Notes under the pieces: generated by a model
What the model was told of the DNA's origin: nothing
The model's database searches: none
The model's input: only the letters and a program-made list of their open reading frames with translations
Part shown: one piece after another, positions 1 to 64,000 of the stretch
How the letters are laid out: each line of letters starts with the position of its first letter
Position numbering within the stretch: the stretch's first letter is position 1
Origin: an uncultured Schlesneria sp.
GTDB taxonomy: Bacteria > Planctomycetota > Planctomycetia > Planctomycetales > Planctomycetaceae
Length of the DNA: 64,000 bases
NCBI GenBank assembly: GCA_903871875.1
Contig: CAIQIR010000017.1
Coordinates: forward strand, 1 to 64,000
Direction: 5' to 3'
Program-made: the position numbers and the translations under genes

Positions 1-116
1 CCGCTTCGCGTCGCCAAAACTCCACAAATGTCTTCGGAAAACGCTCTGCCCCGATACGCTCGTCGTGCGGACACCTCTGTTGGCGGACAAATGCAAAGCC
101 TGCTTTCTTCGCTGCA

Positions 117-656
117 TTGACCAGTTCGTCGAACGTCATGATCCGCCTGATTGATGAAAGCCGACGGGTGCGAAAATCTTCCAAGCCGCAGCATCAGACG
201 ACCAAGAACAAACGCTCACGGTCATTTCCGATTAATGACGACTTGAAATCGTTCTTTCGCGAACGACTGGAGCACCATGATGGTTTTATCTTTCACGGGC
301 CGCGCGGCGGGCGCGTCAAACCCGACACTCTGCGTAATATTCTGATTAAAGACGTGTTGCAGCCGCTCAAGGATGGATTTCCGGCTGCAGCGGGTGAGAA
401 GGGGTTTGAACACGGACGGCTGCATAGCTTCCGTCACTTTTTCTGCAGTCAATGTTCGAACAATGGCGTCGCTGAACGGATGTTGATGGACTGGCTGGGC
501 CATGCCGATGCGGCAATGGTTCGCCGATACTATCACGCCGACGCCGAGGAATCACAACGGCAAATGAATCGAGTGTCGATTCCCGTCGTGAAGGCTGGCC
601 AGGACAAGGCCAGCGAAGTCCAAGGAGCGGGAGTCGCTACTGCGGTCACCAGTTGA
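117..656 (+). pseudogene. Tyrosine recombinase (phage-type integrase), 5'-truncated
   Basis: Only the C-terminal catalytic half of a site-specific tyrosine recombinase is present. The HxxR box (HSFRHFF), the LGH box and the nucleophile tyrosine (RRYYHA) are visible in order over the last ~80 residues. The first catalytic arginine and the whole N-terminal core-binding domain are missing. Integrase-like sequence begins around 138 (MIRLIDE), where an ATG lies; the open frame itself starts with TTG at 117. Upstream, another frame (2-154) is open and ends just inside the fragment, so an older junction probably lies near 120-140. With the recombinase fragment downstream and the tRNA-Ser at 1.6 kb it looks like a scar of an integrated element. 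Inactive by inference. Confidence 0.75.
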
Positions 657-760
657 CACGACCTGACGCGATCACCGTTGTTCGGCTCGTCTGCTGTCGT
701 GGTACATGCTATCAAACGACCGTAGTCGGCTCCGAAAGTTTTAGGAGGAATTTCCCACCC

Positions 761-1207
761 ATGAACACCAAAGCGTCTTTTACCGGATCATTCCAGCCAC
801 GGGATGGTCAAACATTGAAGGTTGTTCGCGTGGCCCAAGTCACAGCGGAACCGCAAGCGTCGGATGCTCTCAATGGCCAGCTTGCGACCATCGAGAACTA
901 CATCAAAGGCCAATATGGCGGTGAAGTCGAATTCATCGACATCGCGATGCGCGGCGGCGATGCTCAACTGGAACGTGAAAAGTACCAAGAATTGTTTCGC
1001 ATCATCAAATGCCAGTCCGCAGACGTTGTCATTGCCGAGGACCAGTCGCGGTTTGGTCGCTTCCGAAACAAGTTCCATCAATTGTTGAACCTGTGCTTCG
1101 GTTGCGGTGTGCGTCTGATCGGCATCAGCGACCAGTTTGACACGGCGACGGTGTACAGTCGCATTTCAACCAATGGGCTTGTTGCGAACGTGGCAGAAGC
1201 CAGTTAA
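761..1207 (+). pseudogene. Serine recombinase (resolvase/invertase) N-terminal-like fragment
   Basis: The 148-residue product resembles the resolvase catalytic domain: a VTAEPQ segment aligns with the usual R(I/V)STEEQ box, followed by Q-x-ATIENYI and the AEDQSRFGR box that matches the family's arginine motif. The start is ATG 761, with a good ribosome-binding site (AGGAGGA, 743-749). Two things argue against activity. The nucleophile serine position reads Thr28, and the protein stops right after the catalytic domain without the recombinase/zinc-ribbon DNA-binding region of large serine recombinases. It could be a decayed gene or a small domesticated protein; the intact Shine-Dalgarno leaves the second option open. 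Confidence 0.6.
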
Positions 1208-1380
1208 CGGTTAGAAGTCGAAATCGGCATTTAATTCTGGCCCAGTCATATTAAATGCCGATTTTCGTTGCCTTGAGAGCGGCCCTACGAAACTTGGGCG
1301 GCAGCCGTCTTCGGGTCGCGAAGAATTCCTAGAAATTGTCGTTGTAACAATTGGAGGCTTGAATATGATTTCCACGTAAA

Positions 1381-1487
1381 AGCATCACAACGACAAATGA
1401 ATCGAGCGTCGATTCACGTGTGGTGCAAGCTGACCACGATGGTCAGTGAAGTCCAAGGACCAGGAGCCAGTACCGCATCACCAGTTG
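1381..1487 (+). repeat. Degenerate second copy of the integrase 3' end
   Basis: This stretch aligns with 553-656, the last ~35 codons and stop of the integrase fragment, at roughly three quarters identity by eye (shared blocks include CAAATGAATCGAG, GTCGATTC, GTCCAAGGA and CACCAGTTGA). It has no open frame of useful length. The two copies bracket the resolvase-like fragment, which suggests successive insertion of related elements or a duplication followed by decay. The rest of 1208-1611 holds no recognisable gene. Confidence 0.65.
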
Positions 1488-1522
1488 ATATGCCTTGCGA
1501 CCGGGATCGCTGTTTTTTGGCA

Positions 1523-1556
1523 CTTATTTGGCACAATTGCCCGAGTGCCAAATAAG
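1523..1556. repeat. Perfect 12-bp inverted repeat with 10-bp spacer
   Basis: CTTATTTGGCAC (1523-1534) and its exact reverse complement GTGCCAAATAAG (1545-1556) flank AATTGCCCGA. It lies between the decayed integrase tail and tRNA-Ser. It could be an integrase arm-type site or the stem of an old terminator; there is no T-run directly after it. Confidence 0.5.
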
Positions 1557-1589
1557 ACACCTCTCAAAAGTCCTGTAAAATAGACCTTT

Positions 1590-1607
1590 GAGAGGCAGGG
1601 ATTCAAA
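1590..1607 (-). repeat. att-like partial duplication of the tRNA-Ser 3' end
   Basis: GAGAGGCAGGGATTCAAA matches the tRNA-Ser 3' segment at 1614-1631 (GAGAGGGAGGGATTCGAA) at 16 of 18 positions, 24 bp away. Copies of a tRNA 3' end beside the gene are the classic footprint of tyrosine-integrase integration. The left part also serves as one arm of a 9-bp hairpin (1560-1568 with 1587-1595). Confidence 0.55.
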
Positions 1608-1611
1608 CTAG

Positions 1612-1698
<87 letters not shown>

Positions 1699-1794
1699 GA
1701 AATACGAAAACACCGGACTTCACGCCGTCAGGAAAGCCCTGCCGCTTGTCCTATGCAACAGACCCCGCGCGATTTTTGACTTCAACGACGACAA

Positions 1795-2046
1795 TTATTC
1801 GGCGTTGGCGGCTGCCAAGCGATCTGCTTTGTGTTGTTCAACCGCGGCATTGTTCGCCTCGGTCCCCGCCACGGCGGCCAATCGTCGACGCACTGTTCGG
1901 ATATCGGCATTCAAAGCACGCCACTTTGTGTTGCGCTTGAACTGGGCCTCGGTCAAACCTTTTTCCTGCAGCGCCTTGGCAAAGGCCGCTAAATCCGCAT
2001 TAGCTGCTTGCAACTGTCTTTCGAGGGTACCGCGTGACAAAGGCAT
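1795..2046 (-). CDS. Small conserved-looking hypothetical protein
   Basis: An 83-residue charged, alanine-rich, mostly helical protein without signal peptide or membrane segment. The middle (GLTEAQFKRNTKWRALNADIR) looks like a genuine protein rather than a shadow frame, and the 5' part has a regular heptad-like pattern suggesting a short coiled coil. The start is ATG 2046 with only a weak GAAAGAG upstream. The function is unknown; cytoplasmic location is inferred from the lack of export signals. It stands alone between tRNA-Ser and a DUF1501 gene. Confidence 0.55.
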   Translation of the reverse strand: MPLSRGTLERQLQAANADLAAFAKALQEKGLTEAQFKRNTKWRALNADIRTVRRRLAAVAGTEANNAAVEQHKADRLAAANAE

Positions 2047-2418
2047 GAGACGGCTCTTTCACAGATCTTAAGACGGAAAATTCCGCAACAGCTTCAAAGC
2101 CATCGGCTTCGGTCACCGGCGGAAACTTGACTCAACACTTGGAACCCGTAGATTCTACAGATGCGTCCCATGTCCGCAACCCTGGTCGTCGTGGGAACAG
2201 ACGGAGACACTCGAGATCACCCCAGTTAACCTGCCTGGAAACAAGACATCACACTTCCTATCCAATTTACAGACAACGACTTGCGAATTCCGCAATCGAC
2301 CATAACCGGCGGCTTTTCGGAATCTCGTGAAACGGTACAAATCTGCGTGGATTTCGGCGGTGGAGAATTCTTGGGCCGTTTGCGCAACGCCGGATGGCCC
2401 AACGCTGCATTCAGAATT
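2047..2418. other. Intergenic, no gene recognised
   Basis: About 370 bp between the start of the small hypothetical gene and the stop of the DUF1501 gene. Short open frames on both strands show no protein-like composition, and no clear hairpin with a T-run was seen. Confidence 0.5.
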
Positions 2419-3921
2419 TCAGACACGTTCGAGAATCTCTTTCACGACATGGGCTTCTTCCACGCCAGTCAGTCTGGCATCCAGTCCTTGAAATTTATGC
2501 GACAGACGTTCGTGATCGATCCCCAGCAAGTGTAACAGCGTCGCATGGAAGTCGCGGACACGGACTTCGTTTTGGACGACGTTGTATCCAAACGGACAGG
2601 TCTCGCCATGCACGACGCCGCCCTTCACGCCGCCCCCGGCCATCCACATGCTGAAGCAGCGGGGATGGTGATCACGGCCGTAGTCGGTGGCCGTCAACTT
2701 GCCCTGTGAATAGTTCGTTCGCCCAAACTCGCCGCCCCAAATCACCAGGGTGTCATTCAGCATGCCTCGCTGTTTGAGATCCATCAGCAACGCGGCGGCC
2801 GGCAGATCGGTTTCACGGCATTGGGTCTGGATGCCCTTGGGCAAGCCACCATGTTGATCCCAGCCTTGATGATAAAGCTGAATAAACTTGACACCCTTTT
2901 CCGCCAGGCGACGAGCCAACAGACAGTTCGCCGCAAAGGTGCCGGGTTTCTTCGCGTCGGGGCCGTACAAATCAAAAATATGTTCCGGCTCGGACGACAG
3001 ATCGGTGACGTCGGGAACGCTGGCTTGCATCCGAAACGCCATTTCGTACTGAGCAATTCGCGTCTGCAGTTCAGTATCACCTGTGGCTTCCAGTTCTAGT
3101 TCGTGAAGTTCCCGTAACCCGTCGAGCATCTGGCGACGGCTGTCGCGGTCGATCCCGTCGGGATTGTTGAGATACAGCACCGGCTCTTTACCGGACCGAA
3201 ACTGGACACCCTGATATTTGGACGGCAGGAATCCGGTCCCCCACAATCGCGAATACAACGGCTGATCACCCTTGCCCTTGGTAATCAAGACGACGAAGGC
3301 GGGTAGATTGTCGTTGTCACTGCCCAGGCCGTAAGACAGCCAGGCGCCGATACTAGGCCGCCCGGAAAGTTGATTGCCGGTCTGCAAAAATGTAATCGCC
3401 GGGTCGTGGTTGATCGCTTCGGTCGTCATCGATCGAATAATCGCCAGATCGTCGACCATCTTCGCGGTATTCGGCAGTAACTCGCTGATCCACGTTCCTG
3501 ACTGGCCATGTTGACCGAACTTGAACAGCGAACCGGCCAACGGTAGCGACGATTGATTTCCCGACATTCCCGTCAACCGCTGACCATTGCGCACAGAATC
3601 CGGCAGCGGCTGACCTTGCTTTTCGTTCAAGAGCGGCTTGTAGTCGAATGTCTCTAACTGCGACGGACCACCGCTCTGGAATAGATAGATCACTCGTTTC
3701 GCCGTGGGAGCATGATGCGGGGACGGCAAAGCTCCTCCCGCCGCGATCGCTTGTCGTGGCGTTCCCAGCAGATCGGCCAGAGCGATTCCTCCGAATCCCA
3801 GCCCGATTCGCTGTAGCAATTCACGCCGGTTGACACCGGCCGCGGGGTGACCTGATAGAGCGGAAAAGGACGAGATCCGTCCGTTTGAAATCGGCATCAG
3901 AAGCATCCTCGGGCGGGTCAT
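2419..3921 (-). CDS. DUF1501 family secreted protein
   Basis: A 500-residue member of DUF1501, a family related in fold to sulfatases and alkaline phosphatases that is greatly expanded in planctomycetes. Export by the Tat route is suggested by [12 protein letters not shown] near residue 31. Family signatures follow in order: [27 protein letters not shown] and [17 protein letters not shown] near the C-terminus. The first ATG (3921) leaves a ~30-residue extension before the twin-arginine; ATG codons a few residues later are alternatives. No PSCyt/DUF1549 partner is adjacent, unlike most DUF1501 genes here. The nearest is the TPR-DUF1549 gene, divergent across 389 bp. The substrate is unknown. 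Confidence 0.9.
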
Positions 3922-4310
3922 CCTGGGGGCGGGCGATCAAAAATCAGACACGAGTATTTCAGCATCACCGAATGAGACGAAAGTTCCCTTGGCCGACCTG
4001 ATCCGGCTGAGTTTTTGATCGGTCGATAACCGATCTCTCAGGTACGGTCAAAAGCAATCATTCCGAACTGGCAGGGCCACGACTCGTTCCAAGTATTATG
4101 GGGCCGCACCCTCCTGCTGTCGACGCGAATTACAAATACCGGGTTTCCGCAAATTCATTTCTGAACCAGTTGTTTTCACTCTTCGCTCAAGGGTAGCATA
4201 GAGTGACTTATCCATTTGACATCATCTTAAGCAAAATTTCGCCATCAGAACCGGTCAATCGACCGCTTCCGAGTGTGGCGCTACGAAATCACAATTTCGA
4301 GGATTCCAGA
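3922..4310. other. Divergent intergenic region with a 7-bp inverted repeat
   Basis: The region separates the divergently transcribed DUF1501 and TPR-DUF1549 genes and must carry both promoters. A perfect inverted repeat GATCGGT-CGATA-ACCGATC occupies 4017-4035 and could be an operator or a small hairpin. No convincing -35/-10 pair could be fixed by eye. Confidence 0.4.
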
Positions 4311-7300
4311 ATGCGTGAGTTCCGCAAAACGCATTGGCAAGACGCCACGTTGCAGCAGGTCATTTCGGCCTGCTCGATGGCCCTGTTGCTACTGGTCGTC
4401 ACTGGGCGTGAAGGTCTGGCTCAAAAACAGGATGACAAAGTCCGTCCGAGCGACGCATTCACCATACGGCTGCAACAGCAGATCCAGAAATCGGAATGGG
4501 ATCAGGCCATTCAAGACTGTAGTAAGATTCTGGAATCGCAGCCGAAAAACACCAGTGCCTTGCTGTACCGAGGGATCGCCCTCAACGGCAAAGGGGAATT
4601 CGACAACGCCATTGCTGACCTCGACAAAGTCGTCGAACAGCCGGGTCGCGACAACGCCTTGGTCTGGAATCGCGCCGACGCCTATTCGAACCGCTCGGTT
4701 TCGTACTACCGAAAGAGCGAGTATCTGAAAGCGATCGACAGCGCCTATTTCGCACTATTGGAAAAAGGTGATCATTTCGAAGCCCACAACAATCGAGGTC
4801 TCGCCTATATCGCCCGACACCAGTTTGACCGTGCCATTCAGAGTTTCGATCGGGCGATCCAAAGCAATCCGAAATTCGCCGAAGGCTACAGCAATCGTGG
4901 TTTCGCTTACGGCATGAAGGGCAACTTCGACCAACTGATCAGCGATCAGAAAAAGGCGATCGAACTGGATGCTCAGTTGGCCGTCGCCTACCAGCGCCGA
5001 GCGGCCGGAGTCTTAAACAAAGGTGGCGATCAAGCTGGCATCCAGGGAGCTATTCAGGATCTGGAACGAGCCATCCAGTTGAAGCCCGGCTTCGTCGAAG
5101 CCCTGTGCGACCGCGCAAAGCTCTATGCCATGGCAGGCGATCTGAACAAGGCGATGGCCGATCTTGATCAAGCCATTCAACAGAATCCCCGCTCGGCGAA
5201 GGCCCGCATCCAACGTGGTCGTGCCTATGTGGCTTTGAAAAAGCCCGAGCTGGCCATGGAGAGTTTCGAAAAGGCCGTCGAACTCGATCCGTATGACGCC
5301 GAAGCCTATTGCTACCGCGGGTTCGGTTATCTCAACAGTCGCGACTTTGAAGCGGCATTGAAAGACTACACCAAGGCGATTGCCCTGGACCCCAAAATGG
5401 ACGCCGCCTATCAAGGCCGGATCGAAGCCAACAAACGACTCGGAAATGCCAAAGATGAAAAAGCCGACGTCGCAAAATTGAAGGAACTGCATCCCCAACC
5501 GGTCGCGAACAAACCCAAAAAGAAGGCCGAAGAACAAGCTCAACGATTTGTCGTGGCTTCGAAAGCGGTTGTCCCCAACAAACGGAGTGACGCCCTCCGA
5601 TCCGCCAAGGAGATTGATCGTCTGGTCGACGCCAGCTACGCGGCCACTCAGACCGAGCCCAACCCCACCACGAACGATTTTCAGTTTGTCCGCCGAGTCT
5701 ATCTGGATCTGACCGGCACGATTCCCACCTATCCTCAGACCGTCAAATTTGTCTCGGCAACCGAACCAAACAAACGGGCGTTATTGATTGACGAACTGCT
5801 CAGCAGCGAAGGCTATGCGCGACATGCCTTTAACTACTGGGCCGACGTCTTGCGCTACACAGACCACCTGAGTAACGACGTACGCGGCGAACCTTATCGA
5901 CAATGGATCAAACAATCGCTTGCGGAAAACAAACCGTGGGACAAGCTGGTGAATGAGATTCTCACGGCCGACGGGCTGGTGTGGCAGAACCCGGCTGCGG
6001 GCTATTATCTGCGCGATGCGGGGATGCCGCTGGACAATATGAACAACACGGTCCGCATCTTTTTGGGAACCCGCATCGGCTGTGCCCAATGCCACGACCA
6101 CCCGTTTGACCGTTGGACTCAAAAAGAGTTCTATCAGATGGCCGCGTTCACCTTCGGCACGGTCACCAGCACCGGTGGTGGCGACAAACGGTATTGGGAG
6201 AAAAACCCCAATGACCGACTGCATGAAGAGTACAGCGAGATCGAGCAAGAGGAAGAAGATCGTCGCCAGAACTCGTACCGTTTTGATCGCATCATCGAAA
6301 CGAATATGAAGATCGTGAACGATCAACCGGACCGGAAAATCCGACTTCCCAAAGACTACAAATACGACAACGCCAAACCCGAAGACATCATCGAACCCAA
6401 ATCGTTGTTCGGCCCCGCCGCTGACCTTCGTCCCGGCGAAACGCCACGTCAGGCCTTCGCCCGCTGGCTGACATCGAAAGACAACCCACGATTTGCCCAG
6501 ACGATTGCCAATCGTCTTTGGAAGCAGGTCTTCGGCGTCGGCCAGATCGAACCGGTCGACGATATGATGGATGGCACCACGGCCGAAAACCCCGAGCTGA
6601 TGAAGTTTCTCGAATCCGAGATGAAGCGGCTGGATTTCGACATGAAAGAGTATTTGCGAATTCTGCTTAACACCGCCGTGTACCAACGACAGGCCTGTTT
6701 TGAAGAAGTCGCGGCAGGAGAGCCCTATCATTTCCCCGGCCCCAATCTGCGACGCATGACGGCCGAACAAGCATGGGATTCGTTCTTGACGCTGGCCATC
6801 GCCGACTCGGACGAATACCGCGAACTTCCCGCACAAGTTCGCACCAGTGCCATCGGTCTCGATTTGAACACGGTGCCCGCGAAAAAGCTGCTGGAGGCAG
6901 AGAGCAAGGCCTCGGAAGTGGATGGCTCACAATGGCAGCGGCAATCGAAGTACATGTATAAGGGAGTCTTGCTGGCCCGCGCATCGGAACTTCCCTCGCC
7001 GGTACCCCCGAATCATTTTCTCCGCATGTTCGGACAGTCTGATCGCGAACTGATCTCGGCCTCGTCCACCACGGGATCGGTGCCACAGGTTCTGTTCATG
7101 TTCAATGGTCCGATTACTCACATGCTGCTCGAACCAAAATCGACGATCTACAACAACGTCGTTCGCAAGAAAACCGATGCTGAACGGGTAAAGGTCATCT
7201 TCCTGACAATTCTGAACCGTGAACCCGACAAAGAAGAAACCGAACTCGGCAAGTTGGAAATCAAGAAAAACGGAGCGGCTGGTTGCGGCAATATCGTCTG

Positions 7301-7340
7301 GTCGCTGGTCAACACCCGCGAGTTCTTGTTTATCCAATAG
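4311..7340 (+). CDS. TPR-repeat/DUF1549/DUF1553 fusion protein
   Basis: The 1009-residue exported protein starts at ATG 4311 (GAGGATTCC just upstream) and gives a clear signal peptide ending in VVTGREGLAQ. The open frame extends in-frame to a GTG at 4203, but that part looks non-coding. Residues ~30-400 hold about ten tetratricopeptide repeats (SNRGFAYGMKGNFDQ and A-I-x-L-D/N-P type helices). DUF1549 (PSCyt2) follows, with GCAQCHDHPFDRW at ~591, a CxxCH pair that may bind haem. DUF1553 (PSD1) starts around RQAFARWLTSKDNPRFAQ (~712). The usual PSCyt1 cytochrome-like domain is absent and the TPR array takes its place. DUF1501 follows 48 bp downstream in the same direction, so a two-gene operon is likely. 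Confidence 0.92.
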   Translation: MREFRKTHWQDATLQQVISACSMALLLLVVTGREGLAQKQDDKVRPSDAFTIRLQQQIQKSEWDQAIQDCSKILESQPKNTSALLYRGIALNGKGEFDNAIADLDKVVEQPGRDNALVWNRADAYSNRSVSYYRKSEYLKAIDSAYFALLEKGDHFEAHNNRGLAYIARHQFDRAIQSFDRAIQSNPKFAEGYSNRGFAYGMKGNFDQLISDQKKAIELDAQLAVAYQRRAAGVLNKGGDQAGIQGAIQDLERAIQLKPGFVEALCDRAKLYAMAGDLNKAMADLDQAIQQNPRSAKARIQRGRAYVALKKPELAMESFEKAVELDPYDAEAYCYRGFGYLNSRDFEAALKDYTKAIALDPKMDAAYQGRIEANKRLGNAKDEKADVAKLKELHPQPVANKPKKKAEEQAQRFVVASKAVVPNKRSDALRSAKEIDRLVDASYAATQTEPNPTTNDFQFVRRVYLDLTGTIPTYPQTVKFVSATEPNKRALLIDELLSSEGYARHAFNYWADVLRYTDHLSNDVRGEPYRQWIKQSLAENKPWDKLVNEILTADGLVWQNPAAGYYLRDAGMPLDNMNNTVRIFLGTRIGCAQCHDHPFDRWTQKEFYQMAAFTFGTVTSTGGGDKRYWEKNPNDRLHEEYSEIEQEEEDRRQNSYRFDRIIETNMKIVNDQPDRKIRLPKDYKYDNAKPEDIIEPKSLFGPAADLRPGETPRQAFARWLTSKDNPRFAQTIANRLWKQVFGVGQIEPVDDMMDGTTAENPELMKFLESEMKRLDFDMKEYLRILLNTAVYQRQACFEEVAAGEPYHFPGPNLRRMTAEQAWDSFLTLAIADSDEYRELPAQVRTSAIGLDLNTVPAKKLLEAESKASEVDGSQWQRQSKYMYKGVLLARASELPSPVPPNHFLRMFGQSDRELISASSTTGSVPQVLFMFNGPITHMLLEPKSTIYNNVVRKKTDAERVKVIFLTILNREPDKEETELGKLEIKKNGAAGCGNIVWSLVNTREFLFIQ

Positions 7341-7388
7341 GCGATGAGCCCCCAGACGCGGGCACCTTTAAGGACAAAGTGGTGATTT

Positions 7389-8687
7389 ATGCGAGACCTT
7401 CTTTCAACCCTCGATTCGATGGACCGTCGACGGTTTGTCGAATATGCCGCTAAATCGATGTTGGGTGTCAGTGTCCTTCCACTGCTGGGCCGGAACGTCT
7501 CGTCGCAGGACGCGGTGGTTGCCAAGCCGGCCGGTCAGGCCAAGCGATTGATCTATTTGTTCATGAACGGCGGCATGACGCATCTGGACACGTTCGATCT
7601 GAAACCGGGCCACGAAAATCAAGGCGAAACCCGAGCGATCAACACTTCGGTGCCAGGAGCGCAGATCAGCCACTTCCTGCCAACCTTGGCCGGACAGTTC
7701 GACAAAATGGCCGTCGTTCGTTCGATGTACACGCAGACAGGCGATCATGAGGCGGGTGAATACCTCATGCGGACCAGCTATGACGCCATCGCTACCGAAC
7801 GGCATCCTTCGATCGGCCCCTGGATCCAACAACTGAAGGGCCGTCAAAACAAGACACTGCCCGATACGGTGTTGATCAGTTCCCCGGCGCGACATCCTGG
7901 TGCGGGCTTCTTCGACCCCACCTTCAGCCCGCTGCCAATCGGCGATCCGAACCGGGGTCTGGAAAATACCACGCCGCCGGAATATCTCACTTACGAATCG
8001 TTTGAAAAACGAATCTCGTTGATCGAAGGATTCGACCGGAAATTCCGCGAACGATACCGCGCCCGAAAGGTGCAGTCGTACACCGACTTCTACACCGAAG
8101 CGACAAGTCTCTTGTCCAGCGGAGAATTGCAGGCCTTCGATCTGAATAAGGAAAAGAACGAAGACCGTGATCGATATGGTCGTCACGCCTTCGGTCAGGG
8201 CTGTCTGCTCGCCCGACGGTTGATCGAAAACAACGTTCGCTGTGTTGAAGTGACCTGCGGCGGATGGGATATGCACAGCGCAATCTACAACGGCGGAAAC
8301 TTGCCGATGGGAGCCGGTATCATGGACCGAGCCGTGGGCAATCTGCTGAAAGATCTGGCCGAGCGAAACTTACTGGACGAAACGCTGGTCGTGCTGACGA
8401 CGGAATTCGGTCGTTCGCCCAAGATCAACTACAACGCCGGCCGCGATCATCACCCGGCGGTGTTCTCTTCGGTGTTGGCGGGCGGCGGTATCGACGGCGG
8501 TCAATTCTACGGCCAATCGGATGCGGCTGGACACGGTGTCGCGGCCGATGGCGTCACTCCGGCTGACTTCAACGCGACGATCGCCACGGCACTCGGCTTG
8601 CCGCTCGATCGAGTGGTGCACTCACCAACGGGACGTCCGTTCAAAGTGGCACACGATGGCACTGCGATCACGAAACTGCTGTCGTAA
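7389..8687 (+). CDS. DUF1501 family secreted protein (partner of the TPR-DUF1549 gene)
   Basis: A 432-residue DUF1501 protein, the shortest of the four here. A twin-arginine export signal (MDRRRFVEYAAKS) begins at residue 14 and leads into a short hydrophobic segment. Family landmarks are YLFMNGGMTHLDTFDLKPG, TEFGRSPKINYNAGRDHHP and SVLAGGGIDGG. DUF1501 and DUF1549/DUF1553 genes are routinely paired in planctomycetes, and the pairing with the upstream TPR fusion is tight. Reaction and substrate are unknown. A perfect 8-bp inverted repeat (8713-8720/8739-8746) past the stop might form a hairpin but lacks a T-run. Confidence 0.9.
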   Translation: MRDLLSTLDSMDRRRFVEYAAKSMLGVSVLPLLGRNVSSQDAVVAKPAGQAKRLIYLFMNGGMTHLDTFDLKPGHENQGETRAINTSVPGAQISHFLPTLAGQFDKMAVVRSMYTQTGDHEAGEYLMRTSYDAIATERHPSIGPWIQQLKGRQNKTLPDTVLISSPARHPGAGFFDPTFSPLPIGDPNRGLENTTPPEYLTYESFEKRISLIEGFDRKFRERYRARKVQSYTDFYTEATSLLSSGELQAFDLNKEKNEDRDRYGRHAFGQGCLLARRLIENNVRCVEVTCGGWDMHSAIYNGGNLPMGAGIMDRAVGNLLKDLAERNLLDETLVVLTTEFGRSPKINYNAGRDHHPAVFSSVLAGGGIDGGQFYGQSDAAGHGVAADGVTPADFNATIATALGLPLDRVVHSPTGRPFKVAHDGTAITKLLS

Positions 8688-8735
8688 CGGCATCCGTCGG
8701 ATCGAGTCGAGGTTCTCACGGCCTGACGTGACGGG

Positions 8736-10244
8736 TTACGTGAGAATCTCGGTGATGACGCGTCCATGGTCGATCTCCAGCCGTTTTCGGCCGGGGATTT
8801 CCAGACGGCGATTGTCCAGCCCCAAGAGATGCAGCACGGTCGCGTGCAGGTCCGTGACATAATGGCCTTCGCCCAGGGCGTGATAGCCCAGTTCGTCGGT
8901 CGCGCCGTGGACATGGCCACGTTTAATTCCCGCCCCGGCCATCCAGATCGTGAAACCATTCGGATGGTGATCACGTCCATCCTTGCCCCCTGCGCGAAGT
9001 TCCAATCCGGGAGTCCGGCCAAATTCCGTGCAAAACACCACCGTGACGTCGTCCATCAGGCCGCGTTGCTTGAGATCTTGAATCAGCCCGGCCACCGGCT
9101 GGTCGACATTCGCACAAAGCTTCGTGTGGTTGTCCTTCAGTTTCTGATGGGAATCCCAGACTCCATAGGGCGACGGAAAGACCTGCACAAAACGTACTCC
9201 CCGTTCGACCAGTTTTCTGGCGGCGAGCAACTTCTCCCCTGCCGCCTTGGTCGTATCCTTATCGAGCCCGTACAGCTTCGCAGTGGCCTCCGTTTCGGTG
9301 GTGAAATCGATTGCCTCGGGAACGGCCGTCTGCATTTTGAACGCCATCTCATAGGCCCGAATGCGAGCTCGCAGATCCTGATCTGTGGGATACTCCACTG
9401 CCGAAAGCTCGTTCAACCGCGCAATCAGTTCGTATTCGCGTCGTTGTTCCGCATCGGTCTGGCTCGCAACGCGGTGTCCGAACGGCAGCGGTTCTTTCGG
9501 ATCGAGTGCCAGCGGGATCCCTGCGTGCTGCGGCCCCAGATAGTACGAATCGATCGACTGCCGCGTGTCAGAGCGCGTCGGTCCGCCCAGCACCACAAAC
9601 TTGGGCAGATTGTCGTTCATCGATCCCAGCCCATAGTTGACCCACGAACCGACGCTGGGCTGCGGTTCATCCAGTCGATGTCGGCCGGTGTGAATCTGAT
9701 TTTCGGCGGCATGATCGTTGTCTGTCGTCCACATGTTGCGGACGAAACACAAATCGTCGACGCATTCCGCCAGGTGTGGCCACCAGTCGGTGACTTCGAT
9801 CCCGCTTTCGCCGTGCTTTTTCCAACCCACTTGCATCGGATAGATCGTGGGATAGACATCGCGCACGTTGATTTCTTCCGCCAGTACCGAGCGAAATCGT
9901 TGTTTTTGCAGCGGCGAATTGACCGGATTTTCAAACGGAGTTTTGTCGAACGTCATTCCCGCATACTGATTGAGCGCCGGCTTGGGATCGAACGTCTCCA
10001 GATGGCTGTAACCACCGGACAGAAAAATCCAGATGATGGATTTCGCTCGGGGTGCGAAATGGGATGCCCCCTGGCGTCGATCATCCGTCATCAACGGCAA
10101 GAGATCGGCCGCCGCTGTCGCACCGTCGGCGGACAACATCGCCCCCAGAGCCATTCCGGTGAAGCCCATCCCCAGATCCGCCAGAAAGGCGCGACGCGAC
10201 GGACACTGGCATAATTCCGCGGACTGATTCGTTCGCTTGGCCAT
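8736..10244 (-). CDS. DUF1501 family secreted protein
   Basis: A 502-residue DUF1501 protein. A short N-terminus with two cysteines (LCQCP) precedes the Tat motif SRRAFLADLGMGFTG. The family signatures IIWIFLSGGYSHLETFDPKP, FCTEFGRTPGLELRAGGKDG and RDHHPNGFTIWMAGAGIK are present. It starts 10 bp after the stop of the PSCyt1-DUF1549-DUF1553 gene on the same strand, so the two are almost certainly co-transcribed and act together in the cell envelope. It converges on the upstream DUF1501 gene with a 48-bp gap. A long open frame on the opposite strand is only a shadow. Confidence 0.92.
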   Translation of the reverse strand: MAKRTNQSAELCQCPSRRAFLADLGMGFTGMALGAMLSADGATAAADLLPLMTDDRRQGASHFAPRAKSIIWIFLSGGYSHLETFDPKPALNQYAGMTFDKTPFENPVNSPLQKQRFRSVLAEEINVRDVYPTIYPMQVGWKKHGESGIEVTDWWPHLAECVDDLCFVRNMWTTDNDHAAENQIHTGRHRLDEPQPSVGSWVNYGLGSMNDNLPKFVVLGGPTRSDTRQSIDSYYLGPQHAGIPLALDPKEPLPFGHRVASQTDAEQRREYELIARLNELSAVEYPTDQDLRARIRAYEMAFKMQTAVPEAIDFTTETEATAKLYGLDKDTTKAAGEKLLAARKLVERGVRFVQVFPSPYGVWDSHQKLKDNHTKLCANVDQPVAGLIQDLKQRGLMDDVTVVFCTEFGRTPGLELRAGGKDGRDHHPNGFTIWMAGAGIKRGHVHGATDELGYHALGEGHYVTDLHATVLHLLGLDNRRLEIPGRKRLEIDHGRVITEILT

Positions 10245-10254
10245 CAGACACCTC

Positions 10255-13200
10255 TCAGCGGATTGCCAGAAAATCGTTGTGATTCAATAGCGCCCGGACC
10301 AGGCCTTCCCGCAGGCGGACCTGGCCCGAGTTGGCACCTGCTGGTACGGCGAGAAATTCCTGACAAATCGTCAACTCGTTCTCGGTGGGACGTCGAGTTA
10401 AAATTCGTTCATAGGCAGCCGTGATGAATGCCGTCGGTTCGGATCGCTGTTCAGCGGGCTGCAATTTCCAAAGTACGTCGGCAAGAGTCTTACTCAATTC
10501 GTGCACCAGCTCACTATTGGTGAGCGCGAGCGCCTGCTGCGGGATGATGCTTTGCGTCCGACGATAACAATCGGCCGGTTCGGGCGCATCGAACAAAGTG
10601 CCCAAAGCACTTTTGCCGTCAACTTCCGGCTGACTGCAGTAATAAATTGTACGCCGATAAGTCGTCAGCGCCTGCGAGTTTTCCAGTTCTTGACCACCCA
10701 TTCGCGGATCCAGTCGATCGGCGACCGACAACAGGCTGTCGCGTACGACTTCGGCTTCCATGCGTCCCGGGTTCATGCGCCACAGAAACTTGTTTTCGGG
10801 ATCGATCGCACTCGACGAATTGCCGTCAGACCCGGATGACGACGACATGGCGTAAGTCTCACTCGTCACGATCAAGCGGTGCAGATGTTTCATGTTCCAG
10901 CCCGATTCCATGAGTTCCACGGCCAGCCAGTCGAGCAGCACCGGATGAGTCGGCGGGGCACCGCTCAGGCCAAAGTCATAGACCGTGGCGACCAACGGGG
11001 AATGAAAATGTCGCAGCCAGAGATGATTGACAGCCACGCGAGCCGTCAACGGATTGTCCCGATTCGCGATCCACTCGGCCAAAGCTCGTCGTCGGCCGGT
11101 ACTGGTCTCTGGGTAGACCTGACTGAGCGCCGAATAGCGGTCGGTTTGTAACGGATCCTGCAGTGCCGCGCGAGCTTTATCGAGCGACACGCTGGCGAGT
11201 GTCAGTTGTTTGTCCGCGGCTTCGATCTCTTTGGCTCGGTTGGCATCGGTGGCGGGTTTCGTCTCCGCGACTGCCAACAACTGATCCTTGGTCACCACAT
11301 CTGCTTCCGTCGTCAAAACGGCCGCTTCGCGCTCCAGTTGACTGGCCGTCCGAATCACCTTCGGCAAATCCGCGTCCGGTGTCTCGCCATGCCTTGCGCG
11401 ATCTGCTGCGATCCGAGCGTTCGTACTTTCCAATTGTGCGAGACAGGCCGCTCGCCGCATCTCGGCGGCTTTCAATCGAAGTTCCTGCACCTCGAGCGCC
11501 CGCCGAGCGTCGCGCACCTTTTTCGACGCCTGCATCAGCGATTCGTCGCACACCGCGGCCGAAACCTGTGACGTCGCTTGAGCTTGACTGAACGAGGAAC
11601 CGAACCAGCCATCGATCCCGATCACATCATGACCGTCGCAATAGGTAGGACTTTCGAAATCAAAATAGGCCAGTTGTGATGAAGCAGAGTCCGCGTCTGG
11701 TGCTGCGTCTGGAAGCGCCCTCACGGTAACGTTGTCGAAGGCCGCGACGCTGCCCGTTCGCACATCAAATGTGATGGCTTTTGCAAGACCATCCACCGGG
11801 TTCCAACCGTTCCTGGCGACCGGGACATGATCTATCAGCAGGACGTTGTCGACCAATGATCGGACCGACAACAGGCAGCGATCATCCTTCGCAGGCAAAA
11901 CCAGTTCCACGTCAAACCGATTCTGTCCGGCGGCAATATCATACCGTCCCGCTTCGAATTCCGTAAACGACGCCGGCTGGTACGAAACGATGCTTCCTTT
12001 CTCGAAGGCGATCAGTCCTGCCGTCAGTCCCTTCTCGACATCTTTGGCTAGTTGGAAATTGACGTGTGCGTCCTGCAAGATTTGCAGCTGAAAGCCGATC
12101 GTCAAACTGTCATCCCGCAATTTGATCGCTCGTAGTCCGTGGTGCACGATGCGGCGACCGGCAGTGGCATCGAGTAACAGCGATTGCCGACCAACCAGGA
12201 CGCTCGAGCGACCAGCTTGTTCTGACAACTGACGCGCCGCCACAAACTCGGCTTCGGCTTCGGCCAGTTTCGTTTGCAGATCAGGCAATGCTGTAACGAC
12301 CGCCTCGCGGATCGACGGCAATTGCGATTCCGCTGCGACGAGCGCGGCCTGATGATCCGACAGAATGGTCGCTTGAATCGCAGGTCGCAACCCCGGATAC
12401 CAGGCCCGTGGGGGAAGTTTGACGGAAGCGATTGACACCGGTTGGGTCGTCAAGAACCCCGGCACACCCGGTGCAATTGAACCACGTTCGGTGACTCGAT
12501 TTCGCTCGTCACCGCCCCTGTAGAACCAAGTCGGTGCTTCAGGAAATTTGTCGAAGATGCGGACGCCGCCCAGACGAATAATCTTTCGCAACACACCGTA
12601 TTGGTAGTCGTCGAAGGGACCAGGATCAGCTTCATTGGGTACGCGATCTTGGCGGATGGAAATCGGTTCGAAGAACGCCCGAAATCGAAAATAGTCTTCC
12701 TGGGAAATCGGATCGTATTTGTGGTCGTGACAATGAGCACAATTAAACGTGAGACCCAGAAACGCCTTACCGGTGTGCTCGACGTTGCTGCGCATCCAAT
12801 CATTGGGGTTCAGAGCGTACCAATTCCGAATGAGATAGCCGGTCGCGTAACCGGCGTCATCGTTTTCCGGTGCCACCTCGTCGCCGGCGAGCATCTCGGC
12901 CACCATTTGGCCGTACCCCTTGTCTTCATTCAGCGAATTCACGATCCAGTCTCGCCAGCGCCAGATTTGCGGGGCACTGTTCCAGACGTCGGGAACATGC
13001 CGGCGACCAAACCAGTCGCTGTAGCGCCAGACATCCATCCAGTGCCGGCCCCAACGCTCACCATATTGAGCCGAATTCAATAATCGATCAACGACCCGCT
13101 CGCAGGCATCAGGCGAATCGTCCCCGAGAAAACTCGTCAGCTGGTCAGGAGTCGGCGGCAGGCCGATCAGATCGAGAAAAACGCGCCGCAGCCAAACCGA

Positions 13201-13740
13201 CTTTGAAGTCCGAGCCTGACGCATCAATCCTCGCCGGGTCCGTTCCTGCTCCAAGAATGCGTCGATCGGGTTTTGCGCACCGGCATCCACCTGTGGAACG
13301 TCAGCCCGCACTGGAGGTTGAAAGGCCCAATGCTGACGCGTGTCACGTTCTGGTTGTTCGTGATCCGGTGACTCGGCTCCCTGCTGGATCCACAACGCAA
13401 TTCGTTCCACTTGCGTCAGTGTCAGCGGTTCCCCCTGGGGCGGCATTCGTTGCGAGAGGTCTCTCGACGTGATTCGCTCGACCAGCGGACCATCCACCGT
13501 GCCCGCGGTCAGGACGTTGCCGGATTGGCTTCCCTGGCGAATCAATCGGCCCGCATCCAGCCTCAGTCCAGCTTCCTGTTTCAAGGCCCCGTGGCAGGCA
13601 TAGCATCGCGATTTGAAGATCGGTTTGATTTCGCGGAGATAGTCGACACGTTCTGAGGGTCGCTCTTCGGCGCACAGACTGGCGCACCACAGGCCCCAGA
13701 CCACAACTAACGTTGCCAGACGCCAAGAGTTTTCGCTCAT
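10255..13740 (-). CDS. PSCyt1-DUF1549-DUF1553 protein with insert domains
   Basis: A secreted protein of about 1161 residues; ATG 13740 gives a signal peptide ending CASLCAEE and has GGGGACGAG upstream, while ATG 13761 is possible. PSCyt1 carries CYACHGALKQEAGLRLDAG near residue 45, and PSCyt2/DUF1549 carries CAHCHDHKYDPISQEDYF. DUF1553 fills the C-terminal third (NPLTARVAVNHLWLRHF). Between them lie an N-(x)-FDVELVLP beta-rich segment resembling a LamG/concanavalin-type fold, and a ~130-residue alanine/glutamate-rich coiled coil. These inserts suggest surface-polymer binding or assembly. The CxxCH pairs suggest c-type haem, which is not proven. Operon with the following DUF1501 gene. Confidence 0.92.
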   Translation of the reverse strand: MSENSWRLATLVVVWGLWCASLCAEERPSERVDYLREIKPIFKSRCYACHGALKQEAGLRLDAGRLIRQGSQSGNVLTAGTVDGPLVERITSRDLSQRMPPQGEPLTLTQVERIALWIQQGAESPDHEQPERDTRQHWAFQPPVRADVPQVDAGAQNPIDAFLEQERTRRGLMRQARTSKSVWLRRVFLDLIGLPPTPDQLTSFLGDDSPDACERVVDRLLNSAQYGERWGRHWMDVWRYSDWFGRRHVPDVWNSAPQIWRWRDWIVNSLNEDKGYGQMVAEMLAGDEVAPENDDAGYATGYLIRNWYALNPNDWMRSNVEHTGKAFLGLTFNCAHCHDHKYDPISQEDYFRFRAFFEPISIRQDRVPNEADPGPFDDYQYGVLRKIIRLGGVRIFDKFPEAPTWFYRGGDERNRVTERGSIAPGVPGFLTTQPVSIASVKLPPRAWYPGLRPAIQATILSDHQAALVAAESQLPSIREAVVTALPDLQTKLAEAEAEFVAARQLSEQAGRSSVLVGRQSLLLDATAGRRIVHHGLRAIKLRDDSLTIGFQLQILQDAHVNFQLAKDVEKGLTAGLIAFEKGSIVSYQPASFTEFEAGRYDIAAGQNRFDVELVLPAKDDRCLLSVRSLVDNVLLIDHVPVARNGWNPVDGLAKAITFDVRTGSVAAFDNVTVRALPDAAPDADSASSQLAYFDFESPTYCDGHDVIGIDGWFGSSFSQAQATSQVSAAVCDESLMQASKKVRDARRALEVQELRLKAAEMRRAACLAQLESTNARIAADRARHGETPDADLPKVIRTASQLEREAAVLTTEADVVTKDQLLAVAETKPATDANRAKEIEAADKQLTLASVSLDKARAALQDPLQTDRYSALSQVYPETSTGRRRALAEWIANRDNPLTARVAVNHLWLRHFHSPLVATVYDFGLSGAPPTHPVLLDWLAVELMESGWNMKHLHRLIVTSETYAMSSSSGSDGNSSSAIDPENKFLWRMNPGRMEAEVVRDSLLSVADRLDPRMGGQELENSQALTTYRRTIYYCSQPEVDGKSALGTLFDAPEPADCYRRTQSIIPQQALALTNSELVHELSKTLADVLWKLQPAEQRSEPTAFITAAYERILTRRPTENELTICQEFLAVPAGANSGQVRLREGLVRALLNHNDFLAIR

Positions 13741-14096
13741 GAGACTCGTCCCCTGCCGCATCTCCGATCGCCCATCATGGCCGACTTGAGCGGGGGATTC
13801 TACCCTTCCTTGTAATGAATCAGCTGAGGATACCCGAAGAGTTTTCCGATCGGCTCGGGCCTCATTTCATGATGATCTGCACGCCGATTGTCATTTTGGC
13901 CGCTCACCAGAATTCCTCGCTAGTCCCGCAATCGATCGGGCTGTCAGTTTGGCAACGGCGGCTTGGGATTGCGACTCTCGCGCATCGTGACTGCTTTCAG
14001 CCAGCCGTCCGAAGATCATTCGAACTGGCGATTTTTCCGAGGGTTATGACAAGGTCACTCCGTGAACCCACGCCCCTCCTTGCTCGCTTTTTAGAT

Positions 14097-14115
14097 TTGG
14101 TACACGACTTGCTTT
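14097..14115 (+). promoter_or_regulatory. Candidate sigma-54 (-24/-12) promoter of the Hsp20 gene
   Basis: The sequence TTGG-TACACGACTT-GCTT has GG at 14099-14100 and GC at 14111-14112, exactly the GG-N10-GC spacing of RpoN promoters, and it resembles the consensus TTGGCACG-N4-TTGC. A transcript starting ~12 bp downstream would give a leader of ~85 nt before ATG 14208. The region 13741-14096 upstream holds no gene; any activator site could lie there (for example around 14041-14070). Confidence 0.5.
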
Positions 14116-14207
14116 TCACTCAGAACAGACCAGGCCTGGTCCACTCACAATTTCACTTCGATCCAATTAACAATGGGACAGTGTCCCTGCCTCATGGGAG
14201 ACATAGT

Positions 14208-14654
14208 ATGCTCGTTAGAACCCGCAGATTCAGTTTGCCATCGGCCGATTCGCTGACCAATGTTCAACGGGAAATGGAGAATTTCTTCGGTCAGGTCTTG
14301 AACGGCACCTCCGATCAGAATGGTCATTCAACCGGCTGGCACGTACCGGTCGCGATGTGGGAAGACGCCGACAAGGTCTATTTGGAACTCGAAGTTCCAG
14401 GTGTTAATAAGGACAGTATCGATCTGACCGTTCACAAAGGTGTGATGCGCATCTCCGGTGAACGCAAACAACCGGAAAGTGATCGCAACTATTCGATCAA
14501 TGATCGCCAGTATGGTTCGTTCGAGCGGACCGTGTCGCTGCCCGAATTCGTGGACGCAGATAGCGTCGATGCCCAACTGACCAATGGTGTTCTGCAAATC
14601 GTTGTGTCCAAACGACCGGAAGCACAGCCCAAAAAGATTACCGTCAGGGACTGA
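14208..14654 (+). CDS. Hsp20/alpha-crystallin small heat-shock protein
   Basis: A cytoplasmic holdase chaperone of 148 residues that binds unfolding proteins. The alpha-crystallin domain spans ~45-140, from WHVPVAMWEDADKVYLELE through VNKDSIDLTVHKGVMRISGE to the conserved LTNGVLQIVV (the A-x-x-x-NGVL signature). The C-terminus carries only a degenerate form of the I-x-I tail. The start is ATG 14208 with GGGAG eight bases upstream; the frame is open back to 13815 but that extension is not protein-like. The gene stands alone, behind a sigma-54-type promoter and ahead of a strong hairpin at 14738. Confidence 0.95.
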   Translation: MLVRTRRFSLPSADSLTNVQREMENFFGQVLNGTSDQNGHSTGWHVPVAMWEDADKVYLELEVPGVNKDSIDLTVHKGVMRISGERKQPESDRNYSINDRQYGSFERTVSLPEFVDADSVDAQLTNGVLQIVVSKRPEAQPKKITVRD

Positions 14655-14737
14655 GCACTCTGTGACACACAAGAGCCCTCGTTCCCAGATGAGTTCCTTC
14701 CGCTGAGAGCGAGTGGGTTGAAAATCCGTTTCCAAAG

Positions 14738-14777
14738 AACCGGCCGAAGCGATTCACCTGAATCGCTCCGGCCGGTT
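14738..14777. terminator. Strong hairpin between convergent hsp20 and symporter genes
   Basis: AACCGGCCGAAGCGATTC pairs with GAATCGCTCCGGCCGGTT around a 4-nt loop, an 18-bp stem with one mismatch. It is followed by only a short T stretch, so it may act as a bidirectional terminator or transcript-stabilising hairpin. Confidence 0.5.
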
Positions 14778-14824
14778 TGCATTTCCAGGTGGGCGGCTAT
14801 CGCCTCGTCATCCCGCCATCGGAT

Positions 14825-16315
14825 TTAAGTCACATCCACCATCACCTTGGCGCGACCGATCGGCAACAAACTGGCCAGAGATCCGACAATGACACCGACG
14901 GCAAACGAACCGGGCATGATCCACATGATGCTTAGCGAACCAATGCCGAGAGCTCCGGAAAAAGCGATGCAGACGGCGGTGGTCACGCTCGCGAGTGCCG
15001 CGAACAAAGCTCCAAACGTTGTCGCCCAGCGAACGAAGATCGCCAGAAAGAACAGCACGAACAGCGGGGCAACCAGCAGATTGCACACGCGATAGCAAAG
15101 ATCAACAAGATTTCCTTCCACTCGGCTGACCAACAGGCTAAGCAAGATCACCACAACACCGATCACGGCTGAAATCCACCGAGCCAACCGAACGCGCTGA
15201 GAGTCAGTCAAGGGCTCCGTGCGGAAACGGCCAATGAAATCTTCGGTGATGACCGCACAGGACGAATTCATGCCGGACGCCAGGCTCGACATCGCCGCCG
15301 ATAAGATTGCAGCGATGATGACGCCGGTCATGCCAAACGGCAGCCCCACCACAACAAATCGTGGAAAGAGCTTGTCGGCACCCTCGACCAGATTGACTTG
15401 ATCTGTCAACAGCTCGGGATGAGCCGTGAAAAAGCCCACGACCGCCAGGCCGACCATTCCCAGCAGCACTCCCACCAGCGCCTCGGCATACAGCGTCGTA
15501 TTCAGCGAACGACGCGCGGCCGCCGCGTCGCGGGTCGACAGCCAACGTTGGATCGCCATCTGATCCGATCCGCAGGTGCAGACATACCAGGCAAACGTCG
15601 ACATCGCCGCGCCAAGAAACGTCATGCGCGTCGACGAATCGACAAGAAACTGGGGCTTCGCCCAGTGACTGGCCCACTGCTGCGGCCACCACGCGCCGAC
15701 ACCACCCAGGTTCACACTGATGATCACAATCACTGCGAACGCGCCACCCAGCATGATCAGCGATTGCAATGCGTCCGTGACGACCACGGCTCGCAGGCCT
15801 CCTTCGGCCGTGTAAATCAATGTAATCAGGCACATCACGATCGCCGCTGCTAAAGTCGCGGACGGACCGAGTCCCAACAGGGGCGACAACACCTTGTCTG
15901 ACGTCGCGTACAGGATCGAGGCCATCCAGCCCAGTCGCATCGTCAAAAACATCAGCGAACCGACCAACCGCACGCTAATGCCAAAGCGGCGTTCCAGAAT
16001 CTCGTAGGCGCTGGTCACACGCTGCCGCATGATGAAGGGGATCAAGGCCCAACCGACGACAATTGAAATCAGCGGAAAGGCCGTGTATTGGGCCAGCACC
16101 ATCGGTCCGTTCTTGACCATTTCGCCCGGCACGGCCAAGTAGGACAACGAGCTGGTTAGCGTCGCAAACAGTGACAATCCCACAGCGAACGGACTCATCC
16201 GCCGGCCGCCAAGGTGATAGTCCTCGGCCGTTTCCGTCCGATTCCCGTAGTACCTGCCGACCGCCAGCATCGCGAACGCATACATCGCGACAACGATCCA
16301 ATCCACTAGCGCCAT
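14825..16315 (-). CDS. Sodium:solute symporter (SSS/SLC5 family)
   Basis: An inner-membrane protein of 496 residues with about 13 hydrophobic segments. Family hallmarks are AEDYHLGGRRMSPFAVGLS and TSSLSYLAVPGEM near the N-terminus, a GCxxA-like TAEGGLRAVVVTDALQ segment, and SAAMSSLASGMNSSCAVITED in the middle. The start ATG 16315 is preceded by GAGGAAA; the in-frame ATG at 16396 would add 27 residues that are not membrane-like. It should couple Na+ entry to uptake of a small organic solute such as a sugar, carboxylate or amino acid. The substrate is not predictable, although the neighbouring aldolase and amidohydrolase genes suggest an organic acid or amino compound. Confidence 0.92.
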   Translation of the reverse strand: MALVDWIVVAMYAFAMLAVGRYYGNRTETAEDYHLGGRRMSPFAVGLSLFATLTSSLSYLAVPGEMVKNGPMVLAQYTAFPLISIVVGWALIPFIMRQRVTSAYEILERRFGISVRLVGSLMFLTMRLGWMASILYATSDKVLSPLLGLGPSATLAAAIVMCLITLIYTAEGGLRAVVVTDALQSLIMLGGAFAVIVIISVNLGGVGAWWPQQWASHWAKPQFLVDSSTRMTFLGAAMSTFAWYVCTCGSDQMAIQRWLSTRDAAAARRSLNTTLYAEALVGVLLGMVGLAVVGFFTAHPELLTDQVNLVEGADKLFPRFVVVGLPFGMTGVIIAAILSAAMSSLASGMNSSCAVITEDFIGRFRTEPLTDSQRVRLARWISAVIGVVVILLSLLVSRVEGNLVDLCYRVCNLLVAPLFVLFFLAIFVRWATTFGALFAALASVTTAVCIAFSGALGIGSLSIMWIMPGSFAVGVIVGSLASLLPIGRAKVMVDVT

Positions 16316-16545
16316 GGCAACATTTCCTCGATCACTGTCGGCGGTCGTCCATTGTGAGTGGCCTAGCATCGTATTATCGTTCTTCAGGTACCGCAACCAG
16401 CGGTCACTTCTTACGCACGGTCATAGAGCTTGGCGATAACGGATCCGACGTCGAACAGTACGCACCGTCACAATCCCGCCAGTTCGTGATTTGGCCTTGA
16501 ATTCCGGCGAATTGAACGTGATCCCCATCAGAAAGAGACGGACGA

Positions 16546-17370
16546 ATGAGAGCGAGTCGAGTCAAAGCGAAATTGAAACGGGGCGAGCCCGCCCTGATCA
16601 CCTGCTGCCATTTCATCGATCCCAGTGTCTACGAACTGGTCAGCCTGATGGGGTTCGACGGAATTTGGCTCGATCTGGAACACCATTCGACCAGCGACGA
16701 GACCGCGGCGGGGCTGATGCGAGCAGCGCGAGTCGGCTCAGCGGATATCGTGGCGCGACCGGCCAAAGGAGAATTCATGCGGATGGCCCGGCTGCTCGAA
16801 GCGGGTGCCCAGGCCATCATGTACCCGCGCTGTGAATCGGGTGAAGAAGCGGCCGAACTGGTCCGCTGGGCCAAGTTCGCTCCGCTCGGCGAACGTGGCG
16901 TCGATGGCGCAAATGGTGACAACCCCTACTGCTCCATGCCGATGGCACCCTACTTGAAAGCCGCCAACGAAAACACGCTGATCATCGCTCAGTTGGAATC
17001 CCCTGCCGCACTCGATCAGGTTGACGCCATCGCCAGCGTCCCGGGTATCGACGTCCTGATGGTCGGCCCCGCCGACTTGAGCGTCGTGGCCGGAATTCCC
17101 TTTCAATACGATCATCCCTTGATTGCAGATGCCTACCGCCGCACGGCCGATGCCGCTAAGCGAGCGGGCAAATGGTGGGGAACTGTCAGTTGGGGTCCGG
17201 AACATACGCAGAAATTATTCGATCTCGGTGCGAAGTTTATCTGTCATGGCTGTGACATCATCATGGTCAAGCAGGGTATGGAACTGCTGCAACAGCGTTT
17301 CGCCCCCCTCGGGTTCACGTTCGAAAATCGCCTGGCGGCGGAGGCTGCCCAATTGGCGAAACACGCCTGA
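16546..17370 (+). CDS. HpcH/HpaI-type class II aldolase/citrate lyase family protein
   Basis: A 274-residue TIM-barrel enzyme. Family features are FDGIWLDLEHHSTS at the start of the barrel, the catalytic/metal segment AGAQAIMYPRCES, LIIAQLESPAALDQVDAI (metal-binding Glu) and VLMVGPADLSV (metal-binding Asp). Such enzymes cleave or form 2-keto-3-deoxy-acids or 4-hydroxy-2-oxoacids with divalent metal, releasing pyruvate plus an aldehyde. The start is ATG 16546 with AGAGACGG upstream. It heads a same-strand run with the alpha/beta hydrolase and amidohydrolase genes. The exact substrate is unknown. Confidence 0.92.
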   Translation: MRASRVKAKLKRGEPALITCCHFIDPSVYELVSLMGFDGIWLDLEHHSTSDETAAGLMRAARVGSADIVARPAKGEFMRMARLLEAGAQAIMYPRCESGEEAAELVRWAKFAPLGERGVDGANGDNPYCSMPMAPYLKAANENTLIIAQLESPAALDQVDAIASVPGIDVLMVGPADLSVVAGIPFQYDHPLIADAYRRTADAAKRAGKWWGTVSWGPEHTQKLFDLGAKFICHGCDIIMVKQGMELLQQRFAPLGFTFENRLAAEAAQLAKHA

Positions 17371-17400
17371 CAAAATGCCGACCGAACGGATTAAATTAGG

Positions 17401-17431
17401 AATCCCCTGTCGACCACTCCGACAGGGGATT
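17401..17431 (+). terminator. Perfect 12-bp hairpin after the aldolase gene
   Basis: AATCCCCTGTCG (17401-17412) and CGACAGGGGATT (17420-17431) form a perfect stem around a 7-nt loop, 30 bp after the aldolase stop. It lacks a T-run, so it may attenuate or stabilise the message rather than end it. Confidence 0.4.
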
Positions 17432-17477
17432 GACCCCGAACCACGTTCCGCAGCACGAACCGCACAGGATTCGCCGT

Positions 17478-18368
17478 ATGTCGCAAAATCGATGGCTCCA
17501 TCTGTTCGGCTGGCTGGTGTGGGCTTGTCTCAGTCACGCGGTCTTCCTGGATTTCGTCATCGCCGACGAGCCTCGCGAGATCCAGATTCGAAAAACTCCG
17601 GACGGAGTCCGGTTCGGTGTGATCGGGGAAATCGACGGGCGGAAATCTCCCGCTCCGACATTACTGATCGTCGCGCATGGATTTGAAGAAATGCGACGGC
17701 AACAGGTTTACACGCAGGTGGCCGCCATTCTCGCACCACACGGCTGGATCAGCGTCATCGTGGAACCACCCTGCCACGGTGACGATGTTCGACCGGGCGA
17801 ACCGGTTCAACTGGAAGGATGGCGACATCGGTTGGAAAAGGGGGAAGAGTTTATCTCGGCGTTTACGGCCAAAGCCCGTGGGATTCTCGATTTTCTGATT
17901 ACTGACAAAATCACCGATCCTGAACGCGTTGCCGTTTGCGGCACCTCACGCGGAGGATTCCTCGCCTATCATCTCGCCGCTACGGATCCGCGCATCAAAG
18001 CCGCTGGCGGGATTTCCCCCGTCACCCGACTGACCGCCCTGCGAGAATTCACGACCACGACTCATCGTGTGCAAGCCGATCAACTCAATGTCGCAACGCT
18101 CGGACCGAAACTCGCCGGCCGAGCGATCTGGTTGAGTATCGGTAATCACGATGTCCGGGTCGACACTGACGATGCGATCGCCTTTACGCGCGCGGTCGTC
18201 AACGCCACAGCTCGTCCTGACGCACCCAACGCCGTGATTCCGGTGGAACTGCTGGTAGCGCCCGCACCTGGCCATACCAAAATCGACCAGGCCCACGAAC
18301 GCCTCGCCGAGTGGCTAATGCATCGTTTTTCCGAAGCCGAAATCCAAACCGAAAAAGCGAAACACTAA
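17478..18368 (+). CDS. Secreted alpha/beta hydrolase
   Basis: A 296-residue protein. A start at ATG 17478 gives a hydrophobic signal (LFGWLVWACLSHAVFLDFV) with a cleavage site near IADEP; the frame is open to 17430. The alpha/beta-hydrolase core shows LLIVAHGFEE (oxyanion-hole region), the nucleophile elbow GTSRGG and a late histidine in APAPGHTKID. It resembles the DLH/prolyl-oligopeptidase-like branch and probably hydrolyses an ester or amide in the periplasm. It is probably co-transcribed with the aldolase 107 bp upstream and the amidohydrolase 60 bp downstream. The substrate is unknown. Confidence 0.85.
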   Translation: MSQNRWLHLFGWLVWACLSHAVFLDFVIADEPREIQIRKTPDGVRFGVIGEIDGRKSPAPTLLIVAHGFEEMRRQQVYTQVAAILAPHGWISVIVEPPCHGDDVRPGEPVQLEGWRHRLEKGEEFISAFTAKARGILDFLITDKITDPERVAVCGTSRGGFLAYHLAATDPRIKAAGGISPVTRLTALREFTTTTHRVQADQLNVATLGPKLAGRAIWLSIGNHDVRVDTDDAIAFTRAVVNATARPDAPNAVIPVELLVAPAPGHTKIDQAHERLAEWLMHRFSEAEIQTEKAKH

Positions 18369-18428
18369 GGAAGCGGCTGGAACTGGCCCGCCTCTGTCTG
18401 TCACTCGTTCACTGCTCGAGGCCTTCAC

Positions 18429-19436
18429 ATGTCAATCTCTCTCGATGACTATCAGTCGCATGATCAGCAGATTTGGGACGAAGAGTTACAAGACTTCGTT
18501 CCTGACCGAGTGTTCGATGCCCACATTCACCTGTTCCACCATGCTCACCTGGCCGTCTCCTCGGACTCTCACGCCTGGTCCGATGCCGACCTTTCGACGC
18601 TTCAGCAGTGGGCGCACCGACTGTATCCCGGTCGCGAAACCCATTTTCTGGTTCTGGGCACACCGACCATCGGCTTGGATGTCACCGCTCACAACCGCTG
18701 GTGTCTCGAGAAGGTTCGACAAGACCCGCAGTCGCGGATGAATCGATTGGTGACGCCGCAATGTCAGTTGGCCGATATCGAACGCGACATCCGTGAGCAG
18801 GGATTTATCGGACTGAAGCCTTATCGAATCTATTCTGTCACCGGCGACATCGCCCAGTGCCGCATTCACGATTTTCTCCCGCACACCCAACTTGAACTGG
18901 CCAACCAATTGGGGCTATGGGTCACGATGCATCTTTCCCGCTTTCATGGCTGTGCCGATGAATTCAATCTGAACGATCTCGAGGAGTTCACCCAACGTCG
19001 CTACCCGAATATCAAATGGATCCTGGCCCACTGCGCCCGCAGTTTCACGTACTGGCCCATTCGTCATGCAATCGACCGGCTGCGAGATATGCCCAACATC
19101 TGGTACGACGTCTCGGCGGTGACCGATGTCCGGCCGATGATTACGCTGTTCTCGGGTGAGAATCCACAGCGGATTCTGTACGGTTCAGATGGTGTGGACG
19201 CGACCTATTTCCACGGTCAGTACGCCGCGATGGGCCGAGCCTGGCAATACGTCGATATCGACCGATTCAATTTGAAATTTCCGCATTGCGACGGTCGCCC
19301 GATCCTGGCCGTTTACGAACAGCTGCTCTCGATGAAACATGCTGCCGAAATCGCGGAATGGTCCAAAGACAACATTCAAGACTTATTCTGGCGAAACGCC
19401 GCCCGCGAATTCAATATCACCTTCGGACAGGGCTGA
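18429..19436 (+). CDS. Amidohydrolase family (TIM-barrel metal-dependent hydrolase)
   Basis: A 335-residue protein of the amidohydrolase-2 (COG2159) family. The metal-binding FDAHIHLFHH lies at ~30-39, WVTMHLSRFHG supplies a later histidine, WILAHCARSF carries the third histidine motif, and ILYGSDGVD carries the catalytic aspartate. Members hydrolyse or decarboxylate cyclic amides, lactones and aromatic acids. No signal peptide, so cytoplasmic. The start is ATG 18429 with GAGGCC upstream. It is the last gene of the aldolase-hydrolase-amidohydrolase run and converges on the aminotransferase gene. Confidence 0.9.
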   Translation: MSISLDDYQSHDQQIWDEELQDFVPDRVFDAHIHLFHHAHLAVSSDSHAWSDADLSTLQQWAHRLYPGRETHFLVLGTPTIGLDVTAHNRWCLEKVRQDPQSRMNRLVTPQCQLADIERDIREQGFIGLKPYRIYSVTGDIAQCRIHDFLPHTQLELANQLGLWVTMHLSRFHGCADEFNLNDLEEFTQRRYPNIKWILAHCARSFTYWPIRHAIDRLRDMPNIWYDVSAVTDVRPMITLFSGENPQRILYGSDGVDATYFHGQYAAMGRAWQYVDIDRFNLKFPHCDGRPILAVYEQLLSMKHAAEIAEWSKDNIQDLFWRNAAREFNITFGQG

Positions 19437-19477
19437 TTCGTCGTTGATCCTCTGCCAGTTACGCGCCGGACCACTCC

Positions 19478-20824
19478 TTACCGCACCAGCCGTCGAAACG
19501 CGTCTTGCTGCACGTCGCATTCCAGCAGTCGATCGATCTGATTCGCGGCCAGTCCGTCACGGATAATCGTGAATGCCTCGCGAGCCGCATTCACCGTCTG
19601 CTCCAGTTCTCGCTCGCCCTGGGCGGCATTCAGATAGAACGACGCATACCCATGACAGCCTCGCTTCGCCATTTCTTGAATGTAGAGCGTCGTTGCCTGA
19701 CCTTTCACCTTCGCGTCGGTCATTCCAAACTGCAGGTGCGGGTGGACGTCGATCCCTTCACAACGAACGTCGATTCCCACTTCCTGGGCAACGGCGTTCA
19801 ACCGACGTTTCAATTCCGCTCCGAATCGCGACAGTTGTTCGGGCACCCCGCGACGGCGGACTTCACGTAGCGTGGTGAGCGCCGCCCGCAAGCCAATTGT
19901 GTCGCTCCAGTAAGTACTCGAAATGAACATCCGGGCGGCCGGCTCCATCACTTCGCGGCGACCAACGACCGCAGCCATCGGATAGCCGTTCGACAGTGAT
20001 TTTGCAAAAACGGCCATGTCCGGCGTGACCTTCAGATACTCCTGCGCACCGCCGGTACCAAAGCGTAATCCGGCCGAGACTTCATCCAGGATGAAAACCG
20101 CGCCCTGTTCTCGAGTCAGTTTGGCCACGCCAGCCAAATACCCCTCGGCAGGAATCTCCGACCGCAGCGGTTCCATGATGACTGCGGCAATCTGACCCCG
20201 ATGCCGATCGAGCAACTCTCCCAACGCGGTCAGGTCGCCGTAAGCGAACGGCAGGACGGTTCCAGCCAGAGCGCTGGGCACACCGGTCGGTTCGATCCCC
20301 GGAAAAAGATGCGAATTGAGACTCGCCTCTTCCGCGAGATTGGCGGCCAGATACCAATCATGCCAGCCGTGGTAGCCGCAAAACAAAACTTTGTCGCGGC
20401 CAGTGACACCGCGCGCAATTCGCACGGCGATGGCGCAAGCTTCGCCGCCGCATTTGGCATAGCGAACCATTTCGGCACAGGGAATCGACCTGCACAGCTC
20501 TTCGGCCAATTCGATTTCCAACTCGTGATTGACCGAATAGATCGTGCCTGTCGTGATCTGCCGGCAGACTGCATCATCCACCACCGGATCGGCATACCCC
20601 AGAATGATCGACCCGATGCCACTGATCCAATCGATGTATTCGAATCCATCGACATCCCAAAACCGCGCCCCTGCGGCCCGAGCGGCATACACGGGTGAAA
20701 CCCCATACGCGACACGATTCGGCCGGCGGCTGATCAGCTGCGTCGCGCCGGGAATCAACTTCATCGCCCGCTCGTAGAGGGCCATCGATCGGGGCACACG
20801 AGTCGGGCGATTATCGTTCGTCAT
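19478..20824 (-). CDS. Class III (glutamate-1-semialdehyde 2,1-aminomutase-like) PLP aminotransferase
   Basis: A PLP-dependent enzyme of 448 residues from ATG 20824 (GGCGGGAT upstream; ATG 20860 is also open). The N-terminal MKLIPGATQLISRRPN and YIDWISGIGSIILGYADP match the GSA-aminomutase branch. ILDEVSAGLRFG holds the cofactor-binding Asp, and FAKSLSNGYPMAAVVG holds the Schiff-base lysine. It is more likely a catabolic or biosynthetic aminotransferase than true HemL, because it lies among aldolase, hydrolase and dehydrogenase genes rather than tetrapyrrole genes. The amino donor and acceptor are unknown. Confidence 0.9.
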   Translation of the reverse strand: MTNDNRPTRVPRSMALYERAMKLIPGATQLISRRPNRVAYGVSPVYAARAAGARFWDVDGFEYIDWISGIGSIILGYADPVVDDAVCRQITTGTIYSVNHELEIELAEELCRSIPCAEMVRYAKCGGEACAIAVRIARGVTGRDKVLFCGYHGWHDWYLAANLAEEASLNSHLFPGIEPTGVPSALAGTVLPFAYGDLTALGELLDRHRGQIAAVIMEPLRSEIPAEGYLAGVAKLTREQGAVFILDEVSAGLRFGTGGAQEYLKVTPDMAVFAKSLSNGYPMAAVVGRREVMEPAARMFISSTYWSDTIGLRAALTTLREVRRRGVPEQLSRFGAELKRRLNAVAQEVGIDVRCEGIDVHPHLQFGMTDAKVKGQATTLYIQEMAKRGCHGYASFYLNAAQGERELEQTVNAAREAFTIIRDGLAANQIDRLLECDVQQDAFRRLVR

Positions 20825-20941
20825 CTTGAATCCCGCCGCAGAAATAACCCAGTTGGACAAATCAAACGGTCGTCGGCCCTTCAGGCAGCAAGGCAGGGAC
20901 AGTGCATAAAAGACCGCTCCGAATGACGCGATTGCGCTCGA

Positions 20942-22411
20942 TCACGCGAGCAGTTCTTTCACGATCTTGGGGGCTTCCACGCCGGTCAGACGCTGGTCGA
21001 GTCCTTGGAATTTGACCGTGAAACGTTCATGGTCGATCCCCAGGCACTGCAGCATTGTGGCATTCAGATCGTTGACGTGGACGGGATTCTGCACCACGTT
21101 GTAACTGAAGTCGTCGGTCTCACCGTAGACCTGGCCACCCTTGATGCCCCCGCCCGCCATCCACATGCAGAAGTTGCGAGGATGATGATCGCGACCGTAG
21201 GTCTCTTTGCTCAATGTGCCTTGCGAGTAGACCGTCCGACCGAACTCGCCGCCCCAGACCACCAGCGTCTTATCCAGCATTCCGCGTTGTTTCAGGTCGG
21301 CCAGCAGGGCGCCGATCGGCTGGTCCGTGTCTTCACACTGCGATCGCAAATCGCGAGGCAGATTGCCATGCTGATCCCAACCGCGATGCAGCAGTTGGAC
21401 GACGCGGACACCTCGCTCCACCAAGCGACGCGCCAGTAGCGTGCTGGCTGCGAAGGTCCCCGGCTTCGTGACGTCCGGTCCATACATCTCCAGTGTCGCG
21501 GCCGTTTCTTGTCTCAGATCGGTCAGTTCGGGAACACTCGTCTGCATCCGGAACGCCATCTCGTACTGTGCCATTCGTGTGAGTGTTTCGGGATCGCCCA
21601 ATTGTTCCAACGTCCGGTGATTCAGAGCTCCGAGGGTATCGAGCATCGCCCGACGGTTTTGCGCACTAATGCCGGGCGGGTTTTGTACATACAGCACCGG
21701 ATCGCCCACATGCCGTAAGGCGACGCCCGTATATTTGCTGGACAGAAAACCGCTGGACCACATGCGAGTGAACAATGCTTGTGCCGCGGCACCCGATTTC
21801 CAAGTCGGTGTCAGCACGACGAAACTCGGCAAATCGTTGCTGTCGCTGCCCAGACCATAAGACAGCCACGAGCCAAGACTCGGTTTGCCCGGCACTTCGC
21901 TGCCTGTCATTACAAATGTGCAGGCGGGGTCATGGTTGATGGCATTGGTGTGCACGGTTTTCACAACGGCGATGTCATCCACATGCTGGGCCGTGTAGGG
22001 TAGCAATTCGCTGACCCAGGTTCCGCATTGTCCGTGCTGTTGAAATTTGAACATCGACGGAGCCACGGGCAATCGCGTTTGCCCGCTGGTCATCGTGGTA
22101 ATGCGTTGTCCCTGGCGAACCGAATCCGGCAAGTCCTTATCGTAGTACTCAGCCAGCTTCGGCTTGTAGTCCCACAGGTCCATCTGGGCCGGGCCACCAT
22201 TCATATGCAGGTAGATGACGTTTTGGGCCTTCGGAGCGAAGTGAGGCAGTCCCGGCAACGGCGGGTGCATTCGCGAGCTGTCCACGTTGTCTTGCGCGGT
22301 CAACGACTTTGCGGCACACAGCCCCATCGCCATTCCCCCCAGCCGAATCCCCGTGGAACCGAAGAACTGACGCCGATTCATGGCCCATTGTTGTTCGAAG
22401 AACGGATGCAT
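20942..22411 (-). CDS. DUF1501 family secreted protein
   Basis: A 489-residue DUF1501 protein from ATG 22411, which has GGGGAG upstream; ATG 22429 is also open. A Tat motif ([16 protein letters not shown]) sits just after the start, followed by [33 protein letters not shown] and [20 protein letters not shown]. It closely resembles the DUF1501 protein at 2.4-3.9 kb (same [19 protein letters not shown] spacing and [10 protein letters not shown]-type block), so the two are likely paralogues. The PSCyt1-DUF1549-DUF1553 gene ends ~100 bp upstream on the same strand, so they probably form an operon. Confidence 0.92.
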
Positions 22412-22513
22412 TTCAAAAACTCCCCACATTCAAATTCGCAGGTACTGGGACTGTTCCGCTGGGCCGGGGTTTGCCGCCTGAAAAGACGGTCCGCCCGACT
22501 GGTCAAGTCATTG

Positions 22514-25500
22514 TCAGTTTCGATTCACAGTTTCATCCGTATTCAGAACCAGATTGGCCAGCATCGTCCAGGCCGCCGTCTCAATTTCCGGGGCCACCAT
22601 CTTTGGCTTTGATTCCCCCACATGGATCGCTTTTTGGGCCGCTGTCGGATCAGCCGCAAACAACTCGGTGTGCTTTTGCAGTGCCGCCGTCAATATCGAA
22701 CGTTCTTCGGCAGTCGGCCGCCGCGACAACACCGTCCGGTACAAAAACGTCAAACGGTCGTCTGTCGTGCTGCCGCCTTCGATCAGCACTCGTTCCGCCA
22801 AACCACGAGCCGATTCGAAATGCTGCACATCATTCATCAATTGCAACGCCTGCAGTGGCGTGTTGCTGCGTTCCCGCACCGTACAAACCTGTTCGCGATT
22901 GGGAGCGTCGAAGTTCGACATGAACGGCGGCGGCGCCGTTCGCTTCAAGAAGGCATAAACACTACGACGATAAAGTGATTGACCATGTTCCTGTAAGTAA
23001 AAACGCGTATTGCTGTCGGAATAGCCCACCGGCTCCCAAATATTGGACGGCTGATACGATTTGACGCCACGTCCGCCCATGGTCAGATCGATCAACCCGC
23101 TGACAAACAGCACATTGTCGCGAACCTGTTCCGCGTCCAGGCGCAGACGGGGCCCGCGAGCATACAAACGGTTGTGCGGATCGGCGGTTCTCACTTCGGG
23201 GGTCAACTTCACCTGGCGGCGGAAGGCTTCTGACGTCAGTAATAGTTTCATGAATTGCTTCGTGTTCCAACCCGTCGTGCGATACTCGCTGGCCAGCCAA
23301 TCGAGCAGTTCAGGATGACTGGGAACTTCGCCTTGCGTCCCAAAATCGAAGCTCGTTTTGACCAGCCCTGTGCCAAACACTTGCTGCCAAAATCGATTGA
23401 CCGTCACCCGAGCCGTCAAAGGATTTTCGGGCGCGACCAGCCAGCGGCCCAGATCGAGTCGAGTCAGTCGGGCATCGGGGGTCGATTTGGGGATTGCGGG
23501 TAGAATGGCTGGCACCGCCGGTTCGACCGGGTCACCTTTCTTGTCGTATTGCCCCCGGACCATCACGAACGAGTCACGCGGCTTCTCGGTGTCGCGGAAG
23601 ATGAACGTGCCGGGCGCCGATTCGTCGGCGATGATTCGGGCTACGCGCGCGGTTTCCCAAGCGGCGCGGGCCGACGCAATTTCCTCGTTCAGCGGTCGAG
23701 CGACCATCGCTAGATAGAAGCTTCGCAGTTTGGCGGCATCGTCAGGCGACAAAACCTTGTCGGGACCGCCTTTGATCGATTCATGCAAATTGCCCGGCAA
23801 CTCGGGGGGAATCGTCGTTCCCAGGCTCTTTCGCCAAGCGGCGACGGATTCCAGTGGATCAGTCGTCGGATCACATTGTCCCGTCAGCGTGACCAGATCC
23901 CAATAGACGATGCCACCCGTTTGACTCAGTTTCAGCCCATTCAACCGGTCGCCCGTTTTCAATTCCAGATCGCTGGCGGAAAACGTCAGTTTGTTCCATT
24001 GGCCCGGCACAATGTCGGATTGCGAGGCTCCCTCACGCACCAGTCCAGAGTCGGTCCGGGTCCAGGTCACACCACGACCATTCGTTGCCGCGAAACCCAC
24101 CTTCGACGGCAGATCTGTGGCATCAACTCGCAGCCAGACTTCAATGACGGCTTCGTGCGGTACCACAATCGGACGCAACTTGAATTCGATTTCGTCGTGA
24201 TACGACGAAGCAAACGACTGCCGGATCACGCGACGTCCTGAGACCGCTTTGAAGGCTGGATCAGTCACCCAGTCGATCGCATTGCGAGACGAGCTGCGAG
24301 GACTGGCCCCCACTGGCGGGGCGTCATCGAATAATACTTCGCGGACAAGTTTACGATCAACGGGCGATTTCGTTTCCGCAGGATCGAGATAGTCGATCCC
24401 GGTGATCAGCGAATCGACCCATTCGCGGGCATCCCGTTCGACGTTCGTCGCCCCCGTCGCGGCCGCCATCTGATTCGGCTGCGGCAATTTCAAAAACGGT
24501 GCCGTCGTATTCGTATTGCCGTCCATCGCCGGATCGGCCGCACTGTTGAAGAACGCATACAGAGAATAGAACTCTTTCGTTGTCAGTGGGTCGTACTTAT
24601 GGTCGTGACAGACGGCACAGCCTGCGGTCAAACCCAGCCAGGCCTGTGCGACGGCCGTAGTGCGTTCGACCGCATAGCGATAGATGAATTCCTCGGCGAT
24701 TGATCCCCCTTCGCCCGTGGTCACGTTGCAACGATTGAAGCCAGTGGCCACCAATTGGTCTCGAGTGGGATTCTGCAATAGGTCACCCGCCACTTGCCAA
24801 ACCGTGAATTGATCGAAAGGCAAATTCTCGTTGAAGGCCTTCACCACCCAGTCGCGATAGGCCCACATCTGTCGCTCGTTGTCCAGATGCATGCCGTGGG
24901 TGTCGGCATAGCGCGCCACATCCAGCCAGTGCTTAGCCATCTCTTCACCATACCGTGACGAACCGAGGTAGCGATCAACCATCCGTTCGTAGGCCCCCGG
25001 GGCCGGATCCGCTAAATATTCGTCAATCTCTTTCACGACGGGCGGCAAACCTGTCAGCGTGAACGCTACTCGTCGGATCAACGTTTCACGGTCGGCTTCC
25101 GGTTGGGTCGAGAGGCCAACTTGCTGCAATCGAAGGTTAAGGAACCGATCGATGGGATGAGCGGCGACAGACGCATCGGGCGCGGCCGCAGCAGAAATCG
25201 GGGCAAACGCCCAGTGGGTCTGATATTTCGCCCCCTGTTCAATCCAGCGTTTGAGTACGTCTTTCTGTGCAGCAGTCAGAGTCCTTTTCGAGTCCGGCGG
25301 TGGCATCACTTCCGCTTCATCGGCCGCAAAGATGCGTGCAACAAGTGAACTTTCATCCGGCTTTCCAGCCACGACCGCCGGCTTCGGACCATGGAAAATC
25401 CCGTCCGCGGTATCCAGCCGTAAGTCCGCCTTACGAGTCGGAGCATCTGGCCCGTGACAATGAAAACACTTGTCCGCCAGAATCGGCCGTACATCGCGAC

Positions 25501-25615
25501 TGAACGACACGTCGCCGCCCGCAGCACGAACAACGTTCGCCGTGTTCAGGGCCACCAAGACACCCAGCAGCTTGAAGACGGCTTGTCCTCCGCGTCGGAG
25601 ATGGAACACTGTCAT
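22514..25615 (-). CDS. PSCyt1-DUF1549-DUF1553 secreted protein
   Basis: A 1033-residue protein with a signal peptide (KLLGVLVALNTANVVRAAGG) and TGAGGGT before ATG 25615. PSCyt1 begins at SFSRDVRPILADKCFHCHGP (~38-57); DUF1549 has GCAVCHDHKYDPLTTKEFY near 340; and DUF1553 covers the last third with NPLTARVTVNRFWQQVFG. Between them is a ~200-residue beta-rich region (EVWLRVDATDLPSKVGFAA) like a carbohydrate-binding or concanavalin-type module. The two CxxCH motifs may attach haem. Co-expressed with the downstream DUF1501 gene by position. Its role is probably in handling or binding complex polymers; the chemistry is unknown. Confidence 0.92.
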   Translation of the reverse strand: MTVFHLRRGGQAVFKLLGVLVALNTANVVRAAGGDVSFSRDVRPILADKCFHCHGPDAPTRKADLRLDTADGIFHGPKPAVVAGKPDESSLVARIFAADEAEVMPPPDSKRTLTAAQKDVLKRWIEQGAKYQTHWAFAPISAAAAPDASVAAHPIDRFLNLRLQQVGLSTQPEADRETLIRRVAFTLTGLPPVVKEIDEYLADPAPGAYERMVDRYLGSSRYGEEMAKHWLDVARYADTHGMHLDNERQMWAYRDWVVKAFNENLPFDQFTVWQVAGDLLQNPTRDQLVATGFNRCNVTTGEGGSIAEEFIYRYAVERTTAVAQAWLGLTAGCAVCHDHKYDPLTTKEFYSLYAFFNSAADPAMDGNTNTTAPFLKLPQPNQMAAATGATNVERDAREWVDSLITGIDYLDPAETKSPVDRKLVREVLFDDAPPVGASPRSSSRNAIDWVTDPAFKAVSGRRVIRQSFASSYHDEIEFKLRPIVVPHEAVIEVWLRVDATDLPSKVGFAATNGRGVTWTRTDSGLVREGASQSDIVPGQWNKLTFSASDLELKTGDRLNGLKLSQTGGIVYWDLVTLTGQCDPTTDPLESVAAWRKSLGTTIPPELPGNLHESIKGGPDKVLSPDDAAKLRSFYLAMVARPLNEEIASARAAWETARVARIIADESAPGTFIFRDTEKPRDSFVMVRGQYDKKGDPVEPAVPAILPAIPKSTPDARLTRLDLGRWLVAPENPLTARVTVNRFWQQVFGTGLVKTSFDFGTQGEVPSHPELLDWLASEYRTTGWNTKQFMKLLLTSEAFRRQVKLTPEVRTADPHNRLYARGPRLRLDAEQVRDNVLFVSGLIDLTMGGRGVKSYQPSNIWEPVGYSDSNTRFYLQEHGQSLYRRSVYAFLKRTAPPPFMSNFDAPNREQVCTVRERSNTPLQALQLMNDVQHFESARGLAERVLIEGGSTTDDRLTFLYRTVLSRRPTAEERSILTAALQKHTELFAADPTAAQKAIHVGESKPKMVAPEIETAAWTMLANLVLNTDETVNRN

Positions 25616-25902
25616 ACCCTCAGCCCTCGTCTCATCGTTGCCAGTTCATGGAATGCGATCTGTCGTCGCTGTTGCGGCGATCCCGAGCCAATCACTTTAC
25701 CCGCCGGGACGGACCTTTGTCGAATCCGCGAAATCCCCGCGAGCACCGTGACATCACTATTTTAAGCGATCTCGGGGCGTCCGCTTCGACTCTCTCGAAA
25801 GCTCCGTCAAATTCCCGTTGTCAGGAAGAGGGATAATTCCAGGCCAACGACGCTTGCCTAACTCGGCTGTGAAACGGCGACCGACTGCACGACGTCGTCG
25901 CT

Positions 25903-26655
25903 CTACGTCTTCATCCCGAATCCCTCGCGTTGCGATTTTGACGATTCCAGATACCGCAGGAACGCCACTTCGTCGCGATCGCAGCTAACCCCCTGAAACA
26001 CCATCCCGAAACTGCGACGATGACGCGCGGTCGAGCGATTCGCGTCGGCGCGATGAATGGTGTTGCCATGATGAATTAACACGTCACCAGGTTGCGCGGG
26101 AACGGGCGTTTCTACCGCGCGATCCGCCTCTCCGTAATCCACAATCCCTTGCGAGAATCCCAGGGTCTGTGTGCGACCGTGCGGTCGTACGCCCCGCCGG
26201 TGCGAACCCTTCACGTAACGAAGGCAGCCGTTCTCTTCATCGACGACATCCAAAGCCAGCCACATCGTCAATACTTGGGGCGGTTTCAGACAAAAGTAAT
26301 AATTGTCCTGATGGGGAGGCGTCGCATGGTCGGTGTTGGGAGGCTTATTGAACCACTCAGCTCCATTCACCCGGACCGGTTCCCCCAGCAGTGACTCGGC
26401 AGCCCCCGTCCACAGCGGGTGGTGAAGATAGTCCGCAAAGAACGGATCTTGCTGAATTCGGTTCAGTTGCTTCAGCGTTTCCGGCCGCGACTTGTCTTGA
26501 TAAAACGCGTCCTCATCCGGCAGACCGGGCACGACCTCGCGAATGTATCGATCGAGATTGTCGGTCAGTCGCTTCAATTCGTCAGGCGGCAGGAAACCTC
26601 GAATGACGACCACGCCATCGGTTTCATAGGTCTTTTTCAACGAGGGAGCAATCAT
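25903..26655 (-). CDS. Phytanoyl-CoA dioxygenase (PhyH) family protein
   Basis: A 250-residue Fe(II)/2-oxoglutarate-dependent oxygenase-like protein. The iron ligands are readable: H-x-D in PPHQDNYYF and a distal histidine in GNTIHRADANRS, followed by the arginine-rich segment that binds 2-oxoglutarate. The family hydroxylates unactivated carbons of fatty acids, amino acids or small metabolites. It is the last gene of the minus-strand operon led by aldehyde dehydrogenase, with a 34-bp gap after the aldo/keto reductase stop. The substrate is unknown. Confidence 0.9.
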   Translation of the reverse strand: MIAPSLKKTYETDGVVVIRGFLPPDELKRLTDNLDRYIREVVPGLPDEDAFYQDKSRPETLKQLNRIQQDPFFADYLHHPLWTGAAESLLGEPVRVNGAEWFNKPPNTDHATPPHQDNYYFCLKPPQVLTMWLALDVVDEENGCLRYVKGSHRRGVRPHGRTQTLGFSQGIVDYGEADRAVETPVPAQPGDVLIHHGNTIHRADANRSTARHRRSFGMVFQGVSCDRDEVAFLRYLESSKSQREGFGMKT

Positions 26656-26689
26656 GTGCGGTGTGCCTTATTCAAAAGGGAAACATCGT

Positions 26690-27628
26690 TCACCCGGTCG
26701 GTTTCTTCGGCCACAAGTTGGGAGTGATCACTCGCTCGGGCAATTCTGATGTCACCGCGGTGATCGCCGCCAGCAGGTCGGCCGGCAATCGGCCGCGATC
26801 AAACATGCTCAAATTATTTTTGATCTGGCTCACGGTTTCCACTCCCGTGATCACGCAGGTCACTTCGTCGATCGACAGCATATACCGCAGTGCCAGTTCG
26901 GCCAGACTCAGCCCCGCTTCGTTGGCCAGCGACGCCAGTCGAGTTCGTACCGGTATGACCTCGCGGAGCGCCGCGGGAACCTCCTCTGCCGGCATGACCA
27001 ATAGCCCCTGCAAATAGACGCTGCGCACAAACGTCGCCACACCCTGCTTCGCAGCCGTCTGAAAAATGCCACTCTGCTGGTGACGCCGATCAAGCACGTT
27101 TCCCGGAATCTGCAATGCGGAAAAATGTCCTCCCGCCACAAATTCCGCCGCCGGTCCGGGGCGGTTATCGCACGAGACGCCCAAGTGACGCAGCCAACCA
27201 CGTGCTCGCAAGTCTTCGAGCACGTTTCCATACATCGCATCGGACTCGCGGTGAAACAGCACGACCGGCAGGCAATCGATCCGCAGTCGCCGTCGAGACT
27301 CGGCAATCGATTGTTCAATGGCTTTCGCGGCCAGCTGCGAATCGGCTAATTCCGGGAGAGTCAGCGGGCGAACTTTGGTCACGACGAGCACTCGGTCGGC
27401 AACACCCAAATCGGACAGAGCCCGACCAATCACGTCTTCACTGGTTCCATACGCGGCTGCCGTGTCGAAGCAATTCACTCCCCCGTCGACCGCAGCCGCC
27501 ACAATCTCAACCACTTCGCGATACGAGGGTTGTCCCGTCTGATTGGCGACGCCGTACGGCAGGCCGAATTGCACGGTGCCCAGCATCAATCGCGACAGCG
27601 AAAACTGCTGCCAGGTTGAAATGATCAT
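26690..27628 (-). CDS. Aldo/keto reductase
   Basis: A 312-residue (alpha/beta)8 NAD(P)H-dependent oxidoreductase. The catalytic tetrad is visible as Asp in GGVNCFDTAAAYG, Tyr in the same motif (AAAYGTSE), Lys in VLVVTKVRPL and His in VVLFHRESD. GTVQFGLPYGVANQTG at the N-terminus is typical of the COG0667-like bacterial branch. The ATG overlaps the stop of the upstream D-threonine aldolase-like gene by 4 bp (ATGA), showing translational coupling. It would reduce an aldehyde or ketone produced or consumed by this operon. Confidence 0.92.
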   Translation of the reverse strand: MIISTWQQFSLSRLMLGTVQFGLPYGVANQTGQPSYREVVEIVAAAVDGGVNCFDTAAAYGTSEDVIGRALSDLGVADRVLVVTKVRPLTLPELADSQLAAKAIEQSIAESRRRLRIDCLPVVLFHRESDAMYGNVLEDLRARGWLRHLGVSCDNRPGPAAEFVAGGHFSALQIPGNVLDRRHQQSGIFQTAAKQGVATFVRSVYLQGLLVMPAEEVPAALREVIPVRTRLASLANEAGLSLAELALRYMLSIDEVTCVITGVETVSQIKNNLSMFDRGRLPADLLAAITAVTSELPERVITPNLWPKKPTG

Positions 27629-28740
27629 GACAGACGACCCGAAGCTTCAATCGGCCAGACCTCAACGACCACACCCTGGTCGTGCACGACAATTTCGCGG
27701 TAGAGGTTGCAAGTCGTACAGGCATGACTGGGAATCAGATGCAGCACCTGGCCAATGCGCCAGTCCGGGGCGTTTTGCACAACGGTATGCTCTTCGGCCA
27801 GGAAAAAAGGAATTTCGACGTCGGGAAAGTCTCGAATCGCTGGCACGCCGAATTCCCCGCCAGCCCCTTTGACACCCAGGTCGAGCACCGCCTTGCCCGG
27901 ATTCGGGCGACTGATCACCCGCACCAGAACCGACAACGCGATGTCAAATTCCGGGGCCAAACGATGATATTGCCGATCCATCGTGGCATACGTTCCTGCT
28001 TGCACTTCATCGACACCCGGCAATGTTCCCGTGCTATCGTAGGTCGCGCTGGAACAGCCACTGATACAACCAACGGGGATTCCGGCCGCTTCGATCAACC
28101 GACGAGTGTCGACGGCTTGCTGCATCGCTTGACGCGACCGCGTTACCCGATCAGCTCGATCCAGCACATTCACCAGATGCCCCTCGTACGCCTGTATCCC
28201 ACTAAAGTGGACTCCGGGCAAATCGATCAGTCGTCTGGCCAAGTCGAGTGCCGGTTGACCGGGAGCCACCCCGCAGCGTCCCATCCCAATATCGACTTCG
28301 ATCAAGAGGTGTACCAGTGAACCAGCTGCCGTCGCGGCTCGAGAGATCGCCGTCGCCTGTTCAAGATGGTCGACCGCGACCGCGACGTGTGCCCGCTGGG
28401 CTAGTCGAGCTAGTCGCGCCGTCTTGATGGGTCCGACAATCTGATTCGCAATCAGAACATTGTTGATTCCATGGTCCACCAGAATCTCGGCCTCACCCAG
28501 TTTGGCGCAGGTCATTCCGACCGCTCCCGCCGCCAATTGCCGTTTGGCGAGTGTCACGCACTTATGATTCTTGAAGTGCGGACGTAGTTTCGCCGGACAA
28601 TCTCGAAAGAAGGCCGCCATCCGGGCCAGGTTCCGATCGGACGCCGCGCGGTCGAGCAACAGCGTGGGCGTGTCCAGTTCCAAAATCGGCTGGCCGATGC
28701 GTGAGTCGATCTTCTCGGCCCCAGAATCTATTCCGGCCAT
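27625..28740 (-). CDS. DSD1-type PLP enzyme (D-threonine aldolase / D-serine dehydratase-like)
   Basis: A 371-residue fold-type III PLP protein. The Schiff-base lysine lies in RPHFKNHKCV near residue 55, and the C-terminal PSHACTTCNLY holds the His-x-Cys metal pair characteristic of D-serine dehydratase and D-threonine aldolase. It would split a beta-hydroxy-D-amino acid to glycine plus aldehyde, or dehydrate D-serine. It overlaps the upstream aldehyde dehydrogenase gene by 13 bp and the downstream aldo/keto reductase by 4 bp. The neighbours, which could oxidise or reduce an aldehyde, favour the aldolase reading. Confidence 0.9.
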   Translation of the reverse strand: MAGIDSGAEKIDSRIGQPILELDTPTLLLDRAASDRNLARMAAFFRDCPAKLRPHFKNHKCVTLAKRQLAAGAVGMTCAKLGEAEILVDHGINNVLIANQIVGPIKTARLARLAQRAHVAVAVDHLEQATAISRAATAAGSLVHLLIEVDIGMGRCGVAPGQPALDLARRLIDLPGVHFSGIQAYEGHLVNVLDRADRVTRSRQAMQQAVDTRRLIEAAGIPVGCISGCSSATYDSTGTLPGVDEVQAGTYATMDRQYHRLAPEFDIALSVLVRVISRPNPGKAVLDLGVKGAGGEFGVPAIRDFPDVEIPFFLAEEHTVVQNAPDWRIGQVLHLIPSHACTTCNLYREIVVHDQGVVVEVWPIEASGRLS

Positions 28741-30200
28741 GGGGATTTCTCCGTGGCCAATGAATAGATCACGGCCTTCGAACTGGTGTATTCGTGCACG
28801 GCCTCGTCATATCCCAACTCGGCCCCGATCCCACTCATTTTGTAGCCAAACACAGGAACGTTCGGACGCAGGGCCCCTCCACCATTAATGGCGATTCGAC
28901 CTGCCCGCAATTGACGCGTCACGCGGAGCGCCCGCGTCCCGTCCGACGTCCACAAGTTGGCCATCAGGCCGAATTCGCAATCGTTGGCCAAACGCACCGC
29001 TTCGGCCTCATCACGATACGTCAGGACGCTCAGCACCGGACCGAAGACCTCTTCACGGGCAATCGTCATGGGAGCGGTCACGCGATCAAAAATTGTCGGT
29101 GGATAGAAACAATTGTTCGCATCTTTCGAAAGCGAGCCGGTCAGGACGCAGCGTGCTCCTTCGTGTTTGGCCCGTTCGACGAAACTGTTCACCGTCGCCA
29201 GATGCTGGGGCGTCGCCAGGCATCCCAGTTGCGTTTTCGGATCGGTCGGATCTCCCTGCCGCAGCGTTTTCACTTTGGCGACGATCCGCTCCATCAACTC
29301 GTCATGCTGGCTTTCATGGACCAACAGCCGCGAACCCGCCACGCAAACCTGGCCCAGATTGTAAAAGATTCCCGTAATCACGCCGTTCACGACCATGTCG
29401 AGCGGCGCGTCAGGAAAGACCAGGCTGGGTGTCTTTCCGCCCAGCTCCAGCATGACCCCCTTCATGCCGATCTTGGCAGCTTCCAGCATCTGTACGCCGG
29501 TTTGATGCCGGCCGGTAAATGTGATTTTGTCGACCCCCGGATGCCGCACCAGCGCCGTCCCCGCTTCCGCACCCGTCCCATGCACGACATTCAGCACGCC
29601 CGGCGGAAAACCGACTTCATGAGCCAGTTCCGCCAGCATCAAGGCCGACAGCGGCGAAACCTCTGACGGCTTCAGCACGACAGTGTTGCCACACGCCAAA
29701 ATCGGTGCCAGCTTGATCGCCGCATTGGTTAAGGGAAAATTCCAGGGAACGATCGCCGCAATCACCCCCATCGGTTCGCGAAACTGCATCGTCACATTGT
29801 CGGGCAATGTTCCATAACACTTGCCGGCAATTTTGTCGGGCAGGCCCGCGTAACTTTCAAACAGATCGGCTGCACACGGCACGTCAAAACCGACCGTGTC
29901 GCGAATCGGCTTGCCGACATTCAGCGTGTCGGTCATTGCCAGATCGTCGAGTTTGGCCCGAATCCGTTCTGCCAACTGAAAGATCATGCGACCACGGGCA
30001 AGTGCGTCCAACCGAGGCCACGGCCCCTCGTCGAACGCCCGGCGAGCGGCCTGAACCGCCCGATCGACATCGACGGCATCGGCCAGTGCAACCGACTCCA
30101 GGACCGATCCCGTGGCCGGATTCAGCACCGTCCAGGTTCGACGGGCAGCCCCGTCCACCCACGCTCCATCAATATAAAGTTGGTTAGGCCAGCGCGGCAT
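28728..30200 (-). CDS. Aldehyde dehydrogenase (NAD(P)+-dependent)
   Basis: A 490-residue member of the ALDH superfamily of usual length, close in style to betaine/aminoaldehyde dehydrogenases. VPWNFPLTNAAIKLAPILAC marks the cofactor region, LELGGKTP holds the general-base Glu, and NLGQVCVAGSRLLV holds the catalytic Cys. ATG 30200 has GGAAAAGG upstream; the frame is open to 30254. It is the first gene of the operon ALDH, D-threonine aldolase-like, aldo/keto reductase, PhyH oxygenase, and probably oxidises the aldehyde released by the second enzyme. Confidence 0.93.
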   Translation of the reverse strand: MPRWPNQLYIDGAWVDGAARRTWTVLNPATGSVLESVALADAVDVDRAVQAARRAFDEGPWPRLDALARGRMIFQLAERIRAKLDDLAMTDTLNVGKPIRDTVGFDVPCAADLFESYAGLPDKIAGKCYGTLPDNVTMQFREPMGVIAAIVPWNFPLTNAAIKLAPILACGNTVVLKPSEVSPLSALMLAELAHEVGFPPGVLNVVHGTGAEAGTALVRHPGVDKITFTGRHQTGVQMLEAAKIGMKGVMLELGGKTPSLVFPDAPLDMVVNGVITGIFYNLGQVCVAGSRLLVHESQHDELMERIVAKVKTLRQGDPTDPKTQLGCLATPQHLATVNSFVERAKHEGARCVLTGSLSKDANNCFYPPTIFDRVTAPMTIAREEVFGPVLSVLTYRDEAEAVRLANDCEFGLMANLWTSDGTRALRVTRQLRAGRIAINGGGALRPNVPVFGYKMSGIGAELGYDEAVHEYTSSKAVIYSLATEKSPWPE

Positions 30201-30344
30201 CAGATGACCTTTTCCGCTTGAGTCACATGAGTTTCGGCTACCAAAGCGAACCAAACGTCAGCCAGACCTGTCTCGAACCCCTGTTCCGCCGGCCCCGGTT
30301 CCTCGGTTCATCAGGCCCCGGTTTTAACATCTTTGGAATCAATA

Positions 30345-30404
30345 GTGACCTGAAAATCAACTCCACCCCCTGTCTCAACGGGCAGAAACCGATTTCAGGG
30401 TCAC
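30345..30404 (+). promoter_or_regulatory. Structured 5' leader candidate upstream of the Cys/Met PLP-enzyme gene
   Basis: GTGACCTGAAAATC (30345-30358) pairs with GATTTCAGGGTCAC (30391-30404) with one bulge on each side of the stem. The enclosed 32 nt can form a second hairpin, CTGTC/GGCAG, with one G-U pair. The element ends 109 bp before ATG 30514. It does not match the SAM riboswitch classes by eye. It could be a cis-regulatory RNA or a palindromic binding site between the divergent ALDH and PLP-enzyme genes. The rest of 30201-30513 holds no gene. Confidence 0.4.
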
Positions 30405-30513
30405 GTTTCGCCTGATTTGGATTGCAAATCGTTCGTCTCGATTGTCGACGGTAGGCTTTCCCCCTTAACATGTCGCTCCGATTTTGATGTTGTTTTCGCA
30501 AAGGATGGTTCTC

Positions 30514-31653
30514 ATGCAGTTTGAAACCCGCTGTGTGCATACGGGCGTCGAAAAGGACGCCACTTTCAACAGCGCTACGACCCCAATTTATCCCTCGTCC
30601 ACCTTCCGCTGGGACGATCTGAACACCCATCGTGGGTTTGACTATACGCGCAGCGGCAACCCCACTCGACGCGCTCTCGAAGAAAATCTCTTCGCCCTCG
30701 AAGGGGGCATCGATTGCCGAGCGACCTCCACCGGAATGTCGGCCATCGCCGCAACGATGCACTTGTTCCAACCCGGCGACCAGGTCATTGCCGGTCACGA
30801 CATCTACGGCGGAACCTATCGGCTGTTCGATGCGGTTTTCCGCAAAATGGGGATCGACTTCGTATTCGTGCGGATGGGTGATCCTGAAAATGTTCGGAAG
30901 GCCATGACGGCCAAAACCAAATGTGTCTGGATCGAAACCCCCAGTAACCCCCTGCTGAACATTGTGGATATGGCGGCCATTTGCAAAGTCGCGAAGTCGG
31001 GTGGGGCGATGACCATCGCCGACAACACGTTCCTGTCGCCCTATCTGCAACGGCCGTTCGAACATGGCGTCGACATCGTCGTCCATTCCACGACCAAATA
31101 TCTGAATGGACATTCTGATGTCGTCGGCGGATGCGTCATCACGAATCAGAAGGAACATGCGGAAAAGATCAGCTACATCGTCAACGCACTGGGTCTGGCC
31201 TGTTCGCCGTTCGATGCCTGGCTGGTCTTGCGAGGCGTCAAGACGCTGGGTCCGCGGATGGAAGCCCATCAGCGCGGCGCGATGGCCCTGGCTAAGTTCC
31301 TCGATCAACATCCACGCGTCAGCCATGTCTACTACCCGGGACTCACTGATCATCCGCAGCACGAGTTGGCCAAGCGTCAGCAGTCGGGTTTCGGCGCGAT
31401 GCTCAGTTTCGAAGTCAAAGGCGGCCGGCCCGTCGTGGAAAAGGTCGTCGCTGGACTGAAACTGTTCCAACTGGCCGAATCGCTGGGCGGCGTCGAATCG
31501 CTGATCGAATACCCCGACTCGATGAGTCACGCTTCGATGACCGAAGCGGCCCGTCGTGAAGCGGGCATTACCGATTCGACACTGCGTGTGTCGGTCGGCA
31601 TCGAACATCCGGACGATCTGATCGCCGATTTCGCGAAAGCGCTCGCGGAATGA
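30514..31653 (+). CDS. Cys/Met-metabolism PLP enzyme (cystathionine gamma-lyase/synthase family)
   Basis: A 379-residue fold-type I trans-sulfuration enzyme. ATG 30514 has AAGGATGG upstream; the frame is open to 30484. Recognisable are ATTPIYPSSTFRW, YTRSGNPTRRALEE (substrate/PLP phosphate contact), ADNTFLSPYLQRPFEHG (PLP Asp) and the cofactor lysine in VHSTTKYLNGHSDVVGG. The C-terminal SLGGVESLIEYPDSMSHAS is typical of cystathionine gamma-lyase and gamma-synthase. These enzymes interconvert cysteine and homocysteine via cystathionine; which reaction runs here cannot be decided from motifs. A PfkB kinase gene follows 41 bp later. Confidence 0.93.
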   Translation: MQFETRCVHTGVEKDATFNSATTPIYPSSTFRWDDLNTHRGFDYTRSGNPTRRALEENLFALEGGIDCRATSTGMSAIAATMHLFQPGDQVIAGHDIYGGTYRLFDAVFRKMGIDFVFVRMGDPENVRKAMTAKTKCVWIETPSNPLLNIVDMAAICKVAKSGGAMTIADNTFLSPYLQRPFEHGVDIVVHSTTKYLNGHSDVVGGCVITNQKEHAEKISYIVNALGLACSPFDAWLVLRGVKTLGPRMEAHQRGAMALAKFLDQHPRVSHVYYPGLTDHPQHELAKRQQSGFGAMLSFEVKGGRPVVEKVVAGLKLFQLAESLGGVESLIEYPDSMSHASMTEAARREAGITDSTLRVSVGIEHPDDLIADFAKALAE

Positions 31654-31694
31654 TGCGTCCCGAAGTCCTAGTCAATTTCTCGGAGGCCTGATTG

Positions 31695-32738
31695 ATGCAG
31701 CTGCCACGGCTGAATGAGCTCCTGACGCGCTTTCCCCAACATCGGATTGCCGTGCTGGGCGATTTTTTCCTCGACAAGTATCTGGAAGTCTCGCCCGAAT
31801 TGGCCGAACCCAGTTTGGAAACGGGACGAGTGGCCCATCAGGTGATGGCGATTCGCCGTTACCCAGGGGCCGCCGGAACCGTGGTGAACAACCTGGCGGC
31901 GCTAGGAGCGGGTCGGCTGCATGCGATTGGTGCCGTCGGTGATGACGGCGAGGCGTTCGATCTGTGCCAGGGACTGAACCGCATCGGTTGTTCCACGGAT
32001 GGACTGCTACGCTGCCCGGAATTGATGACGCCCACCTACCTCAAACCTCACGATCAACATGTCGCGGGTCTGGCCGGCGAACACTCGCGATACGACACCA
32101 AGAATCGCGTGCCCACACCGCAGGCGATCGTCGATCGCGTCGCCCAGGAACTGGAACGGGTGCTGCCGCAAGTGGATGCACTATTGGTCATGGACCAGGT
32201 CGAAATCGCTGATTGCGGCGTGGTGACGTCAACCTTGCGAAACCGCGTGGCGGAACTCGCCAAACAGTTCAGCAAGGTCATTTTCTGGGCGGACAGTCGT
32301 CGCTACATCCGCTCGTTCCGCAATACGATGATCAAAGCCAATCAGTTCGAGGCCGTGCACCGACTAAACCCGGCGGTGGGAGAAGAGATCTCCCAAGATG
32401 AATTGCGGCGGCTGATCCCGGCTCTGCGAACCGAAATGGGAGCGCCCGTGTTCGTTACTTGCGGCGATCGCGGAATTCTCGTCAGCGATCCTGATGTGAC
32501 GCTGGTCCCGGGGGTCAAGGTGACGGGACCGATCGATCCAACGGGTGCTGGCGACAGCGCGTCCGCCGGCGCCGTGATGTCACTGTGTAGCGGAGCGACG
32601 CCGGCCGAAGCGGCCCTGGTTGCCAATCTGGTCGCCTCGATCACGGTCCAGCAATTGGGGACCACCGGCTCGGCCACACCTGATCAAGTTCGCGCGGCCT
32701 TGGCTGTCTGGCAGAACCAGCAGGCAGCGGCCAAGTGA
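31695..32738 (+). CDS. PfkB/ribokinase-family carbohydrate kinase (heptose-kinase-like)
   Basis: A 347-residue ATP-dependent sugar kinase. ATG 31695 has CGGAGGC upstream; a TTG one codon earlier is also open. Motifs are RIAVLGDFFLDKYLE (substrate region), RRYPGAAGTVVNNLAALGA, and the ATP/anion-hole signature DPTGAGDSASAG with the catalytic Asp. FLDKYLE and the DxR segment recall RfaE-type D-glycero-beta-D-manno-heptose-7-phosphate kinases, but no adenylyltransferase domain is fused and no heptose genes are adjacent, so the sugar is left open. Confidence 0.88.
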   Translation: MQLPRLNELLTRFPQHRIAVLGDFFLDKYLEVSPELAEPSLETGRVAHQVMAIRRYPGAAGTVVNNLAALGAGRLHAIGAVGDDGEAFDLCQGLNRIGCSTDGLLRCPELMTPTYLKPHDQHVAGLAGEHSRYDTKNRVPTPQAIVDRVAQELERVLPQVDALLVMDQVEIADCGVVTSTLRNRVAELAKQFSKVIFWADSRRYIRSFRNTMIKANQFEAVHRLNPAVGEEISQDELRRLIPALRTEMGAPVFVTCGDRGILVSDPDVTLVPGVKVTGPIDPTGAGDSASAGAVMSLCSGATPAEAALVANLVASITVQQLGTTGSATPDQVRAALAVWQNQQAAAK

Positions 32739-32849
32739 TCTTGATAACGTACTGCGCAAGCTGAATGCGTTCCGCTTGGATCACAAGTCCGAACAATGTG
32801 TCGTTACCACGATTGATTGTCCCCCCCGCATCTTCCCAAGGAACTTCCG

Positions 32850-33596
32850 ATGAAACTGGCTGCTGCGAATCGATTCTCTGGCATGGCGGTGTTCTGCGCG
32901 TTGGGAGTGCTGGTCGCGACGACACAGATCAGGGCTGACGACGCGTCGGTCGTCACCAAAGCGACGATCGACGGCACCGGTCCCGGCTGGAAAACACTGG
33001 GTGAATCGGACTTCGTTAACGTGAACACCGATCCCGATACCTGGACCTGGAAAGAAGACGGAGTGTTCTGCAAGGGGACACCCGTCGGTGTCACTCGCTC
33101 ACAGAAGAAGTACACCAACTTCGAAATGGTCGCCACCTGGAAACATCTGAAGTACGGCGGCAATTCCGGCATCTTCCTGTGGGCGTCAGAAGAAGCGTTG
33201 ACGGGACTCAAACCGAATTCCCTTCCCCCCGGCGGCATCGAAGTTCAGGTACTGGATCACGGTTACGCCGAACTCTACGAGAAAGAGAACGGCAAGAAGC
33301 CGGATTGGTTCACCACCAATGGCGACGTCTTTCCCGTGGGCAAATCGACGATGAAGCCGTTTCCTCCCATGGCTCCGAACGGCTCACGCAGCTTCCCGAC
33401 GAAGAACTTGAGTAAGGGCATCAACGAATGGAATCATTACTACATTCGGGCCATCAACGGTGAAGTCCGGCTGTGGGTCAACGGCGAAGAAGTCTCCGGC
33501 GGCAGCGAATGCACTCCGAACACCGGTTACCTCTGCCTGGAATCCGAAGGCGCTCCCATTGAGTTCAAGGGATTGCGCATCCGCGAACTGCCCTAA
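32850..33596 (+). CDS. Secreted DUF1080 (3-keto-disaccharide hydrolase-type) protein
   Basis: A 248-residue exported protein with signal peptide (AVFCALGVLVATTQIRADD); ATG 32850 has AAGGAACTT upstream. The DUF1080 concanavalin-like fold is indicated by WKTLGESDFVNVNTDPDTW, the conserved YTNFEMVATWKH, GGNSGIFLWA, GGIEVQVLDHG, WNHYYIRAINGEVRLWVNG and a closing IEFKGLRIRELP. The family is strongly expanded in planctomycetes. Some members act on 3-keto-glycosides, others probably bind or hydrolyse glycans. It stands alone after the kinase gene with its own likely promoter in the 111-bp gap. Confidence 0.9.
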   Translation: MKLAAANRFSGMAVFCALGVLVATTQIRADDASVVTKATIDGTGPGWKTLGESDFVNVNTDPDTWTWKEDGVFCKGTPVGVTRSQKKYTNFEMVATWKHLKYGGNSGIFLWASEEALTGLKPNSLPPGGIEVQVLDHGYAELYEKENGKKPDWFTTNGDVFPVGKSTMKPFPPMAPNGSRSFPTKNLSKGINEWNHYYIRAINGEVRLWVNGEEVSGGSECTPNTGYLCLESEGAPIEFKGLRIRELP

Positions 33597-33864
33597 GACC
33601 GAGCTGCCGGCCGCCGTGCTCCCTCGTCCCGATCCGACCGTGCCATTCGCTGGTGTGGCGCGTTGCCCTGCGCCGCCTGATCGCCTGTCGTTACAACCGG
33701 CATTGGCGGCCGTTCCCCCCCGCTCATCATGACCGGACGATCGATTGTTGATTTCTTGCAACATCGATCCCCGTGACCGCGTCATTCGACCTATGGTTTT
33801 TCCATCACTGGTGGTTCTCATTTCGTTCCGCCAGCCCCGTATGGACTTACTTCTGGAATACGCG

Positions 33865-36198
33865 ATGTCAGCCCCGAAATCGTCGGCGAAGAATTCTGTC
33901 GAGCCAAAGGTCAGCACCTGGCAAATGTCGATGACCATCTTCGTCGTGAGCGTCGTCGGACTGTTGCTCGAGATGATGTTAATCCGCTGGATCGGTACCG
34001 AGATCCGCATCTTCGCCTACCTGCAAAACACGGTGCTGATTGTCTGTTTTCTCGGACTCGGCATGGGCTGCTTCACCTGCAAAAAGCCCATCAACATGGG
34101 GCGTGGCCTGGTCGCCCTGATGTTGATCACGGGCATGCTTTCGATTCCCATCGCTCGCCAAATCGGTGCTGGAATCACCGAGCAACTCAGTGTGTTGAGC
34201 GATTTTGTGATCTGGGGACAAACCAGTTCGACCGGCATCGTCACGATTGTGTTCAATGTCTTATGCGGTTTGATTCTCACATTCGGCATCATGCTGCTGT
34301 TGTGGGAAATCTTCATGCCCATGGGCCGCGTACTGGGCCGGGGCATGAACGATCATCCCAACACCATCCTGGCCTATTCGGTCAATGTCGCTGGCAGCCT
34401 GATCGGAATCTGGCTGTTTGTCCTGCTGAGTGCCTGGGCCACGTCGCCATTCATTTGGGTCGCCGTTTGCGCCGGTTTGCTCGCCTATTTTGCGGGTACG
34501 GCGGCCGAGCGATACAAAAATCTGGCCTGCCTTAGCACAACCGTCGCCTTGGCCGCATTCGCTGGCTATGAAACTGACGCCGTCGAGGTCGCCTGGTCGC
34601 CCTATCAGAAGTTGACACTGGCCCCATCCAAACACGAAAGCTGGCCGGGCGTCAATTTCATCTATGTGAACAACACGGGCTATCAAGCCTTAGTTGACAA
34701 CAGCGATGCGGCGGTGCGAGCCGACGAGCGTGTCGACCCCGAAACCTACGGGCTGACGCAATACGACTTGCCGATGAAGTTTCATCCCCATCCCCAACGA
34801 GTCCTCGTCGTGGGAGCGGGATCGGGCAACGATGTCGCGGGTGCACTTCGAGCCGGAGCCGAACATGTTGTCGCTGTGGAAATCGATCCAGCCATCATCG
34901 ATTTCGGCCGCCGATTTCACCCCGAACGTCCCTACGATTCAAACAAAGTGATGGTGGTGAACGACGACGCCCGGTCGTATTTCGCAACCAGCACGGAAAA
35001 GTTTGACGTCATTATTTTCGGACTGCTCGATTCCCACACCACGACCGCCATGACCAACGCGCGTCTGGATCACTACGTTTACACGCGACAAAGCCTTGAA
35101 CGAGCCCGCACGCTGCTCGCCGACGGCGGCGTGATGGTACTGAGCTTCGACGCCATGCGGATGTATATCGCCGATCGCATGTCACACTGCATCGAAGACG
35201 TCTTTGGTGAACGGCCGCTGGCCTTCCGCATTACACCCAATGTCCGCAGTTGGGGTGGGACCGTATTCGTTGCCGGCGATCAGGCCACACTGAAAGCGAG
35301 AATCGCGCAGAACGAACGCCTGGGTCACTTGATTGCCGATTGGCAAACCGCCAACCCGCTGTCCATCACCAACAAAACGCGAGTGGCCACCGATGACTGG
35401 CCCTATATTTATCTCGAAAAGCCCACCATCCCAACGCTGTATATCCTGCTGGCGTTTCTGCTCGCCGGACTGGTCGCCTACGGCCGCCATCAACTGGGAA
35501 CAACCGGATCCCTCGTGGATTGGAAGAAAACCGATTGGCACTTCTTCCTATTGGGTACAGCCTTCATGCTGCTGGAAACGCAGAACATCAGTAAAGCCTC
35601 TGTGGTTCTCGGCAACACCTGGCTGGTTAACGCGGTCATCGTGTCAGGCATCATGATGATGATCCTGCTCTCGAATCTGGCAGCTTCGCTCTTCCCGAGA
35701 ATTCCGAAAACGCCTGTGGCATGCTGTCTGATCGGAACCTGTTTGGCCCTGTACTTTGTCGACCTGTCACAGTTTGCCTTCTTGCCGTTCATGACCAAAG
35801 CTGTCGTGGTGGGCTCGTTGACGACCCTGCCCATGTTCTTCAGTGGCTTGATCTTCATCGACTCGTTCGCGAAGACCCAACACAAGGATTCGGCCTTGGG
35901 CGCCAACCTGATGGGAGCCCTCGTGGGCGGTGCCTTGCAGTCGGTAACCTATGTCATCGGTATCAAGGCCCTGCTGCTGGTCGTCGCCGCACTGTACGCC
36001 GCCGCCCTGGCCTGCCGGCCACGCCCCGAACAGGCTCTCGACCAACCAACCGAACGTCACAACGCTAGCCAAGGCGACACGATCGAACAGTCACTGCTCG
36101 AGTCCGTCACGTCGCTGCAAGCCACAGTCCAACCGGGACTCGCATCGTCGGCATTGCCCCAGACGTCGAGCGTCGTTGCCAATCAAGCTGCCCAGTAA
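33865..36198 (+). CDS. Membrane-embedded spermidine synthase-like protein
   Basis: A large protein of ~777 residues, over twice the length of a cytosolic spermidine synthase. About seven N-terminal membrane helices (from FVVSVVGLLLEMMLIRW) are followed by a Rossmann methyltransferase-like domain: VLVVGAGSGNDVAGALRAG (SAM/dcSAM binding), VVAVEIDPAIIDFGRRFHP and FDVIIFGLLDSHTT. Another five or six helices follow before a soluble tail rich in Ser, Gln and Thr. ATG 33865 is preferred (CTGGAA upstream; 33841 also possible). By family it may transfer an aminopropyl or other group from an S-adenosyl donor at the membrane. The acceptor is unknown and polyamine synthesis is not assured. Confidence 0.8.
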   Translation: MSAPKSSAKNSVEPKVSTWQMSMTIFVVSVVGLLLEMMLIRWIGTEIRIFAYLQNTVLIVCFLGLGMGCFTCKKPINMGRGLVALMLITGMLSIPIARQIGAGITEQLSVLSDFVIWGQTSSTGIVTIVFNVLCGLILTFGIMLLLWEIFMPMGRVLGRGMNDHPNTILAYSVNVAGSLIGIWLFVLLSAWATSPFIWVAVCAGLLAYFAGTAAERYKNLACLSTTVALAAFAGYETDAVEVAWSPYQKLTLAPSKHESWPGVNFIYVNNTGYQALVDNSDAAVRADERVDPETYGLTQYDLPMKFHPHPQRVLVVGAGSGNDVAGALRAGAEHVVAVEIDPAIIDFGRRFHPERPYDSNKVMVVNDDARSYFATSTEKFDVIIFGLLDSHTTTAMTNARLDHYVYTRQSLERARTLLADGGVMVLSFDAMRMYIADRMSHCIEDVFGERPLAFRITPNVRSWGGTVFVAGDQATLKARIAQNERLGHLIADWQTANPLSITNKTRVATDDWPYIYLEKPTIPTLYILLAFLLAGLVAYGRHQLGTTGSLVDWKKTDWHFFLLGTAFMLLETQNISKASVVLGNTWLVNAVIVSGIMMMILLSNLAASLFPRIPKTPVACCLIGTCLALYFVDLSQFAFLPFMTKAVVVGSLTTLPMFFSGLIFIDSFAKTQHKDSALGANLMGALVGGALQSVTYVIGIKALLLVVAALYAAALACRPRPEQALDQPTERHNASQGDTIEQSLLESVTSLQATVQPGLASSALPQTSSVVANQAAQ

Positions 36199-36221
36199 TA
36201 CTGATCTTCAGTAAGACCACT

Positions 36222-36271
36222 GGTGTTGGCGGTGCCGAGTCACAAAACAGACTCTGACACCGCCAGCACCC
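36222..36271 (+). terminator. Long hairpin after the spermidine synthase-like gene
   Basis: GGTGTTGGCGGTGCCGAGTC pairs, with two mismatches, with GACTCTGACACCGCCAGCAC around an A-rich 8-nt loop. It lies 24 bp past the stop. There is no T-run; it may be a dispersed palindromic element used as a terminator. Confidence 0.45.
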
Positions 36272-36473
36272 CTCGGTCACTGCCGTTCACCAACAAGCAC
36301 GCGAGTTTCCGTTTTGCCGAGTCGCCTGTCGGACTTCCCCCACGAACGGGCTCGCAATTCTTGGACTAGACCGCCGAACAAAACTCCAAGAAATCCGCGA
36401 TAGCGTTGAACCTGACGCCTCCGAGGCCGTAAAACGTTTTGACCCGTCAAAATGTTTATCGGAGAATGCGATC

Positions 36474-37853
36474 ATGTCGACCTCTTGTTCGTTTCTACGC
36501 GTCGGCCTGTTCGGCTTCGTGATCATGGCACAGGGACTGCCATTGGCCGCAGCCGAGATGAACTGGAAAGCCGGCACGGCTCGCGCGGTGATCACGCCGC
36601 AGAAACCCCTCTGGATGGCCGGTTACGGCGGTCGCACGGCACCCGCCGACGGAAAAGTTCACGAACTGTACGCCCGCGTGGTCGCACTCGAAGATGCTGC
36701 CGGCCACCGTGGAATTATCGTGGCGACTGATCTGTTGGGCATACCCCAAGGAATGTATGACGACATTTGTGTCCGACTGAAACAGCGACACGGTCTCGAT
36801 CGATCGCAGGTGATGCTCAACGCGTCGCACACCCACTGCGGACCGGTCCTTAAGGGTGCATTGCACGACACCTATTCCGTCAACGAACAACAGCTTCGCG
36901 ACATCCACGAGTACTCGGACTTGCTGATAACCGAAATCGTCGACGCGGTCGGCGAAGCGATCGAAAACATGCAACCCGCCACCGTGTCACGCGGCATGGG
37001 GTCGACCGATTTTGCCGTCAATCGCCGCACGAATCGCGAACCCGATGTGCCAACTCTGCGCGAGCAAAACCGTCTGTACGGACCAGTCGACCATACGGTC
37101 CCGGTGCTGGCGGTGAATGATGCCAGCGGAAAACTGAAAGCGGTTATCTTCCACTACGCCTGTCATAACACCACACTCAGCTTTCAGAAGTGGTGCGGCG
37201 ACTATGCCGGCTTCGCTCAGTATGCACTCGAAGCAAAGCACCCCGGCGCATTAGCCCTGTTTTGCATGGGATGTGGCGCCGACCAAAACCCTCTTCCGCG
37301 ACGCACGATCGAACTCTGCGAACAATACGGGAAGAAACTGGCCACGGCGGTCGAAGCCGTTCTCACTCAGCCCCTGACTCCCGTTAACTCGAAACTGGAG
37401 ATGCGCCACTCATTCGTGACACTGGCCATGGATCCGCTGCCCTCCATAGATCAACTCGACAAAATGGCCGCCGAACAGCCGAGTTATTCCCAGCGCTGGG
37501 CCAGTCGACTGCTGAAAGAAATTCGAGCCGGTAAAGTCCACTCCCGCGACTACGCCTTTCCCATTCAGGCTTGGCGACTGGGCGGCGATCAATTGTGGAT
37601 CGCACTCGGCGGCGAAGTCGTCGTCGATTATGTGTTACGACTGAAGGCCGAACAGGGCGATCAGATCTGGGTTAGCGCCTACGCGAACGACGTCATGGCC
37701 TACATTCCCTCGAAACGCGTCCTGCTGGAAGGCGGCTACGAGGGACAAAGCTCGATGATGGTCTACGGACTGCCGACGGAACGCTGGTCGCCCGACATTG
37801 AAGATCGCGTGATCCAAGGCGTGATCGACGTGGTGAAATCACTGGATCGCTAA
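36474..37853 (+). CDS. Neutral/alkaline non-lysosomal ceramidase-family protein
   Basis: A 459-residue secreted protein with a signal peptide ending PLAAAEM. It covers the N-terminal catalytic domain of neutral ceramidase: WKAGTARAVITPQKPLWMAG at the start, the zinc-site motif NASHTHCGP near 118-126, a later FHYACHNTT and CMGCGADQNP, and the C-terminal LAYIPSKRVLLEGGYEG-like block. True ceramidases are ~650 residues with an extra C-terminal Ig-like domain, which is absent here. Family members hydrolyse N-acyl bonds; in planctomycetes the substrate need not be ceramide. It converges on the peroxidase gene across the terminator at 37956. Confidence 0.88.
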   Translation: MSTSCSFLRVGLFGFVIMAQGLPLAAAEMNWKAGTARAVITPQKPLWMAGYGGRTAPADGKVHELYARVVALEDAAGHRGIIVATDLLGIPQGMYDDICVRLKQRHGLDRSQVMLNASHTHCGPVLKGALHDTYSVNEQQLRDIHEYSDLLITEIVDAVGEAIENMQPATVSRGMGSTDFAVNRRTNREPDVPTLREQNRLYGPVDHTVPVLAVNDASGKLKAVIFHYACHNTTLSFQKWCGDYAGFAQYALEAKHPGALALFCMGCGADQNPLPRRTIELCEQYGKKLATAVEAVLTQPLTPVNSKLEMRHSFVTLAMDPLPSIDQLDKMAAEQPSYSQRWASRLLKEIRAGKVHSRDYAFPIQAWRLGGDQLWIALGGEVVVDYVLRLKAEQGDQIWVSAYANDVMAYIPSKRVLLEGGYEGQSSMMVYGLPTERWSPDIEDRVIQGVIDVVKSLDR

Positions 37854-37955
37854 CGCGTCCGCCGTTGGTTCGCCTCTTAGCCATCCTAAGTTCAGTCGGT
37901 CGTTCCTGTCCGAATCGGACCGCCAGCCAACTCCGTCCACAACAAAGAACAAAAA

Positions 37956-37985
37956 CGCCAGACGGCAAAACCGTCTGGCGTTTTT
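37956..37985. terminator. Bidirectional Rho-independent terminator
   Basis: CGCCAGACGG-CAAAA-CCGTCTGGCG is a perfect 10-bp stem followed by TTTTT and preceded by AAAAA. It lies between two convergent genes and can end both the ceramidase-like (+) and peroxidase (-) messages. Confidence 0.92.
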
Positions 37986-38026
37986 GATTGTCTCGCCACG
38001 ATGCACAACGATCCGATCAGCTCGCA

Positions 38027-39262
38027 CTACTTCGGCAGACGATCCGATCGCACTCGCGGAAGATCGCCATGCAGGGCCTTCATGTAGGCGACCAGGTCTT
38101 CCTTTTCCTGAGCCGTCAGATTCAGCTTCTTGATCTTGTCGCTGAGCGTAGGATTGGGGTGACCACCCTTGTCGTACCAATCGACCACTTCTTCCAACGT
38201 CTTCTGGCTGCCGTCGTGCATATAGGGGCCGGTTGACGACACATTGCGGATTGTTGGAGTCTTGAACGCTCCCTGATCCTTGTCGACCTTCGTCACTTCA
38301 TAGCGTCCCAGATCAGGTTTTGGTTTGTCCATACCGATGCCGATGTTGTGGAACTTCTCGTCGGTGAAGTTGGCACCCGCATGGCAGGCGGTGCAATTGG
38401 CTTTGCCAAAGAACAGCTCGCGACCGCGAATGGCTGACGCACTGATCGGATGCGCGTCACTCGCTCGCTTCAGCTGCCAGTATTGATTGTAGGAATCAAG
38501 ATCTTCTTTCTTGAACGAGGCCAGGTCCTTCAAGTCGTCTCGGAACGTCTTCTGAAAGTTCATCAGCGGTTCGTAGTAGTCGGCGGCCGACGGCCCGGTC
38601 ACCAACACGCGTTCAAACGAGGCGATCGCTTTTGCTGCGGTATCGATCGAAAATCCCTTGCCGGGGAAGACTTTGTCGAATTGCAGTTTATATCCTTCGA
38701 TGCCCGTCAAACTTTTCACCATCGCTTCATGGGTGTTTCCCATTTCAATCGGGTTGGCGATCGGTCCCTTGGCTTGATCTTCCAGCGAGCCGGCTCGACC
38801 GTCCCAGAATTGCAGCGTGCTCAGAATGCGATTGTAGGCGATGGGCGAATTGCGGCCGCCGATTTGACCGCGAATCCCTTCACCGAACGTCGTGTTGCGG
38901 CCATAGGCATCTTCCGGATGATGACAACTGGCGCAGCTCACGGTGTTATCCGCCGACAATCGCGTATCAAAAAACAGTTGGCGCCCCAGTTCAATCTTCG
39001 CTCGCGTCAGCGGATTGTCCTTGGGAATCGAAATATTGTTCGCGCCCAGCGCCAAACCGGGGGGCAGGGTGACGTCCAGTTCGCGAAAGTTAGCCGGATC
39101 CGCCAGCCATTTTTTGATTTGATCGTTGGTCAAATCGCCGCTGCCGGGGATGCCGCTGGTCAAGTCGGGGGAACCCAGCAACACGGTCTCGCGACCGGTC
39201 TCTTGAGCCTGTCCCCATACCGTCAAAACGCCGAACGCAAAGACCCACATCGCCTGTTTCAT
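38027..39262 (-). CDS. Di-haem cytochrome c peroxidase / MauG-family protein
   Basis: A 411-residue periplasmic protein from ATG 39262 (AGGGGAT upstream), with a signal peptide (WVFAFGVLTVWGQAQ). Two c-type haem sites are seen: SCASCHHPEDAYG in the N-terminal half and NCTACHAGANFTDEKFHN in the C-terminal half. The GPYMHDGSQKTLEEVVDWYDKGG block is typical of bacterial cytochrome c peroxidases and MauG-like enzymes. It would reduce peroxide using electrons from small cytochromes or carry out oxidative modification. Its 3' end shares the terminator at 37956. Confidence 0.93.
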   Translation of the reverse strand: MKQAMWVFAFGVLTVWGQAQETGRETVLLGSPDLTSGIPGSGDLTNDQIKKWLADPANFRELDVTLPPGLALGANNISIPKDNPLTRAKIELGRQLFFDTRLSADNTVSCASCHHPEDAYGRNTTFGEGIRGQIGGRNSPIAYNRILSTLQFWDGRAGSLEDQAKGPIANPIEMGNTHEAMVKSLTGIEGYKLQFDKVFPGKGFSIDTAAKAIASFERVLVTGPSAADYYEPLMNFQKTFRDDLKDLASFKKEDLDSYNQYWQLKRASDAHPISASAIRGRELFFGKANCTACHAGANFTDEKFHNIGIGMDKPKPDLGRYEVTKVDKDQGAFKTPTIRNVSSTGPYMHDGSQKTLEEVVDWYDKGGHPNPTLSDKIKKLNLTAQEKEDLVAYMKALHGDLPRVRSDRLPK

Positions 39263-39441
39263 TGCCGAAATCCCCTGAAATATTTGAACGAGGACCCGTT
39301 CATGCGTCCTCACGACCTGGAACAATCAGAGCACCGCTCGCGAACTCGTGTGGGAGAGTATTGGCGAGACGCCGCAAAAAGTCCAAGCCAAGCGAACTTT
39401 GGCTTGGATCCGCCAGACCAAATCCAGATCGATAACGGATC

Positions 39442-40965
39442 TCAGATCGACGGGCTTTCCGTTGCGGAAAGCAGCGACGGCCGCGACGCCACGTCGCCCA
39501 GCCACCACACACCACCCAGCACCGTTCCTCCCGCGACCGCCACGACCAGTAACGCGGACCAGTCGGCGTGACTCCAGCTTTGCTGCGAGATGACAGTCGC
39601 ATAAGCCCACAGAGCCAACAGCGGCAACACGGTCGGCCAGAGCGCTTCGCCCCAGAATCGCGACCACGACAGACCCAGATTGCGAATCGCATACGGCAGC
39701 AGCACACCCAATTCGATCACCGCCACGGGAATCGCTGTCCCCCACGCCACGCCTTCGATCCCGTGACTTTGACACAGAACCATGCTAAGACCGAGATTCA
39801 CGATCGCTTCCGCTACATAAATCAAGGCAGGAACACGGACCGTCCCCAATCCGAACAGAAACGCGCGAAAGATGCTGCAGGGCAGTGCGATCAGATTCGC
39901 GCCCAACAGAATCATCAGGATGCGATGGGCCAGCAGATGATTCTCGGGCGTCAGCTTGGGGCCCACCCACAACTGCAACACGTCGCCGCCAAAGTACCAG
40001 GCTCCGATGTACAACCCCGTAATCAGCAGGACCACAACGCTCAACGTTCTGAGCAGAAACCGCAGCCGCCGCGGCCGGTCGACCTCGGAGTGCAGCGATC
40101 CCGCGGTCGGCAGGCAAATATGCGCAATCTTGTCGATCGGTTGCCGGCAGAATTGAGCCAGTCGCAAGCCGAAGTAGTAAGGCACGATCAGCTCTTTGCT
40201 CAACATCAGACCGATCACAATGGTGTCGGTGGCGTTGATCACCTGCGATGCGACGGTGTTGATGAAGGACATCGCGCTGAAGGAACCGCATTCGCGCAAC
40301 GTTTCACGATGGACGTGCTTCCAGCGGACTTCCAAGTGCGGGACCAGTCGATACGCGAAATAAATGTAGCCCGCATTTTCCGCGATCGTGACCAGCAGGT
40401 AGATGACCGCAATGATCACAATCCCCCAGTCTGCACGCAACAGAACGAGGAACAGCCACAATCGAATCAGATCTGTCGCCGCGCCCACGCTACGTTCCAG
40501 ATCGAACCGACGCAATCCATGCAGCACGCCGCCGTACGACGTGCCCGACATCGAAACCGCCACATTCAAGCCCAGAATCAGGCAAGTGATCCGCACCTGG
40601 AGCAATTCCTGACCGGCCCAGCCCCCCCACCAATGCGCCGTCGCCGCCATGACACCCGCCAGCAGCATGGCGATCGCGCCCAAGCCACGAAAGACATAGG
40701 TCACCAGCGAAACGACTTCGTTCATCCGCCGCTGGTCTTGATCCGAGTGATACCTGGCCACGAATCGGCTGACCGTTTCGCCAAATCCGCAATACAACAG
40801 GTTGGCATAGCTGGCGATGGAATTGATGAATAACCAATTGCCATAGGATGACATACCCAGGACATCGAGCGTGTAGCGAGTCAGGAAAAAGCCGATCACC
40901 ATGTTGATGGCGTGCGTTCCCCAACTCATCAACACATTCCGTTTGACAGAACTCCCCGTGGACAT
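39442..40965 (-). CDS. Polysaccharide flippase-like membrane protein (MOP/Wzx superfamily)
   Basis: An inner-membrane protein of about 507 residues with 12-14 hydrophobic segments and few charged stretches. The start KRNVLMSWGTHAINMVIGFF and the FGETVSRFVARYHS segment are typical of lipid-linked oligosaccharide flippases; the later DKIAHICLPTAGSLHSE also fits. ATG 40965 has only a weak Shine-Dalgarno; the frame stays open to 41175, but that extension is not membrane-like and overlaps the kinase terminator. It probably flips lipid-linked sugar units for envelope polysaccharide. No glycosyltransferase genes are adjacent. Confidence 0.85.
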   Translation of the reverse strand: MSTGSSVKRNVLMSWGTHAINMVIGFFLTRYTLDVLGMSSYGNWLFINSIASYANLLYCGFGETVSRFVARYHSDQDQRRMNEVVSLVTYVFRGLGAIAMLLAGVMAATAHWWGGWAGQELLQVRITCLILGLNVAVSMSGTSYGGVLHGLRRFDLERSVGAATDLIRLWLFLVLLRADWGIVIIAVIYLLVTIAENAGYIYFAYRLVPHLEVRWKHVHRETLRECGSFSAMSFINTVASQVINATDTIVIGLMLSKELIVPYYFGLRLAQFCRQPIDKIAHICLPTAGSLHSEVDRPRRLRFLLRTLSVVVLLITGLYIGAWYFGGDVLQLWVGPKLTPENHLLAHRILMILLGANLIALPCSIFRAFLFGLGTVRVPALIYVAEAIVNLGLSMVLCQSHGIEGVAWGTAIPVAVIELGVLLPYAIRNLGLSWSRFWGEALWPTVLPLLALWAYATVISQQSWSHADWSALLVVAVAGGTVLGGVWWLGDVASRPSLLSATESPSI

Positions 40966-41203
40966 GCGAGAATCAATGCTTGTAGAGATTGTGGCTTGCC
41001 TCTTCCAAAGCCAAATTCTACGACACGACTGACTGCGAGATGCCGGCCCTTTACGGCTTTTTAACCGCATTTCAGGACCAGCCGGACCCCGGGGCGCTTT
41101 GTAGGGAATTGGAGACCGGACGAAACCGTCCCACGCGTCCGGTCCCACCAAGCACCGGCCGCAGAATTCCGACAAGCCGCACAGGCGTTACAATCCGTCC
41201 ACC

Positions 41204-41229
41204 AAAAAAACAGGGCCTGAAAGCCTGGT
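41204..41229 (-). terminator. Rho-independent terminator of the Ser/Thr kinase gene
   Basis: Read on the minus strand, ACCAGGC-TTTCA-GGCCCTG forms a short GC-rich stem followed by seven T. It begins 17 bp after the kinase stop codon. Confidence 0.65.
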
Positions 41230-41245
41230 CCGATGATCGTCGAAC

Positions 41246-42931
41246 TTAACTTTTCTGAAACGAATTCGCGAAATTCGCGAACGTGTTCCACAAGGTTTCC
41301 CGGAACAGCACCACGGCCGCCAGTCCGCCAAACACGACGGCAATCCAAATCACGAATGACATGAACCCGGCGGTCCCTGAAATAAACCCTTTCACCCAGC
41401 GCACCCAGCCGCGGCGGTCGTATTGCCGGCCGATCTTGGCAAATTCCGACTTCAATCCCGCACTCTTTCGTTCCGCCTTGTCTTTGATCAGTTGGCCTTC
41501 CACCCCTTTTTCAAACTCGGGATAAAAACCGATCGGCGCAAAAGCATCCTTGGCCGCCTTTTTCACTTTCGCTTTGCTATCCAGCACGCCCGTCTTGAGC
41601 GCAGTCTGAATCTGAACTGTCGTGAATCGGCCGAGCGTGTCCTTCCCCTGCGAAGTCTTGTACTGCACGATCCAGACATTCGGCGCCTCGCCCGCCGCAG
41701 CCTGACGGGCCCCCGCCGCCGCATCCTCACTGGAACTTCGCGGCACACCCGTCCCCGGCGAGCGTCCGGCCGAAACCATCGACTGTTGTCCGCCCCGCGA
41801 AGCCTGCCCCCCACCGGCCGACGAACTCTGCACGACTCGGTCCGGAGCTTCGATAAAGCTGAGCGACGGACTTTCCAGCCCCAGCCCCGCCAGCATCTGA
41901 ATGACCTCGCCACAATCTTTACACCGCCGGTCGACGTCTTTTTCGATCATCTTGGCAATCATCAGATCCAGGCGGTCCGGCACCTGCGGGTTCAGCTTGC
42001 GAGCCGATTCGTAACGCCCCTTTTCTTTGGCCGTAATGACTTCCACCGCCGAATTGCCGCCAAACGGAAGTTTTCCCGTCACGAAATAATACAGCGTTAC
42101 ACCGAGCGCATAGACGTCCGCTCGACCATCCACATGCTTGGCATTCCGAGCCTGCTCGGGAGCCATATAAAACGGCGTTCCCAACCCGGTACCGCTGGCG
42201 GTCATCGACAAGTCTTCGTCGGTCGCTTTGGCCAATCCGAAATCGGCAACCTTCACTTTGCCCTTACTGGTCAGCATGATGTTGTCGGGCTTGATGTCGC
42301 GGTGAATCAGGTTCTGGCTGTGCGCGAACTGCAATGCCTCGGCACAGCGCAGAGTCACATGCAACGCATCGCCCACCGACAATTTTCCCAGCGAATCCAT
42401 CCATTTCTGCATGCTTTTGCCGTCGACAAACTCCATCGCCACATAATGGATATTGCGATCTTGATCGACGTCGAACACGCTGACGGCGTTGTCGTGGTTG
42501 ACCCGCGCCATCGCCCGCGCTTCTTTATAAAACCGGGCGACAAAGTCCTCTTTCCCCGCCAGGGCCTTCGACAGCACTTTGATCGCCGCCTTCCGACCGA
42601 GCTTGGTATCTTCACCCAAGTACACTTCGCCCATGCCCCCCTGTCCCAGCTTCTTCACCAGTTTGTATTTGCCGAGCTGCGAACTGCCGGTTTTCTTGGG
42701 TGGAGAATCACTCATTCCACCCTCCTTCGGTACGGCCGTGGTTGCTCGTCGTTCCGGTGCAGGCCGCGTGGGAACCGACGTCGAATCGGGAACGAACGTC
42801 GCGTCCAGGTCGTCGGCGGCAACGCCCGGCCGCGGACTCGCTTTGTTTGCCGCCGGGGCCTGCGAAACAAACGTCTGATCTAAATTTTCGGGATTGATGT
42901 TGGTCGACGTTCCGGACTTTTTTTCGGACAT
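41246..42931 (-). CDS. Membrane-anchored Hanks-type Ser/Thr protein kinase with GYF-like tail
   Basis: A 561-residue kinase from ATG 42931 (CGGGAAACC upstream). The N-terminal ~90 residues carry two LDxTFV repeats. The kinase domain has LGQGGMGEVYLGED, AIKVL, HRDIKPDN, VADFGLAKAT and GTPFYMAPEQA, so all catalytic residues are present. A Ser/Gly-rich linker follows, then a ~60-residue domain around WIVQYKTSQGKDTLGRFTTV resembling GYF_2/DUF4339, and a single membrane helix near the C-terminus (FVIWIAVVFGGLAAVVLF). It phosphorylates Ser/Thr in cytoplasmic proteins and is probably tethered with the kinase domain inside. The upstream 411-bp gap suggests its own promoter. Confidence 0.93.
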   Translation of the reverse strand: MSEKKSGTSTNINPENLDQTFVSQAPAANKASPRPGVAADDLDATFVPDSTSVPTRPAPERRATTAVPKEGGMSDSPPKKTGSSQLGKYKLVKKLGQGGMGEVYLGEDTKLGRKAAIKVLSKALAGKEDFVARFYKEARAMARVNHDNAVSVFDVDQDRNIHYVAMEFVDGKSMQKWMDSLGKLSVGDALHVTLRCAEALQFAHSQNLIHRDIKPDNIMLTSKGKVKVADFGLAKATDEDLSMTASGTGLGTPFYMAPEQARNAKHVDGRADVYALGVTLYYFVTGKLPFGGNSAVEVITAKEKGRYESARKLNPQVPDRLDLMIAKMIEKDVDRRCKDCGEVIQMLAGLGLESPSLSFIEAPDRVVQSSSAGGGQASRGGQQSMVSAGRSPGTGVPRSSSEDAAAGARQAAAGEAPNVWIVQYKTSQGKDTLGRFTTVQIQTALKTGVLDSKAKVKKAAKDAFAPIGFYPEFEKGVEGQLIKDKAERKSAGLKSEFAKIGRQYDRRGWVRWVKGFISGTAGFMSFVIWIAVVFGGLAAVVLFRETLWNTFANFANSFQKS

Positions 42932-43342
42932 GATGGTTTCCCGATGGCAAAATGAAAATAAACGAGAACATCGTTCGACCCTCTTCGGCAATCAATCGAA
43001 AACAAGAACGAGAGAATCAGGCAATCACAAACGTCGAAGAGATTTCCGCATCGATCAAGAGTCGTCAGGTCAGACGCTCGGAAGCGCCGCTACCGAGCCA
43101 ATATCATCGAGTGAACAAAATCGGAACCGAGCATCAGAATGGAGGCAGTATTATGTGCAAATTTGGCACGATAAGTAAACGATTTCCCAAAACCCGCCAG
43201 CCAAACCTCTTAGAACAGGCCGCAGCACACAGTCCCAGTTCGCTGCAAACACAGGAATCGCCGCTATTCGCCGCACCGATTCCCGACCGTTCACCTGTCA
43301 GAAATCGCTGGTGTCGCCGCTGATCGGATCGCGGTTCGGCCG
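42932..43342. other. Intergenic region before the kinase gene
   Basis: A 411-bp A-rich stretch with no protein-like frame. On the minus strand around 43145-43180 the combination TTTACT-18 bp-CATAAT is the best promoter-like pair, but it is a weak match. No riboswitch or repeat was recognised. Confidence 0.35.
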
Positions 43343-46300
43343 TTACTTCGCTTCAATCAACAGCGACAACAATGCCGAGGCGTACACGCGATGCCCAAAA
43401 TCGCTCGGGTGGTTCACCCCGTTGCCCGTCAGATCACAATCCCGCTTGCGCTGCAGCATGTGCGTCCAGATCGTGGTCATGTCCGCCAGCGCAATGCCCG
43501 GTCCGCCGAGCGACGCTAACGCGTCCCGATACTGGGGAAACATCTCACGCGGCGTATGCTGCCATTGATCATTTCCCAACATCGTGGCGACGAGAATGAT
43601 TTCCGTGTCTGGACGAGCCGCCTTAATCCGAGTGATCATCTGCTGGATCCCGTCCTTGTATCCTGCCGGATTGCGACGTCCCACATCGTTCATGCCGTAA
43701 GCGATCACCACCAGGTCCGGCTGCGTTTCAAGCAACTTATCGAGATCCGCCAGTCCGTTCGGAACACCCCAACCACCCACGGCCCGATTGAACAGCGCCA
43801 CCTCGCCGCCGTAACTCGCACGCAGCTGAGCGGCCACCAGTTCGGCATACACCGGCATGAACGGCGCCGCCCCCACCAGTCCCGACGCGTTCAATCCATA
43901 ACTGATACTGTCACCGCTGACAGCGATGGTCAGTTTTTCTTTCGCCTTCAGCCGCGCCACCGTTTTCGGCAGTCGCGTCGCGTCGAACTGCGGCACCGCA
44001 CCCGGCCAGTCGCCCGCCGCCCGCACGTAAGTCACTTCAATCTGCTGATCATGAAACCAGTGACCGTTGTCGAACAACAGATGCGTCTCGGGGTCGCCCG
44101 CTTTGTGAGGCAACGCACACGGCACCGCCGAATCGGGGCCACCCGTCCAGACCGGGCGAGCCCCCCGCGGCATGAATAGATCAGTCGATTTCAAAAACGG
44201 AATCGATGACGGTTCCTGCCGTAACAACTGCTGGCCGTCGGCACTGACGGTGAAATCCGTCCCCAACTGAAACCGCGGAGATCCATGCGTCGAGTGCACC
44301 GCCAGAATCTGAGCCGCCGGAAACAACAGTTTTCCGATCGCCGGCTGACCCGCCACATCGCTCACGCACAGCACACTCTCGCGATATACCGTCTGAGACC
44401 GCCAGAACGGTTCCAGCAAATGCAGCTCGGGCAACATTTCGGCAGCGGTCATTGGCTTGAGCTCGATCTGCCGCACATCCATTACCGCCACGCCCGCTTT
44501 CTTTTGAGGTTTCACCGTCAGCGTATAGCGGCCCGGATGTTCGATCGTCACCACTCCCAAATCTTGAGGCACGAAGTTCTGAAAGTGCCCCGTCGCCGGC
44601 ACCGTGAGCGACAACGTCTGCCCGGCGAGCTCGAAGTTCACCAGACTGCCTCCCTGAGTCCCACACCCGACCGACGGAATCACGTGATATCGACCCGGCC
44701 GCTTCAACGTCAGTTCAAACTGAGCCCAGTCGTCCTGATTGACCCAATAACCCAGCGTGTCCTTGTGCGGCAGCGGTTCATATCGCAGCATCGTGCCGAA
44801 GACATCGGCCGTACTGGCCGGCATCGTCACCGTACCATCATCGGCTTGCAGGTTGGGTGCATAGTCCGGATTGAGCTCCGGCAACTTCGCGCCGACCGAC
44901 TCGCGCCAGGCGTCCAGCTTCTGCCCCAGTTCTTTCGCCAACTCGGGCTGCTTGTCGATCACATTGGCCGATTCGCCCGGCTCCTTGCCAACCTGAAACA
45001 GCTCGCGACGTCCGGTGTCATAAAACTCGATCAGTTTCCAGTCACCCGCACGCACCGCCGCGCCTGGCCGAGCCCCTGCATTGAGGTTGTAATGAGGATA
45101 GTGCCAATACAACGCGTCGCGCGCCACTTTGCCATTCCCCCGCAGCACCGGCATCAGGCTGACACCGTCCAGCGGCGGCAGATCGGCCGAACTCGAACGC
45201 GACACCGCACACGCATCCAGGACCGTCGGCAACAGATCCAGGCACGAGACGATGTCGTCGCTGGTGGAACCTGCCGCCACTACCGACGGCCACTTCACGA
45301 GCAGCGGCACACGCAGGCCCCCTTCATAAAGGTGTCCCATCCCATCCCGCAGCGGCGCATTAGAGGTCGAAGGAATAATCTGCCCGTTGCCGTTGCAGGT
45401 TCCGCCATTGTCCGACGTCACCAGCACGAGCGTCTTGTCGCTCAAATGCAGTTCGTCGAGTGTCTTCAGGACGCGGCCGACCGCCTCATCCATACTTTCC
45501 ATCAGAGCCGCGAACACCGGATTGACCTGGCCACCCTTCGGGACCGTCGGCATCGCTCCATACTTGGCCAACAGGTCCGATTTGACCTCGGCCGGCAGGT
45601 GTACGGCAAAATGGGGCAGATACAGAAAGAACGGGTGCGACCGATTTGCCACGAGGAACTTCTCAGCCTCCAGCGCCAGTCGATCGGTCAAATATTCGCC
45701 CGCCGGAGCCTGTTCCAATCCGGGAATCAGGTTTCCTTCAGGATCGGCATACGGAGCGAATTCGTGGTACTGCGTGCCGGTGGCATTCCCCGCAATATTC
45801 ACATCGAACCCTTGCTCGCTGGGTCCGAATCCCGCGCCGCCCAAATGCCATTTTCCGATGCAGCCGGTAGTGTATCCGGCCGACTTCAGCATCTCGGCCA
45901 GCGTGATTTCCGACAACGGCAACTGCCGACTGACCTCGGGCGGTTTCAATCGCCGTCGTGAATCGGCCGCTTGAGCCACAAACGACGCCGTCATCTTCAA
46001 CCGCTGAGGATACCGCCCGGTCAAAATCGCGGCTCGAGTCGGCAAACCGATCGGTGCCGCGGCATAAGCCTGAGTAAACCGCAGTCCCTCGCGCGCCATT
46101 CGATCCAGGTTCGGCGTTTTGTGAAATCGACTGCCATAGCAACCCAGATCGGCCCATCCCAGATCATCGATGACAATCAGCACCACGTTCGGACGAGCGT
46201 CATCGGCCGCGAACGAATTCGCCGCCAACAGACCGCACAACACCGCCCCAATGCCCACCAACCCGCTCGCAACACGGACGAAACCACGAGGCATCCACCA

Positions 46301-46354
46301 AAAGAACATCCCAAGTGGTCGTCGAGTCTTGCCGAAAGATGTTCCCAAAGTCAT
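43343..46354 (-). CDS. Sulfatase-like / SGNH-hydrolase fusion lacking the formylglycine cysteine
   Basis: A 1003-residue secreted protein; ATG 46354 has AGAGGGAGC upstream, and the signal ends near NSFAADD. Residues ~55-490 are a sulfatase fold: VIDDLGWADLGCYG (metal Asp pair), ILTGRYPQR, GKWHLGG, YLPHFAVHLP and VTSDNGGT are all intact. The activation box, normally C/S-x-P-x-R, reads PIGLPTRA: the Cys position is Gly103 (GGT) and the next is Leu104, so formylglycine cannot form. A beta-rich module (YHVIPSVGCGTQGGSLVNF) follows. From ~790 comes an SGNH/GDSL esterase-like domain: VSGDSISYGLN, YGMNDVG and NHPSDFGH supply Ser, Asn and Asp-x-x-His. It may work as an esterase with a substrate-binding pseudo-sulfatase head. 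Confidence 0.9.
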   Translation of the reverse strand: MTLGTSFGKTRRPLGMFFWWMPRGFVRVASGLVGIGAVLCGLLAANSFAADDARPNVVLIVIDDLGWADLGCYGSRFHKTPNLDRMAREGLRFTQAYAAAPIGLPTRAAILTGRYPQRLKMTASFVAQAADSRRRLKPPEVSRQLPLSEITLAEMLKSAGYTTGCIGKWHLGGAGFGPSEQGFDVNIAGNATGTQYHEFAPYADPEGNLIPGLEQAPAGEYLTDRLALEAEKFLVANRSHPFFLYLPHFAVHLPAEVKSDLLAKYGAMPTVPKGGQVNPVFAALMESMDEAVGRVLKTLDELHLSDKTLVLVTSDNGGTCNGNGQIIPSTSNAPLRDGMGHLYEGGLRVPLLVKWPSVVAAGSTSDDIVSCLDLLPTVLDACAVSRSSSADLPPLDGVSLMPVLRGNGKVARDALYWHYPHYNLNAGARPGAAVRAGDWKLIEFYDTGRRELFQVGKEPGESANVIDKQPELAKELGQKLDAWRESVGAKLPELNPDYAPNLQADDGTVTMPASTADVFGTMLRYEPLPHKDTLGYWVNQDDWAQFELTLKRPGRYHVIPSVGCGTQGGSLVNFELAGQTLSLTVPATGHFQNFVPQDLGVVTIEHPGRYTLTVKPQKKAGVAVMDVRQIELKPMTAAEMLPELHLLEPFWRSQTVYRESVLCVSDVAGQPAIGKLLFPAAQILAVHSTHGSPRFQLGTDFTVSADGQQLLRQEPSSIPFLKSTDLFMPRGARPVWTGGPDSAVPCALPHKAGDPETHLLFDNGHWFHDQQIEVTYVRAAGDWPGAVPQFDATRLPKTVARLKAKEKLTIAVSGDSISYGLNASGLVGAAPFMPVYAELVAAQLRASYGGEVALFNRAVGGWGVPNGLADLDKLLETQPDLVVIAYGMNDVGRRNPAGYKDGIQQMITRIKAARPDTEIILVATMLGNDQWQHTPREMFPQYRDALASLGGPGIALADMTTIWTHMLQRKRDCDLTGNGVNHPSDFGHRVYASALLSLLIEAK

Positions 46355-46404
46355 GCTCCCTCTAAAATCACGTGTCGTCTGTTCGCGCCCTGCGGCGGTA
46401 CCGG

Positions 46405-46448
46405 GTCTCGTTTGACGAGACGATAGTAGCCGTCTCGTGGGACGAGAG
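46405..46448. promoter_or_regulatory. Twin palindromes between the sulfatase-like gene and gcvT
   Basis: GTCTCGT-TTG-ACGAGAC (46405-46421) and TCTCGT-GGG-ACGAGA (46433-46447) are near-identical palindromes whose centres are 27 bp apart. They lie in the 177-bp divergent promoter region. They could be paired operators for a dimeric regulator or two small RNA hairpins in the gcvT leader. They do not resemble the glycine riboswitch. Confidence 0.45.
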
Positions 46449-46531
46449 GAAAGCCGACCGCGATCCCACCAGGGCCTTTAACCACCACGTTGCCTCGACA
46501 TCACACGAAAAATTTCAGCAAGGATCAGGAA

Positions 46532-47656
46532 ATGCCGTTACTCCGCACCCCTCTGTTCGATTGGCACCACAGTCACGGAGGTCGGATCGTCGAATTTGGC
46601 GGTTGGGAAATGCCCGTCCAATACACCAGCATCGTCGAAGAACATCACGCCGTGCGCAAGGCCGTCGGTCTGTTCGATATCTCGCACATGGGACGCCTTT
46701 CCTTCTGCGGGCCGGGTGCACTTAGCTTGCTGAGTGAGCTGCTGACGTGCCGCGTCGACAATTTGGTCGACGGACAGATCCGTTACGGCCTGGTCTGTAA
46801 CGAAGCGGGCGGCATCCTGGACGATGTGCTGGTCAATCGCATCGACGCCCTGACCTATGGCCTGGTCGTCAACGCCAGCAATCGACTCAAAATCCTCGGC
46901 TGGATCTCTCAACACGGCGGCATCATTTTGTCCCGGTCGGGACAAACCGAATTGACCATCGAAGACCAGACCGGCGACACGTCGATGATCGCCGTTCAGG
47001 GCCCGCAGGCTGTGACCCTGGTCAATAGCATCACGCACGTCGATCTGAGTTCCCTGCGGTATTACACCGGCCGTACGATCGCCATCGACGGGATCCCCGC
47101 CTTCGTCAGCCGTACCGGTTACACCGGCGAAGACGGTTTTGAAATCATCATTCCGAACGCCTCCGCCAACTCGCTGTGGCAGTCTCTGCTCACAAGCGGC
47201 CAGTCACTGGGTATCAAACCGTGTGGCCTGGGTTGCCGCGACACACTACGACTGGAAGCCGCCATGCCGCTGTACGGGCATGAGCTGTCCGAGAACGTCG
47301 ATCCACTGACGGCCGGCTTAGGCTTCGCGGTCAAGCTCGACAAGCCCGCCTTCCTCGGCCGCGATGCGTTATCCAAAATTCCGCAACAACCGAACCGCCC
47401 GGTCCGCGTCGGCCTGAAACTCGCCTCCCGCCGCATCGCACGGGAACACAGCGAACTGTTCACCGGCGACACCCGTCTGGGCGAAGTCACATCGGGCACT
47501 TTTTCCCCCACGCTGGAACAATCCATCGCCATGGCCTACATCGCCGCCACGCATGCCACTCCCGGCACCGCCATCGAAGTCGACATCCGTGGCAAACGAG
47601 AAGCGGCGGAAGTGGTCTCCCTCCCGTTCTACAAAAAAGGGGACAGGTACATTTAA
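46532..47656 (+). CDS. gcvT: Glycine cleavage system T protein (aminomethyltransferase)
   Basis: A 374-residue tetrahydrofolate-dependent aminomethyltransferase that releases ammonia and 5,10-methylene-THF from the H-protein-bound aminomethyl group. Hallmarks: LFDWHHSHGGRIVEFGGWEM at the N-terminus, GLFDISHMGR, VQGPQAVTLVN, the folate-site FVSRTGYTGEDGFEI and LGCRDTLRLEAAMPLYGHEL. ATG 46532 has AAGGATCAGGAA upstream; a TTG at 46490 is not needed. The normal C-terminal ending (LPFYK) is followed by an extra KGDRYI encoded by a GGGGACAGGTACATTTAA repeat-like segment. No gcvH or gcvP lies nearby in the window. Confidence 0.96.
   Translation: MPLLRTPLFDWHHSHGGRIVEFGGWEMPVQYTSIVEEHHAVRKAVGLFDISHMGRLSFCGPGALSLLSELLTCRVDNLVDGQIRYGLVCNEAGGILDDVLVNRIDALTYGLVVNASNRLKILGWISQHGGIILSRSGQTELTIEDQTGDTSMIAVQGPQAVTLVNSITHVDLSSLRYYTGRTIAIDGIPAFVSRTGYTGEDGFEIIIPNASANSLWQSLLTSGQSLGIKPCGLGCRDTLRLEAAMPLYGHELSENVDPLTAGLGFAVKLDKPAFLGRDALSKIPQQPNRPVRVGLKLASRRIAREHSELFTGDTRLGEVTSGTFSPTLEQSIAMAYIAATHATPGTAIEVDIRGKREAAEVVSLPFYKKGDRYI
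47635..47656 (+). repeat. Repeat-like sequence forming the end of gcvT
   Basis: AAAAAGGGGACAGGTACATT, running into the TAA stop, resembles the AAAGGGGACAGGNACATTT motif that recurs in planctomycete and related genomes near REP-type elements. It supplies the last residues and stop of gcvT. Only one copy was found in this window, so its repeat nature rests on recollection of the motif. Confidence 0.35.
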
Positions 47657-47683
47657 CCTGCCTGCGACCCCGTTTCGAAGACA

Positions 47684-47765
47684 CTTTCACGCCAGGACGC
47701 AATGAAACCAAATGGCAATTGCCCTCCCGTCGTCGTTGCGTCCTGGCATCTTCGCGTTCCCTTCT
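47684..47765. repeat. Dispersed palindromic repeat, copy A
   Basis: GCCAGGACGCAA (47691-47702) and TTGCGTCCTGGC (47736-47747) form a perfect 12-bp inverted repeat; CGCGTTCCCTTCT follows at 47753-47765. Related sequences appear at 48491-48602 and 54699-54755. The element starts 27 bp after gcvT and is part of a unit duplicated with the small gene at 47930. Confidence 0.6.
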
Positions 47766-47929
47766 GACAGCACCAAAACAATGGCCCCGATCCATTTTCG
47801 AACCAAGCCATTTCACTAATTGATGTCGGGCGGCTGTCCAGATTCGTTTTGGATTCTTGGCCGTGATGCGGTTAGAATCACGGCCGGCCGATAGCGAGAG
47901 ACCGGACATCCCCTCAACAAGCGTGCATC

Positions 47930-48406
47930 ATGGGCGACTTCTTTCACGGCTGGCGACGAAAAACGGGGCTGCTGACGCTGGTCCTGGCCTGCATGACCAC
48001 TTCCGCCTGGCTCAGTTGTCTGTTCCATCATGACTTGATCAACCGGTGGATTTTCAACACCTATTCCTGTAACGATGGTGATGTCAGTCTGTTCACCGAC
48101 GGGAATTCGATCTCGCTGATCACTTGTGAAGACATCACACAAACACCGCCGTCAACACCGACCGCCGGTCAATTACCGGACGTCCAGCCCACCACGGACG
48201 ACGAACAACAGGCCTCACAGGACGACACCCAATTGACTGGCACGACCACGTCCAGACTGACAACAACGACAACCACATTCGGCGTCACGCAATCGATGGC
48301 ACTCGTACCGATTGTCGAAACCCCGTTCTGGATCATCGTGGCTCCCTTGATCGCCGTCTCGGCTTGTCTGCTGCTCACCAAATCACAGCCGACCAAAGCT
48401 GTCTAA
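47930..48406 (+). CDS. Small planctomycete-type membrane protein, MGDFFHGWRRK family (copy 1)
   Basis: A 158-residue protein opening MGDFFHGWRRKTGLLTLVLA, a basic start that leads straight into a membrane helix. A polar, Thr/Gln-rich middle (TSRLTTTTTTFG) precedes a C-terminal membrane helix (PFWIIVAPLIAVSACLLL). Short proteins with this W-R-R-K-helix start recur in planctomycete genomes; their role is unknown. The gene and its upstream repeat have a tandem relative at 48488-49299. The N-terminal 25 residues are best conserved, while the middle parts have diverged. Confidence 0.7.
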   Translation: MGDFFHGWRRKTGLLTLVLACMTTSAWLSCLFHHDLINRWIFNTYSCNDGDVSLFTDGNSISLITCEDITQTPPSTPTAGQLPDVQPTTDDEQQASQDDTQLTGTTTSRLTTTTTTFGVTQSMALVPIVETPFWIIVAPLIAVSACLLLTKSQPTKAV

Positions 48407-48490
48407 TAATGGTCATGGTCCAATCGCCGGATCCCCGGACTGGCTTGAAACCCAATTCATCAGCGACGTCAAAGAAATTGCGTCGGAAAG

Positions 48491-48602
48491 GAAGTTCACG
48501 CCAGGCCGCAGAGACGGTAGGACGCAAAGAAGTCAGAAGGCAATCGCACTCCCCCCTCCTTGCGTCTTTGCGCCCCTGCGTCATTGTGTTCCCTGCTTGC
48601 AG
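48491..48602. repeat. Dispersed palindromic repeat, copy B
   Basis: TTCACGCCAGG opens the element as in copy A. GACGCAA (48521-48527) pairs with TTGCGTC (48560-48566), and a GTGTTCCCTGCTTG tail matches the end of copy A. The following ~90 bp (AAAACAAT-GCCCCGATC and TTGATGTCGG blocks) also align with copy A's spacer, which supports a duplication of the whole unit. The remaining bases up to 48852 hold no gene. Confidence 0.6.
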
Positions 48603-48852
48603 CAGCAAAACAATAGCCCCGATCATTTTCGATCCAACCCCATTCGCCGATTGATGTCGGAGGCTGTCCGGATTGGTTTTGGTTTCTTGACCGTGGACTG
48701 GCGAGAGCGTTTCCACGAGAATTGTGACGTCCCGCGGGCCTCATTTTGTGACGTTTAACCCCTGTTTCAACGCGACGCGGAGGTGCGATCCGCACGAGAA
48801 TCGGCACCGACCGCAAACCAGAGACCGAACATCCCCTCGGCGAGTGTGCATC

Positions 48853-49299
48853 ATGGGCGATTTCTTTTACGGCTGGCGACGAAAAGCAGGCATGGCCACG
48901 CTGGTGCTGGCCTGCCTATTCCTGGGCGCGTGGGGTCGAAGTTTCGCCTCGACCAACGATCATTTCACTGTCTGGAAAAACCATTCGGTTTATTCCCACA
49001 ATGGTTCTGTCTGTTGGAATATTCGGTATGACGATCTCTCGACAGCCGACGCGAGCCCAAATCCTGCGATCCCGAAAATCAATTCCCGCTGGGAACTCTG
49101 CGGTGTTGTGGTTTCCGATATTTCGTTCCACCGGATCGGCATGCGGCAGTACTGGGTCACCTATTGGTATTTGATGACCCCACTGACTCTGCTCGCCGGC
49201 TTTCTGCTGCTCAGTCAACCACGGCGAACGAATCGACCTGCTGCCGCGCCGCCGAACGAAAATCGTCTGACAGCTAGCGACGATCCCGCACCGCAGTGA
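48853..49299 (+). CDS. Small planctomycete-type membrane protein, MGDFFYGWRRK family (copy 2)
   Basis: A 148-residue paralogue of the 47930 gene. The first 22 residues (MGDFFYGWRRKAGMATLVLA) are nearly identical, as is the DNA just before the ATG (ACATCCCCTC-GTGTGCATC). A helix follows, then a hydrophilic middle with WNIRYDD and ISRWELCG-like segments, then a second helix (WYLMTPLTLLAGFLLLS) and a Pro/Asn-rich tail. The start is taken as ATG 48853 by homology with copy 1; the frame extends in-frame to 48724. The 3' end overlaps the convergent hypothetical gene by 26 bp. Confidence 0.75.
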   Translation: MGDFFYGWRRKAGMATLVLACLFLGAWGRSFASTNDHFTVWKNHSVYSHNGSVCWNIRYDDLSTADASPNPAIPKINSRWELCGVVVSDISFHRIGMRQYWVTYWYLMTPLTLLAGFLLLSQPRRTNRPAAAPPNENRLTASDDPAPQ

Positions 49300-49972
49300 C
49301 CAGGCAATCAATATTGGCCTGCAGCGCGCGATACAGCACCCGGTTTTCGTGGTCGGTGATCTGCAGAGTCCCTCCCACCAACGACAGTCGACGTTGCCAT
49401 TCATCCAGTTGGTTGGAATACGCAATCCGGTCTTGTCTGATCGCTTGATAAACTCGTCGACGCATTCGCATCTCCGGCCCCGTCCAACAGGCCCCGCAGA
49501 TTTCCGGAAACAAAGCCGACACCGCCGTATCGAACGCACGCGGCGTCAGAACAGCATGCGGCAAGCCATCTTCGGCGACCCTGAGACAACAGCCCAGCAG
49601 AAATTGTCGATAGGCCGATAACGTTCCCACATAGATATTTCGCATCGGCACATCGACGGGACATTTCCACGGCGAACAGTGGCACGGTTCCATCGGAGCC
49701 GCAGTGCTCGGCTCCGCGACCGTTGGCGACACGACCTCCGGCGCGAGACAGGCCTCGCCGTCGATTAATCGTGATCGTTCGATCTGCGCCCGCTGGAATT
49801 GCTGAGACACAATCCGCCAGCGACGAAGCAATCGGCACAGTTCGCTCGACAGCTGGGGATCGTGCGACACCGTATCTCGGACAGTTTCGTCCCACGGAAG
49901 ATCATGAAGCGACAAAAATTCGGGAGCCACATTCGCCGACGAACGCGGCAGCGGCTGGTGGTTTCCACTCAT
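49274..49972 (-). CDS. Hypothetical protein, cysteine-containing, no known family
   Basis: A 232-residue protein from ATG 49972; the open frame continues to 50131 but that part is Arg/Ser-rich and unlike the rest. The sequence reads as real protein with helical segments such as ELCRLLRRWRIVSQQFQRAQ. A small cysteine cluster (CHCSPWKCPVDVP) around residue 115 and a further ICGACW could bind metal. No signal peptide or membrane helix. Function unknown. It is convergent with the MGDFF copy 2 gene and divergent from the small coiled-coil gene at 50360. Confidence 0.6.
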   Translation of the reverse strand: MSGNHQPLPRSSANVAPEFLSLHDLPWDETVRDTVSHDPQLSSELCRLLRRWRIVSQQFQRAQIERSRLIDGEACLAPEVVSPTVAEPSTAAPMEPCHCSPWKCPVDVPMRNIYVGTLSAYRQFLLGCCLRVAEDGLPHAVLTPRAFDTAVSALFPEICGACWTGPEMRMRRRVYQAIRQDRIAYSNQLDEWQRRLSLVGGTLQITDHENRVLYRALQANIDCLVTAVRDRR

Positions 49973-50359
49973 CAGGAATCCGTTCGAAAAAAGTGCGGCG
50001 GGGCGCCCCTGTTCCGGGTTTTGTTCGCTCCGTCTACGGGAACCGAACGCCACCAGCAGCGCTGGATGGCCCACTTCCGGCGGCCTGCTCAACCGTCGGA
50101 AGGAATGTGATGCCCCTCGAAGACGTGACAAAGTCGCCCGAACAATTCTACGACGTCACTCCAGGCGCAATCGGCCGAAACGGATTATTTCCCGAGAATT
50201 TGGGAAATCACAGATCCACTTTTATCTTCGAATAGATCCGCCCGATCGCAATTTCCGCACTAACAAGCGGATGCCAATGATGGTCTAATGAATCAGCCTC
50301 ACTCGTGTGCGTTTGAAGGCAATGCAACGAACGAACACCAGCAAGCAGGAGCGGCAGTC
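49973..50359. other. Divergent intergenic region, no gene recognised
   Basis: About 390 bp between two divergent small genes. Open frames here look like shadows. No hairpin, repeat or clear promoter was identified by eye. Confidence 0.45.
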
Positions 50360-50539
50360 ATGGCGAGTGAGAGAACCGATAACCACACGTTAAGACCCAC
50401 GATCGAACCGATTGTCAAAGAATTGATTCGTCCGTTGGAAAATCGGATCGTCCCGATCGAGCAATCGATCGAGAAACTGCAGAGCGATCTGGAACGGTTG
50501 ACCTATCTGATGGACGACATGGTCCGCGACAAGCGCTAA
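50360..50539 (+). CDS. Small coiled-coil protein
   Basis: A 59-residue soluble protein. ATG 50360 is preferred because AGGAG lies 10 bases upstream; an ATG at 50288 would add 24 residues without a ribosome-binding site. Residues ~15-55 form a heptad-like helix (ENRIVPIEQSIEKLQSDLER). It may be a short oligomerising or partner-binding protein of unknown role. It is a single-gene unit closed by the strong terminator at 50569. Confidence 0.65.
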   Translation: MASERTDNHTLRPTIEPIVKELIRPLENRIVPIEQSIEKLQSDLERLTYLMDDMVRDKR

Positions 50540-50568
50540 CGCGTCGCGAACGAATTGGCCGCAATCAA

Positions 50569-50617
50569 CAGAGGCTCGAGACGGGATCACATCCCGTCTC
50601 GAGCCTCTGTCTTTTTC
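50569..50617 (+). terminator. Rho-independent terminator of the small coiled-coil gene
   Basis: A perfect 19-bp stem (50569-50587 with 50591-50609, core GGCTCGAGACGGGAT) with a 3-nt loop is followed by TCTTTTT. It begins 30 bp after the stop codon. Confidence 0.92.
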
Positions 50618-50783
50618 GTGGTGTCGTACCTGCGATCATTGGGCAAGAAGGATCACGAACGAACATCGCCCGGTCTCCGCACCCCTTGGGGGACGACGCG
50701 AACAGTCTTCCGACGCGAACTCGTCAGCGACAAGCGGCCGCCAAGATCGCCCGGAGACGTCGCGATCACGGTTTGACCACAGG

Positions 50784-52433
50784 TCATTCCGATTTGGGCC
50801 ATTTCCGATTGGCCAACCAAAGGTGTAACACGGCATAAAGACTGACCATGACGATCGACTCGATCAGTAGAAACCACAGAAACCAGTCAGCGGCCCAGGC
50901 GAAAAAGGCCAGCCCGGACAACGCAAACGAGGGTATTATTGCACCGAAAATGGCCAGCCCCTGGTTGGCCCCTTTGGCCTCCTCAATCGGTCGAGAGAGA
51001 GGAATGCAGGCTCCGCCGATATGCGGGATGAATGCAAACACCGGCAGCGCAATCAGGCTGGGAAGTAACAGTGGCAGATGCGATAGACTGCGCTGCATGA
51101 TCGAGAAAACCGCCGCCAACACTGCGATGACAGGAAATGTCAGGAAGCAAAGCGTCGCCCAGCGAGCTCCGTCGCACAATGGTTTCGGGCCCTTCAGCGG
51201 CGCAGTTCGAAACACCTCAGATGCTGGCCATTGCTGAGAATACTGCAACGACGACACTCCCATCATCGGGACCAGCCCCAACATACTTCCGCTGAGCGCC
51301 AAACCATATCCGTCCATAAAACCATCATCCCGGCCATGCGCCTGAAGCAGCATCGCGATCGGCATAATCATCATCGGAGCGATTGCCGGATAAATTCGCA
51401 GTTTGACATCGCGGTCACGCACCAGATAGGCGGCTGTCAACAGAAACGACGCGCGGGCCACCGGGTCAGGCAAGCACCAGCGTAACGGCGGAGCATTAAT
51501 TGCCCTGTCGATCCACCTGCGGCGGGACGACTTTCGCGGTCGCATGGCCACCGCTTCGCCCAGCCGCTGCATCCCAGTCCCATACTCGGACGCCAATCGG
51601 ACAAACGCGATCCACAACACGACGACGGTCGCGCTGATTGCCAGTACCGACAGCCACAACGACCTGCCATCGAGCTGGCCCGAAATCACATTGTCCAAAC
51701 TCGCAAACCAAGCGGGCGGAAAGAGCACCACACACCAGGATTGTGCGTCGATGGCAATCATTGTGTGATCGCGCATCAGCAACTGAGGAAGAATCTGTGA
51801 GGCTAACACGGCACCGATCGAAAGCATGACCTGCGCCGTGGTAATCAATCCCTCCAGTCGCTCGCGCCCGCACCAGCGCAGGCACAGCTGATAGGCCGTC
51901 ACCACGCAGCCGGCGCAGAACGCCGCTTCCAGGCCAATCGAAAAAATGTGAGCCAGAACGAACCGCCATCCTCCGCCAGCGGCCATGAAGCCGGCGACAA
52001 AGCCCGCCAGATTGAACGCGCCGGCCATCCAGAGCGACACCTCGAACAGCACCCGGATCTTCGCCCGCAATAAGATCCCCGGACTGATGGGACGATGCAG
52101 TAGAATATCCGCTTCTTCTTTATTGAACAGAACCTCACCCATCGACGAGGCCAGAAACATCCCCAGAAACGCAAACGTCGTGGCGTGCAGATAAACCGCC
52201 AGGGTGAAGATCGGCAAGCGGACAAATGCGAAGGCCACGCAACCAAACAGAACGTACATCGTCAAACTGATTGCCAGCTTTTGTCCAATCGAACCCGGCA
52301 CTTTCTTGAGCTGCAGCCCACGCGACGAATGCCCGCGCAGAAACAGCATCAGAAACAGCCGGCGCAACGTCTGTTGCGGCGACTTGATGGACCCACCCGG
52401 CGGCGAAGACGACGTCTGGAAAAAGAAATTCAT
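50784..52433 (-). CDS. ABC exporter permease subunit
   Basis: A 549-residue membrane protein with roughly 11-12 hydrophobic segments after a soluble N-terminus. FNKEEADILLHRPISPGILLRAKI resembles the EExRTLD-like turn seen in ABC-2 permeases. The ATG overlaps the stop of the preceding ATPase gene by 4 bp (ATGA), so the two are translationally coupled and should form one transporter. Its length, about twice that of a simple ABC-2 permease, suggests it can form the pore by itself or as a homodimer. The substrate is unknown. Confidence 0.85.
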   Translation of the reverse strand: MNFFFQTSSSPPGGSIKSPQQTLRRLFLMLFLRGHSSRGLQLKKVPGSIGQKLAISLTMYVLFGCVAFAFVRLPIFTLAVYLHATTFAFLGMFLASSMGEVLFNKEEADILLHRPISPGILLRAKIRVLFEVSLWMAGAFNLAGFVAGFMAAGGGWRFVLAHIFSIGLEAAFCAGCVVTAYQLCLRWCGRERLEGLITTAQVMLSIGAVLASQILPQLLMRDHTMIAIDAQSWCVVLFPPAWFASLDNVISGQLDGRSLWLSVLAISATVVVLWIAFVRLASEYGTGMQRLGEAVAMRPRKSSRRRWIDRAINAPPLRWCLPDPVARASFLLTAAYLVRDRDVKLRIYPAIAPMMIMPIAMLLQAHGRDDGFMDGYGLALSGSMLGLVPMMGVSSLQYSQQWPASEVFRTAPLKGPKPLCDGARWATLCFLTFPVIAVLAAVFSIMQRSLSHLPLLLPSLIALPVFAFIPHIGGACIPLSRPIEEAKGANQGLAIFGAIIPSFALSGLAFFAWAADWFLWFLLIESIVMVSLYAVLHLWLANRKWPKSE

Positions 52434-53200
52434 GGTCGAAAGGTTCTCGCGAAATCCTCGGCGCGGCGTTCGATTCCCCCACCCCCGGTCAACTGCGTGA
52501 ACAGCCCCTCCAGCGTGCCGGCGTTGTGCGCTGCCACCAGTTCATCCGGCTTGCCATCGAGCAGCAGCTTCCCTTTGTCGATGATCAGCACGCGATGACA
52601 CACACGCTCGACAACGTCCAGAATGTGCGAACTATAGACGATGGTCTTGCCCTCGCGTGCCAGCGTTTGAATCAACGTTTTGAAGCCGACAGCAGCGTTC
52701 GCGTCGAGACCGTCCAGCGGCTCATCAAAAAAGACCACCGGCGGATTGTGTAAGAGTGCGGCGGTGATGACCACTTTCCGCCGCATCCCTTTCGAATAGG
52801 CGCCCAGCAGTTTTTCCGTCAGCGTTTCAAAACTCAAATCGAAAAACGCGATGAACTGGCGAATGCGGTCGCGCGCGGCTTGTTGCGGAATGCCATACAG
52901 CGAGGCGACCATCTCTAGATATTCCAGACCCGTCAGCGATTCAAAGACCGCCCCCGATTCGGGGACGAAGCCGACATGCCGTTTGACTTCGATCGGATCG
53001 GTTTTCAGATCGAATCCGCAGATACTGGCCGTACCACTCGTCGGCTCTAACATGCCCGTCAACATTTTCAGCGTCGTCGTCTTGCCCGCCCCATTCGGCC
53101 CCAGAAAGCCCACGATTTGACCGGCGGGAATCTCGAAGCTCAGCGCGTCAACCGCCTGCTGCGCACCAAAGGATTTCGAAAGGCGATCCAGACGAACCAC
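52430..53200 (-). CDS. ABC transporter ATP-binding protein
   Basis: A 256-residue ATPase. Walker A is LGPNGAGKTTT, the signature is LGAYSKGMRRK (degenerate from LSGGQ), and Walker B is PPVVFFDEPLDGLD with a following SSHILDVVERVCHR switch. GTG 53200 is chosen as start because AAGGAAATGTT lies just upstream and the family begins here (VVRLDRLSKSFG); the frame is open to an ATG at 53347 but that part is not protein-like. It is coupled to the permease gene at 52433 and drives export, probably of a lipid, peptide or drug-like compound. Confidence 0.92.
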   Translation of the reverse strand: MVRLDRLSKSFGAQQAVDALSFEIPAGQIVGFLGPNGAGKTTTLKMLTGMLEPTSGTASICGFDLKTDPIEVKRHVGFVPESGAVFESLTGLEYLEMVASLYGIPQQAARDRIRQFIAFFDLSFETLTEKLLGAYSKGMRRKVVITAALLHNPPVVFFDEPLDGLDANAAVGFKTLIQTLAREGKTIVYSSHILDVVERVCHRVLIIDKGKLLLDGKPDELVAAHNAGTLEGLFTQLTGGGGIERRAEDFARTFRP

Positions 53201-53398
53201 AACATTTCCTTTTTCCGGCGGCCAGAACTCTCCAGTGGACTCCCCGTCGGTAACACTCCCAGGCCAATACCTTACCCGACAATCGCCACGCTCTTGCGAG
53301 CCACGTTCGCTCACCACTACGATGTCAGAATGTCTTTCTTCCGTCAATCACGGCCCCTGTCTGCCTTGATTCGCAAACCTCATTGCTGAGGCAGGATC

Positions 53399-54205
53399 AT
53401 GCCTGACTTTCCGATCGTGCTGTCTCTCGTCGTGGTTGGCCTGTTCGCGGCAGCCGAAGACAATGACGAGGCCAAGGCCATTGAGGAGCTTGAACTGCTG
53501 GGCGGCAAGATCACGCGAGACGCATCCGTGCCCGGTCACCCCCTCATCAGCATCGATTTGACGGGGAACAAAAAATTCAGCGACGGTTACGCAAACCTGC
53601 TCAGTTCTTTCACCGGCCTGACTTCGCTGAACCTCGTGGGGACCAAGCTAACGGATGCCGGCCTGAACGAGCTTGCTCACCTCAAAGATCTGACCACACT
53701 CGTGCTGAACGATGTGCCTGTCACTGACGAGGGACTCACCGAACTGGCTCACTTCCCGCAACTAACGACACTGCACCTCAGTGGCACCCGGATCACAAAT
53801 GAGGGCCTGAAGGAAGTCGCGAAACGGACCACCCTCACAACACTCAGCCTGAGTGAAACTCGGATCACCGATGTCGGCCTGAAAGAGATCGGCAAACTGA
53901 GAAACCTGACGGCACTACATCTGGACATCACGGCGATCCGGGATATCGGCGTGAAACAACTGATCGGACTCAAACAATTGACGCTGCTGGGACTCGACCA
54001 GACCGAGATCTCAGATCAGAGTCTCAAAACGATCGGCGAATTCCCAAATCTCACGACGCTGTTCCTGGGCGACACCCACATCACTGATGCCGGCCTGAGC
54101 GAACTGACCAGACTCCCCCATCTGACCACACTGAATGTCTCGAAGACACAAATCACCGATGACGGCCTGAAGAGCATCGGCGAACTGAAAAACTGGAGTC
54201 GTTGA
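53399..54205 (+). CDS. Leucine-rich-repeat protein, first part (frameshifted gene)
   Basis: The 268-codon frame begins with a signal-like segment (MPDFPIVLSLVVVGLFAAAE) and ATG 53399, with AGG upstream. It then encodes about nine LRRs of 24 residues with the pattern LTTLxLSxTxITDxGLKEL (RNase-inhibitor/F-box type), for example LTTLHLSGTRITNEGLKEVA. It ends prematurely in ELKNWSR. One base added within AAAAAC at 54188-54193 would restore NLESLN and continue into the next frame at 54202. The mature gene would encode ~348 residues of protein-binding repeats, probably periplasmic. It may be a pseudogene or carry a sequencing error. Confidence 0.85.
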   Translation: MPDFPIVLSLVVVGLFAAAEDNDEAKAIEELELLGGKITRDASVPGHPLISIDLTGNKKFSDGYANLLSSFTGLTSLNLVGTKLTDAGLNELAHLKDLTTLVLNDVPVTDEGLTELAHFPQLTTLHLSGTRITNEGLKEVAKRTTLTTLSLSETRITDVGLKEIGKLRNLTALHLDITAIRDIGVKQLIGLKQLTLLGLDQTEISDQSLKTIGEFPNLTTLFLGDTHITDAGLSELTRLPHLTTLNVSKTQITDDGLKSIGELKNWSR

Positions 54206-54444
54206 ACATCTCGAAAACCCGCATTACGGATGCCGGCTTGAAACAGCTAGTTGGACTCGACCAACTCACGAAACTCGACCTCCGAGCCACGGCGATTACC
54301 GACACAGGGTTGAAGTCGATCAACGAACTGAAGCACCTGACCACGCTCAATCTGACCAAGACCAAGGTGACTGACGTCGGCGTGAAGGACCTCAAAGACG
54401 CACTACCCAACCTGACCATCAACCGAGGCATGGTCGACTTCTGA
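54202..54444 (+). pseudogene. Leucine-rich-repeat protein, second part after frameshift
   Basis: The frame continues the same repeat series without a start of its own (the frame opens at TTG 54202). It carries three more repeats: ISKTRITDAGLKQLVGLDQ, LRATAITDTGLKSI and LTKTKVTDVGVKDL. It ends with a capping segment (LPNLTINRGMVDF). The repeat register joins perfectly to the upstream part if one base is inserted near 54190. Confidence 0.85.
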
Positions 54445-54698
54445 TCTTCAACGGGGCAAAAGCGTACAGCCAATGCCTCGCCGCAAAACAAGAGATCGAA
54501 ATGAGACCGGGTCCAATCTCATTCCGTGCCCCTCCTTTTTGAGACACATTCCTCCTCAGGCCCAACGGGCCGGTCAGCCCACCAGCCAGGGTCGGAGACG
54601 TCTTCGTCGCAGGCCCTGGAACCAATCCCCCAACATGGTCAAAGGTCTGAAGGACCGGTCAGCCTCAGAAGCCCCGGCCAAACAATTGGACAACCACC

Positions 54699-54755
54699 TG
54701 GCGCCTCCCTGCGTCCTAGAGCCTCTGCCTCCTTGGCGTTCCCTTCTTTCCGAAT
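54699..54755. repeat. Dispersed palindromic repeat, partial copy C
   Basis: CTCCCTGCGTCCTAGAGCC followed by TTGGCGTTCCCTTCT matches the right arms and tails of copies A and B (TTGCGTCCTGGC ... CGCGTTCCCTTCT). The left arm is missing. It lies about 255 bp after the LRR gene. Confidence 0.45.
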
Positions 54756-54821
54756 GAGATCGCGTTAAACCCGCCTTCCTTCCCGCTTTAACTCCACGAC
54801 ATTTCCATTTTTTGACCAATC

Positions 54822-54837
54822 TTCCAAACGTTTGGAA
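54822..54837. promoter_or_regulatory. 16-bp perfect palindrome (operator candidate)
   Basis: TTCCAAACGTTTGGAA is perfectly self-complementary and has the AAnCGnTT core seen in LacI-family operators. It lies immediately upstream of a terminator-like hairpin and about 180 bp before the hypothetical gene at 55018. The rest of 54445-55017 holds no gene apart from the repeat copy C. Confidence 0.4.
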
Positions 54838-54840
54838 ACA

Positions 54841-54875
54841 AGACGCGTTTTGATCTTGGCCCGCGTCTCTTTTTT
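54841..54875 (+). terminator. Rho-independent terminator candidate
   Basis: AGACGCG (54841-54847) pairs with CGCGTCT (54862-54868) around a 14-nt loop, followed by CTTTTTT. It could end the LRR transcript, although it lies ~400 bp downstream. Confidence 0.6.
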
Positions 54876-55017
54876 CGTATCTTAGCTACTGACAACACGT
54901 CGCCGTTCAGTCGCCACCGAAGATGGCCAGGAAATGGGGCGTCCGTGTCAGAAACAGGGCTTTTCTCGCGACCAGCCGTGTGGCGGGTTGTGCGAGGGAT
55001 TAAGAACGGAGCGAACG

Positions 55018-55578
55018 ATGTGGAATCATGCTGTGCCGACGAATGGGAAGTGGGAACGCCGTCGGAATGTTGGACAACCTTCCGATCGAATCGACCGACC
55101 GACAGGGATCAGGAACCCGGAGCTGGTTGCCGTGTTGGCCGTGGTCGGTCGGCAACTCGTGCGGTGGATGTTTGCCGCCGAGGGTTTGCCGATAGCAATC
55201 GGCGCCTGGCGGTTTGGCATCGTCCACGATTCCGGCCAGTCTCGCGCCGTCACCAGCCGCGGTGGCGGGTGGTCTTGGGGTCGGCCGTTAGGGGTTTCTC
55301 CGCTTGGTCGCTCAAGCGAACGTCTTGCCGCCAATGCATTCTTTGCCGACGCGGAAGAAGCGGCCGAACAGGCGGCGGCTGCAGGACCGGTCACGACCGC
55401 AAATCGCCAAACCCTACGAAACAGGGAACTTGGCCAACTTGGCCAACTCGAAAACAGGTCCAAACGCTACAAAACAGGGATGTTTGCCAACTTGGCCAAC
55501 TTGGCCAAGCAATTTGCCATCGAAACGGCCGAATCATGGGATCCCAGAGGCCGGCGGAACGTCATGGCGGGCGCCTGA
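55018..55578 (+). CDS. Hypothetical protein, uncertain
   Basis: The 186-codon frame has ATG 55018 with CGGAG seven bases upstream. It contains a plausible amphipathic stretch (LVAVLAVVGRQLVRWMFAAE) and an alanine/glutamate-rich helix (FADAEEAAEQAAAAGP). The C-terminal third overlaps a DNA repeat of TTGGCCAA units (55407-55508), which reads as ELGQLGQLE and ANLANLAKQ. Frames on both strands are open here, so coding is not secure. No family recognised. Confidence 0.35.
   Translation: MWNHAVPTNGKWERRRNVGQPSDRIDRPTGIRNPELVAVLAVVGRQLVRWMFAAEGLPIAIGAWRFGIVHDSGQSRAVTSRGGGWSWGRPLGVSPLGRSSERLAANAFFADAEEAAEQAAAAGPVTTANRQTLRNRELGQLGQLENRSKRYKTGMFANLANLAKQFAIETAESWDPRGRRNVMAGA
55407..55508. repeat. Two-copy imperfect direct repeat with TTGGCCAA palindromes
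   Basis: Copy 1 (55407-55448, CCAAACCCTACGAAACAGGG then two TTGGCCAAC units) and copy 2 (55460-55508, CCAAACGCTACAAAACAGGG then TTTGCCAAC and two TTGGCCAA units) are about 85% alike with an 11-bp gap. It does not look like a CRISPR because the copies are nearly adjacent and only two. Confidence 0.6.
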
Positions 55579-55746
55579 ATGGCGGGCACCTGACTTTGGC
55601 ATCTACGCCACACAATCCGAGCAACAGGGGTGATGAGCTTTGTCGTGGGACGCTCAGCAGATAGAATCGTGGGACGACATGTCATGAGACAACGAACATC
55701 GGTCAGAATTTGCGAATCGAATCGGCACTTCGGAAAGGCGGCGCGG

Positions 55747-56190
55747 ATGAGAGGCCCCGGCTATAAATTGAGCGGTGATGTCCGGCGGACTTGGCGCTGT
55801 ACGTTCTGCGGAAATGAACGCAAGTTGCAGGGCAACGTCACCTCGCTGATGTGTGGCTGCCGCGAAGGGTCGTGGATGCACATCGTCGCGGAACGCATCG
55901 TGGTGCCTCGTCCCATCCAGCGGCCCAGTGATGTCGAACGCCGACCGATCGATTTCGGGATCGAACCCGCCCCCGCCGCTCCGCCCAAACCCGAAGCAAC
56001 CATCGTCCGATCGGCGCTGTCTCAGGAAGATCGCGAACGCGGTCTCACCGTGGAAATTCTCGAAGTCGAAGTCATCACCGAAATTCAGCTCACGACTGAA
56101 GTCCTGCCGCCAGCAGACGCCCCGCCACCACCGCCGGTCGAAACACCCGAAACGACCGACGACGACGAGTGGGGTGAGGGAATTCTGTAA
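55747..56190 (+). CDS. Zinc-ribbon-like protein with acidic/proline tail
   Basis: A 147-residue protein from ATG 55747 (GGAAAGGCGGCG upstream; the frame is open to 55630 but that part looks non-coding). The first ~45 residues form a small cysteine motif, TWRCTFCGNERK and SLMCGC, a CxxC plus CxC pair typical of zinc ribbons, between MRGPGYKLSGDVRR and SWMHIVAERI. The remainder is acidic and proline-rich (ADAPPPPPVETPETTDDDE), probably disordered. No signal peptide. A nucleic-acid or protein-contact role is possible, not shown. Stands alone. Confidence 0.65.
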   Translation: MRGPGYKLSGDVRRTWRCTFCGNERKLQGNVTSLMCGCREGSWMHIVAERIVVPRPIQRPSDVERRPIDFGIEPAPAAPPKPEATIVRSALSQEDRERGLTVEILEVEVITEIQLTTEVLPPADAPPPPPVETPETTDDDEWGEGIL

Positions 56191-56348
56191 GCGAAGGGCA
56201 ATCGCCGATCGGGTGTCGGGGCGAACGGTTTGACCTGACCTCAATGACATCCGTCGTGGGGCTGGCATTCGATCATCGATGTTCTGAACGTCGCCGGATC
56301 GCTGAGAAACTTTGATCACTCCTGTGTCCCTTCGCCTGGGCGTGCCTC

Positions 56349-57518
56349 ATGAAAATCATCCGACTGGAAACGTTTCTGACGCACGCAGGTCTGCGAAACT
56401 ATCTGTTTTTGCGACTGACCACGGACACTGGTTTGACCGGTATCGGCGAAGCGTCGCTGGAGTGGCAGGAACGAGCGGTCGAATGCCTGCTGAAGGATTG
56501 GGTCGAAGAGCGAATTCTGGGAGTCGACCCGTTCGATCTGGAAAGCACGATCGGCGGTCTGATCCGTGACCAATACCAGGGCGGTCCTACGATCTTGACG
56601 GCGATCAGCGGCGTCGAGATTGCAATGTGGGATCTGATCGGCAAAGCATGCGGTCAGCCGGTCTTCAAACTGCTGGGCGGTCGAGCTCGCGAGCGATTGC
56701 CGGCTTACGCCAACGGCTGGTACGGCGGCGCGGTGACGCCGGCCGACTATGCCGCCAAAGCCCAACAGGTTGTCGCCCTGGGTTACTCGGCGATGAAGTT
56801 CGATCCCTTCGGCACCGCCTGGAAAGAGATGTCGCAGGAGGCGATGCAGGCAGTCGAAGCCGTCGTCGCTGCCGTGCGAACCGCCGTCGGCGACAAGGTC
56901 GAGCTGATGATCGAAGTGCATGGCCGGTTGTCGGTCGAATGTGCGATCGAAATGGGTCGACGCCTGGCGCCCTATCGACCGGCCTGGTACGAAGAACCAG
57001 TGACACCCTGGAACCTGGATTTACTCAAAGAGGTCAAGCAACGGTTACCCTTGCCGATCGCGGCGGGTGAGCGGCTGTATCAACTCGAAGAATTCGCGCA
57101 ACTGGCGGCGATGCGCGCCTGCGATATCGTGCAGCTGGATCTGGCACACTGCGGCGGCTTATCCGTGGGCAAAAAGATTGCCGCGTTGATGCAGCCGCAG
57201 GACCTGCGACTGGCGCCGCACTGTTCGATCGGTCCGGTGGCACTCTGTGCGGCGATCCACTTCGGCTGGTCGACACCACACGTGCTGGTGCAGGAAAACT
57301 TCGGCGACTTCGACGTCGCCTGGCGACGCGACTTCGTCCACGGCGACAATCCTTGCCGCCAGGGTGAATACCTGTTGCCGACAAAACCAGGCCTGGGTCT
57401 GGAACTGAACGAAGCAGCCTTCGCCGCTCATCCGCCCCAGTCCAATCCGTTTCCCTCGTTATGGGACGATCGGTGGTTGAAAGAATTTACGAAGAGGGAC
57501 AACGCGGCGGCGGGTTGA
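56349..57518 (+). CDS. Enolase-superfamily (mandelate racemase / galactonate dehydratase-like) enzyme
   Basis: A 389-residue cytoplasmic enzyme that abstracts an alpha proton from a carboxylate with Mg2+. The capping domain (LRLTTDTGLTGIGEASLEW) is followed by the barrel: SAMKFDPFG (Lys/Phe position), LMIEVHGRLSVE (first metal ligand appears as Glu rather than the common Asp, followed by a His), PAWYEEPVTPWN (second ligand), PIAAGERLYQLEEF (third ligand) and APHCSIGPVALC (general-base His). It resembles sugar-acid dehydratases such as galactonate dehydratase. ATG 56349; single gene, convergent with an ABC permease 14 bp away. Confidence 0.9.
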   Translation: MKIIRLETFLTHAGLRNYLFLRLTTDTGLTGIGEASLEWQERAVECLLKDWVEERILGVDPFDLESTIGGLIRDQYQGGPTILTAISGVEIAMWDLIGKACGQPVFKLLGGRARERLPAYANGWYGGAVTPADYAAKAQQVVALGYSAMKFDPFGTAWKEMSQEAMQAVEAVVAAVRTAVGDKVELMIEVHGRLSVECAIEMGRRLAPYRPAWYEEPVTPWNLDLLKEVKQRLPLPIAAGERLYQLEEFAQLAAMRACDIVQLDLAHCGGLSVGKKIAALMQPQDLRLAPHCSIGPVALCAAIHFGWSTPHVLVQENFGDFDVAWRRDFVHGDNPCRQGEYLLPTKPGLGLELNEAAFAAHPPQSNPFPSLWDDRWLKEFTKRDNAAAG

Positions 57519-57532
57519 GGCCGGGTGGCGGA

Positions 57533-59068
57533 CTACTGGGCGGCGATCGATTCCACTCGACGTCGGACCAGTCGCTGGCAATAAACGCTCAGCGCAAGCA
57601 GTCCCAGGATGGCCATCCAAAACAAGACCGACGAGAAGAACGGACTGACGAGGCTCAGCACGAGGAACATCGTCAAAATATGATAGACCAGCGCGGCACC
57701 TAGCGCGACAAGAACGCCGTCTTGACGTCCCCACGCAGCCCTTGCCGCGGCGACGTGGGGAATGAACACCGCGTATGCCAGGGCGAAACAAGTCCATTTC
57801 GGAAACAAGACAAGTTCTCGGATCATTTCGCGACCTGCCGGAAAGAAAAAGACACCTGCCAACAAGCACAGGATTCCCGGTGTCAGAACCAGGAGCGAAC
57901 CGAGAATCTTCGAATAAAGTACGTTTCCTGCTGACATCGGGAGGATTAACAACAGACCGAAAGTTTGCGACTTCAATTCCTGAGACAAGGACCGGGCAAC
58001 CAGAACGGTCGTTTCCAACACCAGGCAGATCACCGTCATGATGCAGATAAACTGGACGGTCATTTCCATCGCCATTCCCGGCGGAGTTCCCCCAAACAGC
58101 GGGATGACGCAGCTGAAACAAAGTGGGTAAACCGAAATGTACGCGACGGTGCGAATCACCAGGGCCGGTAGACCACCGGCAATAAAATAAAAGTCTTTCC
58201 ACATCAAGGAGTTTTTCCACGGTCGGCCGGGTGAACTCCACCGCCAGAAACGGACAGAACGCGTCACCCGGCCGCGGGTCGTCCCTTCAGGCGTCAGATT
58301 CACGAGGCCGAGATGAAATAGACCGTATGACAGCCAGAAACCGACCGCTCCCATCGCCAAGTTGGTGACAACCTGAATACTGAAAGATGACTCATGGAAA
58401 TCGGTGGCCAGGATCTCGCCGATTCTCAGAAACAAGCTCGATGCCGCGACCACTTTTAGCGGACTCGTCCAGAGCGGCGAAACGGTCAACGAGTTCTGCA
58501 GGATCTGCTCACTGACCAGCGGAAGGAGAAAATAGACCAGCACGGCCAGCGCGGCCAGGTGCGACGCGGAGCGACTTTTGTTCGTGAACGTCGAACAGCA
58601 CAACCCAATCCCAGTCAGCATCACTGCGTAAGCAAACAACCCCAGATAAAGTGCGCGAACTTGATCATGACGGACACCTCCCAAAGTGACCGCCAACAAT
58701 GTGAAAGGGTATTGAACAGCGATCAACAATAACACCTGGATCAATCGCCCCCCTGATTTCGCCAACAGGATTCCGAGCGGGCTGACCCCTGACAACAACA
58801 GCAACCCTAGCATCCCCTGTTCTTTTTCTTCCGAGATGGCCGACGAAAAACTGGTGGTTCCCAAAAGAGTGATAAACGCAAGATTGAGATAGACGATCCC
58901 AGAAAGAAAACGCAATCCCGACGCTCCGTAATACGGAATCGTCAATGCCACGATACTGACGGCCCCCCAGATGCTGATCAGCAGTAAGAAACGCAACAGA
59001 TGCTGTTCAATGCTGCGGGCATCGACTCGTATCGATCGTTCCAGTAGCGCCAGCATTCCCGCAGACAT
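57533..59068 (-). CDS. ABC-2-type transporter permease (no adjacent ATPase)
   Basis: A 511-residue inner-membrane protein with about 12 hydrophobic segments. The ISEEKEQGMLGLLLLSGVSP segment is the EExRTLxxL/SP-type coupling loop of ABC-2 permeases. ATG 59068 is preferred (CGGAATC upstream; the frame is open to 59104). It is unlike the 50.8-kb permease in sequence, and the window offers no ATPase next to it, so it must pair with a subunit encoded elsewhere. It converges on the dehydratase gene and diverges from the PSCyt gene at 59406. Confidence 0.85.
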   Translation of the reverse strand: MSAGMLALLERSIRVDARSIEQHLLRFLLLISIWGAVSIVALTIPYYGASGLRFLSGIVYLNLAFITLLGTTSFSSAISEEKEQGMLGLLLLSGVSPLGILLAKSGGRLIQVLLLIAVQYPFTLLAVTLGGVRHDQVRALYLGLFAYAVMLTGIGLCCSTFTNKSRSASHLAALAVLVYFLLPLVSEQILQNSLTVSPLWTSPLKVVAASSLFLRIGEILATDFHESSFSIQVVTNLAMGAVGFWLSYGLFHLGLVNLTPEGTTRGRVTRSVRFWRWSSPGRPWKNSLMWKDFYFIAGGLPALVIRTVAYISVYPLCFSCVIPLFGGTPPGMAMEMTVQFICIMTVICLVLETTVLVARSLSQELKSQTFGLLLILPMSAGNVLYSKILGSLLVLTPGILCLLAGVFFFPAGREMIRELVLFPKWTCFALAYAVFIPHVAAARAAWGRQDGVLVALGAALVYHILTMFLVLSLVSPFFSSVLFWMAILGLLALSVYCQRLVRRRVESIAAQ

Positions 59069-59405
59069 CAATGATTCCGAAAACAGATGATGGACGACGG
59101 GCATTCCAATTGGTCGCCAAATTTAATGACGAGTCGGAAAGAGCAGAGTCCAATTAAGACAATTCCATCGATTGTGACGCAATCCAATGACAAACGACAA
59201 CCACAAAGGATCACGCGGCAAACGACCGACGAAGCGGGCGAACGGCCGATTGACTTCGCCGGAGATCAAACCTACAACGAAATTGTGTTCGCCGATGTGT
59301 TACACTGGATCGAAGCGCGGTCAGCTTGAGGGGCAACTCACAAGCGGCCGTCTGGCAAGACGCGAGATCCCTGTTGATCGGTTCCTTCCCGATAGAGGCA
59401 AGTTC
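59069..59405. other. Divergent intergenic region
   Basis: About 340 bp between the ABC permease start and the GTG of the PSCyt1 gene. It must hold both promoters; none could be assigned with confidence. An in-frame extension of the PSCyt gene back to 59187 is open but looks non-coding. Confidence 0.4.
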
Positions 59406-62400
59406 GTGAGCAACCGTTTCTGGCGGATCTGGCTGTGGATGGCGATCACGTCGAGCGTGATCGGCGGACGCTGCGCATTGGCGGCAGACAACGAACAGCG
59501 ACCGCCCGCTACGACGAAGACGGTCGACTTCGTGCGCGATATTCAGCCGATCTTTCAACGCGCATGCACGCGTTGCCACGGTGACGAAAAACAGAAGGGC
59601 GATTATCGGCTGGATGTGCGGACCACCGCGCTGACTGGCGGCGAGTCGTACGCGCCCAATATCGTGGCGGGAAAGAGTGCCGACAGCCCGTTGATCAAGT
59701 TCGTGTCGGGAACCGGCGATCTGGTCATGCCGCCAGAAGGAGATCGCCTGTCAATCGACGACATCAGCCTGCTGCGCGCCTGGATCGATCAAGGAGCCAA
59801 ATGGCCCGATTCGGCCGCGGGAACAATTCGAGATAAACAAGACCTCTGGTCACTGAAACCACTCCAGCAGCCAGCCATTCCTGTCATTGCGGGGTTGGCT
59901 GCTCCTTCGCATCCGATCGATGCGTTCATTCGAGCGAAACTCGCGGAACATCAGTTCGCCCCGTCCCCCGAGGCCGACCGTCGCACGTTGATTCGTCGCC
60001 TGTATTTCGACTTGATCGGCCTGCCCCCGACACCGGAAGAGCTCGACGCGTTTGCGGCCGATCCGGATCCCAAGGCCTACGACAAGCTGGTGGATCAGTT
60101 GCTGGATTCGCCCCGGTATGGCGAGCGGTGGGCACGTCACTGGCTGGATGCGGCGCACTTTGCGGAAACACACGGCAACGATCAGGACCGCATTCGCGAA
60201 CATGCGTGGCCCTATCGTGACTATTTGATTCAGGCACTGAACTCCGACACGCCGTACGACCGCTTCATTCAAGAGCAGATTGCGACCGACGTCCTCTTCC
60301 CGGATCAACCCTCGCTCACGCCCGCGTTGGGATTTCTAGCGGCCGGGCCGTGGGATGAAAGCGCGCTGCGCGACATTCGCGAAGACACGCTGGACCGACA
60401 GATTGCCCGCTACCTCGATCGCGACGACATGCTGGCCACGGTGATGAATAATATCAACAGCCTGACCGTGCAGTGTGCCCGCTGTCACGATCACAAGTTC
60501 GATCCGATCAGCCAGCGCGACTATTACTCGTTGCAGGCGATCTTTTCCGGAGTAGAGCGAGCCAATCGCCGCTATGACCTGGATCCCGCAGTGGGGCGTC
60601 AACGAACGGAGCTGACTCTGCGGAAGACTGAACTGGAACAACGAACCCCCGCGGCGCTGGCGTCCCTGTTGTCAGCCGATGTCGAACGGCAAGTCGCGGC
60701 CTGGGCCGAACAACACCGCCAAGCCACCGTGGACTGGCAGGTCGTCGATGCCGAATCGTTCACGTCATCCGATGGTGCCACACTCACGAAACTGGCCGAC
60801 GGGTCGATCTTGTCCGGTGGTGCGCGACCCGACAAAGATACCGTCACGATCGTGACGGGCTTACTCACCTTGCCAAATCTGGCGGCCCCTGACGCCGACC
60901 CCAAAGCCGGAACCGAACCGTCGGTGCCCACGGCCGCGAAGCCGCCCCGACCGTTGGAACGGATCACGGCCATTCGACTCGACGTACTGACCGACGACAG
61001 TCTGCCGCAGCATGGGCCGGGCCGAAACGAGAATGGCAATTTTCACTTGTCCGAAATCGAAGTGTATGTCGACGGTCGCGACAAGCCGGAACCTCTCGTG
61101 AATGCCACCGCCGACTTCAATCAAAGCGGCTGGGAAATTACCAAGGCCATCGACCAGAACGAACCCACCGCCTGGGGCATTGATCCTCAAGAAGGGAAGC
61201 CGCATCGGGCGATCTTCGAATTCAAATCTTCGGTGCCCGTTGATCACGCGCCCGATCCGGCGGCCGAATGCAACGCGCCCGCGGCCCAGCGACTGCGGAT
61301 CCTGCTGCACCAGCGACACGGCCGTTCGCATTTGATCGGTCGCCTGCGGCTGTCGTTGACCGACGCCAAGACGCCGGTCCGGGTCGATCTGCAATCGGAA
61401 CTGATCGCTTCGATTCTCGCGCTGCCCCGCGCCGAGCGGACGGAGGCTCAGCAACAAGAGTTGGCGCGGCATCAACAATTGGAAGTCGTCAATCGGGCAC
61501 TGGCAGCGCTGCCCGCGCCGAGTTTCATTTATGCCGCCGCAGCCGACTTCGAACCCGATGGATCGATGCATCCTCCCAAAGGTCCGCGACCGATTCAGAT
61601 CTTGCATCGCGGCGACATCCGTAATCCTCGCGAAGAACGGGGACCAGGAGCACTCGGCTGCGTCTCGACCTTGAATTCGCAGTTTGAGATTCCTGCTGGA
61701 TCGCCCGAGTCGCTACGACGTGCGGCGCTCGCCAAATGGTTGACCGATCGCGAGAACCCACTGACCTGGCGCTCGATCGTCAATCGGGTCTGGCATCATC
61801 ATTTCGGACGGGGTCTGGTCGGCACGTTGAACGATTTCGGACATATGGGCGAAACGCCTTCGCACCCCGAACTACTCGATTGGCTGGCCGTTGAATTTCG
61901 TGATCATGGTCAATCGCTGAAAGCCTTGCATCGGCAGATTCTGACCAGCGAGACCTATCGACAGACGGTCGACATTTCGCCCGGTCGACATGGTCAAGAA
62001 GCGACCGCCGCGGCGCATGCCGACCCGCGCGTGGCCCAGGATGCCGACAATCGATTGCTGTGGCGCATGAACCGCACGCGGCTGGATGCCGAATCGATCC
62101 GCGATGCCGTGCTGGCGATTGCGGGTCGACTCGACCTGCGAATGGGCGGCCCTTCGGACCGGCAGTTCGATCTGAAGCCTGGCGTTCATGTCACTCCGAA
62201 TGTCGATTATGCGAAGTTCGATCCGAACAGCGATCTGGGTCGACGACGCAGTATCTATCGGTTCCTGTTCCGCACGCTTCCCGATCCGTTCATGGAATCA
62301 CTCGATTGTCCCTCGGGCGATCAGATCACGCCGGCGCGCGGCAACAGCGTCACGGTACAGCAGGCTCTGGCACTGTGGAACGATGCGTTTATCGCCAGCC

Positions 62401-62633
62401 ACTGCGAACATCTGGCCGCTCGCATTCAAAAGGAACTGGCCGGACAACCGGCGGCAACAGCAGCACCAACATCCGCTTCAACAGCGGAAATTGACCGGGC
62501 CGTTCGATTGATCCTCGGCCGCAACCCGACAGCCGCTGAGACCACGGATTTCGTCGAGTACAAGGACCGCCATGGACTGGCGAACTTGTGTCGACTGTTA
62601 CTCAACAGCAACGAGTTCCTGTTTGTGAATTGA
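59406..62633 (+). CDS. PSCyt1-DUF1549-DUF1553 secreted protein
   Basis: A ~1075-residue protein. GTG 59406 is taken as start because GAGGCAAG lies just upstream and a signal peptide (WLWMAITSSVIGGRCALAAD) begins there. PSCyt1 reads DFVRDIQPIFQRACTRCHGD; PSCyt2/DUF1549 reads CARCHDHKFDPISQRDYYS after WARHWLDAAHFAETHGND. A ~230-residue beta-rich insert (NFHLSEIEVYVDGRDKPEPL) is like a discoidin/F5-8C-type binding module. DUF1553 begins at NPLTWRSIVNRVWHHHFG. The next gene (62717) is convergent and not DUF1501, so this is the only PSCyt gene here without a close DUF1501 partner. Confidence 0.92.
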   Translation: MSNRFWRIWLWMAITSSVIGGRCALAADNEQRPPATTKTVDFVRDIQPIFQRACTRCHGDEKQKGDYRLDVRTTALTGGESYAPNIVAGKSADSPLIKFVSGTGDLVMPPEGDRLSIDDISLLRAWIDQGAKWPDSAAGTIRDKQDLWSLKPLQQPAIPVIAGLAAPSHPIDAFIRAKLAEHQFAPSPEADRRTLIRRLYFDLIGLPPTPEELDAFAADPDPKAYDKLVDQLLDSPRYGERWARHWLDAAHFAETHGNDQDRIREHAWPYRDYLIQALNSDTPYDRFIQEQIATDVLFPDQPSLTPALGFLAAGPWDESALRDIREDTLDRQIARYLDRDDMLATVMNNINSLTVQCARCHDHKFDPISQRDYYSLQAIFSGVERANRRYDLDPAVGRQRTELTLRKTELEQRTPAALASLLSADVERQVAAWAEQHRQATVDWQVVDAESFTSSDGATLTKLADGSILSGGARPDKDTVTIVTGLLTLPNLAAPDADPKAGTEPSVPTAAKPPRPLERITAIRLDVLTDDSLPQHGPGRNENGNFHLSEIEVYVDGRDKPEPLVNATADFNQSGWEITKAIDQNEPTAWGIDPQEGKPHRAIFEFKSSVPVDHAPDPAAECNAPAAQRLRILLHQRHGRSHLIGRLRLSLTDAKTPVRVDLQSELIASILALPRAERTEAQQQELARHQQLEVVNRALAALPAPSFIYAAAADFEPDGSMHPPKGPRPIQILHRGDIRNPREERGPGALGCVSTLNSQFEIPAGSPESLRRAALAKWLTDRENPLTWRSIVNRVWHHHFGRGLVGTLNDFGHMGETPSHPELLDWLAVEFRDHGQSLKALHRQILTSETYRQTVDISPGRHGQEATAAAHADPRVAQDADNRLLWRMNRTRLDAESIRDAVLAIAGRLDLRMGGPSDRQFDLKPGVHVTPNVDYAKFDPNSDLGRRRSIYRFLFRTLPDPFMESLDCPSGDQITPARGNSVTVQQALALWNDAFIASHCEHLAARIQKELAGQPAATAAPTSASTAEIDRAVRLILGRNPTAAETTDFVEYKDRHGLANLCRLLLNSNEFLFVN

Positions 62634-62642
62634 ACGGGCTCA

Positions 62643-62685
62643 CAACGGGAGTCGCTTGACTCCTGTTGCGCGATCAAGGTCGCGC
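62643..62685. terminator. Two adjacent hairpins between convergent genes
   Basis: CAACGGGAGTC (62643-62653) pairs with GACTCCTGTTG (62658-62668) with one G-T pair, and GCGCGA (62668-62673) pairs with TCGCGC (62680-62685). The hairpins lie just past the PSCyt stop. There is no T-run, so termination is only probable. Confidence 0.4.
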
Positions 62686-62716
62686 AGACCAGCGTTGCCG
62701 CAGACAGAGATCGCGT

Positions 62717-63652
62717 TCAGGCCGGATGCTTTTCCGGCAGCAGATAGATAAAGCTTTTGCCCAAGCGACCGCCGTAGTTGCCGGCCGAGATTTTCATCAG
62801 TCCCGGCGTCTCGACCGTGGCGGCAATCACCGCTTGGGTCGCGGCGGCCACGGTGGCCAGATCACGACCGTTGATGATGATTTCCATAATCGAGTTCACG
62901 CCGGCGGGAACCTGGGATTGTTCGCCCAGTTTTTCTCGCAGCGTGGGACAAAAAGGATGATTCGTACTGGCGAACAGAAAGGAGTAAGCACTGCCGGCTT
63001 TGGATCCGCTGGCGGCGATGCCACCGGGGAACGGGGCAATCGTACCGGGGACTTTTTCGAGAGCCACGACACCGCGTTCTGCCGCGGCGAGTGACGCATC
63101 GACCGACTCGGCAAAGAACCACAGGTTGCCGCCCATGATGCCGTCGGCATAACCGAATCGTCGATCGAGAATGAATTCGCCCCCCATGATCGGAAGGACC
63201 CACACTTTCCGCCCGTAGCGTTCGGCGCGGAATTGGTATCCGTCACCAAACAGCGCGATCTTGCGTCCCAGTTTGAAATAGGGTTCGGTATCGAGCAGGT
63301 TAAAACAGGCAGCCGTGGGACAGGTCAGCACGTTCTGACTCAATCGATGCAGCAACACCTTTTCGAGCAGCTTTTCCCGTTCCTTTTTGAACCGAGGCAC
63401 ATGGAATTGAACGATGGCACCGGGCCGTCCATCGGGCGTGACGAACGATTCATCACCGCCCGACCCCACGTAGCGATCAATGCCAGCTTCGCATTCGCAG
63501 AAGATGCTGCTGCTGGCATGTCCCGTGGCCGCCTGACAGGCGTGATCGAGCCAGGTTCGATCACGGGCGGTGATCAGAACTTCGGCATAGATACTGCGAA
63601 AGGCTTCGGCATACGTATCGTCAACAATCGCGAGGTGCGGTGATGTGCTCAC
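62717..63652 (-). CDS. ftr: Formylmethanofuran--tetrahydromethanopterin N-formyltransferase
   Basis: A 311-residue cytoplasmic enzyme of the H4MPT-linked C1 pathway, of normal length (~300). Diagnostic blocks are DDTYAEAFRSIYAEVLITA, FCECEAGIDRYV, TPDGRPGAIVQFHVPR, FGDGYQFRAERYGRKVWVLP, GGNLWFFAES and APFPGGIAASGSKAGS, ending with LMKISAGNYGGRLG. It moves the formyl group between methanofuran and H4MPT; in planctomycetes this pathway oxidises formaldehyde to formate. GTG 63652 is the start. Its gene lies 47 bp after the cyclo-ligase gene on the same strand. Other Fhc subunits are not in the window. Confidence 0.95.
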   Translation of the reverse strand: MSTSPHLAIVDDTYAEAFRSIYAEVLITARDRTWLDHACQAATGHASSSIFCECEAGIDRYVGSGGDESFVTPDGRPGAIVQFHVPRFKKEREKLLEKVLLHRLSQNVLTCPTAACFNLLDTEPYFKLGRKIALFGDGYQFRAERYGRKVWVLPIMGGEFILDRRFGYADGIMGGNLWFFAESVDASLAAAERGVVALEKVPGTIAPFPGGIAASGSKAGSAYSFLFASTNHPFCPTLREKLGEQSQVPAGVNSIMEIIINGRDLATVAAATQAVIAATVETPGLMKISAGNYGGRLGKSFIYLLPEKHPA

Positions 63653-63699
63653 GGGGAAAACTCGATAGGAAAAAGTCGATGAACGAAAACCGTTGCTGC

Positions 63700-64000
63700 T
63701 TACTTTCGACCCAGGCCATCGTAGACGGCCTTTTCGGTGACGACCTTGTCCATAAAGACGTCGTGCTCTTGCATCGGGATTTCGTCAAACATCTGGCACT
63801 CGAACGCCAGCGCTACCAGCGGCGTATCCAGTCGAGCATGTTCCAGCATCTTGTCGTAATAGCCTTTGCCGTGACCGGTCCGACCACCACGTCGATCAAA
63901 CGCCACACCAGGAACAATCACCAGATCGATCTCTTTGACATCGACCTTCTTCGAGGCCACCGTCCGCAATTCGGCCTTGGGCTCCAGAATCTTGTACATG
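63700..64000 (-). CDS. 5-formyltetrahydrofolate cyclo-ligase family protein, 3' part (runs off the window)
   Basis: Only the C-terminal ~99 residues lie in the window; the gene continues beyond base 64000. The signature is VIVPGVAFDRRGGRTGHGKGY, with the glycine-rich ATP/folate-binding loop, then LVALAFECQMFDEIP and a closing HDVFMDKVVTEK. The family converts 5-formyl-THF to 5,10-methenyl-THF using ATP. It probably heads a two-gene unit with ftr, which is unusual company because the two enzymes act on different carriers (THF and H4MPT). The full length cannot be judged here. Confidence 0.9.
   Translation of the reverse strand, partial: MYKILEPKAELRTVASKKVDVKEIDLVIVPGVAFDRRGGRTGHGKGYYDKMLEHARLDTPLVALAFECQMFDEIPMQEHDVFMDKVVTEKAVYDGLGRK

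Follow-up and report, generated by a model that had tools for sequence, protein, structure and literature searches.

In the window (the whole stretch of DNA analysed, 64,000 nucleotides from an uncultured Schlesneria sp.), a single open frame on the minus strand encodes a protein of 1003 amino acids that joins a sulfatase fold to an SGNH esterase-like domain. The Cys or Ser nucleophile that can be converted to formylglycine is absent from this protein, its place being taken by a glycine (Gly103). What is such a sulfatase fold kept for? Based on sequence comparisons, we consider it likely that the gene represents a pseudo-sulfatase shared by a whole clade and retained as a non-catalytic and probably ligand-binding module on a presumably secreted carbohydrate esterase.

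Domain layout of the fusion protein

Pfam finds Sulfatase (PF00884, 1.4e-57) at residues 55-381, SGSH_C at 342-484 and Lipase_GDSL_2 at 814-990 (Table 1). This agrees with the initial annotation, which described a sulfatase fold fused to an SGNH esterase domain, and the full-length fusion is found in 12 of 15 genomes of the genus. Residues ~1-49 form a putative secretion signal; both secretion and a cleavage site are suggested by the hydrophobic sequence and a predicted helix (29-53).

The alkaline-phosphatase-type fold of S1 sulfatases is present (PF00884; Foldseek against 9FO1, TM 0.91 of target, 46% identity), and the best solved relatives of the sulfatase part are S1_16 enzymes according to their titles. 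With S1_16 sulfatases (AMOR_S1_16A, PDB 9FO1; 6UST; BT3057, BT3796) the window protein has in common the fold, the calcium ligands, the Arg of the C/S-x-P-x-R box, Lys168 and His252. Unlike them, it has no Cys/Ser nucleophile, carries Met for an active-site Lys and Ser for a pocket Trp, and is fused to CBM6-like and SGNH domains.

The central domain has the CBM6 beta-sandwich fold by structural alignment (2cdp_D: VIA-align Z 17.1, rmsd 2.0, 123 residues aligned); by profile, Pfam gives no CBM6 row and CBM_35_2 at an E value of 0.032, under the cut-off. Homologues of the SGNH half align across residues ~636-1001 as a single unit. The SGNH part aligns on 6hh9 with a Z of 18.6 and an rmsd of 2.7 over 203 residues (model 283-504, corresponding to residues 782-1003), and has the SGNH core, Ser, Asn and His in common with acetylesterases such as CEX of acetylated mannans (6HH9), Axe2 and the CE2 enzymes (2WAA). 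The CE2 rows top the Foldseek results by E value, yet superpose poorly on the window SGNH part (rmsd 19).

The GDS Ser, Gly, Asn and His blocks are all present, the Gly block being Gly860 in 21 of 28 family members (Ala in 4, Ser in 3). SGNH hydrolases typically carry an Asp three residues ahead of the catalytic His. Unlike the SGNH acetylesterases, this family has Gly979 there in all 28 members with letters at that position, so either the acid comes from elsewhere (the invariant Asp974 is a candidate) or the enzyme works as a dyad. The SGNH triad, initially described as intact, is therefore conserved at Ser816 and His982, together with Asn889, and not at the expected acid. Ser816 and His982 would hydrolyse acyl esters, making the SGNH part a putative carbohydrate O-acetylesterase.

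Table 1. Features of the fusion gene and its divergent neighbour (window positions)
Feature	Position	Strand	Support or conservation
Whole gene, 1003 aa: putative signal peptide, probable pseudo-sulfatase, CBM6-like domain, beta domain, SGNH esterase-like domain	43343..46354	-	
N-terminal hydrophobic segment, residues ~1-49	46208..46354	-	sequence; model helix 29-53
S1-sulfatase fold, residues 55-500, nearest S1_16	44855..46192	-	Pfam; 9FO1 phmmer 3.4e-129; Foldseek
Asp63-Asp64, calcium ligands retained	46163..46168	-	Asp64 is Asn in L006 only
Gly103-Leu104, at the formylglycine precursor place of C/S-x-P-x-R	46043..46048	-	Gly in 8/8 clade members
Ser124, replacing pocket Trp (W79 of 9FO1)	45983..45985	-	Ser 8/8; Trp in 5 fused and 25 non-fused Cys proteins
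His170, read as elimination-base position	45845..45847	-	retained in window protein; Asn in 6/8 clade members
Glu198	45761..45763	-	acidic (Asp/Glu) 8/8; Tyr in 30 Cys proteins
His252 (H201 of 9FO1)	45599..45601	-	retained 8/8
Asp315-Asn316, calcium ligands	45407..45412	-	retained 8/8
Met339, replacing active-site Lys (K287 of 9FO1)	45338..45340	-	Met 8/8; Lys in 5 fused and 25 non-fused Cys proteins
CBM6-like beta-sandwich, residues 507-634	44453..44836	-	VIA-align, Foldseek
Beta domain accompanying SGNH domain, residues ~641-790	43985..44434	-	homologue match extent; model
SGNH hydrolase domain, residues 792-1003, acetylesterase-like	43346..43981	-	Pfam; VIA-align
Ser816, GDS block	43907..43909	-	28/28 family members with letters there
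Asn889, oxyanion-hole block	43688..43690	-	28/28
His982, catalytic His	43409..43411	-	28/28
gcvT, divergent neighbour, outside the fusion system	46490..47656	+	all 8 Gly-clade loci; Pfam GCV_T on L032 copy

Gly103 across a Schlesneria clade

The box reads GLPTR within APIGLPTRAAILTGRYP, with Gly103-Leu104 encoded by GGT TTG, and Gly103 aligns on Cys58 of 9FO1, confirming that Gly does occupy the formylglycine position. Among 123 distinct readable homologues, 115 have Cys and 8 have Gly, all 8 being members of the genus (scoring gave 113 Cys, 8 Gly and 2 Ala, the Ala rows L116 and L117 being gap shifts that the multiple alignment resolves as Cys). Position 103 is Cys in 5 fused orthologues and in 25 non-fused relatives.

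Could the Gly stem from faulty sequencing or assembly, or be confined to one mutant strain? Originally, several base changes were thought to separate the substitution from any Cys codon. For the nucleophile itself this is wrong: the Cys codon is TGT in L008, L010, L011 and L012, and TGT to GGT is one base change, all that an error would need. The error reading is nevertheless refuted, and we give it practically no weight, because Gly is found in seven other genomes, with all four Gly codons (GGT, GGC, GGG and GGA) represented among the seven full-length Gly-clade genes. Nor is the gene a lone mutant among homologues that all keep Cys or Ser, the outcome that was to overturn the initial proposal: 8 of the 13 genus members with the gene have Gly and 5 have Cys.

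These 13 genes (12 full-length and one fragment at a contig end) come from 15 genus genomes, with one copy per genome. The fragment, L021, is without the part after residue 345 and does not enter the omega and SGNH counts; loci L147 and L148 contributed to no result. The Cys-type fusions (L007, L008, L010, L011 and L012) are 63-68% identical to the window protein with the same architecture. They retain all catalytic residues, are presumably working sulfatases and esterases, and have different genomic neighbours.

In the gene tree, built without columns 64, 100, 103, 104, 124, 170, 319 and 339, the Gly clade (100/99) is sister to the Cys-type fusions (97/93), with non-fused Cys proteins as the outgroup; sites 126, 198, 253 and 257, four of the eight Gly-clade-specific sites described below, stayed among the columns. 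The RpoB tree splits the genomes in the same way. It is without G008, a Cys-type genome with no RpoB match, and keeps the G040 row, a wrong reading frame on a very long branch that is not involved in the within-genus split. As the two trees agree, a horizontal origin of the Gly form is not needed. The Gly and Cys genes may instead be two old paralogues with reciprocal loss: the two clades adjoin different genes, in that gcvT flanks every Gly locus, and 3 of the 5 Cys loci have Mrp/Nuo-type antiporter subunits alongside. Against this, each genome has one copy.

By sequence, the fusion goes back to the ancestor of the sampled genus. The formylglycine precursor was lost a single time, in one sub-lineage, along with the active-site Lys and the pocket Trp. 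Outside the genus, matches at E 1e-150 among 170 family genomes (found in 28 of them) end by residue 652, the SGNH half is at most 59% identical across 397 class genomes, and none of the nine SGNH-half homologues scanned with Pfam has a sulfatase domain. Among 72,556 plasmid records, 29 match at E 1e-50, none spanning more than 80% of the query.

With no Cys or Ser at position 103, no formylglycine can form, and the sulfatase domain would accordingly be catalytically dead. In a formylglycine arylsulfatase, a C61A mutant is fully inactive and C61S retains 20-35% of the activity (PMC12421950). Formylglycine sulfatases have not been lost from this genome in general, since it has 11 matches to PF03781 (formylglycine-generating-enzyme homologues, best 8.3e-84) and the Cys box is retained in 23 of the 30 sulfatase-superfamily genes examined, out of 37 matches.

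Pocket residues and selection

The initial annotation held every other sulfatase hallmark to be intact. This does not stand: the active-site Lys of S1 sulfatases (K287 in 9FO1, which we take to be Lys375 of AtsA) is replaced by Met339 and the pocket Trp by Ser124, and an acid has been gained at position 198. Of 156 positions conserved in the non-fused relatives, eight (103, 124, 126, 198, 253, 257, 319 and 339) are altered in every Gly member but not in any Cys-type fusion, a count made over 25 non-fused and 5 Cys-fused rows that excludes nine more distant S1_16-like rows. Among them are the nucleophile, the active-site Lys and the pocket Trp, as well as residues adjacent to His252 and to the DNGG calcium loop.

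PMC11760155 describes Trp79 of S1_16 as conserved and important for 4-O specificity, with His125 and His149 near the sugar. The Trp79 counterpart is absent from the window protein. Position 124 is, however, Tyr or Val in the nine more distant Cys sulfatases; Trp is not universal among S1_16-like proteins, which counts against our reading. The His pair is half present, His125 as His170, with His149 aligned on Thr194; since the 5 Cys fusions and the 12 listed non-fused rows likewise have no His at the latter position, its absence characterises the subgroup as a whole. His170 itself is kept in the 5 Cys orthologues and in the 25 non-fused relatives. Its change to Asn in most of the Gly clade fits an elimination base that is no longer needed.

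Other parts of the site persist. The calcium ligands D-D-D-N are all present in the window protein and all four are retained in 7 of 8 Gly members; Arg107, Lys168 and His252 are retained in 8 of 8. Together with His170, this is more than a chemistry-free domain needs, which also speaks against our reading. It would suit the earlier suggestion of a pseudo-sulfatase still able to bind sulfated glycans and to direct the esterase towards a sulfated, acetylated polysaccharide. Other nucleophile mutants have been solved with ligand, by their titles (6psm, C77S with kappa-neocarrabiose; 1e3c, C69S soaked in substrate), and 9FO1, the nearest relative with a solved structure, acts on kappa-carrageenan as a 4-O-sulfatase (PMC11760155). 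The losses of Lys and Trp and the change of Tyr198 to an acid, each in 8 of 8 members, nonetheless make sulfated-glycan binding unlikely in our view, and a 4-O-sulfated galactose-type sugar has probably ceased to be the ligand.

Alternatively, the metal site that persists could, with the new pocket residues, serve a new, formylglycine-independent activity. Four calcium ligands in 7 of 8 members, an acidic residue 198 throughout, and the fixed Gly, Met and Ser speak for it, and Thr at the nucleophile in 5 of the 30 superfamily genes examined in the genome suggests that the fold probably does other chemistry. Set against this, position 103 offers no nucleophilic side chain, Asp64 is Asn in L006, and we found no catalytic candidate; we regard a new activity as very improbable.

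We also asked whether the sulfatase domain is a decaying leftover, retained solely by virtue of sharing a frame with an esterase that is needed. The Gly-clade sulfatase domain evolves faster than that of the Cys clade and is nonetheless far below neutrality, under strong purifying selection: omega, fitted as a single ratio on trees in which some branches are long, is 0.091-0.092 (30 bootstraps, 5-95%: 0.071-0.109) compared to 0.055-0.056 (0.041-0.060). The SGNH core (801-1000) shows no difference (Gly 0.041-0.042, Cys 0.044-0.047), and the values computed without bootstraps are 0.028-0.031 and 0.032 for residues 501-640, and 0.088-0.089 and 0.075-0.078 for residues 641-800. The 1.6-fold higher sulfatase omega, not matched in the SGNH core, and the stepwise loss of catalytic residues (His170 in 6 of 8, Asp64 in 1 of 8) are as expected for decay. 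Yet an omega of 0.091 is much smaller than 1, 211 of 443 sulfatase codons have an invariant amino acid across the 7 Gly species (286 of 441 across the 5 Cys fusions), and all 7 complete Gly-clade genes are full-length open frames. Neutral decay is thus improbable, although strong purifying selection would fit an unrecognised activity as well.

For the three replaced sites, already known to be invariant before the calculation, the neutral chance of a fixed residue on the 7-sequence tree is 2.7e-5 for Gly, 1.2e-7 for Met and 1.3e-4 for Ser. At the domain-average omega of 0.091 it rises to 0.25, 0.14 and 0.32, which is unremarkable; the sites are constrained, not specially so.

The Gly sub-lineage has kept the gene open and conserved its new pocket residues. 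The clade-wide loss of the nucleophile and of a second active-site residue, beside conserved esterase Ser, Asn and His, upholds the original idea of a pseudo-sulfatase joined to a carbohydrate-esterase-like SGNH domain. The presumably dead domain would hold or position an acylated polysaccharide, or merely scaffold the protein; we infer binding as its new role, and a pure scaffold would look identical. More tentatively, the fold may have turned into a carbohydrate-binding module, a lectin from a sulfatase, whose remodelled, selected pocket (Gly103, Met339, Ser124, Asp/Glu198) presents a new, probably non-sulfated sugar to the esterase.

Probable pseudo-sulfatases in Planctomycetes

Suspected pseudo-sulfatases from the same phylum have been described before. 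In PMC5066984, nine sequences from Lentisphaerae and Planctomycetes, regarded as putatively inactive sulfatases, lost the box Arg, and every sequence in the set scored Cys or Ser. There the Arg is lost; here it is kept and the Cys is lost. The Gly clade also comes with a phylogeny and a selection analysis. Searches of an open-access library (subscription papers and preprints being outside its scope) turned up no paper describing a clade of sulfatases that lack Cys/Ser and are joined to an esterase.

Marine Planctomycetes and their relatives are noted for exceptionally many sulfatases (PMC6388578). Since sulfatase classification starts from the Cys/Ser box, lineages without the box are omitted or may be annotated as active, which calls for caution when counting sulfatases in these bacteria. 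Schlesneria has the same architecture in an apparently dead and an apparently intact form, one in each of two sister clades, and the esterase cores, under similar constraint in both, provide an internal control. This contrast permits a direct test of why a sulfatase fold persists once its chemistry is gone.

Glycine in place of the formylglycine cysteine

Re-reading of the open frame and of its box, A-P-I-G-L-P-T-R, confirmed the Gly-Leu pair that the initial annotation had placed at the formylglycine position. Among solved structures the nearest relative is AMOR_S1_16A, a kappa-carrageenan 4-O-sulfatase (9FO1; phmmer 3.4e-129). The predicted full-length model (mean pLDDT 83.3) matches it in Foldseek with a TM of 0.91 of the target and 46% identity, and Gly103 aligns with Cys58, the residue that would become formylglycine.

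Features of the fused gene and its divergent neighbour (residue numbers of the window protein)
Feature	Position	Strand	Basis
Uninterrupted open frame, 1003 aa	43343-46354	minus	
Gly103-Leu104 codons, GGT TTG	46048-46043	minus	
Pfam sulfatase	residues 55-381	minus	Pfam match
SGSH C-terminal part	residues 342-484	minus	Pfam match
CBM6-like beta-sandwich	residues 507-634	minus	predicted model
SGNH domain	residues ~792-1003	minus	predicted model
GDSL/SGNH hydrolase	residues 814-990	minus	Pfam match
Asp974 to His982, with Gly979 at the usual Asp site	43409-43435	minus	
Clade-specific altered sites	residues 103, 124, 126, 198 (Tyr to Asp/Glu), 253, 257, 319, 339	minus	Gly proteins vs Cys fusions
gcvT	46490-47656	plus	

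The gene is present in 13 of 15 available genomes of the genus, at full length in 12 and as a fragment in G014, where the contig ends before the esterase part. It was not matched in the other two genomes, one of which is 89% complete. Eight of the 13 genus members carry Gly (GLPTR, GSPTR in five, GQPTR, GTPTR), seven of them in the full-length fusion, the homologues that the initial annotation had proposed to look for, and five carry CSPTR; a lone mutant is thereby ruled out. Over 123 distinct readable homologues, position 103 is Gly in eight and Cys in all others, two rows with a gap shift having been recounted as Cys from the multiple alignment.

In a protein tree built without columns 64, 100, 103, 104, 124, 170, 319 and 339, with 12 non-fused Cys sulfatases as outgroup, the Gly proteins form one clade (100/99) and the Cys fusions its sister (97/93). 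The RpoB tree, which includes one misread outgroup row, gives the same split: the Gly genomes form a clade (83/72; 100/99 together with G004, a genome without the gene that groups with them), as do the four Cys genomes in the tree (100/100). The simplest history would be one fusion in the genus ancestor, after which a single sub-lineage lost the nucleophile once. gcvT is divergent from all eight Gly-clade genes (in the window and at L031, L032, L033, L037, L144, L145 and L146), with xanthine-dehydrogenase-like genes beyond it at five of these loci, whereas Mrp/Nuo-type antiporter subunits precede three of the five Cys-clade genes. These different neighbours suggest that the gene moved or that the Gly and Cys forms are old paralogues.

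Active-site changes and selection

Every other sulfatase hallmark had been described as intact, which does not hold: all eight Gly proteins have Met339 at the position of K287 of 9FO1 and Ser124 at that of W79. In AMOR_S1_16A, Lys287 is described among the residues binding the active-site glycerol and Trp79 as a pocket wall crucial for 4-O specificity (PMC11760155). A conserved active-site lysine (Lys375 of AtsA, 96%) is described as having functional importance, and His115 is given as the base responsible for eliminating sulfate from the diol form of formylglycine (PMC5066984). From its place in the G-K-x-H motif we take His170 to be the equivalent of this histidine; six of the eight Gly proteins have Asn there, but the window protein still has His. 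The calcium ligand Asp64 is Asn in the protein L006 only, and Arg107, Lys168, His252, Asp63, Asp315 and Asn316 are retained in all eight. Cys, Lys, Trp and His are all present in the five Cys fusions and in 25 non-fused relatives. Nine Cys sulfatases at a greater distance likewise have Cys, Lys and His, but their residue at the Trp site is Tyr or Val.

The non-fused proteins have 156 conserved sites, of which eight are altered in all the Gly proteins but in none of the Cys fusions; several of the eight are known pocket residues or their neighbours (103, 124, 339, 253 next to His252, 319 next to the calcium loop). The reverse pattern occurs at two sites, 147 and 340. An insertion of ~15 residues near query residue 445, in the sulfatase C-terminal part, is common to four close Gly-clade proteins (L002, L003, L004, L005).

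At position 103 all four Gly codons occur among the seven full-length genes of the Gly clade (GGT, GGC, GGG, GGT, GGC, GGT, GGA): the codon drifts, the residue does not. If codons evolved neutrally on the seven-gene tree, a residue would be fixed in all seven with a chance of 2.7e-5 (Gly), 1.2e-7 (Met) or 1.3e-4 (Ser), compared to 0.25, 0.14 and 0.32 at the domain-average omega. Constraint on these sites is thus similar to that on the domain as a whole; the figures are guides only, since the invariance of the sites was known before the test was made. For the sulfatase part, the Gly clade has a one-ratio omega of 0.091-0.092 and the Cys clade one of 0.055-0.056 (5-95% ranges over 30 codon bootstraps: 0.071-0.109 and 0.041-0.060). 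The corresponding values are 0.028-0.031 and 0.032 for segment 501-640, 0.088-0.089 and 0.075-0.078 for the beta domain 641-800, and 0.041-0.042 and 0.044-0.047, with overlapping bootstrap ranges, for the SGNH core (801-1000). Thus constraint on the former sulfatase is somewhat relaxed yet still strong, with no such shift in the SGNH core.

The CBM6-like and SGNH parts

Residues 500-1003 were modelled separately (mean pLDDT 92.7). The predicted CBM6-like part matches the neoagarohexaose-binding 2cdp (Z 17.1, rmsd 2.0, 123 aligned). Non-fused sulfatases of related genera match as far as ~residue 633-652 and so also contain it; the part gained by fusion is ~641-1003.

The nearest structures to the predicted SGNH domain are carbohydrate esterases: 6hh9, acting on acetylated mannans (Z 18.6, rmsd 2.7, 203 aligned), followed by the lipase/acylhydrolase 1yzf (Z 17.9) and Axe2 (Z 17.6). 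Ranked by E-value, Foldseek puts a CE2 enzyme first, but this match has an rmsd of 19 across the whole chain. The initial annotation of an intact SGNH triad stands for Ser816, Asn889 and His982, invariant in all 28 family members (Gly860 in 21), but not for the usual Asp three residues before the His, which is Gly in all 28. Asp974, eight residues ahead of His982, is invariant.

The SGNH unit is widespread: at E 1e-60 it is matched in 141 of 397 genomes of the class, where it stands by itself or is attached to other domains. Nine homologues were scanned with Pfam: partners were DUF3472 (one), alpha/beta-hydrolase (one), sialic-acid-type acetylesterase, SASA (two), and a weak cytochrome c (one), and four had no Pfam domain besides the SGNH part. 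The five with a partner (L188, L189, L193, L201, L202) show the beta-plus-SGNH unit shuffled onto these domains elsewhere in the class.

Placement and proposed working

Sequence comparison establishes that the sulfatase fold and the SGNH part are fused, that the whole clade has lost nucleophile, Lys and Trp, that the esterase residues are retained and that selection is ongoing. With neither Cys nor Ser at 103 no formylglycine would be made, and a C-to-A change is described to abolish activity in a formylglycine arylsulfatase (PMC12421950); the domain would therefore lack desulfation. Since a test for the nucleophile that defines the formylglycine sulfatases found none, the protein falls outside that group and is filed, from its sequence, as a pseudoenzyme derived from S1_16-type sulfatases. 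Inactive sulfatases of Planctomycetes and Lentisphaerae were previously suspected from loss of Arg, within a set whose sequences were all scored Cys or Ser (PMC5066984). Searches of open-access papers brought up no account of an S1 clade that lacks the Cys and is fused to an esterase.

Five other sulfatase-superfamily proteins of the window's own genome (~715-758 aa; L226-L229, L231) have T-L-P-S-H in place of the formylglycine box, and their C-terminal halves resemble TPR repeats by eye; Thr in the nucleophile position has been described as one of the types that do without formylglycine (PMC5066984). A sulfatase-like protein of the same genome, L230, has the box C-R-A-S-L, retaining Cys and losing Pro and Arg, and may be another inactive or altered sulfatase. 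With 11 PF03781 matches and a Cys box in 23 of 30 examined sulfatase-superfamily genes, the organism is presumably able to make formylglycine elsewhere.

We propose that the SGNH part would strip acyl, probably acetyl, groups from a polysaccharide chain that the CBM6-like part would hold together with the pocket of the former sulfatase. The changes of Lys to Met, Trp to Ser and Tyr to an acid argue against a sulfated galactose-type ligand; an anion could still be held by Arg107, Lys168 and His252 together with the metal site.
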